Virus record (IMG/VR): IMGVR_UViG_3300027336_000001
Span: 1 to 64,000 of that record
Source of the DNA: a virus
Reading direction: 5' to 3' (one strand)
DNA length: 64,000 nucleotides
Both the position numbers and the translations under genes were made by a program. The notes beneath the pieces are model-generated. The model saw nothing but the letters and a program-made list of their open reading frames with translations, ran no database searches and was not told the DNA's origin. Shown here in pieces: positions 1 through 64,000 of the stretch. The first letter of the stretch is position 1. Every line of letters starts with the position of its first letter.

Positions 1-64
1 GTTTGAAAGCATCTAAAATTTGTTTTTTTGTTAGTTCTAATTCAATATCACTCATTGAACTCAT
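1..64 (-). CDS. 5' fragment of unidentified gene, cut by window edge
   Basis: Only the first 21 codons are present (starting MSSMSDIELE), and the gene runs off the left edge. An ATG at 64 is preceded on the minus strand by a GAGAGATG purine stretch that can serve as the ribosome binding site. Four codons later there is a second ATG. An inverted repeat and an AT-rich promoter-like motif lie just upstream, as they do for the next minus-strand gene. Too little protein is visible to suggest a function. Confidence 0.6.
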   Translation of the reverse strand, partial: MSSMSDIELELTKKQILDAFK

Positions 65-67
65 GGT

Positions 68-103
68 ACATCTCTCTTTTCAAATGTTTAATTTAAGAGA
101 TGT
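68..103 (-). promoter_or_regulatory. 5'-leader hairpin covering the ribosome binding site of the gene at 64
   Basis: Arms ACATCTCT (68-75) and AGAGATGT (96-103) form a perfect 8-bp inverted repeat with a 20-base loop. On the minus strand the promoter-proximal arm comes first and the distal arm contains the GAGAG that would act as Shine-Dalgarno for the ATG at 64. Folding would hide the ribosome binding site. The same arrangement occurs at five other genes in the window. Confidence 0.5.
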
Positions 104-104
104 A

Positions 105-120
105 TATAAATAAGATATTA
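105..120 (-). promoter_or_regulatory. Putative late-type promoter motif
   Basis: The minus strand reads TAATATCTTATTTATA, the same 16 bases found upstream of the gene at 1680 (1725-1740). It overlaps the stop codon of the metallopeptidase-like gene at 118-1680 and sits directly before the leader hairpin of the next gene. The TATTTATA core recalls the A/T-only late promoter box of T4-like phages, but no -35 element is evident. Promoter function is inferred from position and repetition. Confidence 0.4.
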
Positions 121-1680
121 GATAGAGTACTTTTGAAGTGTCTTTTCAATCCATAAAAGTTGTTTAGGTGTGTATGGTATATTTTGTTTAAGCATCTTGA
201 TCATATTTGCCATAAACTTAGTTTCCCATTCAGTAGAACTATCTTTAGTCATTTTGATTTTAGCTAATGTTTTCTCAAATCTACTTAAATAGGTAGGTAT
301 ATCTGCATATGGATTAAATTTTGATCCTGTTGGTGATGGTTGTTGAACAACAGGTGCAGATGGTGTGAACACAGGAGCAACAGGTACTTTAGGTGTAGGT
401 ACAGGTGTAGGTACAGGTGTAGGTGTAGGTACAGGTGCTTTAGGTGTTCTAGGTTTTCTAGTTTTAGGTGGTGTAGGTTCAGTGTAAGTGACAGGTGTAG
501 GTGGAACAACAACAACTTTAGGTGTTGTCTTTACTTCAGGTGTTTTTGTAGGTGGTGTATAAACAACAATATCATCATCAGAAGTACCACCTTGCCAAAT
601 CTCTAAGAATTTCGCTTTAACATCTGCATAAAGAGGTTTTAATTTTTTCATGTGGATTAAAGCTAAAGTTTCACAGAAAAATTCATCTTGTGAATCGCTT
701 GAGTATGTAGTTGGGAAACCAAGTGTTTTTCTAAATCCTGCTCTTGAAACCATGCCACCACTTTCAAGAACAAGGACAGTTTCACCAAACATGGGTTCAA
801 ATCTTACTTCTTTAACAACATCTAAAGGATATTTATGTTTTGTATTAACTTTGAAATCTTTTGAAAGACTGTCGCCAACTTGAGGATAAAACTTTGCAGA
901 ATCAGAACTCCATTGTTTTGATTGGATATCTTTATAAAATGATTTCCATTCTGTTTTTTGACTGTCTGTTGCAATTTTATTTAGATATCGGTGTCCAAGT
1001 TCATGAATGACACTATGAACACTATCTTCAATTCCTTCAGATTTGATATATTGATGTTGTAAATAAACAAAATCATCAATACGATTATAATAAGCAATGG
1101 TGCTTGATTTTTTGCCACCTACGATAAAAATTTGTAGGTTCTTAAGCATTTCTTTAAATCTAGGTAAATTGCTTTTATTTATAAATTCCACTGCTTTTTC
1201 AATAATTTCTTTACATTCCACCATAAGAGCAGGTGTGATTTTAGATGTTACACGAACTCTAATATCTTTAACTTTAAAAAAATCTTCACCTTCTTCAGCA
1301 GACATATCGATATCTTTCCAAGTTTTCCACCATGTAATCATCTCTGTAAAAACAGATTGGAACATACTAAAATCATCTGTGCTGTAGGATTTCTTTGATA
1401 AAAGAGTCTTAATTTTTCCTAAAGCCACTCTTTCTTTACTACTAGGAATTTCTTTTTTTTCCATAAGTATAGTTAACATTTGAAGAGGAAGATGAGAAAC
1501 TACCTGCTTTAGTAATAATTTCATTTTTACTCGTAGTGGACTCATCGGATTAAATAATGCACTTGATCCTAATGTTTTCACTAGGGATAAGGTATTAGTT
1601 AAGTCATTTAGTAAGGTTTCTGATTCTTGAACAATAACCTGTGCTTCTGCATCGGAATATGCTTTTTTTAAAAATTTCAT
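118..1680 (-). CDS. Zincin-type metallopeptidase-like protein with Pro/Thr-rich linker
   Basis: This 520-residue protein has an HELGH zinc-binding motif at about residues 226-230 (HExxH type) and a downstream DEFFCE segment near 332-338 whose glutamate could be the third zinc ligand. The same pair, HExxH plus [ED]-F-x-E, recurs in the genes at 1868-3115 and 22905-23840. After the catalytic-like region comes a low-complexity linker rich in proline and threonine (about residues 375-450), then a short basic C-terminal helical domain, suggesting a tethered enzyme. No signal peptide is visible. It could process virion proteins or act on host protein or cell wall; the target is unknown. Start: ATG at 1680 after AAAGG. 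Confidence 0.6.
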   Translation of the reverse strand: MKFLKKAYSDAEAQVIVQESETLLNDLTNTLSLVKTLGSSALFNPMSPLRVKMKLLLKQVVSHLPLQMLTILMEKKEIPSSKERVALGKIKTLLSKKSYSTDDFSMFQSVFTEMITWWKTWKDIDMSAEEGEDFFKVKDIRVRVTSKITPALMVECKEIIEKAVEFINKSNLPRFKEMLKNLQIFIVGGKKSSTIAYYNRIDDFVYLQHQYIKSEGIEDSVHSVIHELGHRYLNKIATDSQKTEWKSFYKDIQSKQWSSDSAKFYPQVGDSLSKDFKVNTKHKYPLDVVKEVRFEPMFGETVLVLESGGMVSRAGFRKTLGFPTTYSSDSQDEFFCETLALIHMKKLKPLYADVKAKFLEIWQGGTSDDDIVVYTPPTKTPEVKTTPKVVVVPPTPVTYTEPTPPKTRKPRTPKAPVPTPTPVPTPVPTPKVPVAPVFTPSAPVVQQPSPTGSKFNPYADIPTYLSRFEKTLAKIKMTKDSSTEWETKFMANMIKMLKQNIPYTPKQLLWIEKTLQKYSI

Positions 1681-1690
1681 TTTTTAATAC

Positions 1691-1722
1691 CTTTGTTTAA
1701 ATGTGGTTTAATTTAAACAAAG
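1691..1722 (-). promoter_or_regulatory. 5'-leader hairpin sequestering the RBS of the gene at 1680
   Basis: CTTTGTTTAAAT (1691-1702) and ATTTAAACAAAG (1711-1722) make a perfect 12-bp inverted repeat with an 8-base loop. On the minus strand the second arm includes ACAAAGG, the Shine-Dalgarno sequence of the metallopeptidase-like gene, so the folded leader should repress translation. It begins immediately after the promoter-like motif at 1725-1740. Confidence 0.6.
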
Positions 1723-1724
1723 TT

Positions 1725-1740
1725 TATAAATAAGATATTA
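1725..1740 (-). promoter_or_regulatory. Putative late-type promoter motif, second copy
   Basis: The minus strand reads TAATATCTTATTTATA, identical over 16 bases to the motif at 105-120, followed by AAAC and the leader hairpin of the downstream gene. The repeated position relative to a gene start is the evidence for promoter function; transcription starts cannot be seen. Confidence 0.45.
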
Positions 1741-1787
1741 AATACACCTGTTTTAAGACAATTCACTTTGAACGATAGTGATAATCT

Positions 1788-1867
1788 TTAAAGAAATTGA
1801 CTGCCTATTTTTTCACCAGCATACTCAGCAAGACCTTCCATAAACTTATTCGCAATAAAAGGAATAT
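1788..1867 (-). pseudogene. Possible remnant of a metallopeptidase-like C-terminus
   Basis: Just past the stop of the gene at 1868-3115, another reading frame continues open for about 26 codons to a stop at 1788. It contains ANKFMEGLAEYAGEK, which resembles the real C-terminus ADKFMKIIEQ directly upstream. No start codon or ribosome binding site is present. It looks like a duplicated or frameshifted tail of the same family, although the similarity is short and could be chance. Confidence 0.3.
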
Positions 1868-3115
1868 TTAAATAGAATCTTGTTCTATGATTTTCATAAA
1901 CTTATCTGCTAGTACTTTTTGATTAGGTTTTACTAAACCTAAAACAATAAGAGTAAACATCTCAGCAAAAAACTCCCTTTCATTTTTTGCCCCATATTGA
2001 GAAGGACAGGTGATTCTTTTAAGAATGTCTTTCTTTGGAACTACTATAATCCTACCTCGCTCATTCTCATAGATGTAGTTATCACCAACTATCTTTTTTA
2101 AATAATATTCATTGGATGCCATTCTAACAGAATACCAATCTTCTCTTAAATCGGAAAGAGGATCACCTATTTTTGGTAGGTTTTTAAGATAACAAGTTTT
2201 AGTTCCTTCTTGTGATTCTAAATATAATTTCTTGATTTTAGGATTATTATAACCATTCTTCATAAAATGAGCATGAAATCTATGTCCGTATTCATGAATC
2301 AAAGTAATGTAAATTTCTTTATTAGAATAAGTACTGCCATCCGATTTTAAAAAATAAAAAATTTGATCTGCTAATTCCCGATAACGAGCAATAGCATTTC
2401 CACGAGGAGAGTCAGATTGGTCTTCTGTGCCAACAAGGATTACTGAATTAGAAAAAACTTTTTTAAAAGGTGTGTTTTTTAGTTTTTCAATAGCTGTAGA
2501 TAAGGCTTTTTTAAATTCGATCGTTTGGCTTAAAGTCATATTTGACATGATATGTAGAGAAACATTTGCTAATTTAATAATAGCACTTTCACTATCTTCA
2601 CTTACTTCACTGCTATCTATAGAAGTAAGAATAAGTTTAATTTGAGAAACTAAGGTTTTTATATTTTCCAAATCTTTTACAATATCTTCATAATCAGAGT
2701 GTGCCCTTGGACTTATATTTCTAAGATATATTTCATAGGCATTGCTGTCTTTGTTTTTAGGAATTAATCTTAATTTATTCCTATCTTTATTGATAATAAA
2801 ATTAATAAAACCAATAGTTGTATATTCCATAGACTTATACTTAGGAAGAGGATTTAAAAGTTTCAAATCCGATTGGTGATCTTCTATTAATTGTAGTATC
2901 AAACCACCAATCGTAATTTCGGATGGGAATCCATAATCATTCGCTGGTATCTGAACAGGTCTTTGATACCAATATCCATATTTATTTTTAATAACATAAG
3001 GATAAGATGCACCATTACCTGTCCAATCTTTAGTAACATAGCCTTTAACAAAAGCTATTTTTTTTAGAAAATGGTCTTTGATGGTTTCATCATATTGTTT
3101 TTGTGTCATTGCCAT
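1868..3115 (-). CDS. Zincin-type metallopeptidase-like protein
   Basis: The 415-residue protein carries HEYGH at about 274-278 and a downstream REFFAEM near 382, matching the HExxH and [ED]-F-x-E arrangement of its neighbour at 118-1680. Outside these motifs the two share little obvious sequence. I chose the start at 3115 (MAMTQKQYDE): a longer reading frame to 3229 would overlap the terminase start and its leader, and an AGGA lies upstream of 3115. No secretion signal is visible. The gene is divergent from the large terminase. A protease role is inferred from the motif only; substrate unknown. Confidence 0.6.
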   Translation of the reverse strand: MAMTQKQYDETIKDHFLKKIAFVKGYVTKDWTGNGASYPYVIKNKYGYWYQRPVQIPANDYGFPSEITIGGLILQLIEDHQSDLKLLNPLPKYKSMEYTTIGFINFIINKDRNKLRLIPKNKDSNAYEIYLRNISPRAHSDYEDIVKDLENIKTLVSQIKLILTSIDSSEVSEDSESAIIKLANVSLHIMSNMTLSQTIEFKKALSTAIEKLKNTPFKKVFSNSVILVGTEDQSDSPRGNAIARYRELADQIFYFLKSDGSTYSNKEIYITLIHEYGHRFHAHFMKNGYNNPKIKKLYLESQEGTKTCYLKNLPKIGDPLSDLREDWYSVRMASNEYYLKKIVGDNYIYENERGRIIVVPKKDILKRITCPSQYGAKNEREFFAEMFTLIVLGLVKPNQKVLADKFMKIIEQDSI

Positions 3116-3142
3116 TTTTATATGTAATCCTGTTCTAAATGT

Positions 3143-3169
3143 TTTATCTATATAGGTATTATAGATAAA
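3143..3169. promoter_or_regulatory. Inverted repeat between divergent genes
   Basis: TTTATCTAT (3143-3151) and ATAGATAAA (3161-3169) form a perfect 9-bp inverted repeat with a 9-base spacer, in the short region dividing the minus-strand metallopeptidase-like gene from terminase. It could be an operator or a hairpin in the terminase leader. It does not include the terminase Shine-Dalgarno (AAAGGAGG at about 3175-3182). Confidence 0.35.
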
Positions 3170-3191
3170 TAAAATAAAGGAGGTTTCATTT

Positions 3192-5033
3192 ATGGCTTTA
3201 TCCACGATTGCAATTTCAGCTAGTGCCAAAGCAGGTGTTCAATCCAAAGAAGATGCAAATATTATTGACTTTGTTGAAGCACCTTGGGGACTAGGTATGA
3301 CTTTATTCCCTGTGCAAAAGGTTATTCTTAAAGCACACTATGGTCTTGAACTAGATGATGTGAAAAGATTTAAAATCTCTGATTGGCGAAGGCAACATTT
3401 TAGAGATGTTACAGAAAAAGAATATCTACAATTACTCTTTGATGAAGGTAGATGTAATATTGGTCAAGTTATACCGGGCAAAGAAAGAAGAGAAATGGTT
3501 TTGTCCATTGGTCGTAGATCGGGTAAGACAACTATCTCTGCTTGTATCGCCGCCTATGAAACATATAAACTTATTAGAAAACAAGATCCACAAGAGTATT
3601 ATGGATTGCCTGCAAGTAATAACATTCAGATCATTTCAGTAGCTACTGATAAAGATCAGGCAGGTTTGCTATATAACGAGGTTTCTGGACACTTTCGCAA
3701 TTGTGCCTTCTTTGGACCCTACACTGCAAACAATACACAATCCTATGCTAGATTTCAAACACCTAAAGATGTAGAAAGATATGGTAGGTATATAGAAGAT
3801 CCAAGTGCCAAAGCTACCTTAAAAGTAACATTTAGAAGTTGTGTTGCTAAAGGTCTTCGTGGTGCTGGTAATATTTGTGTTATTATGGATGAGATCGCTC
3901 ACTTTACCGAAACAGGTCAAAGTGGTGCAGAAGAAGTATATAATGCAGTTGTACCATCTACATCAGCTTATTCACCAAAAGATCCAACAGATCGTAGAAT
4001 ACCTATTGGGCCCGTAGAAGGTCGTGTAATATCTATTTCATCACCATTAGGTAAACAAGGTTTGTTTTATAAGTTATTTCAAATTGGTATGCAAGGTGGC
4101 AAAGCATCAGAAAATATGTTATGTGTGCAAGCACCAACATGGGAAGTAAATCCAACAGTACCTGCAACAGAATTTGAAAAGCATTATTTAAAAAATCCAG
4201 CTGTATTCTTTACAGAATATGGTGGTGAATTTACAGATAGAACTCGTGGTTGGATAGAAGATAGTAAAGACTTATTAGCTTGTGTAGATGAAAAGCATAG
4301 ACCTGTAGAAAGAGGTGTAGCAAGAAAACCATATTTCATGGGAATAGATGTTGCTTTGGTAGGTGATGGTAGTGCAGTAGCAATAGGACATTTAGATGGT
4401 GATAAGTTAGTTTTAGATAAAGTAGATATGATTAAAGCAGGTGTAGGTAAATATGCAGATAAAGAAAGATTAGAATTTGATGATGTAGCAGATTGGGTTT
4501 TAGACTACACAAAGAAATTTTATATTACAGAAGGGATATTTGACCAATGGGCAGGTATTCCATTTGAGCAAGCATTAAATAAGCGAGGGATAACACAATT
4601 AAAGACACAACAAATGACAAAGCAATTAACAAGTCAAATGTTTCAAAACTTTAAAGATATGATGTGGGATAAGAGATTGGTGTTATATAATAAAAAGAAT
4701 TGTGATGTAGATGGACATGAACCATATATTCAAGAAATGTTAGAATTGCAACAGACAGTACATAGTAAGAATTTAATAACAGTAGAAGCACCACAAACAG
4801 AAGGCAAGCATGACGATATGAGTGATGCGATAGTGAGAATGTTTTGGGTAGCAAGTCAAAATGTAGGTAAAGGTAAATTTTTATCTATGTCTAGTGGTGG
4901 CTCAACAAGATCATCACCATTAGGTAGAGGATTAGTATTTGGCAGAGCAGTGCCTGAAGGAAGTGCAGTAAATCGTATAGCACCAAAATTACCTAAACAT
5001 TCAATTCGTGGTATGATTGGTCGCAGTAGATGA
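3192..5033 (+). CDS. terL: Terminase large subunit (packaging ATPase-nuclease)
   Basis: The 613-residue protein powers DNA packaging through the portal and cuts the genome. The N-terminal ATPase has a Walker A motif GRRSGKTT at about 107-114 and a Walker B segment NICVIMDE at about 227-234. The C-terminal RNase H-fold nuclease shows GIDVALVGDGSAV (catalytic Asp about 386) and a late acidic motif HDDMSDAI. Length fits the T4/T7-type large subunits. A strong AAAGGAGG ribosome binding site precedes the ATG. It opens the head module; no small terminase is obvious nearby, although the 86-residue gene at 5724 is a weak candidate. Its 3' end overlaps a converging antitoxin-like gene. Confidence 0.93.
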   Translation: MALSTIAISASAKAGVQSKEDANIIDFVEAPWGLGMTLFPVQKVILKAHYGLELDDVKRFKISDWRRQHFRDVTEKEYLQLLFDEGRCNIGQVIPGKERREMVLSIGRRSGKTTISACIAAYETYKLIRKQDPQEYYGLPASNNIQIISVATDKDQAGLLYNEVSGHFRNCAFFGPYTANNTQSYARFQTPKDVERYGRYIEDPSAKATLKVTFRSCVAKGLRGAGNICVIMDEIAHFTETGQSGAEEVYNAVVPSTSAYSPKDPTDRRIPIGPVEGRVISISSPLGKQGLFYKLFQIGMQGGKASENMLCVQAPTWEVNPTVPATEFEKHYLKNPAVFFTEYGGEFTDRTRGWIEDSKDLLACVDEKHRPVERGVARKPYFMGIDVALVGDGSAVAIGHLDGDKLVLDKVDMIKAGVGKYADKERLEFDDVADWVLDYTKKFYITEGIFDQWAGIPFEQALNKRGITQLKTQQMTKQLTSQMFQNFKDMMWDKRLVLYNKKNCDVDGHEPYIQEMLELQQTVHSKNLITVEAPQTEGKHDDMSDAIVRMFWVASQNVGKGKFLSMSSGGSTRSSPLGRGLVFGRAVPEGSAVNRIAPKLPKHSIRGMIGRSR

Positions 5034-5402
5034 TGAGAGATATAGATCAAGAATAGCAGGAAAAGAAATAAGAGTACCAACAGGGATTTCTTTTTTATTA
5101 AGAGCAGTCAATTCGTGGATTGTGTATTTGCCATATCTATTTAAAGTATTATTAATAGACAAGACTTCATCATTTGTAAGTCTGTTCGCATTGCCTGATA
5201 CAAGTTGAGTGATATGAGTGTAAAGAGTATTACAAATGATGCCATTATCTTTAAGAACAAAATCTGCATCATCCATAAGCAATCCATTATGTTTCATATA
5301 GTGGTTTAGCTGGCAGTAATAAAGTAGTTTATGTAGTTTTATGCCTGTTGTACTTTTATAGGTATCAAGAATGTATTTCGCAACATCAATAAGGTTAGCC
5401 AT
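5001..5402 (-). CDS. Panacea/SocA-like (DUF4065) antitoxin-type protein
   Basis: The 133-residue protein begins with VAKYILDTY followed by GIKLHKLLYYCQ, the hallmark of the DUF4065/Panacea (SocA, GepA) family. Members act as antitoxins (PanA) or adaptors for ClpXP-dependent proteolysis. It is transcribed against the head genes, overlaps the terminase 3' end by 33 bases, and overlaps by 8 bases the upstream gene at 5395-5670. This fits a two-gene toxin-antitoxin operon inserted between terminase and portal. A role in neutralising host toxins or in superinfection exclusion is inference. ATG at 5402 is preceded by GGA. Confidence 0.75.
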   Translation of the reverse strand: MANLIDVAKYILDTYKSTTGIKLHKLLYYCQLNHYMKHNGLLMDDADFVLKDNGIICNTLYTHITQLVSGNANRLTNDEVLSINNTLNRYGKYTIHELTALNKKEIPVGTLISFPAILDLYLSSSTATNHTTN

Positions 5403-5670
5403 GTGGTTTAAGTCCTGTGCTTTGTATATGTTTTTTTAAAAGGTATCTCCTACCATAGTTATATAAATTAGTACGATGGTCAAGTAGATTTTTGATATAC
5501 AATTCACTATCTAAATTAAGTAAATTGATTTGTAGTTTGATTTGAAGTTCAAACCATTCAGCAGTAAGAGTATCTTTATCTGAACAGAAAATATATGGTT
5601 TACCTAGTTCAAGATAATCTTCGAGAAAGAACATACAAAGGGAATAGTATTGGTGGTTTTCATTAAACAT
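5395..5670 (-). CDS. Small protein, candidate partner of the Panacea-like gene
   Basis: The 91-residue protein has no family I recognise. It contains Phe, Tyr and Leu in a helix-prone pattern and a basic C-terminus (GRRYLLKKH). Translation starts at ATG 5670 after AAAGGATTATCAA, and the stop overlaps the start of the Panacea-like gene, so the two are likely translationally coupled. Toxin partners of Panacea antitoxins vary in sequence and are often about this size, so a toxin or regulatory role is plausible but unproven. Confidence 0.6.
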   Translation of the reverse strand: MFNENHQYYSLCMFFLEDYLELGKPYIFCSDKDTLTAEWFELQIKLQINLLNLDSELYIKNLLDHRTNLYNYGRRYLLKKHIQSTGLKPHG

Positions 5671-5723
5671 TTGATAATCCTTTTAATTATGATGTGTAAT
5701 AAACAAGAAAGGTTAAATGAATT

Positions 5724-5984
5724 ATGAAACCAAAGCATTTAGGAATGGCATACCAAAGAGTGATTTCAAGAATATTAGAAATATCTTATGGAAGTGAAAA
5801 AGAGGATTTAGATTTAATAGAAGAGATTGCTTTATTGTATAATGAAAAAGGTGGAACATGGAAGCAGTTTTATGAAGGACATCCTGACCATGTTAAGTTA
5901 TTAAAAACAGTGATTAAATATTTAATAAAGCAAAGGAAGGATGAAAATGGCAAAGCAATCAAACCAACAGACACCAACGATTGA
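5724..5984 (+). CDS. Small acidic/basic helical protein between terminase and portal
   Basis: The 86-residue product is predicted to be mostly helical and charged. It lies immediately upstream of portal and overlaps its start by about 38 bases. GAAAGG precedes the ATG. The position could suit a small packaging factor, but no HTH or terminase-small-subunit motif is recognisable. Confidence 0.6.
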   Translation: MKPKHLGMAYQRVISRILEISYGSEKEDLDLIEEIALLYNEKGGTWKQFYEGHPDHVKLLKTVIKYLIKQRKDENGKAIKPTDTND

Positions 5985-7674
5985 AGATGATGATGTAAAA
6001 GTAGTCAGTAAAGTAAGACCAAGAGAAAAGGTAAAGACACAGCCTGCAAAAAAGCTAACACCTAATGAGATGAAATCAAGAGTAAAGGTTGCGATGACAA
6101 CAGGTGGTACTCAATTAGGTGGTGGTGGTAATTTTTACTCACCTGAACTTTCAACAGACTTTTTGGAATTACCACAATCTCAAGATGAACAGAGAAACTA
6201 CTTTAGATTCTTTTATCGTACAGATCCATTTGTTGGTCAAGCGATTGATTTACATACCGAATTACCTTTATCTAAAATTAGATTAGGTATGCCAAAAGCT
6301 AAAGACAGTGAGTTAGCTAGAAAAGCATTATCCTTTTGTGAGAAATGGGCAAAGAAAGTAGGTTTACTACACAGACTTATTGAAATTGTGCATGAATATA
6401 ATTTACTTGGTGAAGTGTTTGTATTCTGTGAAGATAACAATCCAGATATGCCTAAAGAAGTTACACATAAAAAAAAGATTTCTTTAAGGGAAGGTACAGC
6501 AGATCAGATTGAAGAACTTTGGGAAGAATATGAAGATAGTAATGAGAGGGCATATGAGTGGATGAAAAAGAATTATAAGGGATGGACAGCTATTCGTATT
6601 TTGCCACCTGAACAAGTACATATGGAGAGTTTTCCATTTACAGATCAAAAGATGATTCAATTAATACCTGATAGCAAGACAAAAGATGTAGTAGAGAGAG
6701 CAGGTATGGATGATCCTGAAGCATTAAGAATAGCTAGATCAATGCCACCTGATGTAGTAGATGCAATTAAAGAAGGTAGGAATATACCATTAAATACAGA
6801 TCCAAATCTAGGTAGCTTTGTGTTTTATATGGCAAGAAAGAAATCACAATATGAACCTCGTGGACATAGTGTATTAGAAAGATGTTTAAGAATTTTAGTG
6901 TTTAGAGATAAATTAAGACAAGCACAGACAAGTATTGCATCAAGACACTTAACACCTATTCGTTTAGTATATGCAGAGGATATGGATGCAATGGATGTAG
7001 AGGCATTAAGAGATCAAGTAGATTTAGCATTACAAGATCCTGATTATTCTATTATTTCAAATTTCCAAGTGAATTGGGAAGAAATGGGTGCAGATAGTCG
7101 CTTGTTAGACCTGTCATCTGAATACGATATGACAGATAGACAGCTATATGCAGGTTTAGGTGTAACAGAAAGTTTATTAAGTGGTGAAGGTGCATATAGT
7201 GGTGATCGTATTCATTTGGAAGTCATTAACACTAGATATATGTTAATGAGAGAAATTCTACAGGAAATGGTAGAAGAAAATATGCTTAAACCTATGTGTG
7301 AAAGAATGGGATTTATAGAAGTAGATGATGATGGTGAAGAAGTGGTGGTTCATCCGTCTTTATCATTTACAAGATTAGGATTAAGAGATAATCAAGACAC
7401 CTTTGATGCTTTGTTTAATCTGTATCAAAAGGGATCATTAGATATAGATGTGATTTTAGAGTTATTGAATATTGACAGTGAAACCACAAAGGCAAAGCTA
7501 AAGAGAGATGCTTTAACATTTAATGACAGTACATTTAATGAAGTGTTGAGAGGTATATATGGTGAGGCAGGTAGAATGTTAGCAGAGAATAGTGATGCGA
7601 TAGAATTGATAGCAAAAAACATAGGATTGAAATATAGTAAGCCAAAGCCTGAAGGTGAAGGTGGTCGTTTTTAA
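5947..7674 (+). CDS. Portal protein
   Basis: The 575-residue protein follows terminase and precedes the protease, scaffold and capsid genes, the usual portal position. The sequence shows NYFRFFYRTDPFVGQAID near the N-terminus, a long helical middle, and GVTESLLSGEGAYSG followed by an amphipathic helix (MREILQEMVEENMLKPM), as in portal stem and wing regions. Portals form the 12-subunit ring at the capsid vertex through which DNA passes. I prefer the second ATG (5947), six bases after GGAAGG; an ATG at 5941 abuts that site. Confidence 0.85.
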   Translation: MAKQSNQQTPTIEDDDVKVVSKVRPREKVKTQPAKKLTPNEMKSRVKVAMTTGGTQLGGGGNFYSPELSTDFLELPQSQDEQRNYFRFFYRTDPFVGQAIDLHTELPLSKIRLGMPKAKDSELARKALSFCEKWAKKVGLLHRLIEIVHEYNLLGEVFVFCEDNNPDMPKEVTHKKKISLREGTADQIEELWEEYEDSNERAYEWMKKNYKGWTAIRILPPEQVHMESFPFTDQKMIQLIPDSKTKDVVERAGMDDPEALRIARSMPPDVVDAIKEGRNIPLNTDPNLGSFVFYMARKKSQYEPRGHSVLERCLRILVFRDKLRQAQTSIASRHLTPIRLVYAEDMDAMDVEALRDQVDLALQDPDYSIISNFQVNWEEMGADSRLLDLSSEYDMTDRQLYAGLGVTESLLSGEGAYSGDRIHLEVINTRYMLMREILQEMVEENMLKPMCERMGFIEVDDDGEEVVVHPSLSFTRLGLRDNQDTFDALFNLYQKGSLDIDVILELLNIDSETTKAKLKRDALTFNDSTFNEVLRGIYGEAGRMLAENSDAIELIAKNIGLKYSKPKPEGEGGRF

Positions 7675-7688
7675 TAACTATTAAATGA

Positions 7689-7727
7689 ATATCCTTTTTT
7701 ATATAAAAAATCTAAAAAAAAGGATAT
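7689..7727 (+). promoter_or_regulatory. RBS-sequestering hairpin before the gene at 7732
   Basis: ATATCCTTTTTT (7689-7700) pairs perfectly with AAAAAAGGATAT (7716-7727), 12 bp with a 15-base loop. The 3' arm holds AAGGA, the Shine-Dalgarno of the next gene, and ends in the ATG at 7726. Folding would block ribosome access. It lacks the GC-rich stem and trailing U-tract of an intrinsic terminator. Confidence 0.6.
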
Positions 7728-7731
7728 GTAT

Positions 7732-8400
7732 ATGTTTGATTTATCATTTCGTTTAAGTTCTTTAAAGACAAGAATAAAAAGAGCAAGTGAAAGTGATTTA
7801 GGTTTATTGCCTATTATGAATCCTTTATTTAATATGAGAGAGATTTGTAAGCAATCTTGTTTATTGGAAGATCATTTAAATAATGTTCGCAAGAGGTGTC
7901 CTGATTGTATTAGAAAACATTTCTTAACGATTGAGGCATTCTTTGAAGAGGCGATCTCACTAGATAAAGATTTAAAGTATCTTGATATATTAGAAGGTCA
8001 AGCACAAGTATTAAGAGATTTGCAATCAATATGGCTGGATATTAAAGATGATGAGATCAAAAAGAGAAAAGGATATTTATTGATATCACAGGCATTAAGA
8101 GATGTAAGAAAAAAGCTAACACCATATTGTTTTGATGTAGTGGAAATGGACGAGTCAAAACATAATAAGAAGTTTGCATCTTACTGTCCACATGGCAAAT
8201 ATGCTACTAAAAGTGATAATCAGAAAGAAGATGAAAGAGTATCTGAAATGGTAAAGCCATCACCAAAGCTGAAACCTAAAAGAGAAGATTTAAGACAAAA
8301 TAGGATTGTAGAGAACGATAAGGATATTGAGAATTTAGGTGCAGAAGGTGATAGAGATTTATCATTACATACAACCAAAGTAGCAAGAAGAAGATGGTAA
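7732..8400 (+). CDS. Unidentified protein of the head operon
   Basis: The 222-residue protein has paired cysteines (CKQSC near 46-50 and CPDCIRKH near 65-72), suggesting one small zinc site, then a charged C-terminal region. The N-terminus (LSSLKTRIKRASES) matches a short basic pattern seen at several other starts in this phage. I set the start at 7732 because AGGA is about seven bases away; the ATG at 7726 is too close. Position after portal suggests a head or neck role. No family recognised. Confidence 0.65.
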   Translation: MFDLSFRLSSLKTRIKRASESDLGLLPIMNPLFNMREICKQSCLLEDHLNNVRKRCPDCIRKHFLTIEAFFEEAISLDKDLKYLDILEGQAQVLRDLQSIWLDIKDDEIKKRKGYLLISQALRDVRKKLTPYCFDVVEMDESKHNKKFASYCPHGKYATKSDNQKEDERVSEMVKPSPKLKPKREDLRQNRIVENDKDIENLGAEGDRDLSLHTTKVARRRW

Positions 8401-8406
8401 AAGAAA

Positions 8407-11400
8407 ATGTATGTATTAGATCCTTTATTGAATATTAAGACAGCTGATAAAGATTTAGATGAATTGCAATCAATGACAAAATTTATTCAAAATAAATTAA
8501 CAGAGATGCAAGCTAAAGAAACTACAAAAAGTCAAAGTACTGCTGATCCTGAATTAGCAGATAAAGTAAAAAAAGGACTAAAAGGTAAAAGATATAAAGA
8601 TACTGCTACAGGTGTAGAACTATCTTTTGGAACTGCATATGCAAGAGGAAATGCACAGGCAAAAGAAGATTTCAATAAAGGTATGGATAAGGCAAGATCA
8701 AAAAAAGAAACAGGTGGAGCAGGTAGTCAAAAAGATAAAGGTGAACAAAAAGAAGAAAAGCAAGCACCTAAAAAAAGTATTTCAGAAATAGATCCTATAA
8801 AGACAAAAGATAATGCAAAGAAGTTATTAAAAGCATTAAGAGGACATGATAAGGCAAAGGCATTAGAGGAATTAAAGCAGATAGAGCAAGGCAGTGAAAG
8901 AGGCACTTTAGATGCTATCATAGAATTGTTATCTCAACCTGAATTACAACAGGCATTAGGAATGCAAAGACCTGAAGGATCTAAAGCACCACCTAAACAG
9001 AAAGCACCTGTTAAAAAAGATCAACCTAAAGTTACTGATCAATCTAAAGTTACTGATCAAACCAAACAGGATCAATCTAAACCACAGGAAAAACAACCTA
9101 AACAGGATCAATCTAAACCACAAGAGCAAACTCCACCACCTGTACAAGCACCACCACCTGTAGTAGAAACAGGTGTATCTGCTAAACCTAGATTGGATAT
9201 GAATAGAGTAAATGAATGGGCAAAGAAAAATAAAGTACCTTTTAATCCAAAATCTTTTGAAAAACATTTAAAGAGTTTAGATGTGGATATGGATGAAAAA
9301 GAACTAAATGATTTTATGGAGTCTTATACAAATACAGTAAAGAAAGAACAAAGTCATTCAGATTATAAGAAATATAGAGATGTGGATTTAAGCAAAATAA
9401 AAGATCCAAAAGAATTAGCAAAGGCAATGGCAATAAAGAAAGAGGCAGAATTTCATTTTAATCCATTAAATGGTTTAGGTTTAGAAAACCTAACAACAAT
9501 GAATAAACAGGATATAGAAGAACATAAAGAATGGATAAGAGAATCAGAAAAAGAAAGATATGCAAAGATGCCTGCTGAGGATAGAAAAGAGATGGGAAAT
9601 AAACTAAAAGCAGAAATGGATAAATTAGATCCATTTAAAGATAAAGAAAAAATAGATGTTTTGGAAAGTGCATATGAAGGACTACTAGCATCAGCAATGT
9701 TTGAAAACAATGAAGATGAAATGCAAGAATTATTTGATGCTGATCCAACAGAAGGAATGAGTCCTAATGAGAAAAAGGAATATAAGGAAAAGCAAGATGC
9801 AAAGAGGAAAGAAAAGCAAGATAAAAGGGAAAAAGAAATTTCTAATTTAGAAAAAATGAAGATGCCATTAAATGATAAAGAAAAGAAAAAAAGAGAAGAA
9901 AATAGTAAAAAGATAACTGAGAATAAGCAGAAATCTCAAAGCATAGGAAATAGTATTTTAGAAATACAACAGGCAATTTCTAAAACAAAAGATCAAAAAG
10001 AATTAGAAAAATTAAATGAAGAACTTCTTAAACAACAAAGTGCAAAAGAAAAGATAGAAAAAGAGACAGCTAAAATAGAACAAAATGATTATAAGTTAGC
10101 ATTAAGAGATGAAGAAAGTCTTTTAAAAGATGTGGCATCTTATGAAGAAGTGAAAGCTGAATTAGAAACCTTAAAGGAAAAGTTATTAAAATCACAATCT
10201 AATCCGAAAGTGAAAAAAGAAGATTTGGCAAAAGACCAGATTGCATATAAGAAATTATTAGAAAAGAAAGAAAAAGCAATTACAGCACAAAGTGCTTTAA
10301 ATGAGAGAAAGAATACTGCGAATAAAATCCAATCATTAAAAGATGAAACTAAAAAAGAAATAGAGCAAGAAGAAAATAAGAAGCTTTTAGATGGTAGTAA
10401 AGTAAGATTTAAACAGATGCAATGGTTTGAATTAAAGAAAAAGATAACTACTTTGAAAATTAAAAAAGAAAAGGATGGGAAGTTAAGTGAAAAAGAAGAA
10501 ACAGAATTACAAAAATTAGCAGGCGATCTTACTATTGCAAGTGATGAACTTAAAAAATTAGAAGAGAAAGCTAGAAAATTACAAGACAAGGAATTTATAA
10601 AAACAAAAAGATATCCTGTGAATAAAGATATTGTGGCAATGGTTCAAACAATGGATAATCCTAAAGTCTTAGGTGCATTAATGCAAATGACAAAAATTAA
10701 AGAACAAGGTGAATATAAAGAAAATTTAAAGACCATATTTAAATCTGTATCTGATGAAGATTTAATGTCTGTAGTAGAAAATACGAGTGTTGGTGAAATG
10801 GCAAAATTATTAGGTGCAGATTATTGTCCACAAGATGTTGCGAATAAAAGCAAAGATAGAGATGATGATGATAATAAATGTAATGTTACATTAAGTTATG
10901 CACAAAAACAAGAGGCAAGGGAACATATATTAGATTTCATTTCAAATGAAATGTTTTTTACGAATGCAGATAAAGGTAAGACAAAAGCAAAACCTACAAA
11001 AATGGACATTGAAGAAAAAGAGGATGTCTCTGAAATGGCAAAAGAGATAGAGAAGAGAGAAGAAGCAGAAGCAAAAGAAAAAGAGAAGGAGAAGGCAAAA
11101 GAGAAGGAGAAGGCAAAAGAAGAAAAAGAACAGGTAAAAAAGCATCAAGAAGAGATTAAGAAATACACAAAGAATTTTGAAGATGCTTTACTCATACCAG
11201 ATGAAAATAAAAGAGTAGAGAGGATTAAACAAATCACAACAGATTTGAATTTGGCAAAGGCAAGTCAAGCAACAAGAGATGAACGATCTAAAGCAATGAT
11301 AGATGCAATTAGAAAGATACCTGATCCAAAGAAAAGACAAGAATATTTAGAATTATTGCAAAATAATGATAGTGATCCACCTATTTTTAAAAAAACAAGA

Positions 11401-11943
11401 CTAGGAACTGATAAAAACTTTAATAAAGTATTTATTAACAACAATAATAATAGCAAAGGACTAGATTTTAATATGAAAAAGAAATCTACAACGATCACCA
11501 ATTATCAAGAGATAGCTAATACCTTTAGAATAGGTATGAAAGTATTTCCTTTTTATGGTGGCAGTAAAGATCATCACGGAACAGTAGTAGCGATTTATCC
11601 AGCTATTGGTATGGTTGATGTTCAATTTCCTTTTGGTAGCTCAAGATATCCTGTAGAGGATTTACAGATTGCAGACTTAGACATTGAGCCTGTGCAATAT
11701 GATTCAATCCCCGGAGGTCTTGGCACAAAGCCTGTTAATGCAAAAACAGCATTATATTGGGCAGATAAAGATCGCAAGTATAGGATGTGTAGAGATGAAC
11801 TCAAACCTACTTGTCCTAGATGCAAAGGTGTAGAACTAAAGAAAACCATCTATAAAAGAGTAGGTGGTAAATCTGAAAGACTTCTATGCTGTCCTGAATG
11901 TTTATTTCTCATCAAAACCACAGATATACTTGGTTTCAACTAA
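8407..11943 (+). CDS. Very long Lys/Glu-rich coiled-coil protein with C-terminal zinc-ribbon-like domain
   Basis: At 1178 residues this is the longest gene in the window. A charged N-terminal third contains short Gln/Lys/Pro repeats (KVTDQSKVTDQ, then KQDQSKPQE twice, about residues 205-245). The middle is an extended coiled coil. The C-terminal 150 residues change character: a beta-rich, KOW/SH3-like stretch (GMKVFPFYGGSKDHHGTVV) followed by CPRCKG and CCPEC, a likely zinc ribbon. It lies between portal and protease, so a role in head assembly, as core or internal protein, is plausible. It could also be tail-related. RBS is GGTAAAAG. Confidence 0.7.
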   Translation: MYVLDPLLNIKTADKDLDELQSMTKFIQNKLTEMQAKETTKSQSTADPELADKVKKGLKGKRYKDTATGVELSFGTAYARGNAQAKEDFNKGMDKARSKKETGGAGSQKDKGEQKEEKQAPKKSISEIDPIKTKDNAKKLLKALRGHDKAKALEELKQIEQGSERGTLDAIIELLSQPELQQALGMQRPEGSKAPPKQKAPVKKDQPKVTDQSKVTDQTKQDQSKPQEKQPKQDQSKPQEQTPPPVQAPPPVVETGVSAKPRLDMNRVNEWAKKNKVPFNPKSFEKHLKSLDVDMDEKELNDFMESYTNTVKKEQSHSDYKKYRDVDLSKIKDPKELAKAMAIKKEAEFHFNPLNGLGLENLTTMNKQDIEEHKEWIRESEKERYAKMPAEDRKEMGNKLKAEMDKLDPFKDKEKIDVLESAYEGLLASAMFENNEDEMQELFDADPTEGMSPNEKKEYKEKQDAKRKEKQDKREKEISNLEKMKMPLNDKEKKKREENSKKITENKQKSQSIGNSILEIQQAISKTKDQKELEKLNEELLKQQSAKEKIEKETAKIEQNDYKLALRDEESLLKDVASYEEVKAELETLKEKLLKSQSNPKVKKEDLAKDQIAYKKLLEKKEKAITAQSALNERKNTANKIQSLKDETKKEIEQEENKKLLDGSKVRFKQMQWFELKKKITTLKIKKEKDGKLSEKEETELQKLAGDLTIASDELKKLEEKARKLQDKEFIKTKRYPVNKDIVAMVQTMDNPKVLGALMQMTKIKEQGEYKENLKTIFKSVSDEDLMSVVENTSVGEMAKLLGADYCPQDVANKSKDRDDDDNKCNVTLSYAQKQEAREHILDFISNEMFFTNADKGKTKAKPTKMDIEEKEDVSEMAKEIEKREEAEAKEKEKEKAKEKEKAKEEKEQVKKHQEEIKKYTKNFEDALLIPDENKRVERIKQITTDLNLAKASQATRDERSKAMIDAIRKIPDPKKRQEYLELLQNNDSDPPIFKKTRLGTDKNFNKVFINNNNNSKGLDFNMKKKSTTITNYQEIANTFRIGMKVFPFYGGSKDHHGTVVAIYPAIGMVDVQFPFGSSRYPVEDLQIADLDIEPVQYDSIPGGLGTKPVNAKTALYWADKDRKYRMCRDELKPTCPRCKGVELKKTIYKRVGGKSERLLCCPECLFLIKTTDILGFN

Positions 11944-11955
11944 GGAGTACATGAA

Positions 11956-13452
11956 ATGGCATTTCTAAGATATGCAAAATCAAGTATCGTTAAACCAAAG
12001 ATATTTGGTGGTGAATGGGATCGTATTCGTGTTGCAAGTGGCAATAGAAGATTAGATGCAAGTTTAAAAGAACAAGCTGAAAGAATTTTAGGTGAAACAT
12101 TTACACCTGATAAATATCTATTAACACATTCAACAATCGTATGTTCTGTAGATGTAGATACACCTACAAATGTAAAGACAGGTTCAGTACAATTTGAAGG
12201 TGAAAAGATTAATAGAAGATTTGCCGATTATGTAGTGAAAGCTGATTGCGATCAATATATCAATAATAATTTAGATTGTTGGTCAAGAGGTGTATTACAG
12301 AAATCCTACAAGTCATTTATTGGTGCCCATAATTTTGTAGAACATATTCAAGTAGAAGAATTATCTAAAGGTAAGATTATTGATGCAGTATTAAGAGATA
12401 TTGGTGATAGTCTTTATGTAGATATTTTAGTAGCTACTAATAAAAAGCATACTGATTTAGTACAACAGATTATATCAGGTCAAATGAATGCGATGAGTAT
12501 GGGATGTTCTGTAGACTATACCCTATGTACTAAATGTGGAAATGTTGCGAGTGATGAAACAGAAATGTGTAAGCACATCAAATATGAAAAAGGCAATGTT
12601 TTCTATGATGAAAAAGGTAATAAGCACAGAGTAGCAGAACTATGTGGACATGAATCAGAAGGTGATAATGGTGGTGTTACATTTATTGAGGCATCATGGG
12701 TAGCTACACCTGCATTTAAAGGTGCAGTCGCAAGAAATACTTTAGATATTCAAAAGGTTGCAAGTCAATCCAAATCAGCTTTTGATTTTGGTGATGATTC
12801 AAGTGGTGGTGAAGAAGGTGGTGGTGAAGAAAAGAAACCTGCTGAACCTGCTAAAAGTCCTATTGATGAATTAGAAGAACACATTAAGCAAGTAGTGATG
12901 GATAGAGTAAAGTCTAAGTTAGAAGAAGAACTTTCAGGCAAGAAAGAAGAACCTAAAGTAGATATGAGTAAATCTAGCATTCATGAAAATGATAGTGTGA
13001 TTAAAGAAGGCAATTTGAATTTTGAGAATTGGTCTATTTCTAAAACAGCACAAGAAGATGAAGATACAGAAGAAAAGACAGTATCTTTAAAAGAAATGTC
13101 AGATGAAGATATAGATGCTTTAGTAGAAAAATTATATGGTCGTTTGGTTGAAAAAGATAAAGCTAAGAAACAAGCAAGTTTACAGCAGAATTATTTTAGT
13201 CATTTAAGAGTGGCAGTAAACTTATCTCAATCAAATGAAACAGCGATCAAGAATGTTGCTTATGTGAATAAGCAATATGGTGTAGAAATCCCAAATCATT
13301 TGTATCGTTTGGCAAGTTATTTAGGTAGTACAAAACAATATGGTGATGTAAATACTTATTTAGCAACAGCTGATACAATTTATAAAAAACCTTTAACAGA
13401 TAAAGAACAAAAGATCTTAGTGAGATTAGCTAAGATTTTAAGTTTAAGATAA
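11956..13452 (+). CDS. Prohead maturation protease with Cys cluster and acidic tail
   Basis: The 498-residue protein sits just before the scaffold and capsid genes. Residues about 110-260 resemble the herpesvirus/HK97-like serine protease fold of phage prohead proteases: a histidine in SFIGAHNFVEH, then DSLYVDILVATNKKH, and a serine in AMSMGCSVD, ending in EASWVATPAFKGA. A zinc-type cluster (CTKCG...C.H...C.H) is inserted after the serine, a variant seen in large phages. The C-terminal half is acidic and low-complexity and may act as scaffold. AAGGAG precedes the ATG by eight bases. It would cleave the scaffold and other head proteins before DNA entry. Confidence 0.7.
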   Translation: MAFLRYAKSSIVKPKIFGGEWDRIRVASGNRRLDASLKEQAERILGETFTPDKYLLTHSTIVCSVDVDTPTNVKTGSVQFEGEKINRRFADYVVKADCDQYINNNLDCWSRGVLQKSYKSFIGAHNFVEHIQVEELSKGKIIDAVLRDIGDSLYVDILVATNKKHTDLVQQIISGQMNAMSMGCSVDYTLCTKCGNVASDETEMCKHIKYEKGNVFYDEKGNKHRVAELCGHESEGDNGGVTFIEASWVATPAFKGAVARNTLDIQKVASQSKSAFDFGDDSSGGEEGGGEEKKPAEPAKSPIDELEEHIKQVVMDRVKSKLEEELSGKKEEPKVDMSKSSIHENDSVIKEGNLNFENWSISKTAQEDEDTEEKTVSLKEMSDEDIDALVEKLYGRLVEKDKAKKQASLQQNYFSHLRVAVNLSQSNETAIKNVAYVNKQYGVEIPNHLYRLASYLGSTKQYGDVNTYLATADTIYKKPLTDKEQKILVRLAKILSLR

Positions 13453-13476
13453 ACCTTTAAACCTATGGAGTTTAAC

Positions 13477-15549
13477 ATGACATTCCGTACAAGAAGATCA
13501 TCTTTTTCAAATAGAAGAAGAGCAAATTCAGGAATCCCCGGCTATGATAATCAAGGTTGGGATGCTTTTGGACATCCTGCATCTTATGCTCAACCTGAAG
13601 TAGATGAATATGGTATTGATAGTGATTTTGGCGAAGGTGTTCGCAAGGGTCCATATCTTTCCGGTCCACCACCTGCATCAGTAGGTTGGATGCCTGATCA
13701 TCCTGCAGTAGATGAAGACCTTGTAGAAGATTATGAAACAGGTAGTCAATTACATGAATTGAATTTAAAGCAAGCTATGGAAAGAAAAGCATCAAAGTGC
13801 ATTGAATTAGCTGAAAAGAAACTTGGTCGTAAAGCATCTGCTCGTGCGATTGAAAATCTTGCTTTGTCATATATGAATTTATCTAATTCCACACTTCAAA
13901 GAAAACTTTCATCTTCTTTTTTAGCTGATGAAATGGATATGATGTCAGATGAATTTGATATGATGGCTGATGAATCAGATATGTTTGCTGAAAATGTAGT
14001 TCAAGAAGGCACAGGTTATTTTGGCGAAGTTGATGCTGAAGATCTTATGTCAGATGAATCAGATATGATGGCTGAAATGAGTATGATGGCTCGTAGAGCA
14101 AATCGTGGTCGTTTTGCAGGTAAGAAATCAGAAGATTCAAGTGAAGCTGAACAACTAGCTGAAGAGGCTGTAGAAACTGCCGAACAATTAGCTGAAGAAG
14201 TTGAAGAACTCAAAGCTGAATTGCAAGCAATGAAGAAAGCAAATCTTAAATTAAGACAAGCAGGCAAGAAATCAGAAGATGCAAGTGAAGCTGAAAGCAT
14301 TGCTGAAGAAGCAGTTTCTACAGCAGAGCAATTAGCTGAAGAAGTTGAAAACCTTGCTGAAGAACTTAAACAAGCAAAGAAAGCTAATCTTCGTTTAAAA
14401 CAATCAAAGAAATCTGATGGTGCAGAACAATTAGCTGAAGAAGCAGTAGAAACAGCTGAACAATTAGCTGAAGAAGTTGAAACTCTTTCATCTGAAGTTG
14501 AAAGTCTTGCTGAAGAACTTAAACAAGCAAAGAAAGCAAATGCTCGTTTAAGACAAGCTAAAAAATCTGAAGAATCAGAAGAATTAAGCGATAGTGAAGT
14601 TCTTGAAGAAGAAATCAAAGCACTTAAAAAAGCAAATGCTCGTTTAAGACAAAGATTAGCAGGCAGTGAAGTTTTAGATGCTTTAGAACAAAACTATTCT
14701 TCTCATGGTGAACAACCTGTAGAAAGATTTGCATCTTCAAGAAAAGCAGGTGTTGGTCGTTTAGCAAATGTTCTTAGTTCATATATGGCTGAAGATGAAG
14801 GTATTGCAGATGATGGTACTGAATCATTAGCAGATCTTTTAGCTGAAATTGAAGCTGAAGAAGCTATGGAACAACAAGCATCAAAGTTTGCATCTAAGAA
14901 AGCTAATAAAAAAGCTGGTCAAAATGATCCTCGTCATTTCTATCAAGAAGAAATTGAAGCTCGTGAAGGCAAGCAATCTGCAAAGAAAGCTATGTTCATG
15001 GCTGAAGATGAAACTGAATACATGATGGCAGATGAAGTTGAATCTGAAGAAGAAGAACAAGCTGATTGGATGGCTGATGAAGTTGAATCTGATGAAGTAG
15101 ATCCATTTGGTCTTGATTCAGATGATATGATGGCTGATGCTGATCCTAGATTAGCAAGTCTTTTCTCTTTTGCTAGTGATGAAGATGAAGAAGAAGTTGA
15201 AGAAACTGAAACAGCATCTAAAAAAGCTAGTCGTTTTGCCAAAGCTAAAAAATCTGAAGAAGAAACTGAAGAAGAAGAAACTGAGGATGAAGAAGTAGAG
15301 GAAGAAGAAGAGGAAGAAAAGCCTGCTAAAAAAGCACCTGCAAAGAAAGCACCTGCTAAAGAAGAAGGTAAAGCACCTGCTAAAGAAGAAGGTAAAGCAT
15401 CTTCTAAGAAAGCATCTATTACTCCTAGACCAAAGACACAACAAGCTAGTGTAAAGACACTTGGCAATATTAGTAGAACAGCAAGTGATGCTAATGAATT
15501 GTCAAAGTTGTGGGAATCAGCACCTGATGTTAGCAAGTTCTTTAGCTAA
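13477..15549 (+). CDS. Acidic repeat-rich scaffold/prohead core protein
   Basis: The 690-residue product is extremely rich in Glu, Ala and Lys. It contains Met/Asp repeats (such as DEMDMMSDEFDMMADE near 152-168) and several coiled-coil repeats built on AEQLAEEAVETAEQLAEEVE and KKANxRLRQAKK, ending in a Glu run and Lys/Ala/Pro repeats. Composition and position between protease and capsid fit a prohead scaffold that is degraded or expelled. The ATG at 13477 has GGAG six bases upstream; an earlier in-frame ATG at 13465 overlaps that site. The many KxAS dipeptide contexts might be cleavage sites, which is speculation. Confidence 0.7.
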   Translation: MTFRTRRSSFSNRRRANSGIPGYDNQGWDAFGHPASYAQPEVDEYGIDSDFGEGVRKGPYLSGPPPASVGWMPDHPAVDEDLVEDYETGSQLHELNLKQAMERKASKCIELAEKKLGRKASARAIENLALSYMNLSNSTLQRKLSSSFLADEMDMMSDEFDMMADESDMFAENVVQEGTGYFGEVDAEDLMSDESDMMAEMSMMARRANRGRFAGKKSEDSSEAEQLAEEAVETAEQLAEEVEELKAELQAMKKANLKLRQAGKKSEDASEAESIAEEAVSTAEQLAEEVENLAEELKQAKKANLRLKQSKKSDGAEQLAEEAVETAEQLAEEVETLSSEVESLAEELKQAKKANARLRQAKKSEESEELSDSEVLEEEIKALKKANARLRQRLAGSEVLDALEQNYSSHGEQPVERFASSRKAGVGRLANVLSSYMAEDEGIADDGTESLADLLAEIEAEEAMEQQASKFASKKANKKAGQNDPRHFYQEEIEAREGKQSAKKAMFMAEDETEYMMADEVESEEEEQADWMADEVESDEVDPFGLDSDDMMADADPRLASLFSFASDEDEEEVEETETASKKASRFAKAKKSEEETEEEETEDEEVEEEEEEEKPAKKAPAKKAPAKEEGKAPAKEEGKASSKKASITPRPKTQQASVKTLGNISRTASDANELSKLWESAPDVSKFFS

Positions 15550-15628
15550 GATTTGGTTATCTTAAGTAGTCATGTTTAAGAGCATTTAAAATAAATGTGA
15601 AAAAAGATGATGAAAAAGTAGTAGATGA

Positions 15629-15648
15629 CTATTAAATCTTTAATAGTT
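15629..15648. promoter_or_regulatory. Palindrome in the gap before the capsid genes
   Basis: ACTATTAAA (15629-15637) and TTTAATAGT (15640-15648) form a 9-bp inverted repeat with a two-base centre. CTATTAAA recurs at about 15653 and twice just after the capsid gene (17322-17338). This lies in a 226-base gap (15550-15775) that otherwise is A/T-rich with no gene visible and probably holds the promoter for the decoration and capsid genes. An operator or a processing site is possible. Confidence 0.35.
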
Positions 15649-15775
15649 TATCTATTAAACAAGAGTATATAAAGTGAAGTTATTAAAAATAATTTCAAAC
15701 TTTTAAACTTTTTAAAACTTTTTTTCATAAACCATTCTCTTGAAAACAGAGAGTCAGAGATTTAGGAGTGACATC

Positions 15776-16417
15776 ATGTCTATTTCTTTACTTGGACAAG
15801 CGAGTGGTGGATTTACTCAAAGTAATAGTGCATTGCGAATCCTTCATGTTGGTGTTCGCAATACAGTTGGTCAATTGACTGCTGATTCTTTTACTCAAAC
15901 TAATCCACCTGTTATTACAACAAACACCAAGAAAACAACTGCTAGTGGTTTCACAGCAGGTGTTTTAGGTGTATTAAGTGGTTCTATTGCCTTTACTCGT
16001 AATGATGAAGGTGAATTTTATCATGGTGGTCCCACAGCAGGTAGTGCTAATGGTGGTGCTGATAATGATAAAGAAAAGCCAATTGGTATTTTCATTAATA
16101 CTGCTGTAGGTCTTGCATTTACCAATCAACCCGGTGTTGCATCAAATCGTGGACCCTATGTATCTGCACAAGGTACTTATGGTAATACACTTTATGAAAC
16201 ACAATCTCAAGATGATAATTCTGATTTGGCTTATACCATTGGTGATGAATTGTTTGCATCTGTAAATGGTTATTTGACCAATGCTACTGCTAATGCTGAT
16301 TTACATGATGTTGATCATGGTTCAGGTCCCACAGCAGGTGGTTCATGGACTATTGGTATTTTAACTGTTGCAGGCGATACATCTTCTGATGAACTCGTCT
16401 ATGACCAAAGAATTTAA
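15776..16417 (+). CDS. Head decoration-like structural protein
   Basis: The 213-residue protein is rich in Gly, Thr, Ser and Asn with little charge, typical of beta-rich virion surface proteins. It is encoded directly before the major capsid gene, where decoration or head-stabilising proteins often lie. The ATG at 15776 follows TTTAGGAGTGACATC. An in-frame earlier start at 15740 lacks a ribosome binding site. No specific family is recognised, so the call is from context and composition. Confidence 0.6.
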   Translation: MSISLLGQASGGFTQSNSALRILHVGVRNTVGQLTADSFTQTNPPVITTNTKKTTASGFTAGVLGVLSGSIAFTRNDEGEFYHGGPTAGSANGGADNDKEKPIGIFINTAVGLAFTNQPGVASNRGPYVSAQGTYGNTLYETQSQDDNSDLAYTIGDELFASVNGYLTNATANADLHDVDHGSGPTAGGSWTIGILTVAGDTSSDELVYDQRI

Positions 16418-16438
16418 TAAAGAAAGGTAGCAGTTAAA

Positions 16439-17320
16439 ATGACAAATTTAAATGTTGATAATGCAGTAAAACAGAAGATCATTTCTGACTATATTAAGAC
16501 TCCTCAAGGTCGTGCAAAACTTGCATCTTCTATGACACAACCACTTCGTCTTAGAAGAGATTATACCTCTGTTGGTCGTAAGACTTTCTTGGTAGAACAA
16601 TTACCTGATGGTGCTTTGCCAATCTATGACAAAGATCCTGATGTTACAGCATTCGTAGTTGGTGAAGAAGGTGAAAACATTCTTGCTATTACCAAGCCAC
16701 GAAGAGTAATTTTCCCTCTCTTTGAAATTGCATCAAATCCTGAAATTCCTTTAACACAAATTAAGGAAAGACGATTTGACTTGATTGAAAGAGCCCAAGA
16801 CCTTGCTCGTGCCCAAATCCAAGCGGCCGAAGATGAAAGAGTATTTGCAATTCTTGATGCAGTTGCTACTCAAGGTTTTGATGGTGTTGCTGGTCAAACC
16901 AATCCTGATATTCCTGTTATTGCTCCTTTAAATGGTGCAGTACTTGCTGATGCTTATGCACAAATTGAAAAGCATGATCTCCGTGTAGCTCGTGTATTTA
17001 TCAATGCTCGTGACTATGCTGATATCAGAAAGTTTGGTCGTGACATTTTGGATATCGAAAGTCAAGCCGCCCTCTTAAAGACAGGTTTGCAAGCAACTCT
17101 TTGGGGTGCACAAATCATTACAAGTCGTTTGGTTAACCCCGGCACTGTATATGTTTGTTGCGAACCTGAAATGTTTGGTCGTATTCCTGTTCGTACAGAA
17201 TTGACTGTTCTTTCTGCTGATGATCCAAAGGCTCGTACAATTGGTTTCAGTGTGTTCGAGAATTTAGGTATCGGGGCTTATAATCCTCGTGGTTTAACTC
17301 GTTTAACAGTAACTCGTTAA
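16439..17320 (+). CDS. Major capsid protein
   Basis: The 293-residue protein follows scaffold and decoration-like genes and ends the head operon at a strong terminator, as expected for the most abundant virion protein. The sequence has an N-terminal arm, a long amphipathic helix (IERAQDLARAQIQAAEDERV near residues 117-136), and beta-rich segments (RVFINARDYADIRKFGRD; PVRTELTVLSADDP) consistent with an HK97-like fold. Codons are more C- and G-ending than in neighbouring genes (several CGT, CTC, GCC), a sign of high expression. RBS AAAGAAAGG. Confidence 0.8.
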   Translation: MTNLNVDNAVKQKIISDYIKTPQGRAKLASSMTQPLRLRRDYTSVGRKTFLVEQLPDGALPIYDKDPDVTAFVVGEEGENILAITKPRRVIFPLFEIASNPEIPLTQIKERRFDLIERAQDLARAQIQAAEDERVFAILDAVATQGFDGVAGQTNPDIPVIAPLNGAVLADAYAQIEKHDLRVARVFINARDYADIRKFGRDILDIESQAALLKTGLQATLWGAQIITSRLVNPGTVYVCCEPEMFGRIPVRTELTVLSADDPKARTIGFSVFENLGIGAYNPRGLTRLTVTR

Positions 17321-17363
17321 TCTATTAAACCTATTAAAACATTCGATTTTATCGTGGTTTTGA

Positions 17364-17396
17364 AGCCACTGTGTTTAATTGCACAGTGGCTTTTTT
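17364..17396 (+). terminator. Rho-independent terminator after the capsid gene
   Basis: AGCCACTGTG (17364-17373), an eight-base loop, CACAGTGGCT (17382-17391) and a run of T form a classic intrinsic terminator, 44 bases past the capsid stop codon. It separates the head operon from the homing endonuclease gene. Confidence 0.9.
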
Positions 17397-17469
17397 CATT
17401 TTAGATGTAAATTTATTTGTTTCCATTTTCCATTTTTTGTATAATTTTAAATACAAGGAGGACAAATAA

Positions 17470-18420
17470 ATGAAAAAGATACCATGTCCAATTACATCTG
17501 ATAGGTTATCAGAATTATATACCAACTTATTATTGACAGATGAGCAAGTAGCAGAAGTTCTATGTAAAGAAGGATATGAAGCTACTAAAAAAAGAGTGTG
17601 TAGGTGGAGAGATGATTATAATATTCCAACACTACAAAGATATGAAAGATTTAAACCACCTGCTATTGAAGGTGAATTGAAATCCTTATTAATAGGTTCT
17701 ATGTTAGGTGACGGTAGAATTGCCTTTAGAGGACAAGCATCTCATTATGAAGAAAGACATTCACCTGAACAGCTAGACTATTTAAAATGGAAAGCTGATA
17801 AGTGGGGTGAATGGAGTGCAGGAGATTTAACTATTGCTTATAGTAGAGAATTTGCTAGTCATATCTTTAGAACTAAAGCACATAGTGATTTAAACCAATA
17901 TAGAGATTTATTCTATACAGAGAGAGAAAAGGGATGGAAAGTTGTTAAACCTGAATTGGTGGATATGGTAGATGCTTATGCTTTAGCTATATGGTATTTA
18001 GATGATGGTTGGGCAGGACATTATCCAGCTATTTCTTTTGGTGCTAAAGATGGTAGTAGAGGCAATGCTTATCTGATCTTTGAGAAGTTTAATTTATTAC
18101 CTAAATGGAAATTAAGAAAAGGTGAAACAGGTGAGTTTCATTTTGAGAAAGAAGAAGGTGATAAGTTTATTGAGATCATTAAACCTTATGTACCTGATTG
18201 TATGTCATATAAGATGACATTTGCATATAGAGATGGTAGAAATAACAAAGTAGCACAGAAGATGAAAAAACCTGTATTAGAAGGATTGATAGCGAAAGGA
18301 TATACAAAAGATGAGATGGCAAAAGAATTAGGTGTAGGATATAATACAGTAGATAGGTGGTTAGAGAGATATGGATTAAAAACAATGAATAGTATGAGAA
18401 AAAAACATTTGCAATCTTAA
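17470..18420 (+). CDS. Free-standing LAGLIDADG homing endonuclease
   Basis: The 316-residue protein has two LAGLIDADG helices: LLIGSMLGDGRI (about 75-86) and ALAIWYLDDGW (about 167-177). Both have the acidic residue that coordinates the catalytic metal. It is flanked by helix-turn-helix segments: one near residues 10-50 (DEQVAEVLCKEGYEATKKRV) and one at the C-terminus (KDEMAKELGVGYNTVDRWL). It lies between the capsid terminator and a 282-base structured gap, so it is not inside an intron here. Its likely role is to cut a related phage at this locus and spread by repair. Strong AAGGAGG ribosome binding site. Confidence 0.88.
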   Translation: MKKIPCPITSDRLSELYTNLLLTDEQVAEVLCKEGYEATKKRVCRWRDDYNIPTLQRYERFKPPAIEGELKSLLIGSMLGDGRIAFRGQASHYEERHSPEQLDYLKWKADKWGEWSAGDLTIAYSREFASHIFRTKAHSDLNQYRDLFYTEREKGWKVVKPELVDMVDAYALAIWYLDDGWAGHYPAISFGAKDGSRGNAYLIFEKFNLLPKWKLRKGETGEFHFEKEEGDKFIEIIKPYVPDCMSYKMTFAYRDGRNNKVAQKMKKPVLEGLIAKGYTKDEMAKELGVGYNTVDRWLERYGLKTMNSMRKKHLQS

Positions 18421-18487
18421 AAGAGATGGATTATGTTTATAAATGGACAGGCAATGTTTGTGTGAACTTGTTTGTTTGTTTTTGTTT

Positions 18488-18520
18488 GTAGTGTTTTAGT
18501 CGTGGTGATTAAGACACTAC
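18488..18520 (+). ncRNA. Stable hairpin in the structured gap 18421-18702
   Basis: GTAGTGTTTTA (18488-18498) pairs with TAAGACACTAC (18510-18520), 11 bp with one U-G pair and an 11-base loop. A smaller TTGGT/ACCAA hairpin follows near 18544-18563, then the terminator at 18588. The gap has no credible reading frame. A small RNA or a structured 3' end is possible. Confidence 0.35.
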
Positions 18521-18587
18521 TAAAAAAATCCTTCTCCTTTATTTGGTGTGGTTTTCCACCAAGTAGTGCGAGTGGTTGTTGTTGTTT

Positions 18588-18625
18588 AAAAAGGCATAGT
18601 AAATAAAACTACTATGCCTTTTTTT
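18588..18625. terminator. Bidirectional-type intrinsic terminator
   Basis: AAAAAGGCATAGTA (18588-18601) pairs perfectly with TACTATGCCTTTTT (18610-18623), a 14-bp arm with an eight-base loop and A-tract and T-tract on either side. It can terminate transcription in both directions and closes the homing endonuclease unit. Confidence 0.85.
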
Positions 18626-18702
18626 ATTTGTGATAAAATCTTTATAATTTGTATATATGTTATGTATGTTTATTTCTCAAACCTTAAAAAAGGACAAATG
18701 AA

Positions 18703-19689
18703 ATGTCAGAAGTGAATTTCAATAAAGGTGTGTTTATTCGTGTAAAGGCAAATACTACAATTCATTTAGGAAAACTTGAAAGAAATCTTTATCAAGGTGA
18801 TGTAGTAGAATTTGATGGTGTTACATTAAGAGTAGGCAATCAAGATGTTGTGATGCCTGAACTAAAATCAGGTATTAAAAGAGGTTGGCTAACAATCGTA
18901 GATCCAGCTGAATATGTAGAAGAAAAGAAAGTTGCTCAACCTGTAGTATCAGTACCAAAGAAAGAAATGCCTGTACAAAAGGTATATGATGAAGAAAAGT
19001 CAGTAGCAGATGTTGTAAAGAAAGAAGTTGTACCTGCAAAGAAATTCCCTGTGCAAGTAGAAAGTCAAGATGATGATGTTCGTCCTGTACATAAAGTAGA
19101 TACAAAGAGTGGAGCAACAGTATCAGGTGCAACAAGTGCAATGGATAATGTATCAGCACAACAAGGTGCAGAATCAGTAAAGATTCCATTAAAGACAGCA
19201 TCAAAGCAAAAAGTAGTGATTTCAGATGGAAGTCAAATTACTAAAGAAATGGCAAAGCTAGAAAATCTACAAAGAGATGCAGTAAAGAAACCTGTAGTAG
19301 TAGATGATCAACAAGGTGCAGAAGAAGTTTTGAATACACAAACAATTACACAAGATGAATTGAGTGTGGCATTAAGTCAAGCTGAAGAAGTACCTGTTAC
19401 AGAAGAACCATCAAGCGAATTAAATCTAGATCCTATTGTAGAGGCGATGTCAAATCTACAAGAGGATTTACAGACAGTAGAAGCATTAGATGCCAAACCA
19501 AGTACAGGTGCAGTGATTATTGGTGAAGGTGATGAATTTTCATGGGATAAATCAAAGCATTGGCAACATCGTGTAAAGTTAGCAGTAGAGAAATATGGCA
19601 ATGATGCAGAAACATTGGCAAAGATCAAAGCGATTGAAACAGATGGTGTAGTGAAAGCGATTGATAAAGCATTAGCAGATCAACAATAA
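18703..19689 (+). CDS. Unidentified protein with beta-rich N-terminus and long acidic linker
   Basis: In this 328-residue protein the first 70 residues are a compact beta-rich domain (FIRVKANTTIHLG, then YQGDVVEFDG and GIKRGWLTIVDP). It is followed by about 180 residues of Val/Pro/Gln/Glu/Lys-rich linker and a charged C-terminal helical segment (SWDKSKHWQHRVKLAVEKYG). Such domain-linker-helix proteins are common near capsid genes. No family recognised. RBS AAAAAAGG. Confidence 0.65.
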   Translation: MSEVNFNKGVFIRVKANTTIHLGKLERNLYQGDVVEFDGVTLRVGNQDVVMPELKSGIKRGWLTIVDPAEYVEEKKVAQPVVSVPKKEMPVQKVYDEEKSVADVVKKEVVPAKKFPVQVESQDDDVRPVHKVDTKSGATVSGATSAMDNVSAQQGAESVKIPLKTASKQKVVISDGSQITKEMAKLENLQRDAVKKPVVVDDQQGAEEVLNTQTITQDELSVALSQAEEVPVTEEPSSELNLDPIVEAMSNLQEDLQTVEALDAKPSTGAVIIGEGDEFSWDKSKHWQHRVKLAVEKYGNDAETLAKIKAIETDGVVKAIDKALADQQ

Positions 19690-19743
19690 TTTGTTGTTAA
19701 TATGATCAAGCTATATGGTATCTTATTATAAAGGAAAAAAGAT

Positions 19744-20058
19744 ATGCTATATAGTTTAAGTTTAATTGTGTTCTGTGCATTGGTATATTGGTTTAGATCA
19801 AATGCAAAAGCAGTATTTGATTTACATTGGACACCATTTCAGTGGTGGTTATATACGAGTTTAATAACCAACTATGCAAGTTTAAGTGCATGGTGGTTTT
19901 TAAGAGAATCGTATGATATATGGAAAGCCACCATGATATGGCAAGTGATTTTATTTATAGTAGAAGTATCTTTAAACACATATTTCTTTGGATTTAGTTT
20001 TAAGATGTTTGTATCCTTATCATTAATCTTTATAGCAATACTAATAGGCTTGTCTTAA
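19744..20058 (+). CDS. Small integral membrane protein
   Basis: The 104-residue protein has three to four hydrophobic segments (about 1-17, 33-53, 62-82, 85-104) and few charges. AAAGGAAAAAAGAT precedes the ATG, and a short TATCTT/AAGATA repeat flanks the ribosome binding site. It could be a holin or an inner membrane accessory protein; no lysis gene adjoins it, so holin is only one option. Confidence 0.6.
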   Translation: MLYSLSLIVFCALVYWFRSNAKAVFDLHWTPFQWWLYTSLITNYASLSAWWFLRESYDIWKATMIWQVILFIVEVSLNTYFFGFSFKMFVSLSLIFIAILIGLS

Positions 20059-20074
20059 TAATATATTTATATGT

Positions 20075-20110
20075 TCATTTATCTTTAAGAATAAAAGTAA
20101 AGGTGAATGA
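20075..20110 (+). promoter_or_regulatory. RBS- and start-codon-sequestering hairpin before the gene at 20107
   Basis: TCATTTATCTTTA (20075-20087) pairs with TAAAGGTGAATGA (20098-20110) over 13 bp with two U-G pairs and a 10-base loop. The 3' arm contains both the Shine-Dalgarno AAAGGTG and the ATG. It is preceded by ATATATTTATATG, a variant of the promoter-like motif seen elsewhere in the window. Confidence 0.6.
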
Positions 20111-20475
20111 TGAAAAAGCAATCAAATAGTCAAGCGAGCTGGAGTTTAATAAGTGAAGGTGTAAATTCAGCTAGAGTAGAAGCACATAGAATAAGTGTAT
20201 GTGTAAAGCAATTACTAGAGGCAGTTAAAGAAAATCCTGAACTAGAAGAAGAATTGCAAAGACTATGTGGTGATGTATTATTGATGATACCTAGATCATC
20301 AGAGAATATGGAAAAGTCATTAGATAAGACAACCTATGCTTTAATCAAATTAGGTGAAGGATTTTATCGTCAAAGATTGCCACATGAAGATAGAGAATTA
20401 GTGGATATAGCAAGTAAGTTTAATCCATATCCAAGTGCTAGACGAATAGCATCAAAGTATATGAGTAAAAAATGA
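20107..20475 (+). CDS. Helical protein ending in an RRIASKYM tag
   Basis: The 122-residue protein is mostly helical (RVEAHRISVCVKQLLEAVKE; ELEEELQRLCGDVLL) and ends NPYPSARRIASKYMSKK. The RIASKYM segment matches the tag found near the ends of other proteins in this phage. The stop overlaps the start of the Dps-like gene (ATGA), so the two are likely co-translated. Function unknown. Confidence 0.65.
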   Translation: MMKKQSNSQASWSLISEGVNSARVEAHRISVCVKQLLEAVKENPELEEELQRLCGDVLLMIPRSSENMEKSLDKTTYALIKLGEGFYRQRLPHEDRELVDIASKFNPYPSARRIASKYMSKK

Positions 20476-21542
20476 GAAGATATTCTTATAGATCAGATGA
20501 ATCTTTATCAGGTGCAAAGACATTTGTAAAACCTGAATCGGGTACAGATACAACGAAACCTGAAAAGAGTAGAGAAGATTATGCAGATGGCAAACCACAA
20601 AGAGATAGAGTATTGCCATTACCGAGTGGACATCCTGAAGGTCGAGATGAAAAAAGACCGGGACCACCTGTCTTTAATACACCATCTGACAGTATGGATA
20701 ATTCATCAAATTATAGCAAACCTAGATCTGAAAATGCAGTTAGTCCAAAGCCTATGGGAAAGCCATTACATCAAAGTCCGAGAACAACAGGAGTGCCGGG
20801 TGATCAATATGGACATCCATATATAGATCAAGGTACAATGTTGAATCAAAGAAGAACGATGACAGCCTATGAAGAAAAAGAGGCTGGTATAGAATGGAGA
20901 CCACCTAGAAGGCAGGAAAGACAACATAAGCAAAGAGGACAGGAAAGAAGAGATGCTAAAAGGTATTATCAGAAAAATCGTTTTAAGATAAAGCGAAATG
21001 TAAGACAATATCAAAGAAAAAATAAAGTTAAACTAAAGATGTATCAGAAACAAAGAAGAAAACATCCTGAGAAATATCAGAGATTAAAAACAAGGAGAGC
21101 CTGTATGCAAGCGAATAAGTTACAAATGCTGTTAATGTTATTAGCAGGATTAAGATCAGCACATTTAAGTCATTGGACAAGCCATTGGCAAGTCAAAGGT
21201 ATGCCATATTATGGAGATCATTTATTGATGGATAAGTTATATAATAGCTTACCTGAAGAAATTGATGCTTTGGCAGAAAAGATTGTAGCTGAATTTGGAG
21301 CAGAAGCAGTAGATTTAAATGCACAGATGGAAGAAATGACAATGCAAGTAAAAGCTATTAGTGAAGCATCAACAGATCCATTACATAGAGCATTATGTGT
21401 AGAAGAATTTCTACAAGATTTATTTGAAGTAGTTTATGATGAACTAGAAGATCAAATGTCATTAGGTATGGATGATTTCATTATGGCAACAGCGAATGCA
21501 CATGAAACCAATCTTTATTTATTAAGACAAAGATTTAGATAA
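20472..21542 (+). CDS. Dps/ferritin-like domain fused to a disordered, basic N-terminus
   Basis: The 356-residue protein has two parts. Residues 1-145 are polar, rich in Pro/Ser/Gly, probably disordered. Residues 145-205 are strongly basic (KRYYQKNRFKIKRNVRQYQR and similar). From about 215 to the end is a four-helix domain of the Dps type, with HLSHWTSHWQVKG then YYGDHLLMDKLYNSL, matching the HW-x-V-x-G and H-x(2-4)-D pattern of the Dps iron site. Dps proteins oxidise iron and bind DNA. A basic tail plus Dps-like core suggests a DNA-condensing or protective virion protein; this is inference. Confidence 0.65.
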   Translation: MRRYSYRSDESLSGAKTFVKPESGTDTTKPEKSREDYADGKPQRDRVLPLPSGHPEGRDEKRPGPPVFNTPSDSMDNSSNYSKPRSENAVSPKPMGKPLHQSPRTTGVPGDQYGHPYIDQGTMLNQRRTMTAYEEKEAGIEWRPPRRQERQHKQRGQERRDAKRYYQKNRFKIKRNVRQYQRKNKVKLKMYQKQRRKHPEKYQRLKTRRACMQANKLQMLLMLLAGLRSAHLSHWTSHWQVKGMPYYGDHLLMDKLYNSLPEEIDALAEKIVAEFGAEAVDLNAQMEEMTMQVKAISEASTDPLHRALCVEEFLQDLFEVVYDELEDQMSLGMDDFIMATANAHETNLYLLRQRFR

Positions 21543-21598
21543 ATCATTTATAATTTAAATGATAGATGAAACTTTTTATAAAGAAAGGACAGTCCAAA

Positions 21599-22891
21599 AT
21601 GCTAACAAGAGAAGCAAGACAAATTAAAGCATATCTACAATCTACAGAAGGTCGTAGTATTTTAAGAACAGCAAAGATGGTATTAAGAGCAAATAATATC
21701 AAGTTGCAAGATGATGATAGAATGGGATTAAGATCATTGGTATTAGCATATGCTTTATATCCAAATCAGTTATCAAATTCTACAAATGGATTGATTACAA
21801 AAAGTGCGAAATTGAAAGTAGATTTTTGTAGTGCAGATCCTGCATTATGTGCAGGAAGAAAAGCTATTCCTAGAATGGAAATGCCTGTATTAGAAGGTAA
21901 AAATTTACAGGTAGTGACAAAGAATTTAAAGAATGGTCTTATTGATTGGCAAAATCCACCAAAAGATGCTTATCGAGCAAGATATGCTGAAATTCCATCA
22001 ATTCCATCAATTAAGAAAGAATTGCAAGGCAAACTTATTGAGATCACAAGTTTAAATGCAGTACAAGCTAAAAAACTAGGTATTGCAGATATGGAAATAG
22101 GATATGATGGTGTGACTAAATATCATCAAAGATCAGCAGATAAACCAATGCCTGTAGCTGTAAAGCAAGTAGCTGTAAAAGCAGGTTCATTGAAACCAAC
22201 ACAATCAGAAATTAATTTTGCTAAATCCTTTGGTATGGCACAAAATTACTTATTAGGTAAATTCAAAGGATTGGCAACATTTGATCCTGATAATGTAACT
22301 ATTGTATCAAAAGAAGGTTATATTATTGATGGACATCACAGATGGGCAGCGATTGGATTGGTTAATGCTTTTTCAACAGAAAGCATGACAACATTATCAT
22401 CAAATCCAGATGAACCAACCTTATTGAATTTAGTACAAGATGAAAATGCTAAAGGTATTTCAGAATGGCTAAAAAGCAATAAAGGTGGTGGTGATACATC
22501 TATTAAGATGCCTGTTGTATGGATGGATTTACCAATCAAGACTTTATTGCCATGTTTAAATGCTTGTACAGATAGTTTAGGTGTAGCAAGAAAACCATTT
22601 GATGAAGATAATCCACATGAAATTGCACAGATTATTATTCCTAAACAAGATGAAGCATATCGAATGAATACTCATCAAAGGGAATTGAAAGATACTGATG
22701 ATGCTTCAGAAGAATTACAAAAAGTAGTCGATAGTACATCACCAAACAAAGATCTTTTTGAGAATGTAACTGATATTAATGATGATAGTAATAATCCATA
22801 CAGTTATGCTACCAAAGTAGCCAATCGAGCAAGATTATCCAATCGAGCAAGGTTAGCCAATCAGGCAAGATTTCAAAGAAGATACTTTTAA
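21599..22891 (+). CDS. ParB/sulfiredoxin-fold protein
   Basis: The 430-residue protein contains VSKEGYIIDGHHRWAAIGLV (about residues 239-258), the DGHHRW motif of the ParB N-terminal/Srx fold, which binds nucleotide and in some phage proteins acts as a nuclease or ATPase. N-terminal residues look helical, and the C-terminus carries four short repeats of NRARL type (ANRARLSNRARLANQARF). No HTH needed for centromere binding is evident, so chromosome partition is unlikely. Start at 21599 is preceded by AAAGAAAGGACAG; the ATG at 21566 lacks a site. Confidence 0.65.
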   Translation: MLTREARQIKAYLQSTEGRSILRTAKMVLRANNIKLQDDDRMGLRSLVLAYALYPNQLSNSTNGLITKSAKLKVDFCSADPALCAGRKAIPRMEMPVLEGKNLQVVTKNLKNGLIDWQNPPKDAYRARYAEIPSIPSIKKELQGKLIEITSLNAVQAKKLGIADMEIGYDGVTKYHQRSADKPMPVAVKQVAVKAGSLKPTQSEINFAKSFGMAQNYLLGKFKGLATFDPDNVTIVSKEGYIIDGHHRWAAIGLVNAFSTESMTTLSSNPDEPTLLNLVQDENAKGISEWLKSNKGGGDTSIKMPVVWMDLPIKTLLPCLNACTDSLGVARKPFDEDNPHEIAQIIIPKQDEAYRMNTHQRELKDTDDASEELQKVVDSTSPNKDLFENVTDINDDSNNPYSYATKVANRARLSNRARLANQARFQRRYF

Positions 22892-22904
22892 AGGTCTGTA
22901 AAAA

Positions 22905-23840
22905 ATGAAGAACTTTCAAATCAATGGTTTTAAAGTAGAGTCTACTTTAGAAAATCCTGAATCCGAAAATAAGTTATTAAACATTGTAGAAGATGTTTTA
23001 ATAAAAGTAAAAATGAGAGGAGTAAGGGATTTAAAAAAAGTATTGCAAAGGATTGCTCTTCGTCCATATAGTCCAAGTATAGATTATAGTACAGAGTTAG
23101 GTATTTATGTACCTAGTAGAAAAACAATGTATATCATAGACCAATCGTCTAAAACAGATGTTTTTCAGAATGAGTATCCTATTTACTATAATACCTTGAT
23201 TCATGAAATAGGTCATGCTTTACAAGAAAACCTGCATATTGAGGCATTAAAGTTTTGGCAAACCCCATGGTTAGAATATAATTTTAATGCTCTCAAAAAT
23301 AATAGACCTTTCATTATGAAAGTAATCAAAGAACTTTTTACTGTAGATGGTGATATTTCTAAAATTAGATTTAAAAATCTAGCAGATCATATTAAACTAT
23401 TTCTCTTATTTTCATTTTACCTAAATGAAAATGAAATGGATGATGATGCTTTTTTTGAACATCTTAGTCAAAGGAAACCATTTACATGGGATGGTTTTTT
23501 GTCTACTGATATTGAAGAGTTCTTTTTAAATCCTGAAAATCGTGATGTCAGTTTTGATGAGTATCCTGAAGAAATTTTAGATTTATTTAATCGAGCTGAA
23601 TTTGAGAGTGGGAAAGTGGAAAGATTTCTTGAAGAATTAGATTTTCAAGTAGATTTGGGATTGCCAAGTAAATTGCATTATAATGCAAATGAAGATTTTG
23701 CAGAAACTTTTAGATTATGGTTTTTAACACCTAATCGTTTAGATGATAAACAAAAAGAAAGGTTTTTAAAAACCTTATGGCTGTCAGGATTTTATGGCAA
23801 ACCTGTTATTAAGAAAAAAGCTAAACACCGATTATTTTAA
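22905..23840 (+). CDS. Zincin-type metallopeptidase-like protein, third copy
   Basis: The 311-residue protein has HEIGHALQE at about 100-108 (HExxH) and NEDFAETFRLWF near 272-283, the same HExxH plus F-x-E pattern as the genes at 118-1680 and 1868-3115, but with an earlier motif and without the Pro-rich tail. A hydrolase role on virion or host protein, or on peptidoglycan peptides, is inferred. Its end overlaps the converging gene at 23821. RBS AAGG. Confidence 0.6.
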   Translation: MKNFQINGFKVESTLENPESENKLLNIVEDVLIKVKMRGVRDLKKVLQRIALRPYSPSIDYSTELGIYVPSRKTMYIIDQSSKTDVFQNEYPIYYNTLIHEIGHALQENLHIEALKFWQTPWLEYNFNALKNNRPFIMKVIKELFTVDGDISKIRFKNLADHIKLFLLFSFYLNENEMDDDAFFEHLSQRKPFTWDGFLSTDIEEFFLNPENRDVSFDEYPEEILDLFNRAEFESGKVERFLEELDFQVDLGLPSKLHYNANEDFAETFRLWFLTPNRLDDKQKERFLKTLWLSGFYGKPVIKKKAKHRLF

Positions 23841-24111
23841 TAATATCATCTTTATTGATAAAATCATTACCTAAGTAATCTAAATATTCCGAAAAGAACT
23901 TATCTTTATTCTTCTCTGCATAGTCAATAAATTGTTTTATATCTTTATGGTCAGTATGGTATTTCAATATGCCTACAAGTTCATCTTCTTCAATAAATAA
24001 AAGTCTAGCTACTTGTTTAGCTAGATAAATATCAAAATATGCCAGAACAGTGAGTAATACATCATACTCATCTAAAGATCTTTTATGGTCAAAATATGTA
24101 AAGTCAATCAT
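23821..24111 (-). CDS. Small unidentified acidic protein
   Basis: The 96-residue protein is acidic and helical (FDHKRSLDEYDVLLTVLAYF). The start overlaps the stop of the upstream gene at 24108 (ATGA). No family recognised. Its 3' end overlaps the metallopeptidase-like gene on the other strand by 20 bases. Confidence 0.6.
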   Translation of the reverse strand: MIDFTYFDHKRSLDEYDVLLTVLAYFDIYLAKQVARLLFIEEDELVGILKYHTDHKDIKQFIDYAEKNKDKFFSEYLDYLGNDFINKDDIIKIIGV

Positions 24112-24596
24112 TGTAGTTTATCATCTTTAAAGAAGTTTGCGAGCAGTTTAAACCTAATGGGATTTTCATCTGTATGTTCTTCAAAGAAACTAACAGTATG
24201 ATCATCATTAACTTTAAAATTTAATTTAAAATCTATTAAACCATTGAGATCTTCATAATGAATATGCAAAACACCATTTGCTTGATAACAGTAAACATAG
24301 CTTAATGTACTTAAATTGCTTTCTATTTTATTTTGAATAATATGATATGTACTATCATCTAAGATACCTTTCTCATTTATAAGTTCAGGTGGATCTGAAG
24401 TAAAGATAAGACTGCCTTCTTCATAATTAAAACCTTTAAAGGTAAGAGAGATGTAAACTACAGGAAAATCAAAAAGATCATCTTTACAGGCATCTTCAAA
24501 CCAAAAAACTAGCATCTCTTTGGCAGTTCTAGTAAAATATTCAAAACTTTGTTTTCTAACCTGTTGTAAAATTTGTTCATAATCAATAACAAACAT
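24108..24596 (-). CDS. Unidentified protein
   Basis: The 162-residue protein is a mixed alpha/beta protein with many acidic residues and alternating beta strands (FPVVYISLTFKGFN; LSYVYCYQANGVLHIHYEDL). The ATG at 24596 has AAAGG seven bases upstream. It forms a coupled pair with the gene at 23821 and is divergent from the coiled-coil gene at 24609. Function unknown. Confidence 0.6.
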   Translation of the reverse strand: MFVIDYEQILQQVRKQSFEYFTRTAKEMLVFWFEDACKDDLFDFPVVYISLTFKGFNYEEGSLIFTSDPPELINEKGILDDSTYHIIQNKIESNLSTLSYVYCYQANGVLHIHYEDLNGLIDFKLNFKVNDDHTVSFFEEHTDENPIRFKLLANFFKDDKLQ

Positions 24597-24608
24597 GAGA
24601 GTGCCTTT

Positions 24609-24803
24609 ATGGAAGAAGAAAAAAATAATAGAGATTTAAAGATAATACAAAAGAATTTAGATGAGATTAGAAATCAGATACGATTTGTACAATCTAAAGT
24701 CAGTAGATTAGACAATGGTGATGTTGATCCTTTAAGAAGAATACTAAGACAACTTGATGACTACATCAAAGAAATGAGTAAAAAGAAAAATGCCAATGTA
24801 TAG
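24609..24803 (+). CDS. Short coiled-coil protein
   Basis: The 64-residue protein is strongly helical with heptad-like spacing (LDEIRNQIRFVQSKVSRLDN) and a lysine-rich end. I place the start at 24609; the longer frame from 24573 would run into the divergent gene's start region. It overlaps the zinc-ribbon gene by 14 bases. Confidence 0.5.
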   Translation: MEEEKNNRDLKIIQKNLDEIRNQIRFVQSKVSRLDNGDVDPLRRILRQLDDYIKEMSKKKNANV

Positions 24804-24984
24804 CTATAAATGTAAAAAATGCGAAAGAGAAGTGACAGTAAGATTAAGCACAATCTCAACACCACAGCCAAAGGTATGTAAAGAAGTAGAACCAAAAATA
24901 GAATGTGATGGTGAGTTAGAAAAGATTTTATTGCCAAGTAGCTTTTCATTAAAAGGAGCAGGTTGGTTTAAAGACGGATATTAA
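24790..24984 (+). CDS. FmdB-type small zinc-ribbon protein
   Basis: The 64-residue protein begins MPMYSYKCKKCEREV, the FmdB/CxxC start, with a second pair of cysteines further on (VCKEVEPKIECDG) and the family-like ending GAGWFKDGY. Such proteins are common in phages with unknown function; the family was first linked to regulation of formamidase. A second, larger member lies at 56300. The ATG is inside the preceding gene. Confidence 0.75.
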   Translation: MPMYSYKCKKCEREVTVRLSTISTPQPKVCKEVEPKIECDGELEKILLPSSFSLKGAGWFKDGY

Positions 24985-25025
24985 TATAATATAAGATACG
25001 ATACTCTTTAAACCAAAGGAATAAA

Positions 25026-26183
25026 ATGGAAGAAAACTATTTAAGAGAAGATATTTTCCTTAAAGATGGTAAACTATCTATCAACCAGCAATATTGGGAT
25101 TTGATCAAAAAACACCATCAAAGACATGATGTGCAAAACTACATTCATTCTTTAATTGTGAAACATAATATTCCTTTTCCATATAAGGAATACACAGAAC
25201 TTGGTCTAAAAGATGAGTTCTCAAAGCTAAAAAATACACATCATTATGGCATCATCTCTTATGCCAAATGGTCAAGTCATAGACTAGAAATACCTGCCTT
25301 TGATTTCACTTATGATGGTAGGTATTTAGGTTTGTTGCCAAACCTTGTAGGCAGATCATGTTCAGATAATTTCACACAGGTGGAAAGAATGAAATGTGAA
25401 GCTAAAGATCGTGGTTTATCACCTATTAACTCATGGGAAAAAAGAACATCTGTATTTAGGTTTCTTTATAATGTATGTGAGAATGTATCACCAAAGACAT
25501 TAAGAGCAACAATCTCAAATTCAAGTGGATATGTAGCAAGTCAATTTTCACCTATGTGTGCAAAAGCTATTTATGAGATGTTTGATTGTAAAAATGTACT
25601 TGATCTGTCTATGGGATGGGGAGATAGACTTGTAGGTGCTTTGGCATCTAATATTGATTCATATACAGGCATTGATCCAAATACAGCTTTGCATCCACAT
25701 TATGCAGGTATTAATAATTATTATAGACATAATAAGAAAACAAAATTTCTTTGCCAGCCAGCTGAAGATGTTGAGTTAGAACCAAATCAATTTGATATGG
25801 TTTTTACATCACCACCTTATTTTGATCGTGAAAGATATTCAGAAGAATCAACACAGTCGTGGAAAAGATATGGTAGCAGTGTAGAAAGATGGCTTAATGG
25901 ATTTTTATTTAAAGTCATGGCAAAGTCATATGATTGGTTGCAAGATGGTGGTCGTCTTATTTTAAATATTAATGATGTATCTAAAACACCATTTTGTAAA
26001 CAGATGTTAGATCATGCTTTAAAGTTGGGATATACATATGAAGGTGTGATTGGATATGGTATGCAGTCAAGACCGGGCGAACATACAACAAGTGAAGATG
26101 TAATTTATGAGCCTATGTTTGTATGGAGCAAAGGTAAAGTAAAAAATAAAATTCAAGTAGAACCTATGAATACTTTATTTTAA
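25026..26183 (+). CDS. DNA methyltransferase (amino-methyltransferase type)
   Basis: The 385-residue protein has the AdoMet-binding motif VLDLSMGWGDR (about 191-201), an acidic residue after the next strand (YTGIDPNT, 213-220), and a TSPPYFDRE catalytic motif (261-269) of the DPPY family. It probably methylates adenine N6 or cytosine N4. The N-terminal 170 residues may bind DNA. No restriction endonuclease is adjacent, so it may be an orphan methylase for host restriction evasion or regulation. RBS AAAGG. Confidence 0.8.
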   Translation: MEENYLREDIFLKDGKLSINQQYWDLIKKHHQRHDVQNYIHSLIVKHNIPFPYKEYTELGLKDEFSKLKNTHHYGIISYAKWSSHRLEIPAFDFTYDGRYLGLLPNLVGRSCSDNFTQVERMKCEAKDRGLSPINSWEKRTSVFRFLYNVCENVSPKTLRATISNSSGYVASQFSPMCAKAIYEMFDCKNVLDLSMGWGDRLVGALASNIDSYTGIDPNTALHPHYAGINNYYRHNKKTKFLCQPAEDVELEPNQFDMVFTSPPYFDRERYSEESTQSWKRYGSSVERWLNGFLFKVMAKSYDWLQDGGRLILNINDVSKTPFCKQMLDHALKLGYTYEGVIGYGMQSRPGEHTTSEDVIYEPMFVWSKGKVKNKIQVEPMNTLF

Positions 26184-26235
26184 TATTATAAGACATAATA
26201 CCTTTCACATCTCTTTAAACAAGGATTTAACTAAA

Positions 26236-26778
26236 ATGAGTGATAAAGATAATTTTGTAGATCAAACGATTGATTGGACAATGGGATTAGCAGAGAGTTT
26301 CTTAAACAATTGGGATAAGAGTGCAGAGTGGTCTGCTGAAAATCCTATGCCTGCATTTTTGGTAACTTTAACACCTGAAGATGAAGATGATATTAACACT
26401 TTATCACCTGATCTACCATATTTCTTAGATTTTGAAGATGGTCAAATGACATATTTAAAGTATTCAAAGAAAGATTGGAGTGGCATCATTCGTAATATCG
26501 TGGATTATAGAAAACCTATTGGATATATGGTAGTCTGTGAAACAGGATATACAAGAAGGGATTTAGATACCAAAGAAGTAAAGCACGGAAATGGTGTTGT
26601 AGTTTTATTTGTGACAGTAGATAATTTTGCCAAAGTGTTTTTAGGCAATATTGAAAAGACAGATGATGGACTTGTTATTAAAAGAACAGAAGATGAGATT
26701 TTAGAAAATGCTATGATGTCACCATTCTTTAAAAGTTTAGTTCATTATGATTTAGGTGTATCACCTATTTTGCAGTAG
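26236..26778 (+). CDS. Unidentified protein
   Basis: The 180-residue protein is an acidic mixed alpha/beta protein with an acidic N-terminal part (TPEDEDDINTLSPDLPYFLD) and beta strands (KPIGYMVVCETGYTRRD; NGVVVLFVTVDNFAKVFLGN). It follows the methyltransferase on the same strand with AAGGATTTAAC before ATG. Its end overlaps the converging membrane protein gene by 14 bases. No family recognised. Confidence 0.6.
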   Translation: MSDKDNFVDQTIDWTMGLAESFLNNWDKSAEWSAENPMPAFLVTLTPEDEDDINTLSPDLPYFLDFEDGQMTYLKYSKKDWSGIIRNIVDYRKPIGYMVVCETGYTRRDLDTKEVKHGNGVVVLFVTVDNFAKVFLGNIEKTDDGLVIKRTEDEILENAMMSPFFKSLVHYDLGVSPILQ

Positions 26779-27046
26779 GTTTCTTATCATCATCATCGTC
26801 ATCATCGTCATCATCTCTTAAAGACATTTGTACATATTTATCTAAAGCAGTTTGACCAAGTATATAACCTATCTGAATAAAACCACTTGTTAAGACAATG
26901 GTAATTAAAAGAGTGAGATCAGATGGATCAATTTGACCTTGAATTTTCCATAGCAAGTAAAATAAAGTAATCTTCCAGCCTATCTCACTAATAAGGTATG
27001 CGATAAACTTTTTAGATTGTAGTGGCATCTTATCAATTTTAATCAT
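26765..27046 (-). CDS. Small membrane protein with polyaspartate tail
   Basis: The 93-residue protein has two hydrophobic segments (about 16-32 and 42-64) and a C-terminal run of 10 aspartates followed by KKPTAK. The topology, two helices plus a charged C-terminus, is compatible with a holin, and a transglycosylase lies 3 kb away, but this is only a possibility. Start overlaps the upstream stop. Confidence 0.6.
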   Translation of the reverse strand: MIKIDKMPLQSKKFIAYLISEIGWKITLFYLLWKIQGQIDPSDLTLLITIVLTSGFIQIGYILGQTALDKYVQMSLRDDDDDDDDDDKKPTAK

Positions 27047-27366
27047 TTTGGAAATCTAATCACAGGTTTGTTTAATTTGGATTGAAAGTTATCTTCAAGT
27101 TGCTGGTGATTAGGTTTGTCTTTCATGACATTAGGACAATCATCTACAATAGCTTGTAGTCTTTCTTGTTCTTCAGGCAACATGGTAGGTAAAAGTTCTA
27201 AGAAACCTTTACGAGCATCAGGATAATCGCTGAGTAATTCTTGAATAAGAGTAGCAGGTAAAACAGGTGGATTAAATTCATTATCCTCAACACCTTTTAA
27301 AGTGTTTTGTCCTGTTGGTCTAATCCAAAAATTCATGCCTTTGCTTTTATTATTATAGACAGCCAT
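27043..27366 (-). CDS. Unidentified small protein
   Basis: The 107-residue protein begins MAVYNNKSKGMNFW, continues with a Pro/Glu-rich helical region (LLPTMLPEEQERLQAIVDD), and ends PVIRFPK. ATG at 27366 is preceded by AGAAAGGGAATACATAAA; a longer frame to 27522 would overlap thymidine kinase and lacks support. No family recognised. Confidence 0.6.
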   Translation of the reverse strand: MAVYNNKSKGMNFWIRPTGQNTLKGVEDNEFNPPVLPATLIQELLSDYPDARKGFLELLPTMLPEEQERLQAIVDDCPNVMKDKPNHQQLEDNFQSKLNKPVIRFPK

Positions 27367-27412
27367 TTTATGTATTCCCTTTCTATATATAAGAGAATAC
27401 AAAATAAAAGTA

Positions 27413-28015
27413 TTATTTCTTATTCCAATGTTTATAGATATTAAATTCAGATCTAGAAACAGCTTTATATGCAAAACCAACAGACACGGAATCACCATTA
27501 GTAATTCGTTTACCGTGTTCATCTAGTTTAATATTCATCAATGCTTTTTCAGCAGTGTTGCTATTTTCTGCCCATGTTTCAACTTCTCTAATATGATCCG
27601 ACCAAGCTAAAAGATATTTACTTGCTTCAAAAGGTTCGCCTTTAAAATCAGTTCTTAAACCATAAGCATGAACTTGCACATTATATATATCACAGATTTG
27701 AGTGAGCTGTGCTACTTGTTTAGCAGTGAGAAATTGAGATTCATCTACAAAGACAATCTGTAAAGGATTGCTATCTATATTTTTTGTAATGATCTGTGTA
27801 GATACCATTTCATAAAGGTTATCATTTTCATCAATAGAGATGGCATCTTGATGTATGCCAATTCTTGAACTGACTTTATTAAAACCATCTCTACCTGATG
27901 CAACAGCAGGTACAAAGATCAAGTATTTAATATTTCTTTGAGAGCAGGCATGGGCAGATAAAATAAGATTAGCAGTTTTGCCTGCATTAATAGTGGAGTA
28001 AAAGAAGGTAAGCAT
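27413..28015 (-). CDS. tdk: Thymidine kinase (type II), apparently without the zinc cysteines
   Basis: The 200-residue protein has a P-loop near its start (YSTINAGKT, about 6-14), VFVDESQFL (about 88-96) as Walker B, and YGLRTDFKGEPFE (about 118-130), typical of the lasso region of type II thymidine kinases. It phosphorylates thymidine to dTMP. The usual C-terminal zinc domain has two CxxC-type pairs; here the corresponding places read WAEN and FNIY with no cysteines. The fold may be stabilised otherwise. It adjoins the sigma-like gene (4 bases). Confidence 0.88.
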   Translation of the reverse strand: MLTFFYSTINAGKTANLILSAHACSQRNIKYLIFVPAVASGRDGFNKVSSRIGIHQDAISIDENDNLYEMVSTQIITKNIDSNPLQIVFVDESQFLTAKQVAQLTQICDIYNVQVHAYGLRTDFKGEPFEASKYLLAWSDHIREVETWAENSNTAEKALMNIKLDEHGKRITNGDSVSVGFAYKAVSRSEFNIYKHWNKK

Positions 28016-28018
28016 ATC

Positions 28019-28774
28019 TTAATCAATATCCTTGTTAAACAAAGGTGAAATAGTTTTCTTAATTTTGGAAGTCATTTCACTGACTTTCCTGTTTTCGATT
28101 TTAAGGTTGCTAGAGATTTGGCTTATATTATATCCAAGCAACATTTGATCAAAAACATTTTTCATATCTTCAGTTTTACAAAGATTTCTAGCTTCTTCTA
28201 TTAGGAATTTAGTGTCAAAGTCATGGTTATCTTTAATAAGTCTAAACAAATCATCTTTTTCTTTGGGATCAAAAATCCTTGCTCTTGTCTTATTTTCTTT
28301 ATTGAAGATATTAAAGAGAATACATCTGCTAACCATAACAATATATGTAGATAAAGAAGATTTAGCAGGATCAAAAGGACAGTTACCTTTATTGCGATGT
28401 AGAATACCTAAATAGATTTCCTGTAGCATTTCTTCAGGATCATATTTAGATTGGATACACATTTTGGCAAAGTGTTTATAGAAGATAGATTTAATATCGT
28501 TTGCTTTAGCATCAACATCTACACCTAATTTTCGTTTAGGTTTAATATCTTCTTCAATAACAGGTTTAGTTTTAATGATATCAAAGATAGAGGAAAGACC
28601 TTTGAGATAGACAGGCAATTTAACTTCAAAATAGAGTTCAGGGATTTTGCCAAATTTCTTTTTAAATTCTTTGGCAGTGAGTTCAAGAGAATCGATGATA
28701 AATTTATCATCTTTTTTTACAACTTTGTGTCCACCATGATTTAATTTCATATAAGTATATTGCTCTTCTAACAA
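28019..28774 (-). CDS. Sigma-70-like transcription factor, candidate late sigma factor
   Basis: The 251-residue protein contains a region-2-like segment (YDPEEMLQEIYLGILHRNKG near 111-130, then STYIVMVSRCILFNIFNKE near 142-160), matching the region that binds core polymerase and the -10 element, and a C-terminal HTH (LLGYNISQISSNLKIENRKV near 212-231) like region 4. The first 90 residues are unique. Phage-encoded sigma-like proteins such as T4 gp55 direct late transcription. Start: TTG at 28774, seven bases after AGG and beside a 7-bp hairpin (AAAGTAG/CTACTTT); an ATG at 28750 is the alternative. Confidence 0.65.
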   Translation of the reverse strand: MLEEQYTYMKLNHGGHKVVKKDDKFIIDSLELTAKEFKKKFGKIPELYFEVKLPVYLKGLSSIFDIIKTKPVIEEDIKPKRKLGVDVDAKANDIKSIFYKHFAKMCIQSKYDPEEMLQEIYLGILHRNKGNCPFDPAKSSLSTYIVMVSRCILFNIFNKENKTRARIFDPKEKDDLFRLIKDNHDFDTKFLIEEARNLCKTEDMKNVFDQMLLGYNISQISSNLKIENRKVSEMTSKIKKTISPLFNKDID

Positions 28775-28820
28775 AGTAGCACCTACTTTCTTTATCGTAT
28801 AAAAAAAGGATTAAGAGAAA

Positions 28821-29921
28821 ATGGACATGATCCAATTCATTCAGAAAGCCAGACAATTAAAAGTTCTAGGTTTTGATTCATATCAAGGTATCATTGCCAC
28901 ACATGGCATTGAAAAAGCAGACCAAATCTTAAGTTATCTTTTGGAGGCATCCGAATTAGGTTTTAACTTAAATGATTTGAAATCACTTTTCAACAATTTA
29001 AATGGATCATCTGATAAAAAAGATGAAATTGTACCACAAGTTTCTGTTGTTGTAGAAAAAACAGTTTCTACAGATTTATGGCAATTAGTAAAAGAAAGAT
29101 TTGGCATTACTTTTGATATTGAAAAGTTTGTCAGTGTTTATGAAAATCCAAGCTATCCACAAGGATTAGAAATTGAAGATTTTCTAATGTGTTTAGGTGT
29201 AGATTGGTCTTCAGCTAACAGCAGAATGCGAGGAGCATCAGGCACAATTTCAGCTACCTTATTAGGTAAAGGTTATGATCGTACATCACAATCTACAATC
29301 ACAACAATTTCACCAAGCACAAGACAGGTCTTTGAAAAGAGCAATGGTTGTGTAGTAGCTTTATTAGAAACTTTAAGAAAGTATTTATTAAAGGAGTACA
29401 CACCACAGGATCAAAAAATGATGACCATCCAAGAATGGATGAATGTCAAGTGTGCGATTACAAGAAATGGTGCAGTTGAAAATTGGATGCTACCTAAAGA
29501 AGTCATTACTGAGTTAAGTGATGAAGTCAATAATTTATTGATTAAGTATAATATAGGTAGTGAGTATGTGTCAAAGACAGCTACAACGAAAGATAAAGGT
29601 TTCACATCAGTGGATGCTTTAGATGTAAGCAAAGGCTTTTGTGAAATCGTATATAGAGATGTAGTCTTGACAATGTATAATGAAGATGTATCATTTAGAG
29701 AAATGGTACAAGAGTACTGTTCAAAGAAAGGAATAGTGTACACGAAAGATTTTGAAGATCTTGTTTTAGACCAAGCGAACAAGACTAAAATCAATCAGTA
29801 TGAATTTAAAAACTTTACAATGAAGTCAGTGCGACCTTTCCATCAACTTGTGCTTTTTCATATTTTAGAAAAGCTAAATGCAGAAAGGACAGCACTCAAA
29901 GTAGAACCATTATTCTCATAG
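28821..29921 (+). CDS. Unidentified 366-residue protein
   Basis: A mostly helical protein without recognised motifs. It begins MDMIQFIQKARQLKV and has a Ser/Thr-rich segment (GYDRTSQSTITTISPSTRQ) in the middle. It is divergent from the sigma-like gene and followed by a transglycosylase gene. AAAAGGATTAAGAG precedes the ATG. It might be a virion or replication protein; nothing visible decides this. Confidence 0.6.
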   Translation: MDMIQFIQKARQLKVLGFDSYQGIIATHGIEKADQILSYLLEASELGFNLNDLKSLFNNLNGSSDKKDEIVPQVSVVVEKTVSTDLWQLVKERFGITFDIEKFVSVYENPSYPQGLEIEDFLMCLGVDWSSANSRMRGASGTISATLLGKGYDRTSQSTITTISPSTRQVFEKSNGCVVALLETLRKYLLKEYTPQDQKMMTIQEWMNVKCAITRNGAVENWMLPKEVITELSDEVNNLLIKYNIGSEYVSKTATTKDKGFTSVDALDVSKGFCEIVYRDVVLTMYNEDVSFREMVQEYCSKKGIVYTKDFEDLVLDQANKTKINQYEFKNFTMKSVRPFHQLVLFHILEKLNAERTALKVEPLFS

Positions 29922-29929
29922 GAGGATAA

Positions 29930-29956
29930 ATGTTGAAGGTGCAAGGAAATGATATA
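29930..29956 (+). promoter_or_regulatory. Nine-codon upstream reading frame with strong RBS
   Basis: AGGAGG followed by ATAA and ATG at 29930 opens a short frame (MLKVQGND, then I and stop at 29954-29956) that overlaps the transglycosylase start at 29949 in another frame. The transglycosylase ATG has only a closely spaced AAGG. Ribosomes loading at the strong site could terminate and restart at 29949, so this may be a translational coupling leader. Confidence 0.35.
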
Positions 29957-30770
29957 TAATACCATAAATGAGATCATCTTAACTTGTGTGATGCTTGTTA
30001 ATGGTATGAGTATAGAAAAAACTTATCCTAGTGTTTATAATAATTCTTTAGTAGAGATAAGTTTGGATATACAGGATGCTAAAAGAGATCGAATCCGTGC
30101 TTGTGTTGAGATAGGTAATTTAGCATTAAGGGAAAATGTAGATCCTATATTAGCCATAGCAGTAGCAAAACATGAAAGTAAGTTTGCTCGTAAAATCGTA
30201 GGTGGCATAGGTAAAATATCTAAACCATCAATATCTAAACATACACAGGCAAATAAAATTGCAAGATTGGATAAGGAAGAAATAAAAGGTAGTCCAAGTT
30301 TAGGTATCATGCAGGTAATACCTAAATGGTGGTGCAAGCTACAGACAGGTAGAGATGATTGGCAAAGTAAAACAGATGTTTTATTTATTCCGAATATCCA
30401 AAGAACTTGTAAAAAGAAAAAGAAGTTAAAGACCAATCACTATTATGATGAACAGTGTCAAGAGATTTACTGTGATACAGAAAATTGTGAGTATGTGGAA
30501 TGTGATTTAGAGAAAGCAGGCATAATAGCAATACAGACATATGCTAATATATATAAGAAGAACATGGTGCAGTTATTATGTCATTACAATTATGGCAATA
30601 CAAGTAAACCATGTCCTGCGAAAGCTATAAAGTATGCACATTCAATAATAGGTGATATGGGAAAGATTAATAAGTATTATAAGCGAATGAAAAGGTTATC
30701 AAAGTTAGATCAGATAATCTTATTGGGATTATCTAATGCACCATTAGATTTGATTATATCGTCTAAGTAA
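29949..30770 (+). CDS. Lytic transglycosylase (SLT-like lysozyme fold)
   Basis: The 273-residue protein shows the SLT signature: catalytic Glu in VAKHESKFA (about E76), then SLGIMQVIPKWW (about 116-127), and HYNYGN near 217-222. It cleaves peptidoglycan glycan strands. A hydrophobic N-terminus (IILTCVMLVNGM) could be a signal or anchor. A basic KKKKKLK insert and several cysteines between the motifs are unusual and could form disulphides. It may act in lysis or be a virion-associated enzyme for DNA entry. Confidence 0.8.
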   Translation: MIYNTINEIILTCVMLVNGMSIEKTYPSVYNNSLVEISLDIQDAKRDRIRACVEIGNLALRENVDPILAIAVAKHESKFARKIVGGIGKISKPSISKHTQANKIARLDKEEIKGSPSLGIMQVIPKWWCKLQTGRDDWQSKTDVLFIPNIQRTCKKKKKLKTNHYYDEQCQEIYCDTENCEYVECDLEKAGIIAIQTYANIYKKNMVQLLCHYNYGNTSKPCPAKAIKYAHSIIGDMGKINKYYKRMKRLSKLDQIILLGLSNAPLDLIISSK

Positions 30771-32081
30771 AGAGGCTACTCTTGATTTAAGAGATGCTTT
30801 CTTTTGAGAACCTTGTTTGAAAATAGGTGCGATATTATCAATAAGACTATGTGCAGAAGGAATTAAAAGAGGAGTTTCAGAACTAATAGCTTCAATATCT
30901 TGACCAATTTCTTGAAAGAAAGAAGAAAATGCTTTATCCCATGCTTTTTCACCAACAGATTCAGTAATGTCATCGGTAGGATTAATGGATTCATAAAGAT
31001 TAATGACAGCAACAATAAATTCTGAAAATTCATCAAGAGCATCAGCTTGATTAACAGCAATGCTAAGGTTTTCAAGACTATCAGCTAATTTAGTATCTCT
31101 AATAACACGACCTTCTTCAAAAAGTTTCTGTGCAGGATAAGCTAATTGGCTATATAGTTTCATATCGTCTTTGGTACTGATTAAAGATGAAAGATTGCTA
31201 TAAGCTAATTTCATAGAGAAAAGAATATGAGAAATTGCTCTTCTTTGTTTAGCAGGAGTTCTGATAGATTTCCAACCATAACCTAATTTGAAAAGTTCAA
31301 TAAGACGATCTAAAGTATTTTCAGTAATCATAGATCCAGCAATTTGTTCAGGATTTAGATCTTTATCTTTAAGTTTATTCTCAAAAGGAGTAGATGTTTC
31401 ATCATCATTTTTAGTTAAAGCAGAAAAGTTCTCAGTTTGAGTAAGACCTTTGCCACGACTATTAAATTTTAGTCTGTTATTATAAAGAGTGATGGTGGAA
31501 AGAATACTGTTTACACAATCTTGATATTTATTAGGTATAGAAGTTAAAGAATTAACTTTAAGTTCTTCTACAGTCTTTTGGAAAAGAGCAGGTAAAACAC
31601 TATGTTCTTTTCCAGCATGAGCAAAAGCATTTTTAGCTTCTACTTTTTGATAAGCAGTTTGAGTAACAGGATTGAAACCTGCTAGGATATTATGGACAGC
31701 ATCTTCAGCTTTATCTACACTTTTTAAAGTATAGGTAAAATCTTTGATCATCTTTTCATAAAATCTTTGGTTTCCCAATTGACTAGCATTAAAAAATTCA
31801 GTGGCAAGTTTTCTAGCTACAGAGATATTTCTAAAACTAATACCTTGTGTTTTAGAGATTAGCTTAATGATGCCATTTTCAAAATTATCACCACCTGTTG
31901 CCATAGCTTGAGTAACATTATCAATATCATCATCTTGAGTAATGACACCATAAATATAAGCAAAAGCAATCATTTCATTATATGTAGTAGCAGATGCTTT
32001 TTTTAAAAGCATTGCTTTTCTAGGATTTGTTTCATTTCTTGCTTGTAGGAGCAAACTATGTGCTTTTTTGATTAAACTCAT
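30744..32081 (-). CDS. Unidentified helical protein, probable virion component
   Basis: The 445-residue protein is mainly alpha-helical with no recognised domain. It starts MSLIKKAHSLLLQARNETN and ends SLKSRVASLLRRYNQI, a C-terminal version of the R-[IV]-A-S tag. The start at 32081 has AAAGG eight bases upstream; a longer frame to 32123 is less likely. It is divergent from the gene at 32233. A virion role is inferred from the tag only. Confidence 0.6.
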   Translation of the reverse strand: MSLIKKAHSLLLQARNETNPRKAMLLKKASATTYNEMIAFAYIYGVITQDDDIDNVTQAMATGGDNFENGIIKLISKTQGISFRNISVARKLATEFFNASQLGNQRFYEKMIKDFTYTLKSVDKAEDAVHNILAGFNPVTQTAYQKVEAKNAFAHAGKEHSVLPALFQKTVEELKVNSLTSIPNKYQDCVNSILSTITLYNNRLKFNSRGKGLTQTENFSALTKNDDETSTPFENKLKDKDLNPEQIAGSMITENTLDRLIELFKLGYGWKSIRTPAKQRRAISHILFSMKLAYSNLSSLISTKDDMKLYSQLAYPAQKLFEEGRVIRDTKLADSLENLSIAVNQADALDEFSEFIVAVINLYESINPTDDITESVGEKAWDKAFSSFFQEIGQDIEAISSETPLLIPSAHSLIDNIAPIFKQGSQKKASLKSRVASLLRRYNQI

Positions 32082-32116
32082 TTTTAAAAAACCTTTCATT
32101 AAAAAGCGATTTGGTA

Positions 32117-32145
32117 TTGACAAACTGATAGAAAATAGATAAACT
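32117..32145 (+). promoter_or_regulatory. Sigma-70 type promoter for the gene at 32233
   Basis: TTGACA (32117-32122) is separated by exactly 17 bases from TAAACT (32140-32145). It is the best host-type promoter match I noticed in the window and lies about 88 bases upstream of the next plus-strand ATG. It suggests early or middle expression by host RNA polymerase. Confidence 0.65.
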
Positions 32146-32232
32146 ATTGAAAGAAATTAGGCACGACCTTTGAAACAAAAAACTTGTCATTATTGCCTAT
32201 CTACAAAAACATAACCCTTACGGAGTAATACA

Positions 32233-33201
32233 ATGCTATCTCTAAGAAATCTTATTTTATCCGATTTAAACTGTTTTGATCTTAATTTACTTGATGATGA
32301 AATTTATAATGATGAAAAAGAAACTGTTCAAATTGAACAAAGTCAAGTAAGTGATGATGATGAATTTTATTCAATGATTGAACAAAGAAAAGCAAACTTG
32401 AATGAAAAACTATCACAAGAAATTCAATCACAAGAAATTCAATCCGATGATAAAGAAGTAATCATTACTAAAGAATTGACTACTAAAGAAGTAGTATCTG
32501 AAAAACCTAGATACACTAAAAAAGTACAAGAAGTGAATTTGACAGAACAATGGATTTTTCATCCTGCATTTAATAGGTTTGAAAAAATTGAAACTGAACT
32601 GATCAAAAATTTAAGAACAGCAACTTATTATAAAATCCCATTATGCGATCAAGTAGATCGAGTAAGAGATTTTATGGTATGGATGGTAGAAATAGACCAT
32701 TTGCGATCTGAATTAGAAAAAGAAAACAATATTAAAGTAGGTGCAGTATGGTATCACTTTACACAATGGTTAGTTCGTTTTGGACATAAACAAGGTAAAG
32801 ATGCACTTTCAAGAGAAAAAGAAGGTTCAAGAACACAAGCACAATTAGCAAAAAGAAATTTAGGTATTGAACCTGTGTTTGAAGCACCTGTAGTAGCAAG
32901 ACAAGTAAAAAATGATGAAGGTCAAGTTTTAGATATGTTTAATGAACATCAAGAAGAAGATTTTGATTTGACGATTAGAGAAAAACAATTAAATCAAAAA
33001 GTACTTGAATGTTTAAAAGTTAAATTCCCTGATGAGTATGAGTTTTACAATCAATTATATTTAGATAAACTTTATCAAAAATATCCAAGTGTTTCTGCAT
33101 GGTCAAAAGCAATAGATATGCCTGAAAGAAGGTTGAGATTGTATTTAGAAAGAATGACTAAAAAACTACAATCCTTTGGCAGAGATCTCTTTCTTTCTTA
33201 A
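32233..33201 (+). CDS. Unidentified protein with C-terminal HTH-like segment
   Basis: The 322-residue protein has an acidic, disordered N-terminus (about 1-100, with an EIQSQEIQS repeat), a middle helical domain (FMVWMVEIDHLRSELEKEN), and a C-terminal segment (SAWSKAIDMPERRLRLYLER) that resembles a helix-turn-helix. It may be a DNA-binding regulator or replication factor. It has its own sigma-70-like promoter and RBS ACGGAG. Its 3' end overlaps the converging zinc-finger gene. Confidence 0.6.
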   Translation: MLSLRNLILSDLNCFDLNLLDDEIYNDEKETVQIEQSQVSDDDEFYSMIEQRKANLNEKLSQEIQSQEIQSDDKEVIITKELTTKEVVSEKPRYTKKVQEVNLTEQWIFHPAFNRFEKIETELIKNLRTATYYKIPLCDQVDRVRDFMVWMVEIDHLRSELEKENNIKVGAVWYHFTQWLVRFGHKQGKDALSREKEGSRTQAQLAKRNLGIEPVFEAPVVARQVKNDEGQVLDMFNEHQEEDFDLTIREKQLNQKVLECLKVKFPDEYEFYNQLYLDKLYQKYPSVSAWSKAIDMPERRLRLYLERMTKKLQSFGRDLFLS

Positions 33202-33969
33202 AGCACACCTTCGTCTTGATTTTAATCTATTATCTTTTCGTCTACATCGTTCGCAACAAAACTTTTCTTTTTTACCACCAGCTTCAAAGTAGTTTGGACA
33301 GATATGCCATTCACACTTCTTTAATACAGGTTCTACAATAGGATTTTCTAAAGGTGAAGCCTGCTCTACTATTACTACCTGCTCTTCTACTATTACAATA
33401 GGTTCTTCTACTATAACAATAGGCTTAGGTAAATCTTCAATAACCACAGGTGGTTGCTTATTAACAATAGGTTTCTTAGTTTTCTTTTGTAATGCAGTCA
33501 GTTCTTTCTGAACTTTTTCTTTTCTAATACTCTCTTCTTTTTCTTCTTCATAGGTTGCTTTACGACCGGGACAACCATCACGATAACATTCTTTCTCATC
33601 CATAGATAAAGCACTATCCATATTCTTTTTACAAAACCATTTATTCTTATCGTTTACTTTAATATCACACTTCTTAAAGTTATGTTCTTCAGCCTCAATT
33701 CGTTCGAGTTCTCTTTTCATTCTTCTAATAAGTGCATCCATAGGATCTTTAGTAACCTCTTTCTTGGTATCTTTCATCTTAGATTCAATTTCAAGTAAGC
33801 GAGCAGTTTCTTCTTCTTCTGTTAATTCTCTGCCCGGACATCTGGAATAATTACAAGTCTTATTCTCAATCTCTTGCTTTTCACTAAGTTGTCTTTTGCA
33901 ATACCAATGTGTACCATCAGAATTATATCTGACAGGACACCTACTCTTAAAATTATCTCTTAAATCCAT
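33166..33969 (-). CDS. Multi-zinc-finger protein with repeated CPGR motifs
   Basis: The 267-residue protein has two related cysteine modules, one near 11-46 and one near 97-133, each with C, W-[YF]-CK, C and a final CPGR. Its C-terminus has CEWHICPNYF, then KFCCERCRRKDNRLKSRRRC, a zinc-finger-like basic end. Between them is an acidic linker and a Pro/Val/Ile/Glu-rich repeat (IVIVEEPIVIVEEQVVIVEQ). Nucleic-acid binding is likely from the zinc modules; function unknown. RBS AAAGG. Confidence 0.65.
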   Translation of the reverse strand: MDLRDNFKSRCPVRYNSDGTHWYCKRQLSEKQEIENKTCNYSRCPGRELTEEEETARLLEIESKMKDTKKEVTKDPMDALIRRMKRELERIEAEEHNFKKCDIKVNDKNKWFCKKNMDSALSMDEKECYRDGCPGRKATYEEEKEESIRKEKVQKELTALQKKTKKPIVNKQPPVVIEDLPKPIVIVEEPIVIVEEQVVIVEQASPLENPIVEPVLKKCEWHICPNYFEAGGKKEKFCCERCRRKDNRLKSRRRCALRKKEISAKGL

Positions 33970-34048
33970 TTTTTAAAAACCTTTCTTTGGGATTTTGTAA
34001 AGAATAATACAAACAATATAAGAATAAATAAATAAAGGAGATCGTAAA

Positions 34049-35185
34049 ATGTCCGAAGATCTTAAAGAATGGCAAAAAGGATATGATTTAGAATACCTAA
34101 AATCCTTGCAAGCTAGATATGATACTCTTAATGAGAAAATCATTTCACCTTTCATGCAAATGAAAAAGAATAATATTGCAGAATATCTTTCTACAGGTGA
34201 ACTCATCTTAACTGATGCTTATGATGTACTTGTTTCCCAATCAAATAAACCATCCAAAATCAAAGTTTATTCTTCTAAAAATCATATACTTGCAGTAAAA
34301 CAAGCGAATGATATAGAATTAAGCTATGTTCAAATTAGAGATTTACCTGTCTTTATATCTTATCTTAATAGCTTAACAGAAAACCTTTGGCTCTTATGGC
34401 TGGATGATGGTGATCTCACACCTATTACACAATTAGGATTTACACGAATAGGTAGCAAGATTAATTCTTTTGGTGATTGCTTTGGTGTCTATTACCTAGA
34501 AAAGAAACCATCTTTTTCATTATTTGATCAAGAGCCTATTTGCCTATATACTGATCCACATGAAATAGCCTGTGCTTTTAAATTTACTGATTTCCATTAT
34601 GATATAACAGCATTAAAAGAAAAGGTATCTCAACTGAACTTTGCCAATCACTATTCAAATTATAATGCAGATGGTGGTTGGTCTGCTATATCATTAAGAG
34701 GATATAGTGCTGATCCAAACTTTATTATTAAACCTTTAGAGATGAATGACAAATGGCATGAAAAACATAAAGGTCAAGATTTCCATATTCAAGATACAAG
34801 TGTTTATGATTTATTTCCTGAAGTGAAAGAGATTATTAAGCAGGTATCAAAGACAGCTAAAGTAGATCGTGTTCGGATAATGAAACTAGATGCAGGTAAA
34901 GTTATTGAACAACATACTGATTTAGTAGATAGTGAATGTGGCATAGGCATAGGTGAAGTACCAAGATTTCATATACCAATAGATACACATGATGATTGTT
35001 GGTTTGAAGTATATGGCATGACAGGTAAAGAGGTCTTTAAATTTAAAGAAGGTGAACTTTGGTATTTAGATACTAGAAAACCACATAGAGTAGTGAATAA
35101 TGGCAAAACAAGAATCCATTTAGTTTTTGACTTGTACACGGATGCAGATTTACTAAACAAATTAAAACAAAGGAAACTCACATGA
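34049..35185 (+). CDS. Aspartyl/asparaginyl beta-hydroxylase-like 2-oxoglutarate dioxygenase
   Basis: In this 378-residue protein the C-terminal domain (about 200-370) has a double-stranded beta-helix pattern: a His-x-Asp motif in EQHTDLVD (about 290-297), RFHIPIDTH, and then GELWYLDTRKPHRVVN with the distal His and Arg of the AspH family. It would hydroxylate a protein or, less usually, nucleic-acid substrate using Fe(II), oxygen and 2-oxoglutarate. The N-terminal 180 residues are unassigned. It overlaps the start of the QueC-like gene (ATGA), suggesting coupled function. RBS AAAGGAG. Confidence 0.7.
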   Translation: MSEDLKEWQKGYDLEYLKSLQARYDTLNEKIISPFMQMKKNNIAEYLSTGELILTDAYDVLVSQSNKPSKIKVYSSKNHILAVKQANDIELSYVQIRDLPVFISYLNSLTENLWLLWLDDGDLTPITQLGFTRIGSKINSFGDCFGVYYLEKKPSFSLFDQEPICLYTDPHEIACAFKFTDFHYDITALKEKVSQLNFANHYSNYNADGGWSAISLRGYSADPNFIIKPLEMNDKWHEKHKGQDFHIQDTSVYDLFPEVKEIIKQVSKTAKVDRVRIMKLDAGKVIEQHTDLVDSECGIGIGEVPRFHIPIDTHDDCWFEVYGMTGKEVFKFKEGELWYLDTRKPHRVVNNGKTRIHLVFDLYTDADLLNKLKQRKLT

Positions 35186-35982
35186 ATGCAAAAGAGTTCT
35201 ATAAGTTATTTACACCTTTAAAATCTGAACACACAGTGCCTTATTCTCTTAAAGCATATGCAGATGGTTTAGCAGAATATCATGGTGTTAATATCTCATA
35301 TATAGATGAAGAAAGTATTTATAAAGAACCTATTGAGGATTTAGATGAAAAGAAAGCAGTGGTCTTATTTTCAAGTGGTGTAGATAGCACATGGTCTTTA
35401 TTAGAACATATTAAATTAGGATATGAAGTTTATCCTGTGTTTATAAAGATGCTTAATCCAGCTATCTCATCTAAAGAATTAAAGGCAGTGAATGTTTTAA
35501 AAGAAAAGCTAAATCTCAATTTGACAGTGATTGATCATCCAAGTGAGTTAAGGCTACTACATAAAGATCAATATCTGTCAGATAAGATAGATAAAGAAAG
35601 TGTAGTGAAAAATCAATATGCTTTATTGTTATTGGTAGATTTAATAAGAGAGCATAAGATAGGTACAGTGATTTGTATTAATGATCATATAGATGATGGC
35701 AGTATAACAATGTATTCAGATACACCTAAAGCATATCATTTATTTGAAGATGTTTTAAGAAAAGAAGTAGGTGCTTTAAAGTTTAGTCATATAACAGTAC
35801 CTAGAAAAGAGAAAGTGAAAGTTTTATTAGAAAAGGGATTATTTGAATACACAGCATCTTGTTATATGAGAGAGATGTTTTTTAAAGCACATTATAATAA
35901 GCAAAAGCCACCATATAAGAATATGTGTGGAGTTTGTGTTAAATGTAAATGGAATTTACAAATCTTTAAAGAATTACAATAG
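35182..35982 (+). CDS. QueC-like PP-loop ATPase (7-cyano-7-deazaguanine synthase-like)
   Basis: The 266-residue protein has a PP-loop SSGVDSTWSLL (about 59-69), which binds ATP for adenylation, and a C-terminal zinc motif SC followed by CGVCVKC (about 248-254), as in QueC. QueC converts 7-carboxy-7-deazaguanine to preQ0, used for queuosine in tRNA and for 7-deazaguanine DNA modification in some phages. QueD, QueE and a DpdA transferase are not in this window, so the product is uncertain, and other PP-loop enzymes with similar zinc sites exist. It overlaps the dioxygenase gene by four bases. Confidence 0.7.
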   Translation: MNAKEFYKLFTPLKSEHTVPYSLKAYADGLAEYHGVNISYIDEESIYKEPIEDLDEKKAVVLFSSGVDSTWSLLEHIKLGYEVYPVFIKMLNPAISSKELKAVNVLKEKLNLNLTVIDHPSELRLLHKDQYLSDKIDKESVVKNQYALLLLVDLIREHKIGTVICINDHIDDGSITMYSDTPKAYHLFEDVLRKEVGALKFSHITVPRKEKVKVLLEKGLFEYTASCYMREMFFKAHYNKQKPPYKNMCGVCVKCKWNLQIFKELQ

Positions 35983-36465
35983 TCCAGCTTTTTCAGCTAG
36001 ATCTTTGTCAGCAGTGGATTGAGTTTTGCCACCTGATAAGAAACTATAAACACGAGCAATAGACCATTGCTGTTGAGTAGCACCCGGTCTATGTCCTGTT
36101 GCCCATGCCGCCGCACCTCTTGCATAAACTTCACTTAAAATAGATTTAGATACACCTGATACTTTAGATGATGCTTCAATGAAAGCATCTTTGCCTTGAC
36201 CTTCAATTTTTTCTCTGATCTTTTTAGCTATGTCTGTTTTAGAGTATTGGCTTTTGGAAGTGGATTCACCTTTATCTGATTTGAAAGGTTTAAACTTTTT
36301 CTTTGGATCAGTTTCATTTTTTCTTTTGTCGATTTCATTTACTCTTTTTTTTCTATCTTTACCTTTAAGACCTGACAAGTATTTTTTAGGTAAGCCTTTG
36401 TCTTTGTCTTTGCTTTCTAAATAAATACTAGCAATTCTAATTGCCATGAGTTCTCTGTTGTCCAT
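35974..36465 (-). CDS. DUF5824-like protein with N-terminal RIASIYL tag
   Basis: The 163-residue protein opens with AIRIASIYLES, the recurrent tag of this phage, then PKKYLSGLKG and basic lysine-rich sequence. Its C-terminus (ARGAAAWATGHRPGATQQQ, then ARVYSFLSGGK) matches a segment common in uncharacterised phage proteins of the DUF5824 type. Probable virion or DNA-associated protein; role unknown. AAAGG precedes the ATG. Confidence 0.65.
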   Translation of the reverse strand: MDNRELMAIRIASIYLESKDKDKGLPKKYLSGLKGKDRKKRVNEIDKRKNETDPKKKFKPFKSDKGESTSKSQYSKTDIAKKIREKIEGQGKDAFIEASSKVSGVSKSILSEVYARGAAAWATGHRPGATQQQWSIARVYSFLSGGKTQSTADKDLAEKAGLL

Positions 36466-36563
36466 AGGTGAAAATCCTTTATGTAAATGTTTTCTAAAAT
36501 AAGATGAAAAAATAAAATGAAAAAAATAAAATGGATATGTATAATGAAAATAGAAATACTGAA

Positions 36564-36674
36564 AAAGCTATGTCTTACAATTTAAGGGAAGATTATTTTA
36601 AATTGTAAAAATGCCAATATAGGTGATGTGAGTTCAAATCTCACATTTTCTTTTAGGTAGTGAGATATAGCTTT
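36564..36674 (+). ncRNA. Structured RNA with tRNA-like T-arm
   Basis: Two outer arms, 36564-36575 (AAAGCTATGTCT) and its complement around 36663-36674 (AGATATAGCTTT), pair over 12 bp with one G-U. Inside are a perfect 10-bp hairpin (TACAATTTAA 36576-36585 with TTAAATTGTA 36598-36607) and a canonical T-arm (GTGAG-TTCAAAT-CTCAC, 36628-36644). No acceptor or anticodon arm of normal length can be drawn, so it is not a standard tRNA. It lies just upstream of tRNA-Lys and has no reading frame. It may be a stable RNA like those in the T4 tRNA cluster, or a decayed tRNA. Confidence 0.45.
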
Positions 36675-36687
36675 AAGTTTTTTCGCA

Positions 36688-36712
36688 AGTCATAAGACCA
36701 TTCATTATGACT
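36688..36712 (+). ncRNA. Hairpin directly before tRNA-Lys
   Basis: AGTCATAA (36688-36695) and TTATGACT (36705-36712) form a perfect 8-bp stem with a nine-base loop, ending two bases before the first base of tRNA-Lys. It could be a processing signal for the tRNA precursor or part of the structured RNA upstream. Confidence 0.4.
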
Positions 36713-36714
36713 AT

Positions 36715-36787
36715 GGGTCGTTAGATCAATAGGTAGATCATAAGACTTTTAATCTTCAGGTTTTGGGTTCGAGTCCCAAACGACCCA
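36715..36787 (+). tRNA. tRNA-Lys (anticodon UUU)
   Basis: Acceptor GGGTCGT pairs with ACGACCC, D-stem GATC/GATC, anticodon loop CTTTTAA with anticodon TTT, T-arm TTGGG-TTCGAGT-CCCAA, discriminator A. The lowest pair of the anticodon stem (T-C) is mismatched. CCA is not encoded. It reads AAA/AAG lysine codons, very common in this A-rich genome. Confidence 0.93.
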
Positions 36788-36862
36788 TTTATATTTGCAT
36801 AACTAAAAATACTATGTCATAAATAAAGATACCTTCCAATCAAATCCAAAGGATCATAAAAA

Positions 36863-37006
36863 ATGACAAACACACAAATCTCAAAGCTAGCAAATTACAC
36901 AGCAATTACAATTATTGTTTTAAGTTTATTAGTTGCGATCTATACTAAAAGCAGTCCAAAACCTTTAAATCGTGTAGAGAAAAAAGAAATTGAAAACATT
37001 ATGTAA
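36863..37006 (+). CDS. Small single-pass membrane protein
   Basis: The 47-residue frame starts MTNTQISKLANYT, has one hydrophobic helix (AITIIVLSLLVAIYT) and a basic tail. AAAGGATCATAAAAA before the ATG supports translation. It sits between the two tRNA genes. Function unknown; such peptides often target the host membrane. Confidence 0.55.
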   Translation: MTNTQISKLANYTAITIIVLSLLVAIYTKSSPKPLNRVEKKEIENIM

Positions 37007-37131
37007 TTTTATATTGCATGATGAAAAAGAAATGAGTATAACAAACATAATCCTGTAGGTTATCTATTAGGGTTTGGTTGAAAAGTTTTTAAGTGGATGT
37101 GGATTAAAAACCTATATGCACTTAAAGATAA

Positions 37132-37205
37132 GTTCCTATCGTCTAGTCAGGTAAGGACATTGCCCTTTCAAGGCAGTAACACGAGTTCAAATCTCGTTAG
37201 GAGCA
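37132..37205 (+). tRNA. tRNA-Glu (anticodon UUC)
   Basis: Acceptor GTTCCTA pairs with TAGGAGC (one G-U pair), anticodon arm TTGCC-CTTTCAA-GGCAG with anticodon TTC, T-arm ACGAG-TTCAAAT-CTCGT, discriminator A, no encoded CCA. It reads GAA/GAG glutamate codons. The 3' acceptor strand also provides the AGGAG that precedes the next gene. Confidence 0.93.
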
Positions 37206-37210
37206 TTAAA

Positions 37211-37366
37211 ATGAATATAGAGAATTTAAAAATAAGACTAGCTAAAGTCAAATTCGATATGCCTAGAAAATGGGATAAAAAACATTGTATGTCTAAATCC
37301 TGTGATGAAATGGGATTTAGTGAGAAAGCTAGTTGTAGACCATATAAGAATTGCTATACAAAATGA
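37211..37366 (+). CDS. Small cysteine-containing protein
   Basis: The 51-residue protein begins MNIENLKIRLAKVKFD, a basic N-terminal pattern shared with several genes here, and has four cysteines (CMSKSC and CRPYKNC) that could bind one zinc. The Shine-Dalgarno AGGAG lies in the acceptor stem of tRNA-Glu, so tRNA processing and translation of this gene may exclude each other. Overlaps the next start (ATGA). Confidence 0.55.
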   Translation: MNIENLKIRLAKVKFDMPRKWDKKHCMSKSCDEMGFSEKASCRPYKNCYTK

Positions 37367-37494
37367 ATATCTATCTACATATGATCTTATGCCTAATCTT
37401 AATAGGTATTACACTTATATTCTTTTCTGAAAATCCTTATGTCTTAGTGCCTGTCTTTATTTATGCACAATATGTGTATCATAAATATGTTTAA
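37363..37494 (+). CDS. Small membrane peptide
   Basis: The 43-residue frame starts within the stop of the preceding gene and consists mainly of two hydrophobic stretches (ILCLILIGITLIFF and YVLVPVFIYAQYV). Translational coupling is likely. It overlaps the converging gene at 37457 by 38 bases. No known family; a membrane role is inferred from composition. Confidence 0.45.
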   Translation: MNIYLHMILCLILIGITLIFFSENPYVLVPVFIYAQYVYHKYV

Positions 37495-37711
37495 GTTCAT
37501 CATAGATATTAGGCAAGACTTCAAGTAGAACACCATTCTGTATCTTTTCTACTTCATTGTTATTTCTAATCTTATATTTGGTATGTATCTCATCTATGTA
37601 AACATCAATATTGATTTCATTATTAAAGATGATCTCAATATTGTCTTTCCTATATATAATGCAATAAGACACAGGGATAAAACCTATCTCTTCTAAAAAA
37701 TCATAAATCAT
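37457..37711 (-). CDS. Small unidentified protein
   Basis: The 84-residue acidic protein is rich in Ile, Asn and Glu (RKDNIEIIFNNEINIDVYID). Its start overlaps the stop of the gene at 37708 (ATGA), implying an operon. No family recognised. Confidence 0.55.
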   Translation of the reverse strand: MIYDFLEEIGFIPVSYCIIYRKDNIEIIFNNEINIDVYIDEIHTKYKIRNNNEVEKIQNGVLLEVLPNIYDELKHIYDTHIVHK

Positions 37712-38415
37712 AATGCAATATACTTTTTCATAATAAAGGCAACTTCATTTCTTTCATTATCATTCCAAGTAGTGCCTGCACAAGCCTTTGCATACATTTT
37801 AGAAATGGTTTCAATTTCATTTGTATCCATTTCATTTGTAGGTAAAGTATTCATTGCTTTAAGAAAATCAATTTGTTTTTTGTTTAAAGCAATTCGAGGT
37901 GTATATCGCCATTTAACTTTATTAAATGCCTGCTGTTGAGCAGGTGTTAAAGTATCATGTGCAAGTAAATACTTTTCTAAAGATTTTAAAAAAGGATCAA
38001 AGTTAAACATAGGTGTAGATCTAAGATCTTTTAATAACTTATCTGCATTTACTTTCTCTTTAGATTTTAAAGCAACTTCAGATTGAACTGCATTGATAGC
38101 TTTAAGTAAATTGTCTTTCCAATTTGTAGAAAGATCTACTTCTTTACTTAATGCTAAATGAAGTCCTTCTTTATCTTGATCTTGAACTTTTGTTGCTAGA
38201 CTATCTTTCCAGCCTTTAAAGTTTTGTAAATTATTTTCATCTATACCTATGATTTCGACTATAATGATCCTATCTTCATTTAAAGGTATTTCAATATTAT
38301 ATCTTTCCCAATACATATCCATATCAAAATAAACACCTTTTTTTAAAGCTGTTTTACCATATTTCTTTTCTAAAAAAGATCTGATTTCAGATAGACTTAA
38401 ATTTAATGCTTTCAT
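37708..38415 (-). CDS. Unidentified helical protein
   Basis: The 235-residue protein begins MKALNLSLSEIRSFLEKKYG, then has charged helices (STNWKDNLLKAINAVQSEVA; KSLEKYLLAHDTLTPAQQQA). No family recognised. AAAGG precedes the ATG. It is part of a three-gene minus-strand operon with the flavodoxin-fold reductase and a small protein. Confidence 0.6.
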   Translation of the reverse strand: MKALNLSLSEIRSFLEKKYGKTALKKGVYFDMDMYWERYNIEIPLNEDRIIIVEIIGIDENNLQNFKGWKDSLATKVQDQDKEGLHLALSKEVDLSTNWKDNLLKAINAVQSEVALKSKEKVNADKLLKDLRSTPMFNFDPFLKSLEKYLLAHDTLTPAQQQAFNKVKWRYTPRIALNKKQIDFLKAMNTLPTNEMDTNEIETISKMYAKACAGTTWNDNERNEVAFIMKKYIAL

Positions 38416-38417
38416 TT

Positions 38418-39107
38418 TTAAAACCTTTCAATCCAATTGATAAAGTTATTAAGTTGGTCTGTACCTTCAGCAGTGGCAAGATAACTTATAATATGTGGAC
38501 GATTACTTCCATCCTGTTCTAAATTTCTATTAACAGTTCTTTGCCAAGTAAATGATCCATCTCTACTATCTGTAATAAATCCTAATTGACTAAACACTTC
38601 TATTAAATGACTAGATACCTGTTGAGATTGATAATGCTGTCCAATGACAATAAAACCTACTTTTTTATTCGCAACAAGATTAGGTTCTTCATAAACACTA
38701 TGCCTATTTTCAATCACATTAAGTCTTTCAATAATAGTTTGTAGTAAAGCACTATGACTCATCCATCTAACAGAAGTAGAGATAAGAATAACATCAGCCC
38801 ATTCAATACCATCATAAATATAAGTCATTTCGTCTTTGCCACCATACTCATCAGGATTTTCATGAGAAAGATGAGTTGCCCAACATCTATATTTGCCAGC
38901 ATCAAGAGATCCACAATTCTTTTTATCTGTGGAATAGCAAGACAGGTTTTTAATGATATGAAGTTTATTAGCATCAAGAATTTGAGTATCATGTCCATAC
39001 TGATCTAAAATCTTAATTAAAGTTTCTAATGTAGTAAAAGATGCAGATGGTTCAGGATGTTCAGGTACAGGTGAATGTGTAGTGGTACTGATACCTAAAA
39101 TTTTCAT
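38418..39107 (-). CDS. NAD(P)H-dependent FMN reductase-like flavodoxin-fold protein
   Basis: The 229-residue protein starts MKILGISTTTHSPVPEHP, the phosphate-binding loop position of NADPH-dependent FMN reductases, with WADVILISTSVRWMSHSALL (near 104-123) and VANKKVGFIVIGQHYQSQQV (near 147-166) as the conserved flavin-contacting strands. It would bind FMN and reduce a small substrate. Cysteines between (CYSTDKKNC and C) are unusual and might bind a metal. Its phage role is unknown, possibly redox support for other metabolic enzymes. Confidence 0.65.
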   Translation of the reverse strand: MKILGISTTTHSPVPEHPEPSASFTTLETLIKILDQYGHDTQILDANKLHIIKNLSCYSTDKKNCGSLDAGKYRCWATHLSHENPDEYGGKDEMTYIYDGIEWADVILISTSVRWMSHSALLQTIIERLNVIENRHSVYEEPNLVANKKVGFIVIGQHYQSQQVSSHLIEVFSQLGFITDSRDGSFTWQRTVNRNLEQDGSNRPHIISYLATAEGTDQLNNFINWIERF

Positions 39108-39161
39108 AGGAACTCAACTTTCAAAGTAAGGGATACAATAAAATTTTTAATAAAAGATTAA

Positions 39162-39207
39162 GTGAACTTGCAATAATATCTTATGCAAAGTGTTTAGATA
39201 GTATCAA
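39162..39207 (+). promoter_or_regulatory. 46-bp upstream block, copy 1
   Basis: This block, with G-x-GAACTTGCAATAA and AGTGTTTA, is the same length and largely the same sequence as 39576-39621, and each copy ends about 18-29 bases before an ATG. It likely carries a phage promoter. A TTGCAA could be a -35 box, but spacing to the T/A-rich -10-like part (20-21 bases) is long for sigma-70. Confidence 0.45.
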
Positions 39208-39235
39208 TAAACCAACTCATCAAAGGAGTAAAAAA

Positions 39236-39574
39236 ATGATTAACTCAATCGTTAAAATTGTAGCAGATGTTCTTGCAACACACCAAATCACCACCACCAT
39301 TAATAGCAGTGTAGATGATGAAGTCTATGCAACAGTAGAAAAGAACAACATGGCATTTTCATTGTTTATCACAAGTGAGTATGCAAGTGTATCTGAAAGC
39401 AGATTTCATTATGATATCGGATACGATGAAGAAATGATTTTTGAGGTTCATCACTACAATCTCAAATCCTTAATTGAAAGGATTTCCTTACTCATAGCAG
39501 AAAGGATTGAGTTTCGTAGAATGGAAGATGAGTATTACAAAGAATTATCTGAAGCAGAAGATGAAGATTTTTAA
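39236..39574 (+). CDS. Unidentified small protein
   Basis: The 112-residue acidic protein has beta-rich segments (NNMAFSLFITSEYASVSESR) and a helical acidic tail (RMEDEYYKELSEAEDEDF). It heads a run of four small genes, with AAAGGAG as RBS and an upstream block shared with the next gene. No family recognised; typical of early phage accessory genes. Confidence 0.6.
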   Translation: MINSIVKIVADVLATHQITTTINSSVDDEVYATVEKNNMAFSLFITSEYASVSESRFHYDIGYDEEMIFEVHHYNLKSLIERISLLIAERIEFRRMEDEYYKELSEAEDEDF

Positions 39575-39575
39575 T

Positions 39576-39621
39576 GCGAACTTGCAATAAACTTTAAAGA
39601 TAAGTGTTTATCTATTACCAA
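39576..39621 (+). promoter_or_regulatory. 46-bp upstream block, copy 2
   Basis: Aligned base for base with 39162-39207: identical GAACTTGCAATAA (13 bases) and AGTGTTTA, and a similar C-A-A end. It lies directly after the stop of the 39236 gene and before the gene at 39639. The conservation in a non-coding place supports a control element. Confidence 0.45.
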
Positions 39622-39638
39622 AGAAAGGAAATGACAAA

Positions 39639-39830
39639 ATGTCAAGAACAGTAAGAAATGTGCCTGTTGGCAAAATCTTCAAAACACCAAAAACCACAGC
39701 AAATAAAAGAGCATTGTCTTTCAAAGATACTGATCTTTTGACTTTAGGTATTAAACCACAAACCAAGTTTGCAAATGCTTGGGATGACAGAACTATCTCA
39801 GCACTTTATGAAAAGAAAGGTAATAGATAA
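39639..39830 (+). CDS. Small basic protein
   Basis: The 63-residue protein is lysine/threonine-rich (VGKIFKTPKTTANKRALSFK), suggesting nucleic-acid or host-protein binding. AAAGAAAGG precedes the ATG. It ends just before the next ATG. No family recognised. Confidence 0.55.
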   Translation: MSRTVRNVPVGKIFKTPKTTANKRALSFKDTDLLTLGIKPQTKFANAWDDRTISALYEKKGNR

Positions 39831-39831
39831 A

Positions 39832-39963
39832 ATGGATGATTTTTTATGCACCATGACTTGTGAAGAGTTTTACTCATCAAATGATTGTCTTACAGAAGAA
39901 GAAAAAAGAGCAATTTTAGATGAAATTGCAGAAGAAGAAAACCAAACAGAAGAAGGGAAATAA
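39832..39963 (+). CDS. Small acidic protein
   Basis: The 43-residue frame starts MDDFLCTMTCEEFYSSNDC and ends with a glutamate-rich helix (EEEKRAILDEIAEEENQTEE). AAAGG lies nine bases before ATG 39832. Three cysteines could bind metal. Function unknown; acidic DNA-mimic-like composition is noted without further support. Confidence 0.5.
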   Translation: MDDFLCTMTCEEFYSSNDCLTEEEKRAILDEIAEEENQTEEGK

Positions 39964-39968
39964 TAAAA

Positions 39969-40343
39969 ATGCAAGAGCAGTTTAGATTCTTATTTGATTT
40001 ACCAACCACCACTTCACAAGAAGAACTACAAATTTATTTGCATTGTTTTGTTGAAGATTTGGGATATACAAATGTTATGTTAGAAGATTCAAGTCTATAT
40101 AATGACTTACCTGTCTTTGGCATCCACATAAACTTTGGTCAAGACCTTGTAGTGGAAGGTATGCCTAAGCAGGTATGTATTTTATGTGATCTTGATAAGA
40201 ATACAATGCAAGTGTCTTGTTTGGCATCATCCTATAAAGAAGATGAAGATTCTTATTTAGATTATAAGGATATTGAAAATCATGATTTCACATGGGAAAA
40301 ATTAAAAGAACTTGTGATTAAATACCAAGCAGAATTTTATTAG
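39969..40343 (+). CDS. Unidentified acidic protein
   Basis: The 124-residue acidic alpha/beta protein has several strand-like segments (LPVFGIHINFGQDLVVEGMP; KQVCILCDLDKNTMQVSCLA). RBS GAAGGG. The 3' end overlaps the converging deoxyribosyltransferase-like gene by 26 bases. No family recognised. Confidence 0.6.
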   Translation: MQEQFRFLFDLPTTTSQEELQIYLHCFVEDLGYTNVMLEDSSLYNDLPVFGIHINFGQDLVVEGMPKQVCILCDLDKNTMQVSCLASSYKEDEDSYLDYKDIENHDFTWEKLKELVIKYQAEFY

Positions 40344-40827
40344 ATTTCTCAATTAAGAGTGTGCTTAAACTCTTTTCTCTTGGATTGTGTATAAGTAAAG
40401 GTACTTCATAAAAATCACAAGTGACTTCTACATTTCCTCTTCGCCAAAAGTTTTCACCACAGATCACAAGTAATTTAGTGTCTTGTGCATATAAACCTAA
40501 TTCTAGCAGGCTGATAGGTGATTTGGTATTCTCATCTAAATACATAAGAATAAGACCACATTCATACAGCTTATTTAATTCCCATTCGACTTGATATTTG
40601 AACTGTTCATTTTCAATAGATTGCTTCCATGAACTATCCCAATTAATTCGTCTAGGATTATAAACAGTACAGCCATCTGTCTTAAAGATTTCTTTGTCAA
40701 AGACTTCTTCAACTTCTCTTTGCCAATCTACAGCAGATCCCATTTCAATACTGCCAGCTAAAAAGATAGTTCTGTTTGGAAAGATTGCTTTTTGATCTTC
40801 ACTATCAGGTTTAATAACTTGAATCAT
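40318..40827 (-). CDS. Nucleoside 2-deoxyribosyltransferase-like protein
   Basis: The 169-residue protein has IFLAGSIEMGSAVDWQREV (about 21-39) and later SPISLLELGLYA (about 103-114), matching the substrate loop and catalytic Glu region of the phage/bacterial nucleoside deoxyribosyltransferase-like superfamily. These enzymes exchange bases on deoxynucleosides or remove a base. Its neighbours include an adenylosuccinate synthetase-like gene, suggesting nucleotide salvage or base modification. RBS AAAGGATAATCC. Confidence 0.7.
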   Translation of the reverse strand: MIQVIKPDSEDQKAIFPNRTIFLAGSIEMGSAVDWQREVEEVFDKEIFKTDGCTVYNPRRINWDSSWKQSIENEQFKYQVEWELNKLYECGLILMYLDENTKSPISLLELGLYAQDTKLLVICGENFWRRGNVEVTCDFYEVPLLIHNPREKSLSTLLIEKSNKILLGI

Positions 40828-41069
40828 GGATTATCCTTTGTAGGATATGAAATGGCTTGCAACCAAAACCAAAAAATGGTGGCAGTGAGGATTGCCGAGT
40901 AATCTTGAAAAGCATAAGTAAGAGTAGGTACTAAAGCATACCAAATATATACTGTAACTTGTCTATATCTTTTTGATACAGGTGGATCTTGCTGTTCCAT
41001 TAAGTCTTTTGTCACAGCAGGTGTAAAGTATATAAGAAGGACTAAATTTAACAATGTGAGTAAAATCAT
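40824..41069 (-). CDS. Small membrane protein
   Basis: The 81-residue protein has a hydrophobic N-terminal segment (about 1-17) and two further hydrophobic stretches (about 36-50 and 55-72) with few charges. The stop overlaps the downstream start (ATGA). Function unknown. Confidence 0.55.
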   Translation of the reverse strand: MILLTLLNLVLLIYFTPAVTKDLMEQQDPPVSKRYRQVTVYIWYALVPTLTYAFQDYSAILTATIFWFWLQAISYPTKDNP

Positions 41070-41107
41070 ACTTTTTCTCTTTTACATGATGAAGGTTGAG
41101 TTACCTT

Positions 41108-41116
41108 ATTATAGCA
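41108..41116 (-). promoter_or_regulatory. Extended -10 promoter for the minus-strand pair at 41069
   Basis: The minus strand reads TGCTATAAT, a consensus extended -10 element, about 39 bases before the ATG at 41069. No good -35 box is seen, as is normal for extended -10 promoters. Confidence 0.5.
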
Positions 41117-41186
41117 TACAAAACTCTTTGATGATTTATGTATAGTATTAATATATTCTCTACCTACAAAAGAAAAGGTTAAAAAG

Positions 41187-42248
41187 ATGGCAGTCAAAGT
41201 TATTCTAGGTTTACAAAATGGTGATGAAGGTAAAGGCAGGATTGTAGATGATCTGTGCTTTAAAGCAGATAAACCTGTTGTTGTTCGTTTTCAAGGTGGT
41301 GCAAATGCAGGACATACTATTTATGATGAAAAAGGTAATAAGTCTGTAGTGCATCTATTACCTAGTGGTGTTCTAAATCCAAATGCTATTAATGTTATTA
41401 CAAGAGCAACAGTGGTAGATCCTATTCAGCTTGTAGAAGAGATCAAACAATTTAATGTTCAGAAAGGATCTCTTATTATTTCGCCTTATTGTCCTGTAGT
41501 CATGTCATGGCATATTGCAGAGGATAAAGCCAAATACCAATCGAAGTTAGGTACGACTGCAAAAGGTATTGGTCCCGCTTTAAGAGATTTTTATGCAAGA
41601 GATGCCATGAATATTAATGCTTGGCTTCAATCTTTTGATTACACAGAAGATGCAGTTCTTTTAAAAGATTATATAGGTGATGCAGAAAAGTTTCTACAAG
41701 ACCATTTATCTACAATGGATCTTTTATTAGAAGGCTGTCAAGGTTATCGACTAGATGTATGGGGTGAAGAATATCCCAATGTTACTTCATCATGCACAAC
41801 CATTGGTGCAGTCTTTTATTCTACTCGTTTAAGTCATAAACAAATAGATGAAGTAATAGGTGTAGCTAAAATCTATGAAACCAAAGTAGGTACAGGTGAG
41901 TTTGAAGAACTAGATGAAGAGTTATCGGAGAAATATAGATCTGTAGGTAAAGAATATGGAGCAACAACAGGTAGACCTAGAAAGATAGGTTGGTTGGATT
42001 TAGATTTATTAAAAGAGGCAATACAAGTAAATGGTGTAGATACACTTATTATTACAAAGACAGATATACCTGTGCAGGTAGGTGTTTTAAAGATTAGAAC
42101 AGCAGAAGATTTTTGGGAAATTAAAGAATTGTGGAATGGTAGTGTAGAACCATTAGTAAGTTTATTAAAAAGGATTCAAAATTACACAGGTGTTAAGAAG
42201 ATAGGATATACTTATGGTGAAAATCGTGGATGTATTGCAATCCTTTAA
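41187..42248 (+). CDS. Short adenylosuccinate synthetase (PurA/PurZ family)
   Basis: The 353-residue protein begins with ILGLQNGDEGKGRIVD, containing the family loop; the catalytic Asp of PurA is retained, unlike PurZ enzymes in which it is replaced. It also has GGANAGHT (about 38-45, catalytic His), LLEGCQGYRLDV (about 185-196), and YGATTGRPRKIGWLD (about 258-272). It is about 75-80 residues shorter than bacterial PurA and similar to archaeal/phage short forms. PurA makes adenylosuccinate from IMP; PurZ makes the precursor of 2-aminoadenine. Retained Asp argues for PurA or an Asp-type PurZ-like enzyme. RBS AAAGGTTAAAAAG. Confidence 0.8.
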   Translation: MAVKVILGLQNGDEGKGRIVDDLCFKADKPVVVRFQGGANAGHTIYDEKGNKSVVHLLPSGVLNPNAINVITRATVVDPIQLVEEIKQFNVQKGSLIISPYCPVVMSWHIAEDKAKYQSKLGTTAKGIGPALRDFYARDAMNINAWLQSFDYTEDAVLLKDYIGDAEKFLQDHLSTMDLLLEGCQGYRLDVWGEEYPNVTSSCTTIGAVFYSTRLSHKQIDEVIGVAKIYETKVGTGEFEELDEELSEKYRSVGKEYGATTGRPRKIGWLDLDLLKEAIQVNGVDTLIITKTDIPVQVGVLKIRTAEDFWEIKELWNGSVEPLVSLLKRIQNYTGVKKIGYTYGENRGCIAIL

Positions 42249-42689
42249 TTAATCTTTTAGTGGTTCTAGCTTAACAAATTCTTTAACAAGTTTAGAGATT
42301 TCATCTACAGATTCATCATTTAACTTTTCTTGATCTTTAATAGTAATTTCACCTTTGATATTCTTTTCTGTACCTCTTGTTCTATATTTAAGAGCAGTTT
42401 CCCAAAGTTTGCCTTTTTTAGAATGCACAAATTCAATAACTAATTGAGGATCACCATCTTCATGTGCAAGGTTCTTTACAGTTAAGATATGGTTTTTTTT
42501 ATCATCTACATAAATAAGATGATCTGCAATTTTCTTTTGAATAAGTCTTTTGACTAAACTTTTAATAAAAAGATTAAAGTACCAAAGTTTAGGGTCATCA
42601 GTAAAACTCACAATATCGCCAACTTGAGTTTTGATTAAAGCAATTCTTTGTACAGATGCCAATCGTGTTTTTAAATCATGTAAAGACAT
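42249..42689 (-). CDS. Unidentified protein with basic N-terminal motif
   Basis: The 146-residue protein starts MSLHDLKTRLASVQRIALI, sharing the L-K-x-R-L-A pattern of several other genes. The rest is mixed alpha/beta and lysine-rich. I start at 42689, where AAAAGG lies upstream; a longer frame to 42797 would overlap the divergent gene. A promoter-like TTATATTTTATTTATATC lies about 60 bases upstream. No family recognised. Confidence 0.6.
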   Translation of the reverse strand: MSLHDLKTRLASVQRIALIKTQVGDIVSFTDDPKLWYFNLFIKSLVKRLIQKKIADHLIYVDDKKNHILTVKNLAHEDGDPQLVIEFVHSKKGKLWETALKYRTRGTEKNIKGEITIKDQEKLNDESVDEISKLVKEFVKLEPLKD

Positions 42690-42777
42690 AATGTTTACCT
42701 TTTCGTTTAAGTGTTTCATATCAAGGAAAAAAGATATAAATAAAATATAAGATAAGATAAATAAACAAGGAAAAGAT

Positions 42778-43467
42778 ATGATCAAAAAGCTAATCACATA
42801 TAAAAGTATGTATCTAGTACATATTATACCAGCTAGTGAAAAGTTGCCACCTATGAAATCAGATTACTTTGCATTTTCATTAGATATGGCAAATACACAG
42901 GTAGATTTCTTTAGAACACAGAAAGCGACTACTTATGTGTTTTATCCTACGGATGCTTTAACAAGAGAACAGATATTATCATTAGAAACCATAAGCCAAA
43001 GGGAAATACTTTTCTTTACAGCTTGTGCATTTAAATATGAAAGGATAGATATGGCAAAAGAATTGCTATTGAGCAGTATGCAAAAAGACTTTATTCAGAA
43101 ATTCTATAAGGTTTTAAAAAAGAAAGATTATCCAATTGCTTATGATCATATCATGGCATATCTTAAAGATGTAAGACCAACAATGCTTTATGAAAGACCA
43201 TTTGAGCAGGTAGTAAATTGTGATAAGAATACTTTGTTTAAGTGTTTAAAAGAGCATCATGCTTATATAGATAAGAGCAATGATGATTTACAGCCTGCAC
43301 AGTGGAATACAGATTTATTGTCATTTATGGATAAAGATCAAATTCGTGTTCGTGTAGATGAAAGGTATATAGATAGCTTTGAGAAAGCAACAGGATTAAA
43401 TCATTTAAGATGGATAGAAGATAACAATACAGATTATTATACCTTTGAGATTATTCTTCAACCTTAA
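42778..43467 (+). CDS. Unidentified protein
   Basis: The 229-residue protein is a mixed alpha/beta protein (MYLVHIIPASEKLPPMKSD; KDYPIAYDHIMAYLKDVRP) with no recognised family. AAGGAAAAG precedes the ATG. Its last 17 bases overlap the converging coiled-coil gene. Confidence 0.6.
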   Translation: MIKKLITYKSMYLVHIIPASEKLPPMKSDYFAFSLDMANTQVDFFRTQKATTYVFYPTDALTREQILSLETISQREILFFTACAFKYERIDMAKELLLSSMQKDFIQKFYKVLKKKDYPIAYDHIMAYLKDVRPTMLYERPFEQVVNCDKNTLFKCLKEHHAYIDKSNDDLQPAQWNTDLLSFMDKDQIRVRVDERYIDSFEKATGLNHLRWIEDNNTDYYTFEIILQP

Positions 43468-43714
43468 CAATTACCTTGCCATCATCTAAGATTTGGAAAA
43501 CTTGATCTTCTTTCAAATCAAATTTAAATTTAATTTGGCTTAAAAGGTTTTGAGCTTCATTCTCATTCTTATTGAGAGTTTCAATGATGTTATGTTTTTT
43601 AAGTTCAAGAGAGCCTAACTGATTAACAAGCTGGATAGCAGTTTGCTTTAATTCTGCAAACTTTTGGATTTGTTGTTCAGAGAGTGTCCCGATCTGTTTT
43701 GTAGTGCTTTGCAT
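43451..43714 (-). CDS. Coiled-coil protein, last of a three-gene minus operon
   Basis: The 87-residue protein is helical with heptad-like pattern (IQKFAELKQTAIQLVNQLGS; LKKHNIIETLNKNENEAQNL), with a short beta-like end (KVIVKVEE). It overlaps the upstream gene by 38 bases. Coiled coil suggests oligomerisation; function unknown. Confidence 0.55.
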   Translation of the reverse strand: MQSTTKQIGTLSEQQIQKFAELKQTAIQLVNQLGSLELKKHNIIETLNKNENEAQNLLSQIKFKFDLKEDQVFQILDDGKVIVKVEE

Positions 43715-43973
43715 TTTGAACTGCCTTTTTAAGTTTAAGTTTAAGTAAGATGTCTTTAGACTTATTATTTATACAATCTGTTTTCTTTTTAAGATCATTA
43801 AATTTTATATCTTCTTTAATAACTAAAGGTGATGGTGGAGGTATTTCGACCATCTTTATTTCTTTTGCACGGATGGTAGTCATTTCTAATTTTTTGTGTT
43901 TAAAGAAATCATCTGTACCCGATATAAGAAAGAAAACAGAAGTAAACATAATAGCTAAAGCATAAACTTTCAT
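43677..43973 (-). CDS. Small protein with N-terminal membrane anchor or signal
   Basis: The 98-residue protein starts MKVYALAIMFTSVFFLIS, a hydrophobic anchor or signal, followed by charged, Pro-rich and then lysine-rich sequence. Its position between two coiled-coil genes, one with a membrane segment, recalls spanin-type gene pairs, but no lipobox is visible. Function uncertain. Confidence 0.55.
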   Translation of the reverse strand: MKVYALAIMFTSVFFLISGTDDFFKHKKLEMTTIRAKEIKMVEIPPPSPLVIKEDIKFNDLKKKTDCINNKSKDILLKLKLKKAVQNAKHYKTDRDTL

Positions 43974-43983
43974 TTTTTAAAAC

Positions 43984-44298
43984 TCACTTTTCAATTAAGA
44001 TCTTTTGGATCTCATTCAAGTTTTTTTCGATGCTGTTAATGTCTTTCTCAATATCTTTTAATGCTTGTTCTGTACGAGCATCCATAACTTTATCATTAAC
44101 AACATCTTTTTTGACTTCATAGACTTGATATTCTATCTGATTTATTTTGTTCTGTATGTTGATTACTTGGTTTTCAAGCACTGCATTATCAACACTTATT
44201 TCATTAAGCCAATAGATAAGGGGCAATACACTAGCAGATAAGCCTTTCATTGCCCAACTGATCCATTTTCTCATTTGTTCGTTTTGTTTTTCTGTCAT
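43984..44298 (-). CDS. Membrane-anchored coiled-coil protein
   Basis: The 104-residue protein has an N-terminal hydrophobic helix (WAMKGLSASVLPLIYWL, about 14-30) and then one long coiled coil to the end (NQVINIQNKINQIEYQVYEV and ALKDIEKDINSIEKNLNEIQ). This is the layout of inner-membrane spanins and of some virion tail-tube or chaperone-type proteins. Together with the gene at 43677 it could form a spanin pair; inference only. Confidence 0.55.
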   Translation of the reverse strand: MTEKQNEQMRKWISWAMKGLSASVLPLIYWLNEISVDNAVLENQVINIQNKINQIEYQVYEVKKDVVNDKVMDARTEQALKDIEKDINSIEKNLNEIQKILIEK

Positions 44299-44315
44299 TT
44301 TCTATTCTATCTTTA

Positions 44316-45668
44316 TTATAAAAAGTTTCGTGGAGAGAGGACACCACGACCAACATGGGGACCAAAAGCTGATCTGATACCAACACCATATTTAGGTTGT
44401 TGTAAACCACGAATGATTTTGGTAGTTCTAGCTTTCATTTCAGTAGCAGTTTGCCATTGACTTTCAGCGGCGGATCTTAAACCTTCATATTTAGAGGATT
44501 TATCAATATTTAATGAAATGCCACCTATGGAATAATCAAATTCATCTACAATCCAATTCGCTTGTAATGCCATCGCCGCAAACTGAATAGCACCTTGAAA
44601 GATTGCAGTTCGCCATGCAGGTTTCTGATTACAAAGAACATCAATATTTTTATATGCACCATCAGTTTCAGGTGGCATCATATTCCACCAATCTAATGCT
44701 CTTTCAATATATTCTAATAACTCTACATCTTCCCATACTTGACCAAATACTCTATTATATTGACCAACATTAGCTTCAGCTTCAGGTGGTCTAAAATGAT
44801 AAAATTTATCAGGACAGTTATGGACAAGTATTTTACTATCAAATAAAAAGAGATTGTGATTATTTTCTACTGTGAGATCATACATATGCTCTCTATTATC
44901 TATTTGAGAGATAGCTAATATCTTAACTTTGCCTTGTAGAGAATAAACAGAATCACCTTCTTTTAAATCTTCTACTTCAACAGCATAATCAATATCTGTA
45001 TATACTCTATGACCACCTGTGAGAATCATACTACCTAATTCAGTTTCAATAGAATAGATAGATTCCCATGATGTTTCATTTTTATGTGCTTTCTCAATCT
45101 TTTGCCAAGACAAATTGCCTTCTTTATCCATAGATTGGATTTTCAAAGTACCTTCTTTAAAAGATTCTTTGATAATACTATCATTTTCTTTATCTATTAG
45201 ATCATAAAGTTCTTCTAAAGTAATAATTACTTTTTCACCATTGACATCTAATAAGATTTTCTCTTCACCACCAATACACTGATCACGGAGTAGCAATCTT
45301 AGTTTATCTACCATTATTCTTTCATTAGTAGAAAATGAATTTCCTACTATTGTAGTTTCACTGACAACACCAAATTCTTGAATGACAGTTTGTTCAGGAC
45401 TATTAACAAGTTCTTTAATCGTCCATTTTATTCTATATGTACCATAAGATGCAGTAGCTGGTATTCTAAGAGAGGCATAGTATTCACCAACAGCTGGATT
45501 TTCAGGTATGCGAGCAGGATCACCAATAAGAACATCAACCATATTATCTACAAAAAAGATAGCATAAGTAATAGACGAGGCATTGGCAACATTTCCACTA
45601 GCATTAGTTAAGAATATATCAAGATCACCACGAGTAAGTGTTTGACTTCGTTTAAATGCGACACTCAT
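44316..45668 (-). CDS. Virion structural protein interrupted by a mini-intein
   Basis: The 450-residue precursor has an N-terminal Ig-like beta domain (about 1-105), a short helix (MVDKLRLLLRDQ), an intein (residues 131-284) and a C-terminal domain. Removing the intein joins LRDQ to CPDKFYHFRPPE, giving a 296-residue protein in which the helix continues naturally. The N-terminal domain resembles the proteins at 49864 and 51735. Host protein function is unassigned; context and domain type suggest a virion (neck, tail or fibre-associated) component. ATG 45668 follows ACAAGGTACTG. Confidence 0.75.
   Translation of the reverse strand: MSVAFKRSQTLTRGDLDIFLTNASGNVANASSITYAIFFVDNMVDVLIGDPARIPENPAVGEYYASLRIPATASYGTYRIKWTIKELVNSPEQTVIQEFGVVSETTIVGNSFSTNERIMVDKLRLLLRDQCIGGEEKILLDVNGEKVIITLEELYDLIDKENDSIIKESFKEGTLKIQSMDKEGNLSWQKIEKAHKNETSWESIYSIETELGSMILTGGHRVYTDIDYAVEVEDLKEGDSVYSLQGKVKILAISQIDNREHMYDLTVENNHNLFLFDSKILVHNCPDKFYHFRPPEAEANVGQYNRVFGQVWEDVELLEYIERALDWWNMMPPETDGAYKNIDVLCNQKPAWRTAIFQGAIQFAAMALQANWIVDEFDYSIGGISLNIDKSSKYEGLRSAAESQWQTATEMKARTTKIIRGLQQPKYGVGIRSAFGPHVGRGVLSPRNFL
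44817..45278 (-). mobile_element. Mini-intein (154 residues)
   Basis: Residue 131 is Cys (CIGGEEKILLDVNG, block A). Block B is SMILTGGHRVYT, with the T-x-x-H motif. Block F is EHMYDLTVENNHNLFL and block G is ILVHN followed by Cys285 as the +1 residue, with the penultimate His and final Asn needed for cyclisation. All splicing residues are present, so it should splice. It is too short for a LAGLIDADG or HNH endonuclease. The 70 residues between block A and B are a splicing-domain insert without recognised endonuclease motifs. Confidence 0.88.
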
Positions 45669-45750
45669 TTTATCAGTACCTTGTTTGTGATTTTCAATTT
45701 ATTAAAGAGTCTAAATATAAAATAAGTATTTTTTCAAAGGATTTGAAATC

Positions 45751-46956
45751 ATGGCAAATAGCCTATCTCTTAAAGTAATCAATGTTGGCTCAAACTCATC
45801 TATATATTTAAATGACATTCATGATGGTAAAGATCAGAATGGTAGAGTAAATAATCGTAAGCCATATCAATATATACCTAAAAATGGTGCAGTAACAATA
45901 TTGTTTACAGAACAAGTACAATATAGCTATGAATCAGGTGCAATCAGATCATTTATTGATCAAGGTTTAATTCAAACCTTTTTTGAGCATGGTGATTTAA
46001 ATTATACCTCAACTGATGAAGATGGTATTTCAAATCATTTAGATGTCACTTTCCAAAATGGTCTATATGAGATTTCGGGTCCTTATGATCCTCAAGGTGC
46101 TTTAGATTTTACAGGTACTGACATTTTAATTAAAGCAGGTACTTCAAATGGTGCAGGTCAAGTAGGTGGTGCTTTGGAATTAAATGCAGGTGCATCTCTT
46201 AATGGTAATGGTGGTGGTGTAGAAATCCGTGCAGGTGAAGGTGAAGTAAATGGTGGTGGTGTATATATTTATGGTAATAGAGGAAGTACAGGCACAGCAG
46301 GTAAAGTATCTATTATAGGTGGTGATAGTGATACTGATGATGGTGGTAATGTAGAGATTACAGGTGGTCCCGTATGGAGTGGGAATAAAGAAGGTGGGAA
46401 TGTAAATTTAACAGGTGGTCTTGTAATTGATAATGTTGTGGCAACAGGTGGTCATATTAATATCACAGGTGGTGGTGTAGGTAATTTTATAGGTTCTTCA
46501 AATGGTGGTGATGTAAATATCACATCAGGAGCAGGTATTGGGGCAGGCAGGACAAGTGGAAATATTACTTTAGATCCAGCAACAGGTGGAGGTGGTGCAA
46601 GTGATGGTAAAGTTATTATTAAAGGTGCAAATGTTACTTTAGATAATTATATCTTTAATGGTCTTTTAGGTGTGTTTAATGGTGATGGTACTGTAGGTGT
46701 TCATTATTATGGATCACAAGACTTTACTATACCTGATGGTTTAAATAATGGTGAAATCACTTTTACAGTAGCAGGTGCTTTTATAATTGGAACAAATCTA
46801 ATAATTCTGAATGTGTTTGCACCATCATCAGTAGATATTAATACACCACCTGTTACTTATGAGATTAACCCGGGTGTGAATTTCAAAGCTAGACTTAAAG
46901 CAACAAATGGATCAGGTGATCCTGTAGGCTGTAAACTATTTTGGGTTTGTATCTAA
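45751..46956 (+). CDS. Gly-rich beta-repeat fibre or adhesin-like virion protein
   Basis: The 401-residue protein has an N-terminal module (about 1-115) and then many imperfect repeats of G-G-x-[VL]-x-[IL]-x-x-G (GGGVEIRAGEG, GGNVEITGG, GGNVNLTGG, GGHINITGGG, GGDVNITSG), typical of beta-helical or collagen-like fibres. The C-terminal part (about 310-401) is a non-repetitive domain that may bind receptor or trimerise. A tail fibre or head fibre role fits; not decided. AAAGGATTTG precedes the ATG. Confidence 0.65.
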   Translation: MANSLSLKVINVGSNSSIYLNDIHDGKDQNGRVNNRKPYQYIPKNGAVTILFTEQVQYSYESGAIRSFIDQGLIQTFFEHGDLNYTSTDEDGISNHLDVTFQNGLYEISGPYDPQGALDFTGTDILIKAGTSNGAGQVGGALELNAGASLNGNGGGVEIRAGEGEVNGGGVYIYGNRGSTGTAGKVSIIGGDSDTDDGGNVEITGGPVWSGNKEGGNVNLTGGLVIDNVVATGGHINITGGGVGNFIGSSNGGDVNITSGAGIGAGRTSGNITLDPATGGGGASDGKVIIKGANVTLDNYIFNGLLGVFNGDGTVGVHYYGSQDFTIPDGLNNGEITFTVAGAFIIGTNLIILNVFAPSSVDINTPPVTYEINPGVNFKARLKATNGSGDPVGCKLFWVCI

Positions 46957-47007
46957 ATATAGGATGACAGTATATAATAAGGTAGTGGAGGTACTAGCGA
47001 TAAAGGT

Positions 47008-47505
47008 TTAGTTTAATTTACTTTCATCTGCAGGAATAGTACCTGTATTGAGACCCATTTCTACCATTTTTGGATGATTGTTTTTTAAGAAAGATATAAA
47101 ATCTTTAATACTTGCTTTAATACTTGCACGATCATCAGAAGTAGTTTCATCCCAAAGGTATAGTTTTTTGGATAAGTTAAGTAGCATATCTTTACGAGCA
47201 TTCCATTCATAAGGACTTACAAGAATAGACATTTGGATTGTATCTTCTTCATTATCAGGAAAAAGGTCAATAAGAAGAGACCATTTATGTGTAGGATATA
47301 GTGCTAGAGGATGGTTATTTTTTAGTACTAACTCATATTTGAGAGTATTTCCTCTTCTTTGTCCTTCATACATAAGTTTAAGAGAAGGTATACTTTTTTC
47401 GATTTCTTCTTGGAAAATATCTTGTTCTTCTTTAAAGAAATCGAAAAAAGTTTTTTTTTCAAGACGAGCGAGTCTATGTTTAAGTTGAGCAATACGATGT
47501 GACAT
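47008..47505 (-). CDS. Unidentified protein with basic N-terminal motif
   Basis: The 165-residue protein starts MSHRIAQLKHRLARLEKKTF, similar in pattern to several other genes' starts. The remainder is helical and charged with a beta-strand stretch (GNTLKYELVLKNNHPLALYP). I chose ATG 47505 over 47517 because the pattern MSxxxxLKxRLA begins there and GGAAA precedes it. Function unknown. Confidence 0.6.
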   Translation of the reverse strand: MSHRIAQLKHRLARLEKKTFFDFFKEEQDIFQEEIEKSIPSLKLMYEGQRRGNTLKYELVLKNNHPLALYPTHKWSLLIDLFPDNEEDTIQMSILVSPYEWNARKDMLLNLSKKLYLWDETTSDDRASIKASIKDFISFLKNNHPKMVEMGLNTGTIPADESKLN

Positions 47506-47529
47506 AATGTTTTCCATTTCTTTGAAAGA

Positions 47530-47847
47530 TTATTTAAACCAATCGGAAACTAATTTTTTATCAAAACCAGCTTTATATAAAGCATGACGAATTTGTTTTT
47601 TAATTTCTTCAGGTGGTTCACCATTAGCAGGATTAGAAAAACCATTTTGAGCAAAAGTCAAAATAGGATCTTTACGATTTTTCTCAAAGATAGCATCATT
47701 GATTAATTGTAAACGATATTGTCTTTTAATATCATCATCGTAACCTGCTAAAGCCATAGCAAGTTCATCCATACTAAATCGTTTCTTATAAAATGTAGTA
47801 GCTTTTAAATATTGTGATGCTACTCTAAGAGCAGATGGTCTATTCAT
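47530..47847 (-). CDS. Small protein with N-terminal RVASQYL tag
   Basis: The 105-residue protein begins MNRPSALRVASQYLKATTFY, the recurrent tag, followed by charged helical sequence. It overlaps the upstream thermonuclease stop (ATGA), so they are co-translated. Probable virion protein or virion-associated factor; inferred from tag only. Confidence 0.6.
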   Translation of the reverse strand: MNRPSALRVASQYLKATTFYKKRFSMDELAMALAGYDDDIKRQYRLQLINDAIFEKNRKDPILTFAQNGFSNPANGEPPEEIKKQIRHALYKAGFDKKLVSDWFK

Positions 47848-48275
47848 TTTTCAAGTCCTTTCGTATCTTCCACAGTAAATTGATCTTTAGTGCCACCATC
47901 ATAGGATTTGGCAAAACCTTTTTCAATCATCATTTCACTAAGTGTCTTAGGTGCTGGTGTCCAATCATCATTTAAAGACCATACATCAGCTAAAGCACGA
48001 CCATATTTATCAGGCTTGTGGCTTTTTAATAACACTTTTTTATCAAGTACTTGTTCACGGATAAAATCTCTTGATGCCACAGCTAATTTCTTAACTTCAG
48101 GATCTTCTGATTTCATTTCAGCAGTGTCAATACCCATAAGACGAACTTTAGTTTTAATGGTTAAACTAAAACCTAGATCGATAATAACAGTAAGAGTATC
48201 ACCATCATATACTTCTAAAACATCAGCATAATATGTATAAGGTGATGGTGGCAAGGTAGCTTTCTTTTTAGCCAT
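47844..48275 (-). CDS. Thermonuclease (SNase-like)
   Basis: The 143-residue protein has VYDGDTLTVIIDLGF (about 24-38), VRLMGIDTAEM (about 46-56) and DKYGRALADVW (about 94-104), the staphylococcal nuclease active-site motifs with both arginines and the calcium-binding Asp. It cleaves DNA and RNA using Ca2+. No secretion signal is present, and the basic lysine start (MAKKKATLPPSP) could bind nucleic acid. It may degrade host DNA or be packaged. ATG 48275 follows AAAAAAGGACAAAAG. Confidence 0.85.
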   Translation of the reverse strand: MAKKKATLPPSPYTYYADVLEVYDGDTLTVIIDLGFSLTIKTKVRLMGIDTAEMKSEDPEVKKLAVASRDFIREQVLDKKVLLKSHKPDKYGRALADVWSLNDDWTPAPKTLSEMMIEKGFAKSYDGGTKDQFTVEDTKGLEK

Positions 48276-48310
48276 TTTCTTTTGTCCTTTTTTATGTTCA
48301 TGCAATAAAG

Positions 48311-48322
48311 TATTTATAAATA
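48311..48322. promoter_or_regulatory. Palindromic TATTTATAAATA, putative divergent late promoter
   Basis: The 12-base palindrome sits between the thermonuclease (minus, start 48275) and the gene at 48360 (plus), 36-37 bases from each start. The minus strand reads CTTTAATAACATATTTATAAATAC, close to the motif at 105 and 1725. Being symmetric it could serve both genes. Confidence 0.45.
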
Positions 48323-48359
48323 TGTTATTAAAGAATGAAAGAAACGAAAGGTTTTCAAA

Positions 48360-49085
48360 ATGAGAAATTTAAGTAAAAAGATTGCATCTGTATATATGAT
48401 GCAAAAACAAGCAGGCAGTGGATCACTACTTGCATTCCCAAGTGTTATGTTCAATTTGAAAGAATTATCTAACCAAGCAAAAGATCAAGTATCTGATGCG
48501 ATTGTAGATGGTCTTGCAAATATTTTTCATGGCATCATTCAAGCAAGTGGTGGTGAGTATGAAGTTAAAGTTTTAAAACAAGAAACACTTGAAGGTGATA
48601 TTCCGATGAGAAATCAAGGTAAGTATTACAGTGATACAGGTTTTGAAGCACATGAGATTTATGGTGCAAATGGAAAAAAATTATCTTTATCTATTCAAGT
48701 AGAACTTGAATTTGTAGCTGAAGAATTGGCAAAACATCTCAATTCAGAAGTACATCAATTTTTTGCACATAAGATTCTTACTAAAGAGGTATTAAAAGAT
48801 CTTAAAGCAGGATCATATTTAAATGCAGTAGCAATGTTTGTAAAGCAAGAAATTAAAAGTTCAAACATTCGCTATGCTACAGATCATGTAGAAGAGTTTT
48901 TAAGTTGGATTGAAAATCTTGATTTAGATTTTCTTGGCATGAATAGTATGGAAGGTAGTCAATATTTAGAGTACTCTAGTGTTGCAGTAAAAGATGTGAG
49001 TTGGAGTTTAAATACTATGGACTTTTTGGTAGCTATGGAAGTAGGTTTTATACTTGATGGTAATCAGTATTTGAATGATTATTAG
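48360..49085 (+). CDS. Unidentified virion-like protein, duplicate A
   Basis: The 241-residue protein begins LSKKIASVYMMQKQAG, with the recurrent KIASxY tag. It is followed by a helical domain and a C-terminal segment (AVKDVSWSLNTMDFLVAMEV) shared with the next gene. It and the gene at 49211 are nearly identical in several blocks and differ in insertions. No family recognised. RBS AAAGG. Confidence 0.65.
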   Translation: MRNLSKKIASVYMMQKQAGSGSLLAFPSVMFNLKELSNQAKDQVSDAIVDGLANIFHGIIQASGGEYEVKVLKQETLEGDIPMRNQGKYYSDTGFEAHEIYGANGKKLSLSIQVELEFVAEELAKHLNSEVHQFFAHKILTKEVLKDLKAGSYLNAVAMFVKQEIKSSNIRYATDHVEEFLSWIENLDLDFLGMNSMEGSQYLEYSSVAVKDVSWSLNTMDFLVAMEVGFILDGNQYLNDY

Positions 49086-49210
49086 CCTACAACTAAAGCA
49101 TCATAATAGGTATAGGTGAAGGTGGTAGGGTATCATTCTTTTATAGTTTATTAATAAAATCGTGATTGATAAAAGATTCCTTAATCCGACAACGAAAGTG
49201 AAGATTAAAA

Positions 49211-49867
49211 ATGAAATATTTAAGTAAAAAAATTGCATCTATCTATATGCAAAAGCAAGCAGGTAATGGATCACTACTTGCATTCCCAAGTGTTATGTTC
49301 AATTTGAAAGAATTATCTAACCAAGCAAAAGATCAAGTATCTGGTGCGATTGTAGATGGTCTTACAAATGTTTTTCATGGCATCATTCAATCAGCTGATG
49401 GTGAGTATCAAGTTAAAGTTTTAAAACAAGAAGAAGATATTTATTCACATGAGATACGAGTATCTTTATCTATTCAAGTGGCACTTGAATCTGTAGCTAA
49501 AGTATTAGCAGATCATCTCAATTCAGAAGAACCTCAATTTTTTGCACATAAGATTCTTGCTAAAGAGGTATTAAAAGATCTTAAAGCAGGATCATATTTA
49601 AATGCAGTAGCAATGTTTGTAAAGCAAGGAATTAAAAGTTCAAACATTCACTATGATGAAAAGGTTGTTGAAGAGTTTTTAATGAAAGATGCGGGTATTT
49701 CTTTAGATTTTCTTGTTGGTATTGATACTGATGATGTTGATGTTCATCAATATTTAGATTCTTATAGTATTGCAGTAAAAGATGTGAGTTGGAGTTTAAA
49801 CACTATGGATTTTTTGGTAAATATGGAAGTAATTTATGTAATTGATCCAGATCCAAATGATTATTAG
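49211..49867 (+). CDS. Unidentified virion-like protein, duplicate B
   Basis: The 218-residue paralogue of the gene at 48360: LSKKIASIYMQKQAGNGS, then the same LLAFPSVMFNLKELSNQAKD block; shorter in the region around residues 75-95. A DNA stretch of about 75 bases in each copy is nearly base-identical (about 48420-48494 and 49268-49342), indicating recent tandem duplication. A 125-base intergenic gap separates the copies. RBS weak (AGTGAAG). Confidence 0.65.
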   Translation: MKYLSKKIASIYMQKQAGNGSLLAFPSVMFNLKELSNQAKDQVSGAIVDGLTNVFHGIIQSADGEYQVKVLKQEEDIYSHEIRVSLSIQVALESVAKVLADHLNSEEPQFFAHKILAKEVLKDLKAGSYLNAVAMFVKQGIKSSNIHYDEKVVEEFLMKDAGISLDFLVGIDTDDVDVHQYLDSYSIAVKDVSWSLNTMDFLVNMEVIYVIDPDPNDY

Positions 49868-50166
49868 CCTACAATAGCAAATTCCTGTCTTGCTATTTCT
49901 ATTGGTGCAGTAGAATCTCTTTGGATAGACCATTCTACATAATATCCACCTCTTAAAAATCCTGTATTCAATTTTTCACCTACAAAGTAATATCCTGTGC
50001 TTTCTTTAATAGGTGTTCTTTCTGCCATACCTACTCTATTTTTCTTCATGTCATAAAAAGCATAAGTAATTCGATATGGATCAAATAACCTATCTCTATC
50101 ATCTCTGATATATATTCTTAAATCAAATTTTGTAGGTGTATCGCTTTGTTTAAATATGACTGCCAT
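49864..50166 (-). CDS. Ig-like beta protein, paralogue of the intein-bearing gene's N-terminus
   Basis: The 100-residue protein aligns in pattern with residues 1-102 of the product at 44316: both begin M-[AS]-V-x-F-K-x-S-x-T and have R-I/S-I-T-Y-A-F, G-[EY]-Y, and W-[ST]-I near the end. It is probably a virion domain protein. AGAGAG precedes ATG 50166; the frame upstream to 50205 lacks a site. Function unassigned. Confidence 0.6.
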   Translation of the reverse strand: MAVIFKQSDTPTKFDLRIYIRDDRDRLFDPYRITYAFYDMKKNRVGMAERTPIKESTGYYFVGEKLNTGFLRGGYYVEWSIQRDSTAPIEIARQEFAIVG

Positions 50167-50211
50167 TATATGCTCTCTTTTATTGATTCTATATATGCAG
50201 ATCAAAATAAA

Positions 50212-50361
50212 TCATTTAGAAAGAAATTCTTCTTTGCTTTCTTTAATGTATCCAAGAGCAAAACCTATATCCCATAATAAAGCAAGTTCATCTTTAGTAA
50301 GACCTTCTTTATTGATCGCTTTCTTATCCATCAAATCTTTAACAGCTTGTGTGAATAACAT
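50212..50361 (-). CDS. Small protein, 49 residues
   Basis: The frame starts MLFTQAVKDLMDKKAINKEG and is helical with a hydrophobic centre (DELALLWDIGFALGYIKES). ATG 50361 follows GAAGAAGATTAAT, directly after the upstream gene's stop, so coupling is likely. Its codon use and helical pattern resemble its neighbours; function unknown. Confidence 0.5.
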   Translation of the reverse strand: MLFTQAVKDLMDKKAINKEGLTKDELALLWDIGFALGYIKESKEEFLSK

Positions 50362-50362
50362 A

Positions 50363-50812
50363 TTAATCTTCTTCACAACAAGGAGGAATATAAGATTGTT
50401 TAAAAGTTTTAAAGAAAGCCTTAATATCTTTCTTTAAATGCTTTGCAATAGCTTTATTAAAATTTAAAGGATTATCAACAGAACAGGTATCAAAAACTAA
50501 AGTTTGCTTATCAATAAATGATTCTGTGCATATGGAATCATTTCTGATGAGTCCTGATTTTTTACTTGCAGAGATTTTAAGACGGAATGAGCCATCTTGA
50601 AATTCTGTGTAAGAAAACTTAAATTTACCTGTTAGTGTTTTATCTAACAATTCTTTAGATTTGACATGAGAAAATTCTTCAAATTCTTTGATTTGTTCTT
50701 CGTCAAGGTATTTAGAAAGAATCTTTTGCAATAAGGGAACTCGTTTGAAAACTTCATAAGGTGGTGGACTTTTTCTTTTCTTGCGAGAACCTCTTCTAAT
50801 AATAGAACCCAT
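50363..50812 (-). CDS. Unidentified basic protein
   Basis: The 149-residue protein begins MGSIIRRGSRKKRKSPPPYE, strongly basic, then has acidic helices and a beta-rich segment (GKFKFSYTEFQDGSFRLKIS), ending PPCCEED. A 6-bp hairpin (TTGCAC/GTGCAA) lies in its leader. Basic start suggests DNA binding. AGAGAG precedes the ATG; the frame to 50857 is unlikely. No family recognised. Confidence 0.6.
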   Translation of the reverse strand: MGSIIRRGSRKKRKSPPPYEVFKRVPLLQKILSKYLDEEQIKEFEEFSHVKSKELLDKTLTGKFKFSYTEFQDGSFRLKISASKKSGLIRNDSICTESFIDKQTLVFDTCSVDNPLNFNKAIAKHLKKDIKAFFKTFKQSYIPPCCEED

Positions 50813-50866
50813 AGTTTTTACTCTCTTGTGTGGATTGCACTTAATTGTGCAAATCATATTACCAAG

Positions 50867-51706
50867 CTATTTAAACTTTTTTGGAAGAAATTCAAAAAAG
50901 CCTAGTAAATCTAGTTCTTGCAAAAACAGTTCTACTAATTCTTTTTTACTGACACTAGGATAGCCTACTGTATTGTGTTTTACTTTATTAAAATCTATAT
51001 TTTGAAATATGCTTAATGTTGTTTCATGCTTAGATTTGATATAGAAAAAGTTTTTTGTTGTGTACTTGTCTTTTTGATCTATGATAATTTGACCTGCCTT
51101 TACACCAACTCTTTGCACTATAAAATCACAATCTTTTGGCTCAACAAAATCAAAATAACTATTTGCTTTTGAAACATCTAATCCTTTGGTATTTTGTCTT
51201 TGGTTTATTTGTCTTTGCCATATCTGAAAGCAACAAGAAACATCATAAGATTTGTTATTGAATATAAAGCTATTTTTTGGTACATCTTCATCATATATAA
51301 GATGAAAGTTTTTATCTAGCTTCTTAACAAAAGAGTTTTTTCTAAAAGTTTTAGGCAATATGAATGCTATCACATTACTAAATGTTGCTGAGTGATTGAA
51401 AAAATCTACTGCTAGATTTGAATTTTTACCAAAAGGTGGATTTCCAATTGTGATGATATTGCCTTTTAGTAAACAATTCCATTTTAAGAAATCCATTTTG
51501 ATTGCACCATCAATTTTAGGATCTATATCAATTGCGATTCTTTTTGTATGGTCAAATAGGTGATAAAAAGCACCATTCCCAACACTTGGCTCAATAATGT
51601 AATCAAATGAAACTAAATCTAATTTACTTTGGATGATATTGAAAAAGTTTTTAGCACACTCTAAATTTGTATAAAATTGGTCTAGTTCTCTTGCATTTTC
51701 AAACAT
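50867..51706 (-). CDS. Adenine-specific DNA methyltransferase (N6, NPPF type)
   Basis: The 279-residue protein has the AdoMet motif EPSVGNGAF (about 39-47), the acidic AIDIDPKI (about 58-65), and the catalytic NPPF (about 89-92, GNPPFGKNS), characteristic of N6-adenine methyltransferases. It has no adjacent restriction gene and may protect phage DNA. Between structural genes on the same strand, it appears to be a cargo gene. A 5-bp hairpin TGTGC/GCACA precedes it. Confidence 0.8.
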   Translation of the reverse strand: MFENARELDQFYTNLECAKNFFNIIQSKLDLVSFDYIIEPSVGNGAFYHLFDHTKRIAIDIDPKIDGAIKMDFLKWNCLLKGNIITIGNPPFGKNSNLAVDFFNHSATFSNVIAFILPKTFRKNSFVKKLDKNFHLIYDEDVPKNSFIFNNKSYDVSCCFQIWQRQINQRQNTKGLDVSKANSYFDFVEPKDCDFIVQRVGVKAGQIIIDQKDKYTTKNFFYIKSKHETTLSIFQNIDFNKVKHNTVGYPSVSKKELVELFLQELDLLGFFEFLPKKFK

Positions 51707-51734
51707 CTGTAAAACTCTTATGTGCTATGCACAA

Positions 51735-52064
51735 TTAAACAAAACTAATTCGCATACCTTTAATAGCATCTATATTGATAGTAGTTTCTTTTACAATTCG
51801 TTCATCATCAAGGTTAGTACCTTCTACTTTAATATATAGAGTTTGACCTGCTGTATCACTAGGAATGGTAATAAAGGCTGTCCAGCTAGATGGTTCATCT
51901 TCATCAAGTAAATCCATCGCTTGATTAGTGATAAGTTTCTCTATTGTGTTATCATCATTAAAACGATAAAGAGTGTAGATAGCATCTGCAATGACAATAG
52001 GAATACCTTCAGGTGATGTGAAAAAAACATTATGTGCATATACATCATTTGGATAAATAGCCAT
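51735..52064 (-). CDS. Ig-like beta protein, virion-domain paralogue
   Basis: The 109-residue protein begins MAIYPNDVYAHNVFF, with beta strands (IPIVIADAIYTLYRFNDD; AGQTLYIKVEGTNLDDERIV). Pattern and length resemble the Ig-like domains at 44316 and 49864. Probable virion component. AAAAAGGAATC precedes the ATG. Confidence 0.55.
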   Translation of the reverse strand: MAIYPNDVYAHNVFFTSPEGIPIVIADAIYTLYRFNDDNTIEKLITNQAMDLLDEDEPSSWTAFITIPSDTAGQTLYIKVEGTNLDDERIVKETTINIDAIKGMRISFV

Positions 52065-52065
52065 G

Positions 52066-52302
52066 TTAAGATTCCTTTTTAGACATATATGTTAATGACT
52101 TCATAGATCTAATTTCATCAACAAAATCCAAAGCAGTGATAGTAGCTTGCCTGTTAAAATATTCTTTTTTAAGATCTTTAATAGAACCATTGTCTTGAAA
52201 AAGAAAAGAGATTTTAAAATCATCTTTTTCAGTGGATTGTAGAATAACACCTTTAGCTTTAAGAAAAGATGCAAAGTACAAATCAGAAGTTCTATAAGTC
52301 AT
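52066..52302 (-). CDS. DUF5659-like small protein
   Basis: The 78-residue protein starts MTYRTSDLYFASFLKAKGV, a pattern seen in small DUF5659-type phage and bacterial proteins (T-x-D-L-x-x-A-x-F-L-x-x-x-G). The rest is charged. Its start overlaps the upstream gene's stop (ATGA). Function unknown. Confidence 0.6.
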   Translation of the reverse strand: MTYRTSDLYFASFLKAKGVILQSTEKDDFKISFLFQDNGSIKDLKKEYFNRQATITALDFVDEIRSMKSLTYMSKKES

Positions 52303-52508
52303 TTTAAAAGGCTTTTCACTTGATCTAAGATTTGTTTAGTTTTTTTGCTTTCTGTGTTATAGACAATTTGATTATCTAACCATTCGGCAACCTGTTCGCC
52401 CCATGTGGCATTTAATTTGAATCCATCTGTAGTAAAACATCTAGATTCAAACTGTTTCTTATTAAAGAATGCTTGGATAACTTTCTTATCCTCTAAATTT
52501 AATTTCAT
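52299..52508 (-). CDS. Small unidentified protein
   Basis: The 69-residue protein (MKLNLEDKKVIQAFFNKKQF) is mostly helical and basic, ending in a lysine-rich helix. AAAGGAAATAACTG precedes the ATG. Translationally coupled to the DUF5659-like gene. No family recognised. Confidence 0.55.
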   Translation of the reverse strand: MKLNLEDKKVIQAFFNKKQFESRCFTTDGFKLNATWGEQVAEWLDNQIVYNTESKKTKQILDQVKSLLK

Positions 52509-52541
52509 CAGTTATTTCCTTTATAACTTATTCTTTAAATA

Positions 52542-53240
52542 TTAGGCTTGTGGATCATACACAGTACCATTATTATTATAAATAACAACAGCTTGTGATT
52601 GAACACCTTTGTAAGTGAAAGCATCAGAAAGCATAACAGACAAAGCACCTTCAGCAGAAGAAACAGCCAAATCACTTGTCAAAATTCTTTGGTATTTATC
52701 GCCTGAGAAAAAGCTATCAATATCATTAGCAGGAATACCTACAAAGTTTTGAGTATTGTCTTGAACTTCATGACCTGCAGGCAAAGTAAAGGTAGCACCT
52801 GCAAGGATAGCAAGAATATCTACTAATCTACCTGTAGAATTGCCTTCGCCAATACCTCTATTTTCAGCACCTGCAATTTGTGCTTTGAGAATAACATTCA
52901 CTTCAGCAACAGTAAGACCATTACCAGCTTGCATACGAGCAATAATAGCATTAGCAGAGTTATTAGCTTCAGTGGCAGTCATAGCTAAATTATCAGGTGC
53001 AACAACATCACCTTCAATAGTAGCAATAAGATAAGCACTTAAACCTGTAGTGGTTTTACTAATAGTTCTTTGATCACCATTAGATTTAGTAGCAACAGTG
53101 TTATTAGAAGGATTGCTAAGATAGAAAGGACCCTGTGGAAGAGGATCAATCACAGGATTATATTGTGATTGGTTGGGCCACAAGTCACGGATTAGCAAAG
53201 TTCCATTAGGAATGTCAGTTCTTTTCAAAGTAATAAACAT
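52542..53240 (-). CDS. Virion structural protein, paralogue of the next gene
   Basis: The 232-residue protein begins with LKRTDIPNGTLLIRDLWPNQ and QYNPVIDPLPQGPFYL, then has beta and Gly/Ala-rich segments. The neighbour at 53268 matches in the opening 45 residues (R-R-T-D-L-x-x-G, D-L-x-x-N-x-S-Q-Y, PQGP-[FL]-Y) and more loosely later (R-x-L-A-G-[AD]-x-F). Beta-rich and low in charge, consistent with a tail or head surface protein. RBS GGAG. Confidence 0.65.
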   Translation of the reverse strand: MFITLKRTDIPNGTLLIRDLWPNQSQYNPVIDPLPQGPFYLSNPSNNTVATKSNGDQRTISKTTTGLSAYLIATIEGDVVAPDNLAMTATEANNSANAIIARMQAGNGLTVAEVNVILKAQIAGAENRGIGEGNSTGRLVDILAILAGATFTLPAGHEVQDNTQNFVGIPANDIDSFFSGDKYQRILTSDLAVSSAEGALSVMLSDAFTYKGVQSQAVVIYNNNGTVYDPQA

Positions 53241-53267
53241 AATTTTTACTCCATATCCATTAAAGGA

Positions 53268-53948
53268 TTAAGCTAAAGTTCCATCGTTTTGGTAAACGAT
53301 GATTAAAGGGATTTCATTATCAGCTGAATCTAATTGTGTTTTACCTGCATAGGTTTTCACATTAGTAGAATATTGGTAAAGTTCACCTTCAGAAAGGCTA
53401 GTTTCCCAAGTAGTATCGCCATTGATAAGTTTTCTATCATTAGGTGTAGAAAAACTACCTACACCCATAGGTACAACATAATCACCATTGTCATCTTGGA
53501 ATTTAACACCTGCATTAAATTCAAACTTATCACCTGCTAAAATACGAAGAACATCTTCTGTACTGCCATTGAAAGTGTAATCACCATTGATATTTTCAAC
53601 AATAGCTTCAATATCATCAAGAGCATTGCCATCAATAACTTCTTGTTGAATAGCTTCAACAACAGCAATAGCTTGTGCTTTTGTCAAAGCAGTAGCATCA
53701 TTATCTACATAAACGAGAACATAAGCGAGTAAGCCATGAGTATCTCTAAGAAATGATCTTTCATCACCATTAGATACAATGATAGGTGCAGTATGACCTT
53801 TCATGTTTAAATCAGATGCACGAACATAAAGAGGACCCTGTGGATAAGGTTCAGTAGCAGGTTTATATTGAGATTTATTGAAAAACAAATCTTTGATTTG
53901 AATTGCACCATCTTGCAAGTCAGTTCTTCTTGGTAGCACATAAGGCAT
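53268..53948 (-). CDS. Virion structural protein, paralogue of 52542-53240
   Basis: The 226-residue protein starts LPRRTDLQDGAIQIKDLFFN and QYKPATEPYPQGPLYVRASD. A helical middle (AQAIAVVEAIQQEVIDGNAL) is conserved in pattern with the paralogue. Strong AAAGGAG ribosome binding site, suggesting high expression. The pair probably arose by duplication and diverged. Confidence 0.65.
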   Translation of the reverse strand: MPYVLPRRTDLQDGAIQIKDLFFNKSQYKPATEPYPQGPLYVRASDLNMKGHTAPIIVSNGDERSFLRDTHGLLAYVLVYVDNDATALTKAQAIAVVEAIQQEVIDGNALDDIEAIVENINGDYTFNGSTEDVLRILAGDKFEFNAGVKFQDDNGDYVVPMGVGSFSTPNDRKLINGDTTWETSLSEGELYQYSTNVKTYAGKTQLDSADNEIPLIIVYQNDGTLA

Positions 53949-54004
53949 TTCGGTATCTCCTTTTGTATAATCTTTCTTATTAAAGAATAATTATTAAATG
54001 TTTA

Positions 54005-54721
54005 TTAAGAATGATTTACTAAAACCATTCTAACAGTAAATCTAATTTCATCACCTGCACCTGCAATAAACAGTTCGGGTGCTCCACCACCTGTTAAACC
54101 AATTTCACCATAAGGTCTAATGATGGTAGGATTCATGCCCGGGTGAAAAGCAACATAACTTGAATCTGTATCATCTAAATTCAAAACACTAATGGTATGT
54201 GAGAAATAAGGTAAATGAATATTCATTGTACCAAAATCCATTACATCAGGTTCATCAGCTAAAGCAGGTGCAGTACCTGTAAAGGTAAAGACAGGATGAG
54301 CAGTAGTAAAGAAATCAAATGGTGGAACACAAATGATGGGTCCATAATCAGACCATTGTTGGTTATGTCTATATTTTCCACGAACACGGATATAAAGAAC
54401 ATCAGTATCCGATGGAAGTTTAGTGTCTAATGGATTAACAGGTAGTGTATCTGCATAGTCATTTGGATCAAAAATCCATCTTGTTAAATCTCTATTATTT
54501 TCATCAGCTAAAGTTTTAGTAGTTTTAATAGTGATAGATCGGAAAGAAGATCCAACTTTAACAGTAAACATAGATTTGGGATTATTATAGGCAGTAGTGA
54601 CATTACTAGCACCAGCTACTTCAATTTGATCCATTGCTCTAAGTAAATCATTTTTTAAAGACATATCTACTAGACCTTTAGATCTAGCATTAAGACTAGG
54701 TGCTAATCTTCCTCTTGACAT
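54005..54721 (-). CDS. Probable virion structural protein
   Basis: The 238-residue beta-rich protein starts MSRGRLAPSLNARSKGLVDM and contains strand-like segments (RITIKTTKTL-type, VLYIRVRGKYRHNQQWSDYG) and a C-terminal EIRFTVRMVLVNHS. Low cysteine, balanced charge, and location amid structural genes support a virion role. A leader hairpin covers its RBS (AAAGGATTTAATTTT). Confidence 0.6.
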   Translation of the reverse strand: MSRGRLAPSLNARSKGLVDMSLKNDLLRAMDQIEVAGASNVTTAYNNPKSMFTVKVGSSFRSITIKTTKTLADENNRDLTRWIFDPNDYADTLPVNPLDTKLPSDTDVLYIRVRGKYRHNQQWSDYGPIICVPPFDFFTTAHPVFTFTGTAPALADEPDVMDFGTMNIHLPYFSHTISVLNLDDTDSSYVAFHPGMNPTIIRPYGEIGLTGGGAPELFIAGAGDEIRFTVRMVLVNHS

Positions 54722-54723
54722 AA

Positions 54724-54768
54724 AATTAAATCCTTTATTGATAATATTATAAAAGACAGGATTTAATT
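54724..54768 (-). promoter_or_regulatory. RBS-sequestering hairpin before the gene at 54721
   Basis: AATTAAATCCT (54724-54734) and AGGATTTAATT (54758-54768) form a perfect 11-bp inverted repeat with a 23-base loop. On the minus strand the second arm holds AAAGGAT, the Shine-Dalgarno. Upstream is TTTAATATTCTTTTAATTA, a loose version of the promoter-like motif. Confidence 0.6.
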
Positions 54769-54777
54769 AAAAGAATA

Positions 54778-55761
54778 TTAAAGAGCAAATGTTTGAGAGG
54801 CTAAACGATAGAATTTTTCATCTTGCATAGCGAGTTTTTTAAATTCACGGATAACAAGACGATTGGCAGTTTTCTTAACAACAGTTTCTTCTTCTTCATC
54901 CCACCATGCTTTAAGTTTAGCACCTGCATCATCAAAGATACCTTTAACTTTATTATATCCCCATTTGACAGCACTAAGGACATCATTAATAACAGCCATA
55001 GGTAGACCAAATACCAAAGCGGCGGCTTTTTTCAAGAGCATATAAACATTATGTGATCCGAACAAAAGACAAAGAGTCAAAATGACTGCAAAAGATCCTG
55101 CAACAGCACCTGCTACTTTTAACCAAGATGCACCATGCAACCACATTTCAACAGCATGAAGAGCTTCATATCCATATTTCAAAGCATATTTTTGGATACT
55201 GATCCAATTTTCTTCAACAGCGACTGCACCTAAACCTAAGAAAGTAGGTAGATAAGGTTTAAATTTTTCCCATTCTTTACTTTCAGCTTTTAAAAGATCT
55301 TCAGCACTTTCAGCAGAAAGAACAGATGCAATAAAAGCAATAGTACCTGAAATATCGCCACCACTTTTTGTTTTATTGAGATTAAGATCAATAACCTCAA
55401 AAGCAATAGAAACTGCATCAACAGGAGCAGATACTACAGCAAAGTTTTTATTTTGGATATTTTGAATAGTAACACTATGTTTTTTAATCCATGCTTTGAT
55501 TTTATTTAGACCTTTAGGTGCAAGTTTCTTTTCATGTTCTTCTACAGTAGAAACCATAGCTTCAGCAACTAGATTTAATTTAGCTTCATTCTGAACATCT
55601 TTAGGTGCATCAGCTAAATCTTCAACAATAGTTTCAACTTTGGCATCACTAGCAACACGAACTTTACCCATAGCAATAAGACAAGCCTGTCTTAAAGAAT
55701 GACCTTTAGGTGTTTGGAAAGATAACTTATATAAAGTAGCAATCGTTTGAGAGCGATTCAT
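54778..55761 (-). CDS. Protein with membrane-like segment and terminal IAT/LAS tags
   Basis: The 327-residue protein begins MNRSQTIATLYKLSFQTPK and ends EKFYRLASQTFAL, matching the recurrent tag at both ends. The middle is helical. A hydrophobic segment (VAGAVAGSFAVILTLCLLFG, about 215-234) and a second stretch (about 240-262) could insert in membranes. It may be a virion protein delivered to the host envelope at infection. The RBS (AAGGA) lies in a leader hairpin. Confidence 0.6.
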   Translation of the reverse strand: MNRSQTIATLYKLSFQTPKGHSLRQACLIAMGKVRVASDAKVETIVEDLADAPKDVQNEAKLNLVAEAMVSTVEEHEKKLAPKGLNKIKAWIKKHSVTIQNIQNKNFAVVSAPVDAVSIAFEVIDLNLNKTKSGGDISGTIAFIASVLSAESAEDLLKAESKEWEKFKPYLPTFLGLGAVAVEENWISIQKYALKYGYEALHAVEMWLHGASWLKVAGAVAGSFAVILTLCLLFGSHNVYMLLKKAAALVFGLPMAVINDVLSAVKWGYNKVKGIFDDAGAKLKAWWDEEEETVVKKTANRLVIREFKKLAMQDEKFYRLASQTFAL

Positions 55762-55769
55762 TTTTGACC

Positions 55770-55812
55770 ATCCTTGTTTTTTAAGTGAATGTTTTTTATA
55801 ACAAACAAGGAT
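55770..55812 (-). promoter_or_regulatory. RBS-sequestering hairpin before the gene at 55761
   Basis: ATCCTTGTTT (55770-55779) pairs perfectly with AAACAAGGAT (55803-55812), 10 bp with a 23-base loop. The second arm on the minus strand contains the AAGGA Shine-Dalgarno. Upstream is TTTAATATTAAATTTATATT, a variant of the promoter-like motif. Confidence 0.6.
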
Positions 55813-55830
55813 TAAAATATAAATTTAATA

Positions 55831-56241
55831 TTAAAATCTTTTACGAGCAGTCTTAACAGATACAAGTTTACCACCCATAATATCAGCGATCTCTTGTGGT
55901 GTTAAATATCTTTCACTTTCTGCTTTTTTAGTACGAGCAGTTTTAGCAGGCTTAACAGACACTAAAGTACCACCCATAATATCTGCAATTTCTTGTGGTG
56001 TTAAATATTCTTCATCTTTCGCATAACGAGAAAAAGATTGACCAACACCTTGAGAAATTTCATCTGAATCAAGATATTCATCTTTATTGCTATCTAATAA
56101 AGAAAACATATCATCATTGCCTTCCCATTCATCACGACCAATCATTTGATCTTGATTAAAATCATATTCATCAAACATGGTATGTGAAAGCATTTCATTC
56201 GCTTTCTTTAATCTATTTTTAAGAGTAGATAACTTTGCCAT
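55831..56241 (-). CDS. EF-hand calcium-binding protein with duplicated C-terminal motif
   Basis: The 136-residue protein has two EF-hand loops: DFNQDQMIGRDE (about 27-38) and DSNKDEYLDSDE (about 50-61), both with Asp/Asn at positions 1, 3, 5 and Glu at 12, so they should bind Ca2+. After a short linker YLTPQEIADIMGG is repeated (about 81-93 and 115-127), each followed by LVSVK. The start MAKLSTLKNRLKKANEML fits the basic N-terminal pattern. Calcium-dependent assembly or attachment is plausible. RBS AAAGG. Confidence 0.75.
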   Translation of the reverse strand: MAKLSTLKNRLKKANEMLSHTMFDEYDFNQDQMIGRDEWEGNDDMFSLLDSNKDEYLDSDEISQGVGQSFSRYAKDEEYLTPQEIADIMGGTLVSVKPAKTARTKKAESERYLTPQEIADIMGGKLVSVKTARKRF

Positions 56242-56299
56242 TTGCTTTAATCCTTTGAAAAGAGGTTATATACATAATATATCTTATATTAAAACATTA

Positions 56300-56692
56300 T
56301 TAACTTTTCTTTAAGGTATCTTCTTTCTTAACAAGTTCACTATAGCTTTCTGTATTCTTGCCTAAATCTTTGGCAAGTTTTTGAGCATCCGACCAAGAAT
56401 CTACTCTTTCACCATTTACATTAGGTACTAGCTTAACACTAGGTGCATCTCTCTTCATTTCATTTTCTCTAACAGCAAGTTTCTTATTTTTATCTGACAT
56501 CTGTTTACTGATACGATTATTCTTATCTATCCAGCTATCACCTTTAAACATGACTTGTGGCATAGTGATTTGTCTTGTACAGTCATTCGCAGAACATTCA
56601 GGACAAGCTTCAGGTTTATTGTATTCAGAGATTTTTTTAGTGACATTAAATTCATGTTCACATTCTTTGCAGATATAGCTGTAAGAAGGCAT
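56300..56692 (-). CDS. FmdB-type zinc-ribbon protein with extended tail
   Basis: The 130-residue protein starts MPSYSYICKECEHEFNV, with a second pair CPEC and further Cys (CTRQITMPQVMF), the FmdB zinc ribbon. It is longer than the family by a charged helical tail, ending YSELVKKEDTLKKS. It is the second such protein in the window after 24790. Function unknown. Confidence 0.75.
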   Translation of the reverse strand: MPSYSYICKECEHEFNVTKKISEYNKPEACPECSANDCTRQITMPQVMFKGDSWIDKNNRISKQMSDKNKKLAVRENEMKRDAPSVKLVPNVNGERVDSWSDAQKLAKDLGKNTESYSELVKKEDTLKKS

Positions 56693-56718
56693 TTTAATAT
56701 TCCTTTGTTTTATTTTAA

Positions 56719-57144
56719 TTATACAAGGGATTTGTAGTAGGCAAGCATAACATCTTGTTTTGGCAAACCAAATAACTTATATCCATTTAATACGATATCC
56801 ACATATTCTAAATGTGGTTTATTTTTCATAGCATCTCTTACCATTGTGTAGCTAAATGCTTTTTCACCTGTGTTTAATAAAAAAGAAAAGTGATGGTATT
56901 TACATCCTTCTTCATGATCTAAAGAAGAGATGCTATCATCAGGTATCTGCCATAAAATACCATGTACTGTAGAATTAGGATTTGGTTTAATATCTAAAAC
57001 ACCATTTTGACGATGGTTTCTAGAATGTCCTGCAAATCTTAATTCCCAATCTTTTAGACTATACCTACCATAAAATTGTGCATTCGGTATTCTTGATAAC
57101 ATAACTTTAGGATTGGTATTACTACCATAAGCAAAATATATCAT
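56719..57144 (-). CDS. Gamma-glutamylcyclotransferase-like (GGCT/AIG2 fold) protein
   Basis: The 141-residue protein starts MIYFAYGSNTNP, the YGSN motif of the GGCT fold, and has the catalytic-type Glu region LDHEEGCKYHHF (about 77-88). Family members cleave gamma-glutamyl bonds, releasing 5-oxoproline. Its start overlaps the stop of the Ntn-hydrolase-like gene (ATGA). I prefer ATG 57144 over 57150 because AAAGG is nine bases away. The two enzymes probably act on related amide or gamma-glutamyl substrates; inference. Confidence 0.78.
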   Translation of the reverse strand: MIYFAYGSNTNPKVMLSRIPNAQFYGRYSLKDWELRFAGHSRNHRQNGVLDIKPNPNSTVHGILWQIPDDSISSLDHEEGCKYHHFSFLLNTGEKAFSYTMVRDAMKNKPHLEYVDIVLNGYKLFGLPKQDVMLAYYKSLV

Positions 57145-58013
57145 CTCCATTTACCTTTTAAGAATGGATTGGTTTCTTTTGGTATTTTGTATGGTTCTAA
57201 TTTAAAATTACCTTGACCATCTTCTTTACAAATCCTAAACAAATTTAATTTCAATCGTGGTTTCACTACATTACACTTATATCCTAAAATCCTAACCTTG
57301 TATGGTAAGGTATAAAAATTAAATGTTTTCTCTTGTGGATCAATCACATATTGACAGCCTGTCTTTAAACCATTTGGTAGATTCCTAACCATATTATGTG
57401 GATCATCAAAACCATTTGGTCTGTATTTATAGATATTCTCAATAATGCTTTCTTTACTTTCAGTATTTCTTAATGCTTTTAATGCTCTTAATCTTCTAGT
57501 GATAGTGGATTTTCTACCATTACCATTTTGTACACCTGCATGAGGAATATCTATACCATGATTTGTTCTTACATGAACATCTTCATTTGGATTAATTTCT
57601 TTACAGACAGGTTCTTCACCTTCAAAATGCTCTACTGAATATGACTTATCTGCATTAGATATAATTGTATGTCCATATAGTCCATTCTTATATCCACAAA
57701 TCATATCCATAGCATCTTCAACAGTTTTTTGTTCTAGTGCTTTAAGAATAATTTCACCATCACCTTTAGCTGAATCTTTCAAGCGACTTTCATCTATTGA
57801 AGGCATAAGAGTAGCATTAATAATACCTATGCCATATTGATTCATACCTTCTATCCATCCTGTGAGAGCATCTTTAAAATATAAGACTTCTACACCATGT
57901 CTTAATTCATGGTGGAATGTTATGCAATTTCTATAATTACGATCTCTATTCTTAAAAAGAACACGATCATCATTCCATTGACCTAGAGCAACAATACAAC
58001 CTTGCTTATTCAT
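57141..58013 (-). CDS. Ntn-hydrolase-like protein (C45 acyltransferase/NAAA family)
   Basis: The 290-residue protein starts MNKQGCIVALGQWNDDRVLF then KNRDRNY, consistent with the C45/C59 Ntn-hydrolase group, in which a short propeptide is removed to expose an N-terminal Cys (here Cys6). Conserved-looking GWIEGMNQYGIGIINATLM (about 53-71) and VRTNHGID (about 147-154) support this. These enzymes hydrolyse or transfer amides. Its phage role is unknown: cell wall, acyl-homoserine lactone or peptide amide substrates are possible. Overlaps both neighbours. Confidence 0.7.
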   Translation of the reverse strand: MNKQGCIVALGQWNDDRVLFKNRDRNYRNCITFHHELRHGVEVLYFKDALTGWIEGMNQYGIGIINATLMPSIDESRLKDSAKGDGEIILKALEQKTVEDAMDMICGYKNGLYGHTIISNADKSYSVEHFEGEEPVCKEINPNEDVHVRTNHGIDIPHAGVQNGNGRKSTITRRLRALKALRNTESKESIIENIYKYRPNGFDDPHNMVRNLPNGLKTGCQYVIDPQEKTFNFYTLPYKVRILGYKCNVVKPRLKLNLFRICKEDGQGNFKLEPYKIPKETNPFLKGKWR

Positions 58014-59002
58014 TTGATAATCCTTTCTAAAACAGCTAATGTGTGTTTACATAGCTTATTGTTTCCCTTTGGATCTTTGACTTGTGGTTTATCAGCAGTG
58101 CCTTGTGGATCACCTAATAAATATCCGTCTTGTTTTGCATGATACTCAGCACCTTGATATTTCCAAAATCCACAATCACAATTTGTAAATACATTGTTAT
58201 TGGTATCGACTAGAACATTGACTTGATACTCACCTACTTGAAAGGTATTTACTTTATTTTTACCATTAAATTCACCTGTGATTTGTTTATCACTAGCTAC
58301 GATATTAGGATTTAAACCTGTTTTGATTTGGCTTAATGTAGTGGCTTTTCTCATAGCAAAGGTATTATTCACTATGCTTTCATTAAACACATGGTTTCTA
58401 CTAGCTACTTTTATTAACTCATTTTTAAAAGCTGTTTTTGTCTGTGGTGTAGATGAGATAAGACAATTCATGCAGGCAGTTCTAAGACTACTTGTGTTAT
58501 CAAAAAGATAACTTAATTTATATGCTCGCATGATAAGAGATGCTTCTTTTTTAGCTTTGGATTTTTTAATCTCTTCTTCATTATCTTTTTTCCATTTTTT
58601 CCATTTGCTATATGCAGGACTACTAGCTTTAGATGGATCATGTCCCCAATTTCTTAAAGAGATTTCCCATTTACTTCTACCTGTTGAACCTACAGGTTGC
58701 CCGGGTGATCCACCAAGCATACGACCATTAAAACCATTCTCTTGACTAGCATTATCAAAATCTTGAGCAGTCCAATCTTCAAAAGGTTTGTCTTTTCTTC
58801 TTTTAATACGATGAAAAGAATCATAACCTGATTGGATTTTGCCATTATCTTTAGCCTCTTCTCTATTTAAAGAAGCTTCAAGGTGATCTGGATTATCGCC
58901 CCATTCTTTTAATTCTTTTTCTGACATATTGATAAGTTTTTTCCACTTATCATAGATTTCTTTTTTTTCTTCATCAGATCGTTCTTTAGCAAGATATTTC
59001 AT
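58010..59002 (-). CDS. Protein with C-terminal SWIM-type zinc finger
   Basis: The 330-residue protein has an N-terminal charged domain (about 1-150) including GRMLGGSPGQPVGSTGRSKW and SLRNWGHDPSKASSP, a middle helical part with a KVASRNHVF tag-like stretch, and a C-terminal CDCGFWKYQ followed by LCKHTLAVLE, the CxC...CxH SWIM zinc-finger pattern. SWIM domains bind DNA or protein. Its role is unknown. RBS AAAGG. Confidence 0.65.
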   Translation of the reverse strand: MKYLAKERSDEEKKEIYDKWKKLINMSEKELKEWGDNPDHLEASLNREEAKDNGKIQSGYDSFHRIKRRKDKPFEDWTAQDFDNASQENGFNGRMLGGSPGQPVGSTGRSKWEISLRNWGHDPSKASSPAYSKWKKWKKDNEEEIKKSKAKKEASLIMRAYKLSYLFDNTSSLRTACMNCLISSTPQTKTAFKNELIKVASRNHVFNESIVNNTFAMRKATTLSQIKTGLNPNIVASDKQITGEFNGKNKVNTFQVGEYQVNVLVDTNNNVFTNCDCGFWKYQGAEYHAKQDGYLLGDPQGTADKPQVKDPKGNNKLCKHTLAVLERIIK

Positions 59003-59067
59003 TTTAGATATCCTTTGTCTTGTATATAATAGATAAACATATTAAACAAAAAAAAGATTTGAAAAAA

Positions 59068-59304
59068 ATGAAATTGCTAGATCCAAGAGATGAATTTGAT
59101 AAATGTGTAGTAGGTGTTTTATATGATGCAGATTGTGCAGTCTATGACACAGAGTTAGTATTGGAAACATTCATGCGAATTAATGAATGGTCTTATGAAG
59201 AGGCATTGGAATGGTTTGAATACAATGTATTAAGATCCTTGCCATATTTTGAAGATGCACCTGTGTTTATGAATAAAGATTTTGATTTGGATTTAGATAA
59301 ATAA
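59068..59304 (+). CDS. Small acidic protein on the opposite strand
   Basis: The 78-residue protein (MKLLDPRDEFDKCVVGVLYD) is acidic and helical, with FMRINEWSYEEALEWFEYNV in the centre. It is a single plus-strand gene among minus-strand genes. I start at 59068; an earlier in-frame ATG (59020) is nearer the divergent gene. Ribosome binding site is weak (GAAAAAAATG). No family recognised. Confidence 0.5.
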   Translation: MKLLDPRDEFDKCVVGVLYDADCAVYDTELVLETFMRINEWSYEEALEWFEYNVLRSLPYFEDAPVFMNKDFDLDLDK

Positions 59305-59307
59305 TGA

Positions 59308-60681
59308 TTAGAAATAAAGTTTGGCATATTTTGCAATAGCCATTTTAACTTTATCAGCAGGTATATTGATCAATCTCTTTTTAAAATTAGGTGTAGTACT
59401 TTTCATTTTCCCATAGAAATCAATATTATATGTACCTAAATCATTTAAGAAGATACCTATATGTTCAACACCAACACCAAAAACAAGAGGAACTGAAAAA
59501 ATAATACCACCCATAGCTTTATTAGATCTAGCAATATGAGAACCATACATCATAGACTTAATTTTTTCTTCACCACCTAAAAGGTTAATAACATCATCAG
59601 CACCATTAATTACAGGATTTTCAAATTCGCCTGCTTTTCTACCAAATAAACTCCAATTTGGAGGAGTTGGTATTTGTTCAATTTTAGGTACTCGTAAAGA
59701 AAGACCTGTATGATATTCAACAGTAGAAAGCAATTTTTCTACAGGTACATCATTTTCACTACTCTTGACTTTACGATCAAATGTTTTTGAACTGAAAGGA
59801 CTATAAAACTTTAAATCATAGCTATCAGATCCATTAAGAGTAATCATAATCAAACCAATGCCTTTGCCTGTTCTAGGAATATGGATTTGAACACCATTAG
59901 GCATACCAACAAATTGTTTTGCACCTGCCATCATTTTTAAAGTTCTATTTCCACCTAACAGTTCAAGGATTTGATTGCCAATTTCATTAGAAGTTTTTTG
60001 AGTAGAAGCAGTACGACCACTATAAGCATTTTCCATAATCTCAAATAAAAGATTTTCTGCAGGCACATCTTTTAAACTCTTTTTAACATTAGGTGTTTTA
60101 CCTGCACCTAAAAAGTTTACATCATAACTTCCATTGTTATTTGCTAAGACATGGATGTAATAAATTTTATCGCCTTTACCATAAGGAAGTTGTCTAGGGA
60201 AAATAATTCCTTTATTTCCTGAAAGTATCTGAACAGAACCACCATTAGTGAAAGATTTGATATTATCTCTACCACCTAATAGTTCAAGGATTTGATTGCT
60301 AGTATCATTAGAAGTTTTTTGAGTAGATGCAGTACGATAGTAACCACGATACCATGCTCTTTCTGCATATGTTAGACCTTCCATAATCCAATCAGCAACA
60401 ACAAGAGTATCTTGAATTTGATTGTCCACTGTAATTAGGTATTCATTTCTAGTATCTTCTATGGTTTCTTGTGGATCATTAGATGTAATCATTAAATTCA
60501 CTAGAACAGACATTCCCATATCTACAGGTCTACTTTTAAATTCTAAAAGAAGTTCTAGTCCTGAGATTGTATGTACACCTGAAATAACACCACCATTTTG
60601 AATTTTAAATTTCCATTCGTTTTTGGTTTTTTTTGTTAAAATGCTGATGAGCATTTTTAAAAAAGAAATCATGTTTAACAT
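59308..60681 (-). CDS. Virion-like protein with three tandem domain repeats
   Basis: The 457-residue protein has an N-terminal unit (about 1-115) and three repeats of about 90-105 residues. Each contains an [IV]-[IL]-x-L-L-G-G motif, a beta strand run of the I-x-F/H-x-P type, a strand ending in F-[LY]-[GS], then a V/I-P-[AV]-[ED]-[NK] helix (VPAENLLFEI, VPVEKLLSTV, IPADKVKMAI). The linkers between repeats are also repeated (RTASTQKTSN twice). Duplicated domains suggest a structural or binding role. RBS AAGGAC. Confidence 0.65.
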   Translation of the reverse strand: MLNMISFLKMLISILTKKTKNEWKFKIQNGGVISGVHTISGLELLLEFKSRPVDMGMSVLVNLMITSNDPQETIEDTRNEYLITVDNQIQDTLVVADWIMEGLTYAERAWYRGYYRTASTQKTSNDTSNQILELLGGRDNIKSFTNGGSVQILSGNKGIIFPRQLPYGKGDKIYYIHVLANNNGSYDVNFLGAGKTPNVKKSLKDVPAENLLFEIMENAYSGRTASTQKTSNEIGNQILELLGGNRTLKMMAGAKQFVGMPNGVQIHIPRTGKGIGLIMITLNGSDSYDLKFYSPFSSKTFDRKVKSSENDVPVEKLLSTVEYHTGLSLRVPKIEQIPTPPNWSLFGRKAGEFENPVINGADDVINLLGGEEKIKSMMYGSHIARSNKAMGGIIFSVPLVFGVGVEHIGIFLNDLGTYNIDFYGKMKSTTPNFKKRLINIPADKVKMAIAKYAKLYF

Positions 60682-60738
60682 AATGTTAGTCCTTTTTTGA
60701 GAGTAGGTTTCATAATAAAAATATCTATAAAAAAAGTA

Positions 60739-61332
60739 TTAATGACTTTTAATAGCACCTTGAAATCTATGACTATCTTTTAAGAGTTCAGGTGAAACAC
60801 CTTTAGGAAATCCATAAAGTCTTTTAGATACATTTCCCATTTCACCTAATTGTCTTGAGTAATAACCATCACCTTCCCAATCAACAGGCTTACCTAAAAC
60901 TTTCTCAACAATTTCTTGATTGTCAATAAAAGGAACACCATGCTTTTGAGCAATATATTCTGTCTTTAAAGAAAGTTCAGCAAAGTAGCCTTGTTTATGC
61001 AAATAAGTAGCAATAGCTTCTTTAATAGCTTGTATTGCTTCAGGACTGCCATCATTGCCTGCAATACCTAATTTTTTGCCATGTGGTGTATCTGTCATGC
61101 TAATAAATAAATCAGCATATGGATCTTCATCAATATCTTTTAAAACAAAATCATCATATTTAAATAAAGTGTCTTGGTTTAAGTGCATACCAATAGACTT
61201 GTATGATTTCTCATACATATTCCAAATCTCATCTTTATCTTCAGGATGTTGTTTGATAACAGAAGTGTCAATATCCATAAACTTGTTTTTAATAAGATCT
61301 AGTTTAGCTTTTAAAATTCTTAATTTTCTCAT
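60739..61332 (-). CDS. Unidentified protein, possibly acetyltransferase-like fold
   Basis: The 197-residue protein begins MRKLRILKAKLDLIKNKF and continues with IWNMYEKSYKSIGMHLN, beta strands (DPYADLFISMTD and KKLGIAGNDGS), a helix (EAIQAIKEAIATYLHKQGYF) and a C-terminal GYYSRQLGEMGNVSKRLYGF. This pattern recalls a family of phage proteins with a GNAT-like arrangement, but the acetyl-CoA loop is not clear, so I leave it unnamed. RBS AAGG. Confidence 0.55.
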   Translation of the reverse strand: MRKLRILKAKLDLIKNKFMDIDTSVIKQHPEDKDEIWNMYEKSYKSIGMHLNQDTLFKYDDFVLKDIDEDPYADLFISMTDTPHGKKLGIAGNDGSPEAIQAIKEAIATYLHKQGYFAELSLKTEYIAQKHGVPFIDNQEIVEKVLGKPVDWEGDGYYSRQLGEMGNVSKRLYGFPKGVSPELLKDSHRFQGAIKSH

Positions 61333-61340
61333 GTGTTTAT

Positions 61341-61592
61341 CTACCTTGTTTGTTTTAAGAAAATGTTTTTAGCAATGTTAAGTTGTTTTTCAGCTTCAGC
61401 AATAGCTTTAAGTGCCTGTGGAATAGTGCCTAAAGATTGTTGAAAAGCAAGACCATATTGAAATTCAGAAGAAGGGATATTTTGTCTATCTTCTTGAAAT
61501 TCAATTTGGATTTCCATAATTTCATCCAGCATTTCATCAATACCATGAATAGCATTATCTACTTTAAGATTTCGTGCAAATCGTTTAAACAT
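61341..61592 (-). CDS. Small helical protein
   Basis: The 83-residue protein (MFKRFARNLKVDNAIHGIDE) is helical and charged with a Glu-rich centre (MLDEIMEIQIEFQEDR). It precedes the gene at 60739 in the same operon. RBS AAAGGAC. No family recognised; possibly a chaperone or small virion protein. Confidence 0.55.
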   Translation of the reverse strand: MFKRFARNLKVDNAIHGIDEMLDEIMEIQIEFQEDRQNIPSSEFQYGLAFQQSLGTIPQALKAIAEAEKQLNIAKNIFLKQTR

Positions 61593-61652
61593 CTTTACTA
61601 AGTCCTTTGTATTTTGTTTAATAGAGATTGTGCATATAAAAGGATTATAAAA

Positions 61653-62114
61653 ATGTATATCTACTTTGAAGATAAAGAACTTGCTTTAAATGCTCTAACA
61701 TACTGCACGGATAAAACAAACATCTTAAAACGATATGGTGACAGGTATCGTTTAAATGTATATGATTTAACTTTTAGAGAAAGGTCTAAATTCTTTTATC
61801 GTTTCTCTAAAAAGGAATATCTTAATTCTTTTAAGATAGATAAAGAAGACCATTCAAAGGTTATTGTTTTTCTGCCACATGATTTGCAATTTGCCATGTC
61901 TATATATAATGAAATACAATCTAAATATAAAGATAGAGAAGATGTAGTGGTGTTTATTAATCGCAAAGATACACCTGATTGTTTACAGCTAGTATTTCAT
62001 TCTAATAATGAAGATAAAGAAAGAAAAGCTATACTTAAGACAATAAATGAAGAAAATATTATGTATTTAAAAACTCGTTTAGGTATAACAGATGAAAGCA
62101 CAGAAGGATGTTAG
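61653..62114 (+). CDS. Unidentified protein
   Basis: The 153-residue protein begins MYIYFEDKELALNALTYCTD, followed by charged helical sequence and beta strands (VIVFLPHDLQFAMSIYNEIQ). ATG 61653 has AAAAGG 10 bases upstream; an earlier start at 61614 has none. Its stop overlaps the converging gene at 62111. No family recognised. Confidence 0.55.
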   Translation: MYIYFEDKELALNALTYCTDKTNILKRYGDRYRLNVYDLTFRERSKFFYRFSKKEYLNSFKIDKEDHSKVIVFLPHDLQFAMSIYNEIQSKYKDREDVVVFINRKDTPDCLQLVFHSNNEDKERKAILKTINEENIMYLKTRLGITDESTEGC

Positions 62115-62380
62115 CACATTAAAGTAGTATGCTTTCTTAAAAAAGCACCTAAAGTTTCTTTGTTAATGATCCAAGAGTTGCTAGGTTTGTATCGATATTC
62201 AAAACGAATAGAATATTTATTAGGCTGGTCTTTAATATCTGTGATAAAAATCTTATCATAAAATTCATTTACATCTGCAAGGTAGACGACCAAAGCATCT
62301 GATTCATTTTTGAGATTAGATACAAGAATATCTGAATGTTCAATATTATCATAAATGATTTCAAGCAATTCATTAATCAT
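62111..62380 (-). CDS. Small acidic protein
   Basis: The 89-residue acidic protein (MINELLEIIYDNIEHSDILV) has strand-like VVYLADVNEFYDKIFITDI and SIRFEYRYKPSNSWI. AAAGG precedes the ATG. It lies downstream of the helicase gene on the minus strand after a 156-base gap. No family recognised. Confidence 0.55.
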   Translation of the reverse strand: MINELLEIIYDNIEHSDILVSNLKNESDALVVYLADVNEFYDKIFITDIKDQPNKYSIRFEYRYKPSNSWIINKETLGAFLRKHTTLMC

Positions 62381-62432
62381 TTTAAATCCTTTGTTTAAGT
62401 TGGATATGCTTATAACAAAAGATTTAGATAGG

Positions 62433-62465
62433 TGACATAGTTTTTTGTGATACCTGCCTATGTCA
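62433..62465. repeat. Inverted repeat in the gap after the helicase
   Basis: TGACATAG (62433-62440) and CTATGTCA (62458-62465) pair perfectly over 8 bp with a 17-base loop. It lies in the 156-base gap between the helicase and the gene at 62380. No U-tract follows on either strand, so an intrinsic terminator is unlikely. An extended -10-like TGTTATAAG is seen on the minus strand near 62410. The rest of the gap shows nothing recognisable. Confidence 0.4.
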
Positions 62466-62536
62466 TACAGACGGAAAAGCTAATGGATACTAGCAATCAC
62501 AAAAAAATAGAATACTGATAATTTTTAAAAAAGCAA

Positions 62537-64000
62537 TTATTTTTCAAATACCATAGCATGAATAAGATTTGAAAAATCAAGAGAAGATGTCTTATCTTGA
62601 GATTCTTTTTGTGGAATACAGCCTTCTTCAATAAATCTTGATACAGGAACAGTAACATATTTCCAAGTTTTATTAGCTGAATCCCAAGTTCTCTTAACAT
62701 TAGTAGCAAGTACTCTAACAGAATCTTGACCACGAGTAAGAGCAACATAAGCTAATCGTCTTTCAGATGCTACTTCAGCTTCATGCTCTTTATCTGTCAT
62801 TTCTTCTTTTTTATCTCTTGGGAATTGACTAGAGAAAATGGTGGTTAGGTTTTTACATTCCAAACCTTTCCATTGGTGCATGGTGTCAATAAGCATACCT
62901 GTATTCTTTTCTTTAGCTTCAGCGACTTGAGTAATATATTTAGTAATTTCTTTCATCGCATCTCTTAAAGTAGTGATAGCTGGATTATCTCTAAAATTGA
63001 TAAGAGATTTCATAATATCTAAATCTGCTGATGTATCTTCAGCCTCCTCATCCTCTGCACCATCTGATCTAGTTTTTGGGAAAAAGGCTTCAGCGAAATC
63101 TCTAAGTTTTTCTCTTTGTGTTGCTCTATCAATCACCTTTTTTTGATCTTTTAACAGCAATAAAGAATTAAAACAATCTATAGGACTACCTGTAATTCGT
63201 CTAGCTTGTTTAAGAGTTCTAAGATAAACTTCAACATTTTTACGAACAGATGTTTCAGTGATAGGAAAATTATCCTCAGAAAGATCAGTTAAGAGATTAA
63301 CATTCTTTTTACTTTGCAATAAATCCCTAACAACAACATTGAAGTTCTTTTCACCTAAAAAGTAAGTGGGTCCTGTGTTATGCAAAGTTAAAACATAGTT
63401 ATTAAGTTCATCTACAGCAGAATCAGGCAAACTAATAAAATTTAGCCATTTGAATACATTCTTAAAATTGCTTTTCATTAAAGGATTGGTTTGTGATCGG
63501 AAAGGAATCTTTTCTTTTAATGCTTGCAATAAGAAAGGATATGCTTCTCTCTTAGATCTAGTAGCAACACCATAATCTTCTGCTTTTCCACCTAATTCAA
63601 TATGTGTTTTAATTTCTTCTATTAAGCGAATAGCATCACTATTAAAAGTAGTATCAGGTGTTACTTCATAATAAATAGAACCTGTGCCTTTAGCTGGAAC
63701 AGAAACACAAGTCATAGGAATTTGTTCATTATAAGAGATGAGTTTATTAGCAGTATCTACAATATCACCACCACTTCTAAAATTGGTAGGAATGATAGCA
63801 GTTTGGAAACCACCATTAAGAAGATCAGATTTACCAATAAATTCTTTAGGTGTAGCACCTCTAAATTCATAAATCGCTTGTTTATCATCACCAATCAAAA
63901 CATAAGATTCTGCTCTCATGCGACCATAAACTTTAGATTTAACATCAGGTTTATTTTGATCTTTCACAACGAGTTGCATTTCATCATCTGTATATTGCAT
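62537..64000 (-). CDS. UvrD/PcrA-type superfamily 1 DNA helicase, C-terminal part (truncated by window)
   Basis: 487 residues are visible and the N-terminus lies beyond the right edge, so the methionine at 64000 is not a true start. The segment has LIGDDKQAIYEFRGA (motif III), TNFRSGGDIVDTAN (motif IV-like), IDTMHQWKGLECKNL (motif V, Q-W-K-G-L) and ERRLAYVALTRGQDSVRVL (motif VI). The Walker A loop must be in the missing part. Function: ATP-driven 3'-to-5' unwinding in replication, recombination or repair. An acidic insert (DGAEDEEAEDTSAD) is unusual. Confidence 0.9.
   Translation of the reverse strand: MQYTDDEMQLVVKDQNKPDVKSKVYGRMRAESYVLIGDDKQAIYEFRGATPKEFIGKSDLLNGGFQTAIIPTNFRSGGDIVDTANKLISYNEQIPMTCVSVPAKGTGSIYYEVTPDTTFNSDAIRLIEEIKTHIELGGKAEDYGVATRSKREAYPFLLQALKEKIPFRSQTNPLMKSNFKNVFKWLNFISLPDSAVDELNNYVLTLHNTGPTYFLGEKNFNVVVRDLLQSKKNVNLLTDLSEDNFPITETSVRKNVEVYLRTLKQARRITGSPIDCFNSLLLLKDQKKVIDRATQREKLRDFAEAFFPKTRSDGAEDEEAEDTSADLDIMKSLINFRDNPAITTLRDAMKEITKYITQVAEAKEKNTGMLIDTMHQWKGLECKNLTTIFSSQFPRDKKEEMTDKEHEAEVASERRLAYVALTRGQDSVRVLATNVKRTWDSANKTWKYVTVPVSRFIEEGCIPQKESQDKTSSLDFSNLIHAMVFEK

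What the first reader, a model, noticed from the sequence alone, without database searches (positions are those of the whole stretch)
44817..45278. Complete mini-intein in a phage structural gene
Residues 131-284 of the product at 44316-45668 carry the splicing motifs A (Cys1), B (T-x-x-H), F and G (penultimate His, final Asn, +1 Cys), and the flanking exteins join in a natural-looking helix (LRDQ to CPDK). It has no endonuclease, so it cannot home by itself now. Inteins in phage structural proteins are much rarer than in terminase or DNA metabolism genes, and the extein resembles two intein-free paralogues.
Basis: partly seen in the sequence, partly recalled or inferred. Interest (0 to 1): 0.75.

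Follow-up and report, generated by a model that had tools for sequence, protein, structure and literature searches.

The report
Re-fused split intein in phage connector
A phage gene for a probable head-tail connector protein carries a complete self-splicing insert (intein); relatives of the same gene carry that insert broken in two around a DNA-cutting gene, so the one-piece insert here looks like a broken gene that lost the cutter and healed, a route opposite to the one usually assumed.

Summary
Residues 131-284 of the minus-strand ORF 44316-45668 match the curated intein N- and C-terminal models above cut-off and keep every class 1 splicing residue. About 60 distinct intein-free relatives share the gene; the closest (93% identical) has a clean empty site with Asn, not Cys, at +1. 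It is the only intein found in the 195.7-kb record. In nine, a free-standing TnsA-like endonuclease gene lies between the halves; in one, only its deletion remnant. A second site repeats this with a Vsr-like endonuclease, and there one contiguous allele is joined exactly where a deletion between AGGAG repeats removes the endonuclease gene, leaving the C-half's ribosome-binding site and start codons in frame. The window's intein is best read as a former split intein that lost its endonuclease gene and re-fused. For the window this is inferred from the tree and the parallel case; its own junction has diverged too far. The extein is a probable head-tail connector. Splicing is untested.

The parts
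45279..45668 (-). N-extein, residues 1-130 (N-terminal beta domain plus first helix of the connector)
   Evidence: aligned to intein-free homologues; E1 profile E 4e-59
44817..45278 (-). contiguous mini-intein, residues 131-284, 154 aa
   Evidence: TIGR01445, TIGR01443, PF14890
45183..45278 (-). IntN-equivalent, residues 131-162, block A with Cys131
   Evidence: aligns with the separate IntN ends of the split relatives
44817..45182 (-). IntC-equivalent, residues 163-284
   Evidence: aligns with the separate IntC starts of the split relatives; about 52% identical to L033
45009..45020 (-). block B TGGH, residues 217-220
   Evidence: invariant T and H in A1
44817..44822 (-). His283-Asn284 at the C-terminal splice junction
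   Evidence: TIGR01443 match to residue 285
44814..44816 (-). +1 Cys285; Asn in nearly all empty alleles
44316..44816 (-). C-extein, residues 285-450, and stop codon
   Evidence: E2 and E3 profiles E 1e-47 and 2e-37; helical domain in the model

Best explanation
The window encodes a class 1, cis-splicing mini-intein in a probable phage head-tail connector protein. Inferred from conserved residues: Cys131 makes the N-S acyl shift, Cys285 takes over the N-extein, Asn284 cyclises, and a 296-aa connector plus a free 154-aa intein result. Historically it is a former split intein. The ancestor at this site had three adjacent ORFs: N-extein-IntN, a free-standing TnsA-like homing endonuclease, and IntC-C-extein. 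The endonuclease gene was deleted and the two halves fused in frame, so trans-splicing became cis-splicing and the element lost its own mobility. Shown: the intein by profile, the empty sites, the split and remnant alleles at the same site, and at site b of the same gene a base-level footprint of exactly such a fusion. Inferred: the direction for the window itself, the homing function of the TnsA-like protein, and splicing activity.
For: Intein identity. Empty alleles. Site a: ten other distinct occupied alleles are all split at the same place; nine have a TnsA-like endonuclease gene between the halves and one (L054/L055) a 33-codon remnant formed by deletion at a GAAAAG repeat. The five site-a endonucleases compared are homologous (31-40% between groups, E below 1e-30) and occur in both clades flanking the window on the intein tree. 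Window grouped with the L033/L058/L055 split clade: 95/97 on IntC with site b as outgroup, 100/99 on IntN+IntC unrooted. Site b parallel: split L113 reads ..AAAGAGGAG|GGTGAGGAGTAATG.. and ..CAGCAAAGGAG|CGTATGATGG..; contiguous L058 reads ..AAAGAGGAG|CGTATGATGG.., i.e. the endonuclease gene is deleted between AGGAG repeats and the SD and start codons of IntC are kept inside the fused ORF. No cognate endonuclease elsewhere in the window's record, with positive controls.
Against: The window's own junction (IDKEN-DSIIKESF) is too diverged to show a deletion footprint. The AU test does not reject trees with the window outside all split site-a inteins (p 0.18 to 0.37). Endonuclease-based scans favour endonuclease-bearing alleles, so the true share of contiguous alleles is unknown. 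No splicing data.
Confidence: 0.74

Rival explanations
1. Primitively contiguous mini-intein: the window keeps the ancestral one-piece state, and the split alleles arose later when endonuclease genes invaded and broke the intein.
For: Literature holds that split inteins come from contiguous ones (PMC12707363); AU tests do not reject the window as outgroup to all split site-a inteins; solved contiguous inteins have a similar linker length in this region.
Against: Homologous endonuclease genes at the same split point occur on both sides of the window on the best tree; the outgroup site-b inteins are nearly all split at the equivalent place; site b shows the opposite direction at base level.
Confidence: 0.2
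2. The intein is inactive or only cleaves, and the connector works unspliced or in two pieces.
For: No activity data; a mobile-element remnant with no endonuclease may decay.
Against: All catalytic residues kept; the ORF is intact; the insertion lies in one of the most conserved stretches of the extein, where an unspliced 154-aa insert is unlikely to be tolerated (inference).
Confidence: 0.05
3. Assembly artefact or a non-intein Hint domain (for example a bacterial intein-like domain).
For: The record is a metagenome contig and no second record with this exact allele was found.
Against: Clean ORF, exact match to the empty site, +1 Cys, intein-specific N- and C-terminal models above cut-off, and homologous inteins at the same base position in independent samples.
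Confidence: 0.01

Closest known systems
'Fractured genes' with split inteins and a free-standing Vsr-like homing endonuclease (Dassa et al. 2009, cited in PMC7090010 and PMC6801210; the paper itself is not held, so its content is from memory)
   Same: Relatives of the window have the same layout: IntN ORF, endonuclease ORF, IntC ORF; site-b endonucleases are Vsr/DUF559-like.
   Different: Here the split leaves a short IntN; site a uses a TnsA-like nuclease; the host is a connector-like gene with three intein sites; and the window's allele is contiguous.
[quoted passage not shown] PolB16 OarG, AceL-TerL)
   Same: Split close to the N-terminus with a long IntC (compare PMC10189870).
   Different: IntN is about 32-41 aa in the site-a relatives against 15-25 aa reported (PMC11923092); an endonuclease gene sits between the halves; the window's copy is in one piece.
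Ordinary class 1 mini-inteins (closest solved: DNA polymerase II large-subunit intein, 5bkh)
   Same: Contiguous, no endonuclease, C1 / TxxH / HN / C+1.
   Different: Mini-inteins are normally thought to have lost an embedded nuclease domain from the canonical insertion site (PMC6801210); here the nuclease lost was a separate gene at another position.

Membership tests
Intein, class 1 | N-terminal block A with Cys/Ser at position 1 | tested here: met
   Cys131; TIGR01445 above cut-off
Intein, class 1 | Block B T-x-x-H | tested here: met
   T217-G-G-H220
Intein, class 1 | Blocks F and G ending His-Asn, with a nucleophile at +1 | tested here: met
   H283-N284-C285; TIGR01443 above cut-off
Intein, class 1 | In-frame insertion in a protein whose intein-free form exists | tested here: met
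   L001, 93% identical, and about 60 further distinct empty alleles
Intein, class 1 | Splices | not testable with these tools
   needs expression or mass spectrometry
Split intein / fractured gene | Two halves in separate ORFs | tested here: not met
   one ORF in the window; met in all ten other distinct site-a alleles
Split intein / fractured gene | Free-standing homing endonuclease gene between the halves | tested here: not met
   none in the gene; none related in the 195.7-kb record (controls ring)
Full-length homing intein | Embedded endonuclease domain | tested here: not met
   154 aa only; no endonuclease family matched inside
Phage head-tail connector (extein) | Profile match to a connector family | tested here: inconclusive
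   phrog_17327 matched by 7 of 11 members, best E 8.5e-4; no convincing Pfam or PDB sequence match
Phage head-tail connector (extein) | Connector/adaptor fold | tested here: inconclusive
   model mean pLDDT 75.9, two domains; phage G gp165 E 2e-10; portal-adaptor complex 8gtd only E 0.018
Phage head-tail connector (extein) | Present in virions | not testable with these tools
   uncultivated phage

The most novel reading that the evidence does not exclude
Split and contiguous inteins interconvert in nature, and split inteins can heal. In this one gene, separate homing endonuclease genes sit between the halves of atypically split inteins; deletion between short repeats removes the nuclease gene and sometimes fuses the halves in frame, turning trans-splicing into cis-splicing. 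The window is the site-a instance and L058 the site-b instance with an intact footprint.
Probability: 0.7. Interest if true: 0.72.

Novelty: new variant of a known kind. Interest (0 to 1): 0.62.

Why it matters
Split inteins are usually taken as a product of contiguous ones (PMC12707363). This gene family shows empty, split with nuclease gene, split with nuclease remnant, nuclease fused to the C-half, and contiguous states side by side, so the life cycle can be read from alleles. It also bears on a published puzzle: why embedded nuclease domains always sit at one site of the intein fold, and whether inteins with nucleases elsewhere should exist (PMC6801210). Here a nuclease occupies another position, but by breaking the gene rather than sitting inside the folded protein. 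Practically, it offers cis and trans versions of the same short-IntN intein family, and natural genes whose product must be assembled from three pieces, both of interest for protein ligation tools.

Tried and rejected
The first collection pattern for HN|CPD..YHF dropped one residue and found nothing; corrected. I considered whether the split point is the N35 loop of PMC6801210 (the mirror of the canonical nuclease site); that numbering follows NpuDnaE, and from my own knowledge of that sequence the split here lies upstream of N35, so I dropped the idea. The first AlphaFold run with 11 sequences was poor (pLDDT 61) and was replaced by one with 56. The PDB fold search gave no significant hit, so the connector reading stays provisional. 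A deletion footprint at the window junction was sought and could not be resolved. Small trees left the window's place open; more taxa improved it, but AU tests still allow the alternative. Nucleotide identity to L001 is lower in the N-extein half than in the C-extein half; there is no clear co-conversion tract, and this was not pursued.

Full report
OBSERVATION. The ORF 44316-45668 is on the minus strand and encodes 450 aa without a stop. Residues 131-284 (DNA 44817-45278) are a complete mini-intein: intein N-terminal model 31.6 bits (cut-off 24.5), C-terminal model 31.5 bits (cut-off 15.6), Pfam Intein_splicing 2e-7, closest solved relative an archaeal DNA polymerase II intein. Cys1, T-x-x-H, the block F Asp, His-Asn and +1 Cys are all present. 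It is the only intein found in the 195,689-bp IMG/VR record that holds the window.

EMPTY SITES. An extein-only search of IMG/VR gave 42 loci and a profile search found 221 confirmed relatives, of which 80 were kept. The nearest, L001, has a 296-aa protein 93% identical to the predicted spliced product. Across distinct alleles about 60 have neither site a nor site b filled. At site a the residue after the insertion point is Asn in 70 of 73 distinct empty alleles (once each Ala, Arg, Lys) and never Cys or Ser, while all occupied alleles have Cys or Ser; at site b it is Asp in 61 of 64 empty alleles and Ser or Thr in all occupied ones. So the +1 nucleophile travels with the intein, presumably by co-conversion (inference).

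SPLIT ALLELES AT THE SAME SITE. LR745208 and several IMG/VR contigs carry an intein at exactly this point but in pieces: an N-extein-IntN ORF that stops after about 33 intein residues, a separate endonuclease ORF, and an IntC-C-extein ORF with its own start. In L033 the three ORFs overlap at their ends, start codon over stop codon. In all, 11 distinct alleles have site a filled: nine split with an endonuclease gene, one split with only a remnant, and the window, the only contiguous one. The site-a endonucleases tested match TnsA-like N (PF08722), and the five compared are homologous to each other. Every near-full-length relative of the site-a endonuclease (ten contigs) and every long relative of the site-b endonuclease found in IMG/VR lies in this one gene; shorter, weaker matches do not. 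They look dedicated to it.

SECOND AND THIRD SITES. Site b (DEF|DYSIGG) has 16 complete occupied alleles: 15 split, with a Vsr/DUF559-like endonuclease, and one contiguous (L058 and L059, the same allele). In L241 and L243 the endonuclease is fused in frame to IntC. L060 has a contiguous Ser1 intein at a third site near the C-terminus. In L151 and L239 both sites a and b are split with endonuclease genes, so the protein would have to be assembled from three pieces.

FOOTPRINT OF RE-FUSION. At site b, split L113 ends IntN with ..ATTATAAAAGAGGAG|GGTGAGGAGTAATG.. (stop, then endonuclease start) and starts IntC with ..CCAGCAAAGGAG|CGTATGATGG... Contiguous L058 reads ..ATTATAAAAGAGGAG|CGTATGATGG.., i.e. 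one copy of the AGGAG repeat, the endonuclease gene gone, and the ribosome-binding site and start codons of IntC now read as codons KEERMM within one ORF. At site a, L055 shows the other outcome: the endonuclease gene is cut to 33 codons by a deletion at a GAAAAG repeat, and the halves remain separate. At site b the direction split to contiguous is thus strongly indicated, because the fused ORF carries the translation signals of the former separate gene; the reverse would need an intein that happened to hold a well-placed ribosome-binding site and start codon before the endonuclease gene arrived.

THE WINDOW. On the IntC tree with site b as outgroup the window groups with the split L033/L058/L055 clade (95/97), while the other site-a lineages are split with homologous endonucleases; with IntN added and no outgroup the same grouping has 100/99. 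Parsimony then makes the window's one-piece state derived. Its junction IDKEN-DSIIKESF joins the end of a complete IntN to IntC at about its eighth residue, as a fusing deletion would, but sequence divergence hides any footprint, and AU tests do not exclude the alternative. I put re-fusion at roughly 0.75 to 0.8 for the window.

EXTEIN. The protein has an N-terminal beta domain and a helical C-terminal domain with a beta hairpin (AlphaFold of L001 with 56 sequences, pLDDT 75.9). phrog_17327 'head-tail connector' matches 7 of 11 members weakly; the Tunturi_5 homologue is annotated head-tail connector; the best named fold match is phage G gp165. The PDB fold search was not significant. I treat it as a probable connector or neck protein. 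The ORF at 49864-50205 shares only the N-terminal domain.

MECHANISM. Inferred from conserved residues: standard class 1 cis-splicing. The window's element has no endonuclease in the gene or, as far as a search with one site-a endonuclease shows, elsewhere in the record (controls), so it can now spread only by recombination or with help from another phage's endonuclease.

NOVELTY. Mini-inteins and fractured genes with split inteins are known kinds. What appears new is the natural re-fusion of a split intein, with a base-level example in the same gene, and the range of states at three sites of one phage gene. In the papers that could be searched I found no report of this; the library lacks most subscription journals and does not hold the 2009 fractured-genes paper, so priority is not settled.

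LIMITS. Only 80 of 221 extein relatives could be kept in the widest scan, endonuclease-based scans enrich for endonuclease-bearing alleles, metagenome contigs could not be scanned, and records very near the window's own may have been left out by the tools.

Noticed in passing
window 17470-18420 (+): Free-standing LAGLIDADG endonuclease with a C-terminal HTH (PF03161 E 2.6e-18), next to ORF 16439-17320, which looks like a major capsid gene by position and sequence (my reading, no family search).
   Followed up: no
L058/L059 around 6667-6740 and L113 4733-5777: Site b: deletion of the endonuclease gene between AGGAG repeats, leaving a fossil ribosome-binding site and start codons in the fused intein.
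   Followed up: yes
L151/L235, L239: Both site a and site b split with endonuclease genes: five ORFs, three extein pieces to be joined by two trans-splicing events.
   Followed up: partly
L241 2983-4563, L243 2992-4551: Vsr-like endonuclease fused in frame to IntC while IntN stays separate.
   Followed up: partly
L060 2360-3736: Third insertion site (GPF|..GRG) with a contiguous Ser1/Ser+1 mini-intein; the same gene has a split intein at site a.
   Followed up: partly
L062, L149, L060 (site b): Three empty site-b alleles have Ser instead of Asp at +1, as occupied alleles do; possibly scars of a precisely lost intein.
   Followed up: no
L033 6672-7949; similar ORFs in L047, L039, L062, L049: Another probable endonuclease gene with repeated YG.ENP motifs (DUF7487) just downstream of the connector gene in several alleles, not seen next to the gene in the window.
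   Followed up: no
L250 2432-4623 (Agrobacterium phage Atu_ph07) and L251 2497-4704 (Serratia phage 2050H1): Terminase large subunit genes with related inteins: two ORFs without an endonuclease gene between them in Atu_ph07, one contiguous ORF in 2050H1.
   Followed up: partly
window 48360-49085 and 49211-49867 (+): Tandem, closely similar ORFs; several otherwise different ORFs in the window also carry an N-terminal motif like (K/R)xASxYL (35974-36465, 47530-47847).
   Followed up: no
window 41187-42248 (+): ORF that reads like adenylosuccinate synthetase (PurA/PurZ-like, my reading), which in some phages goes with a modified adenine in the DNA.
   Followed up: no
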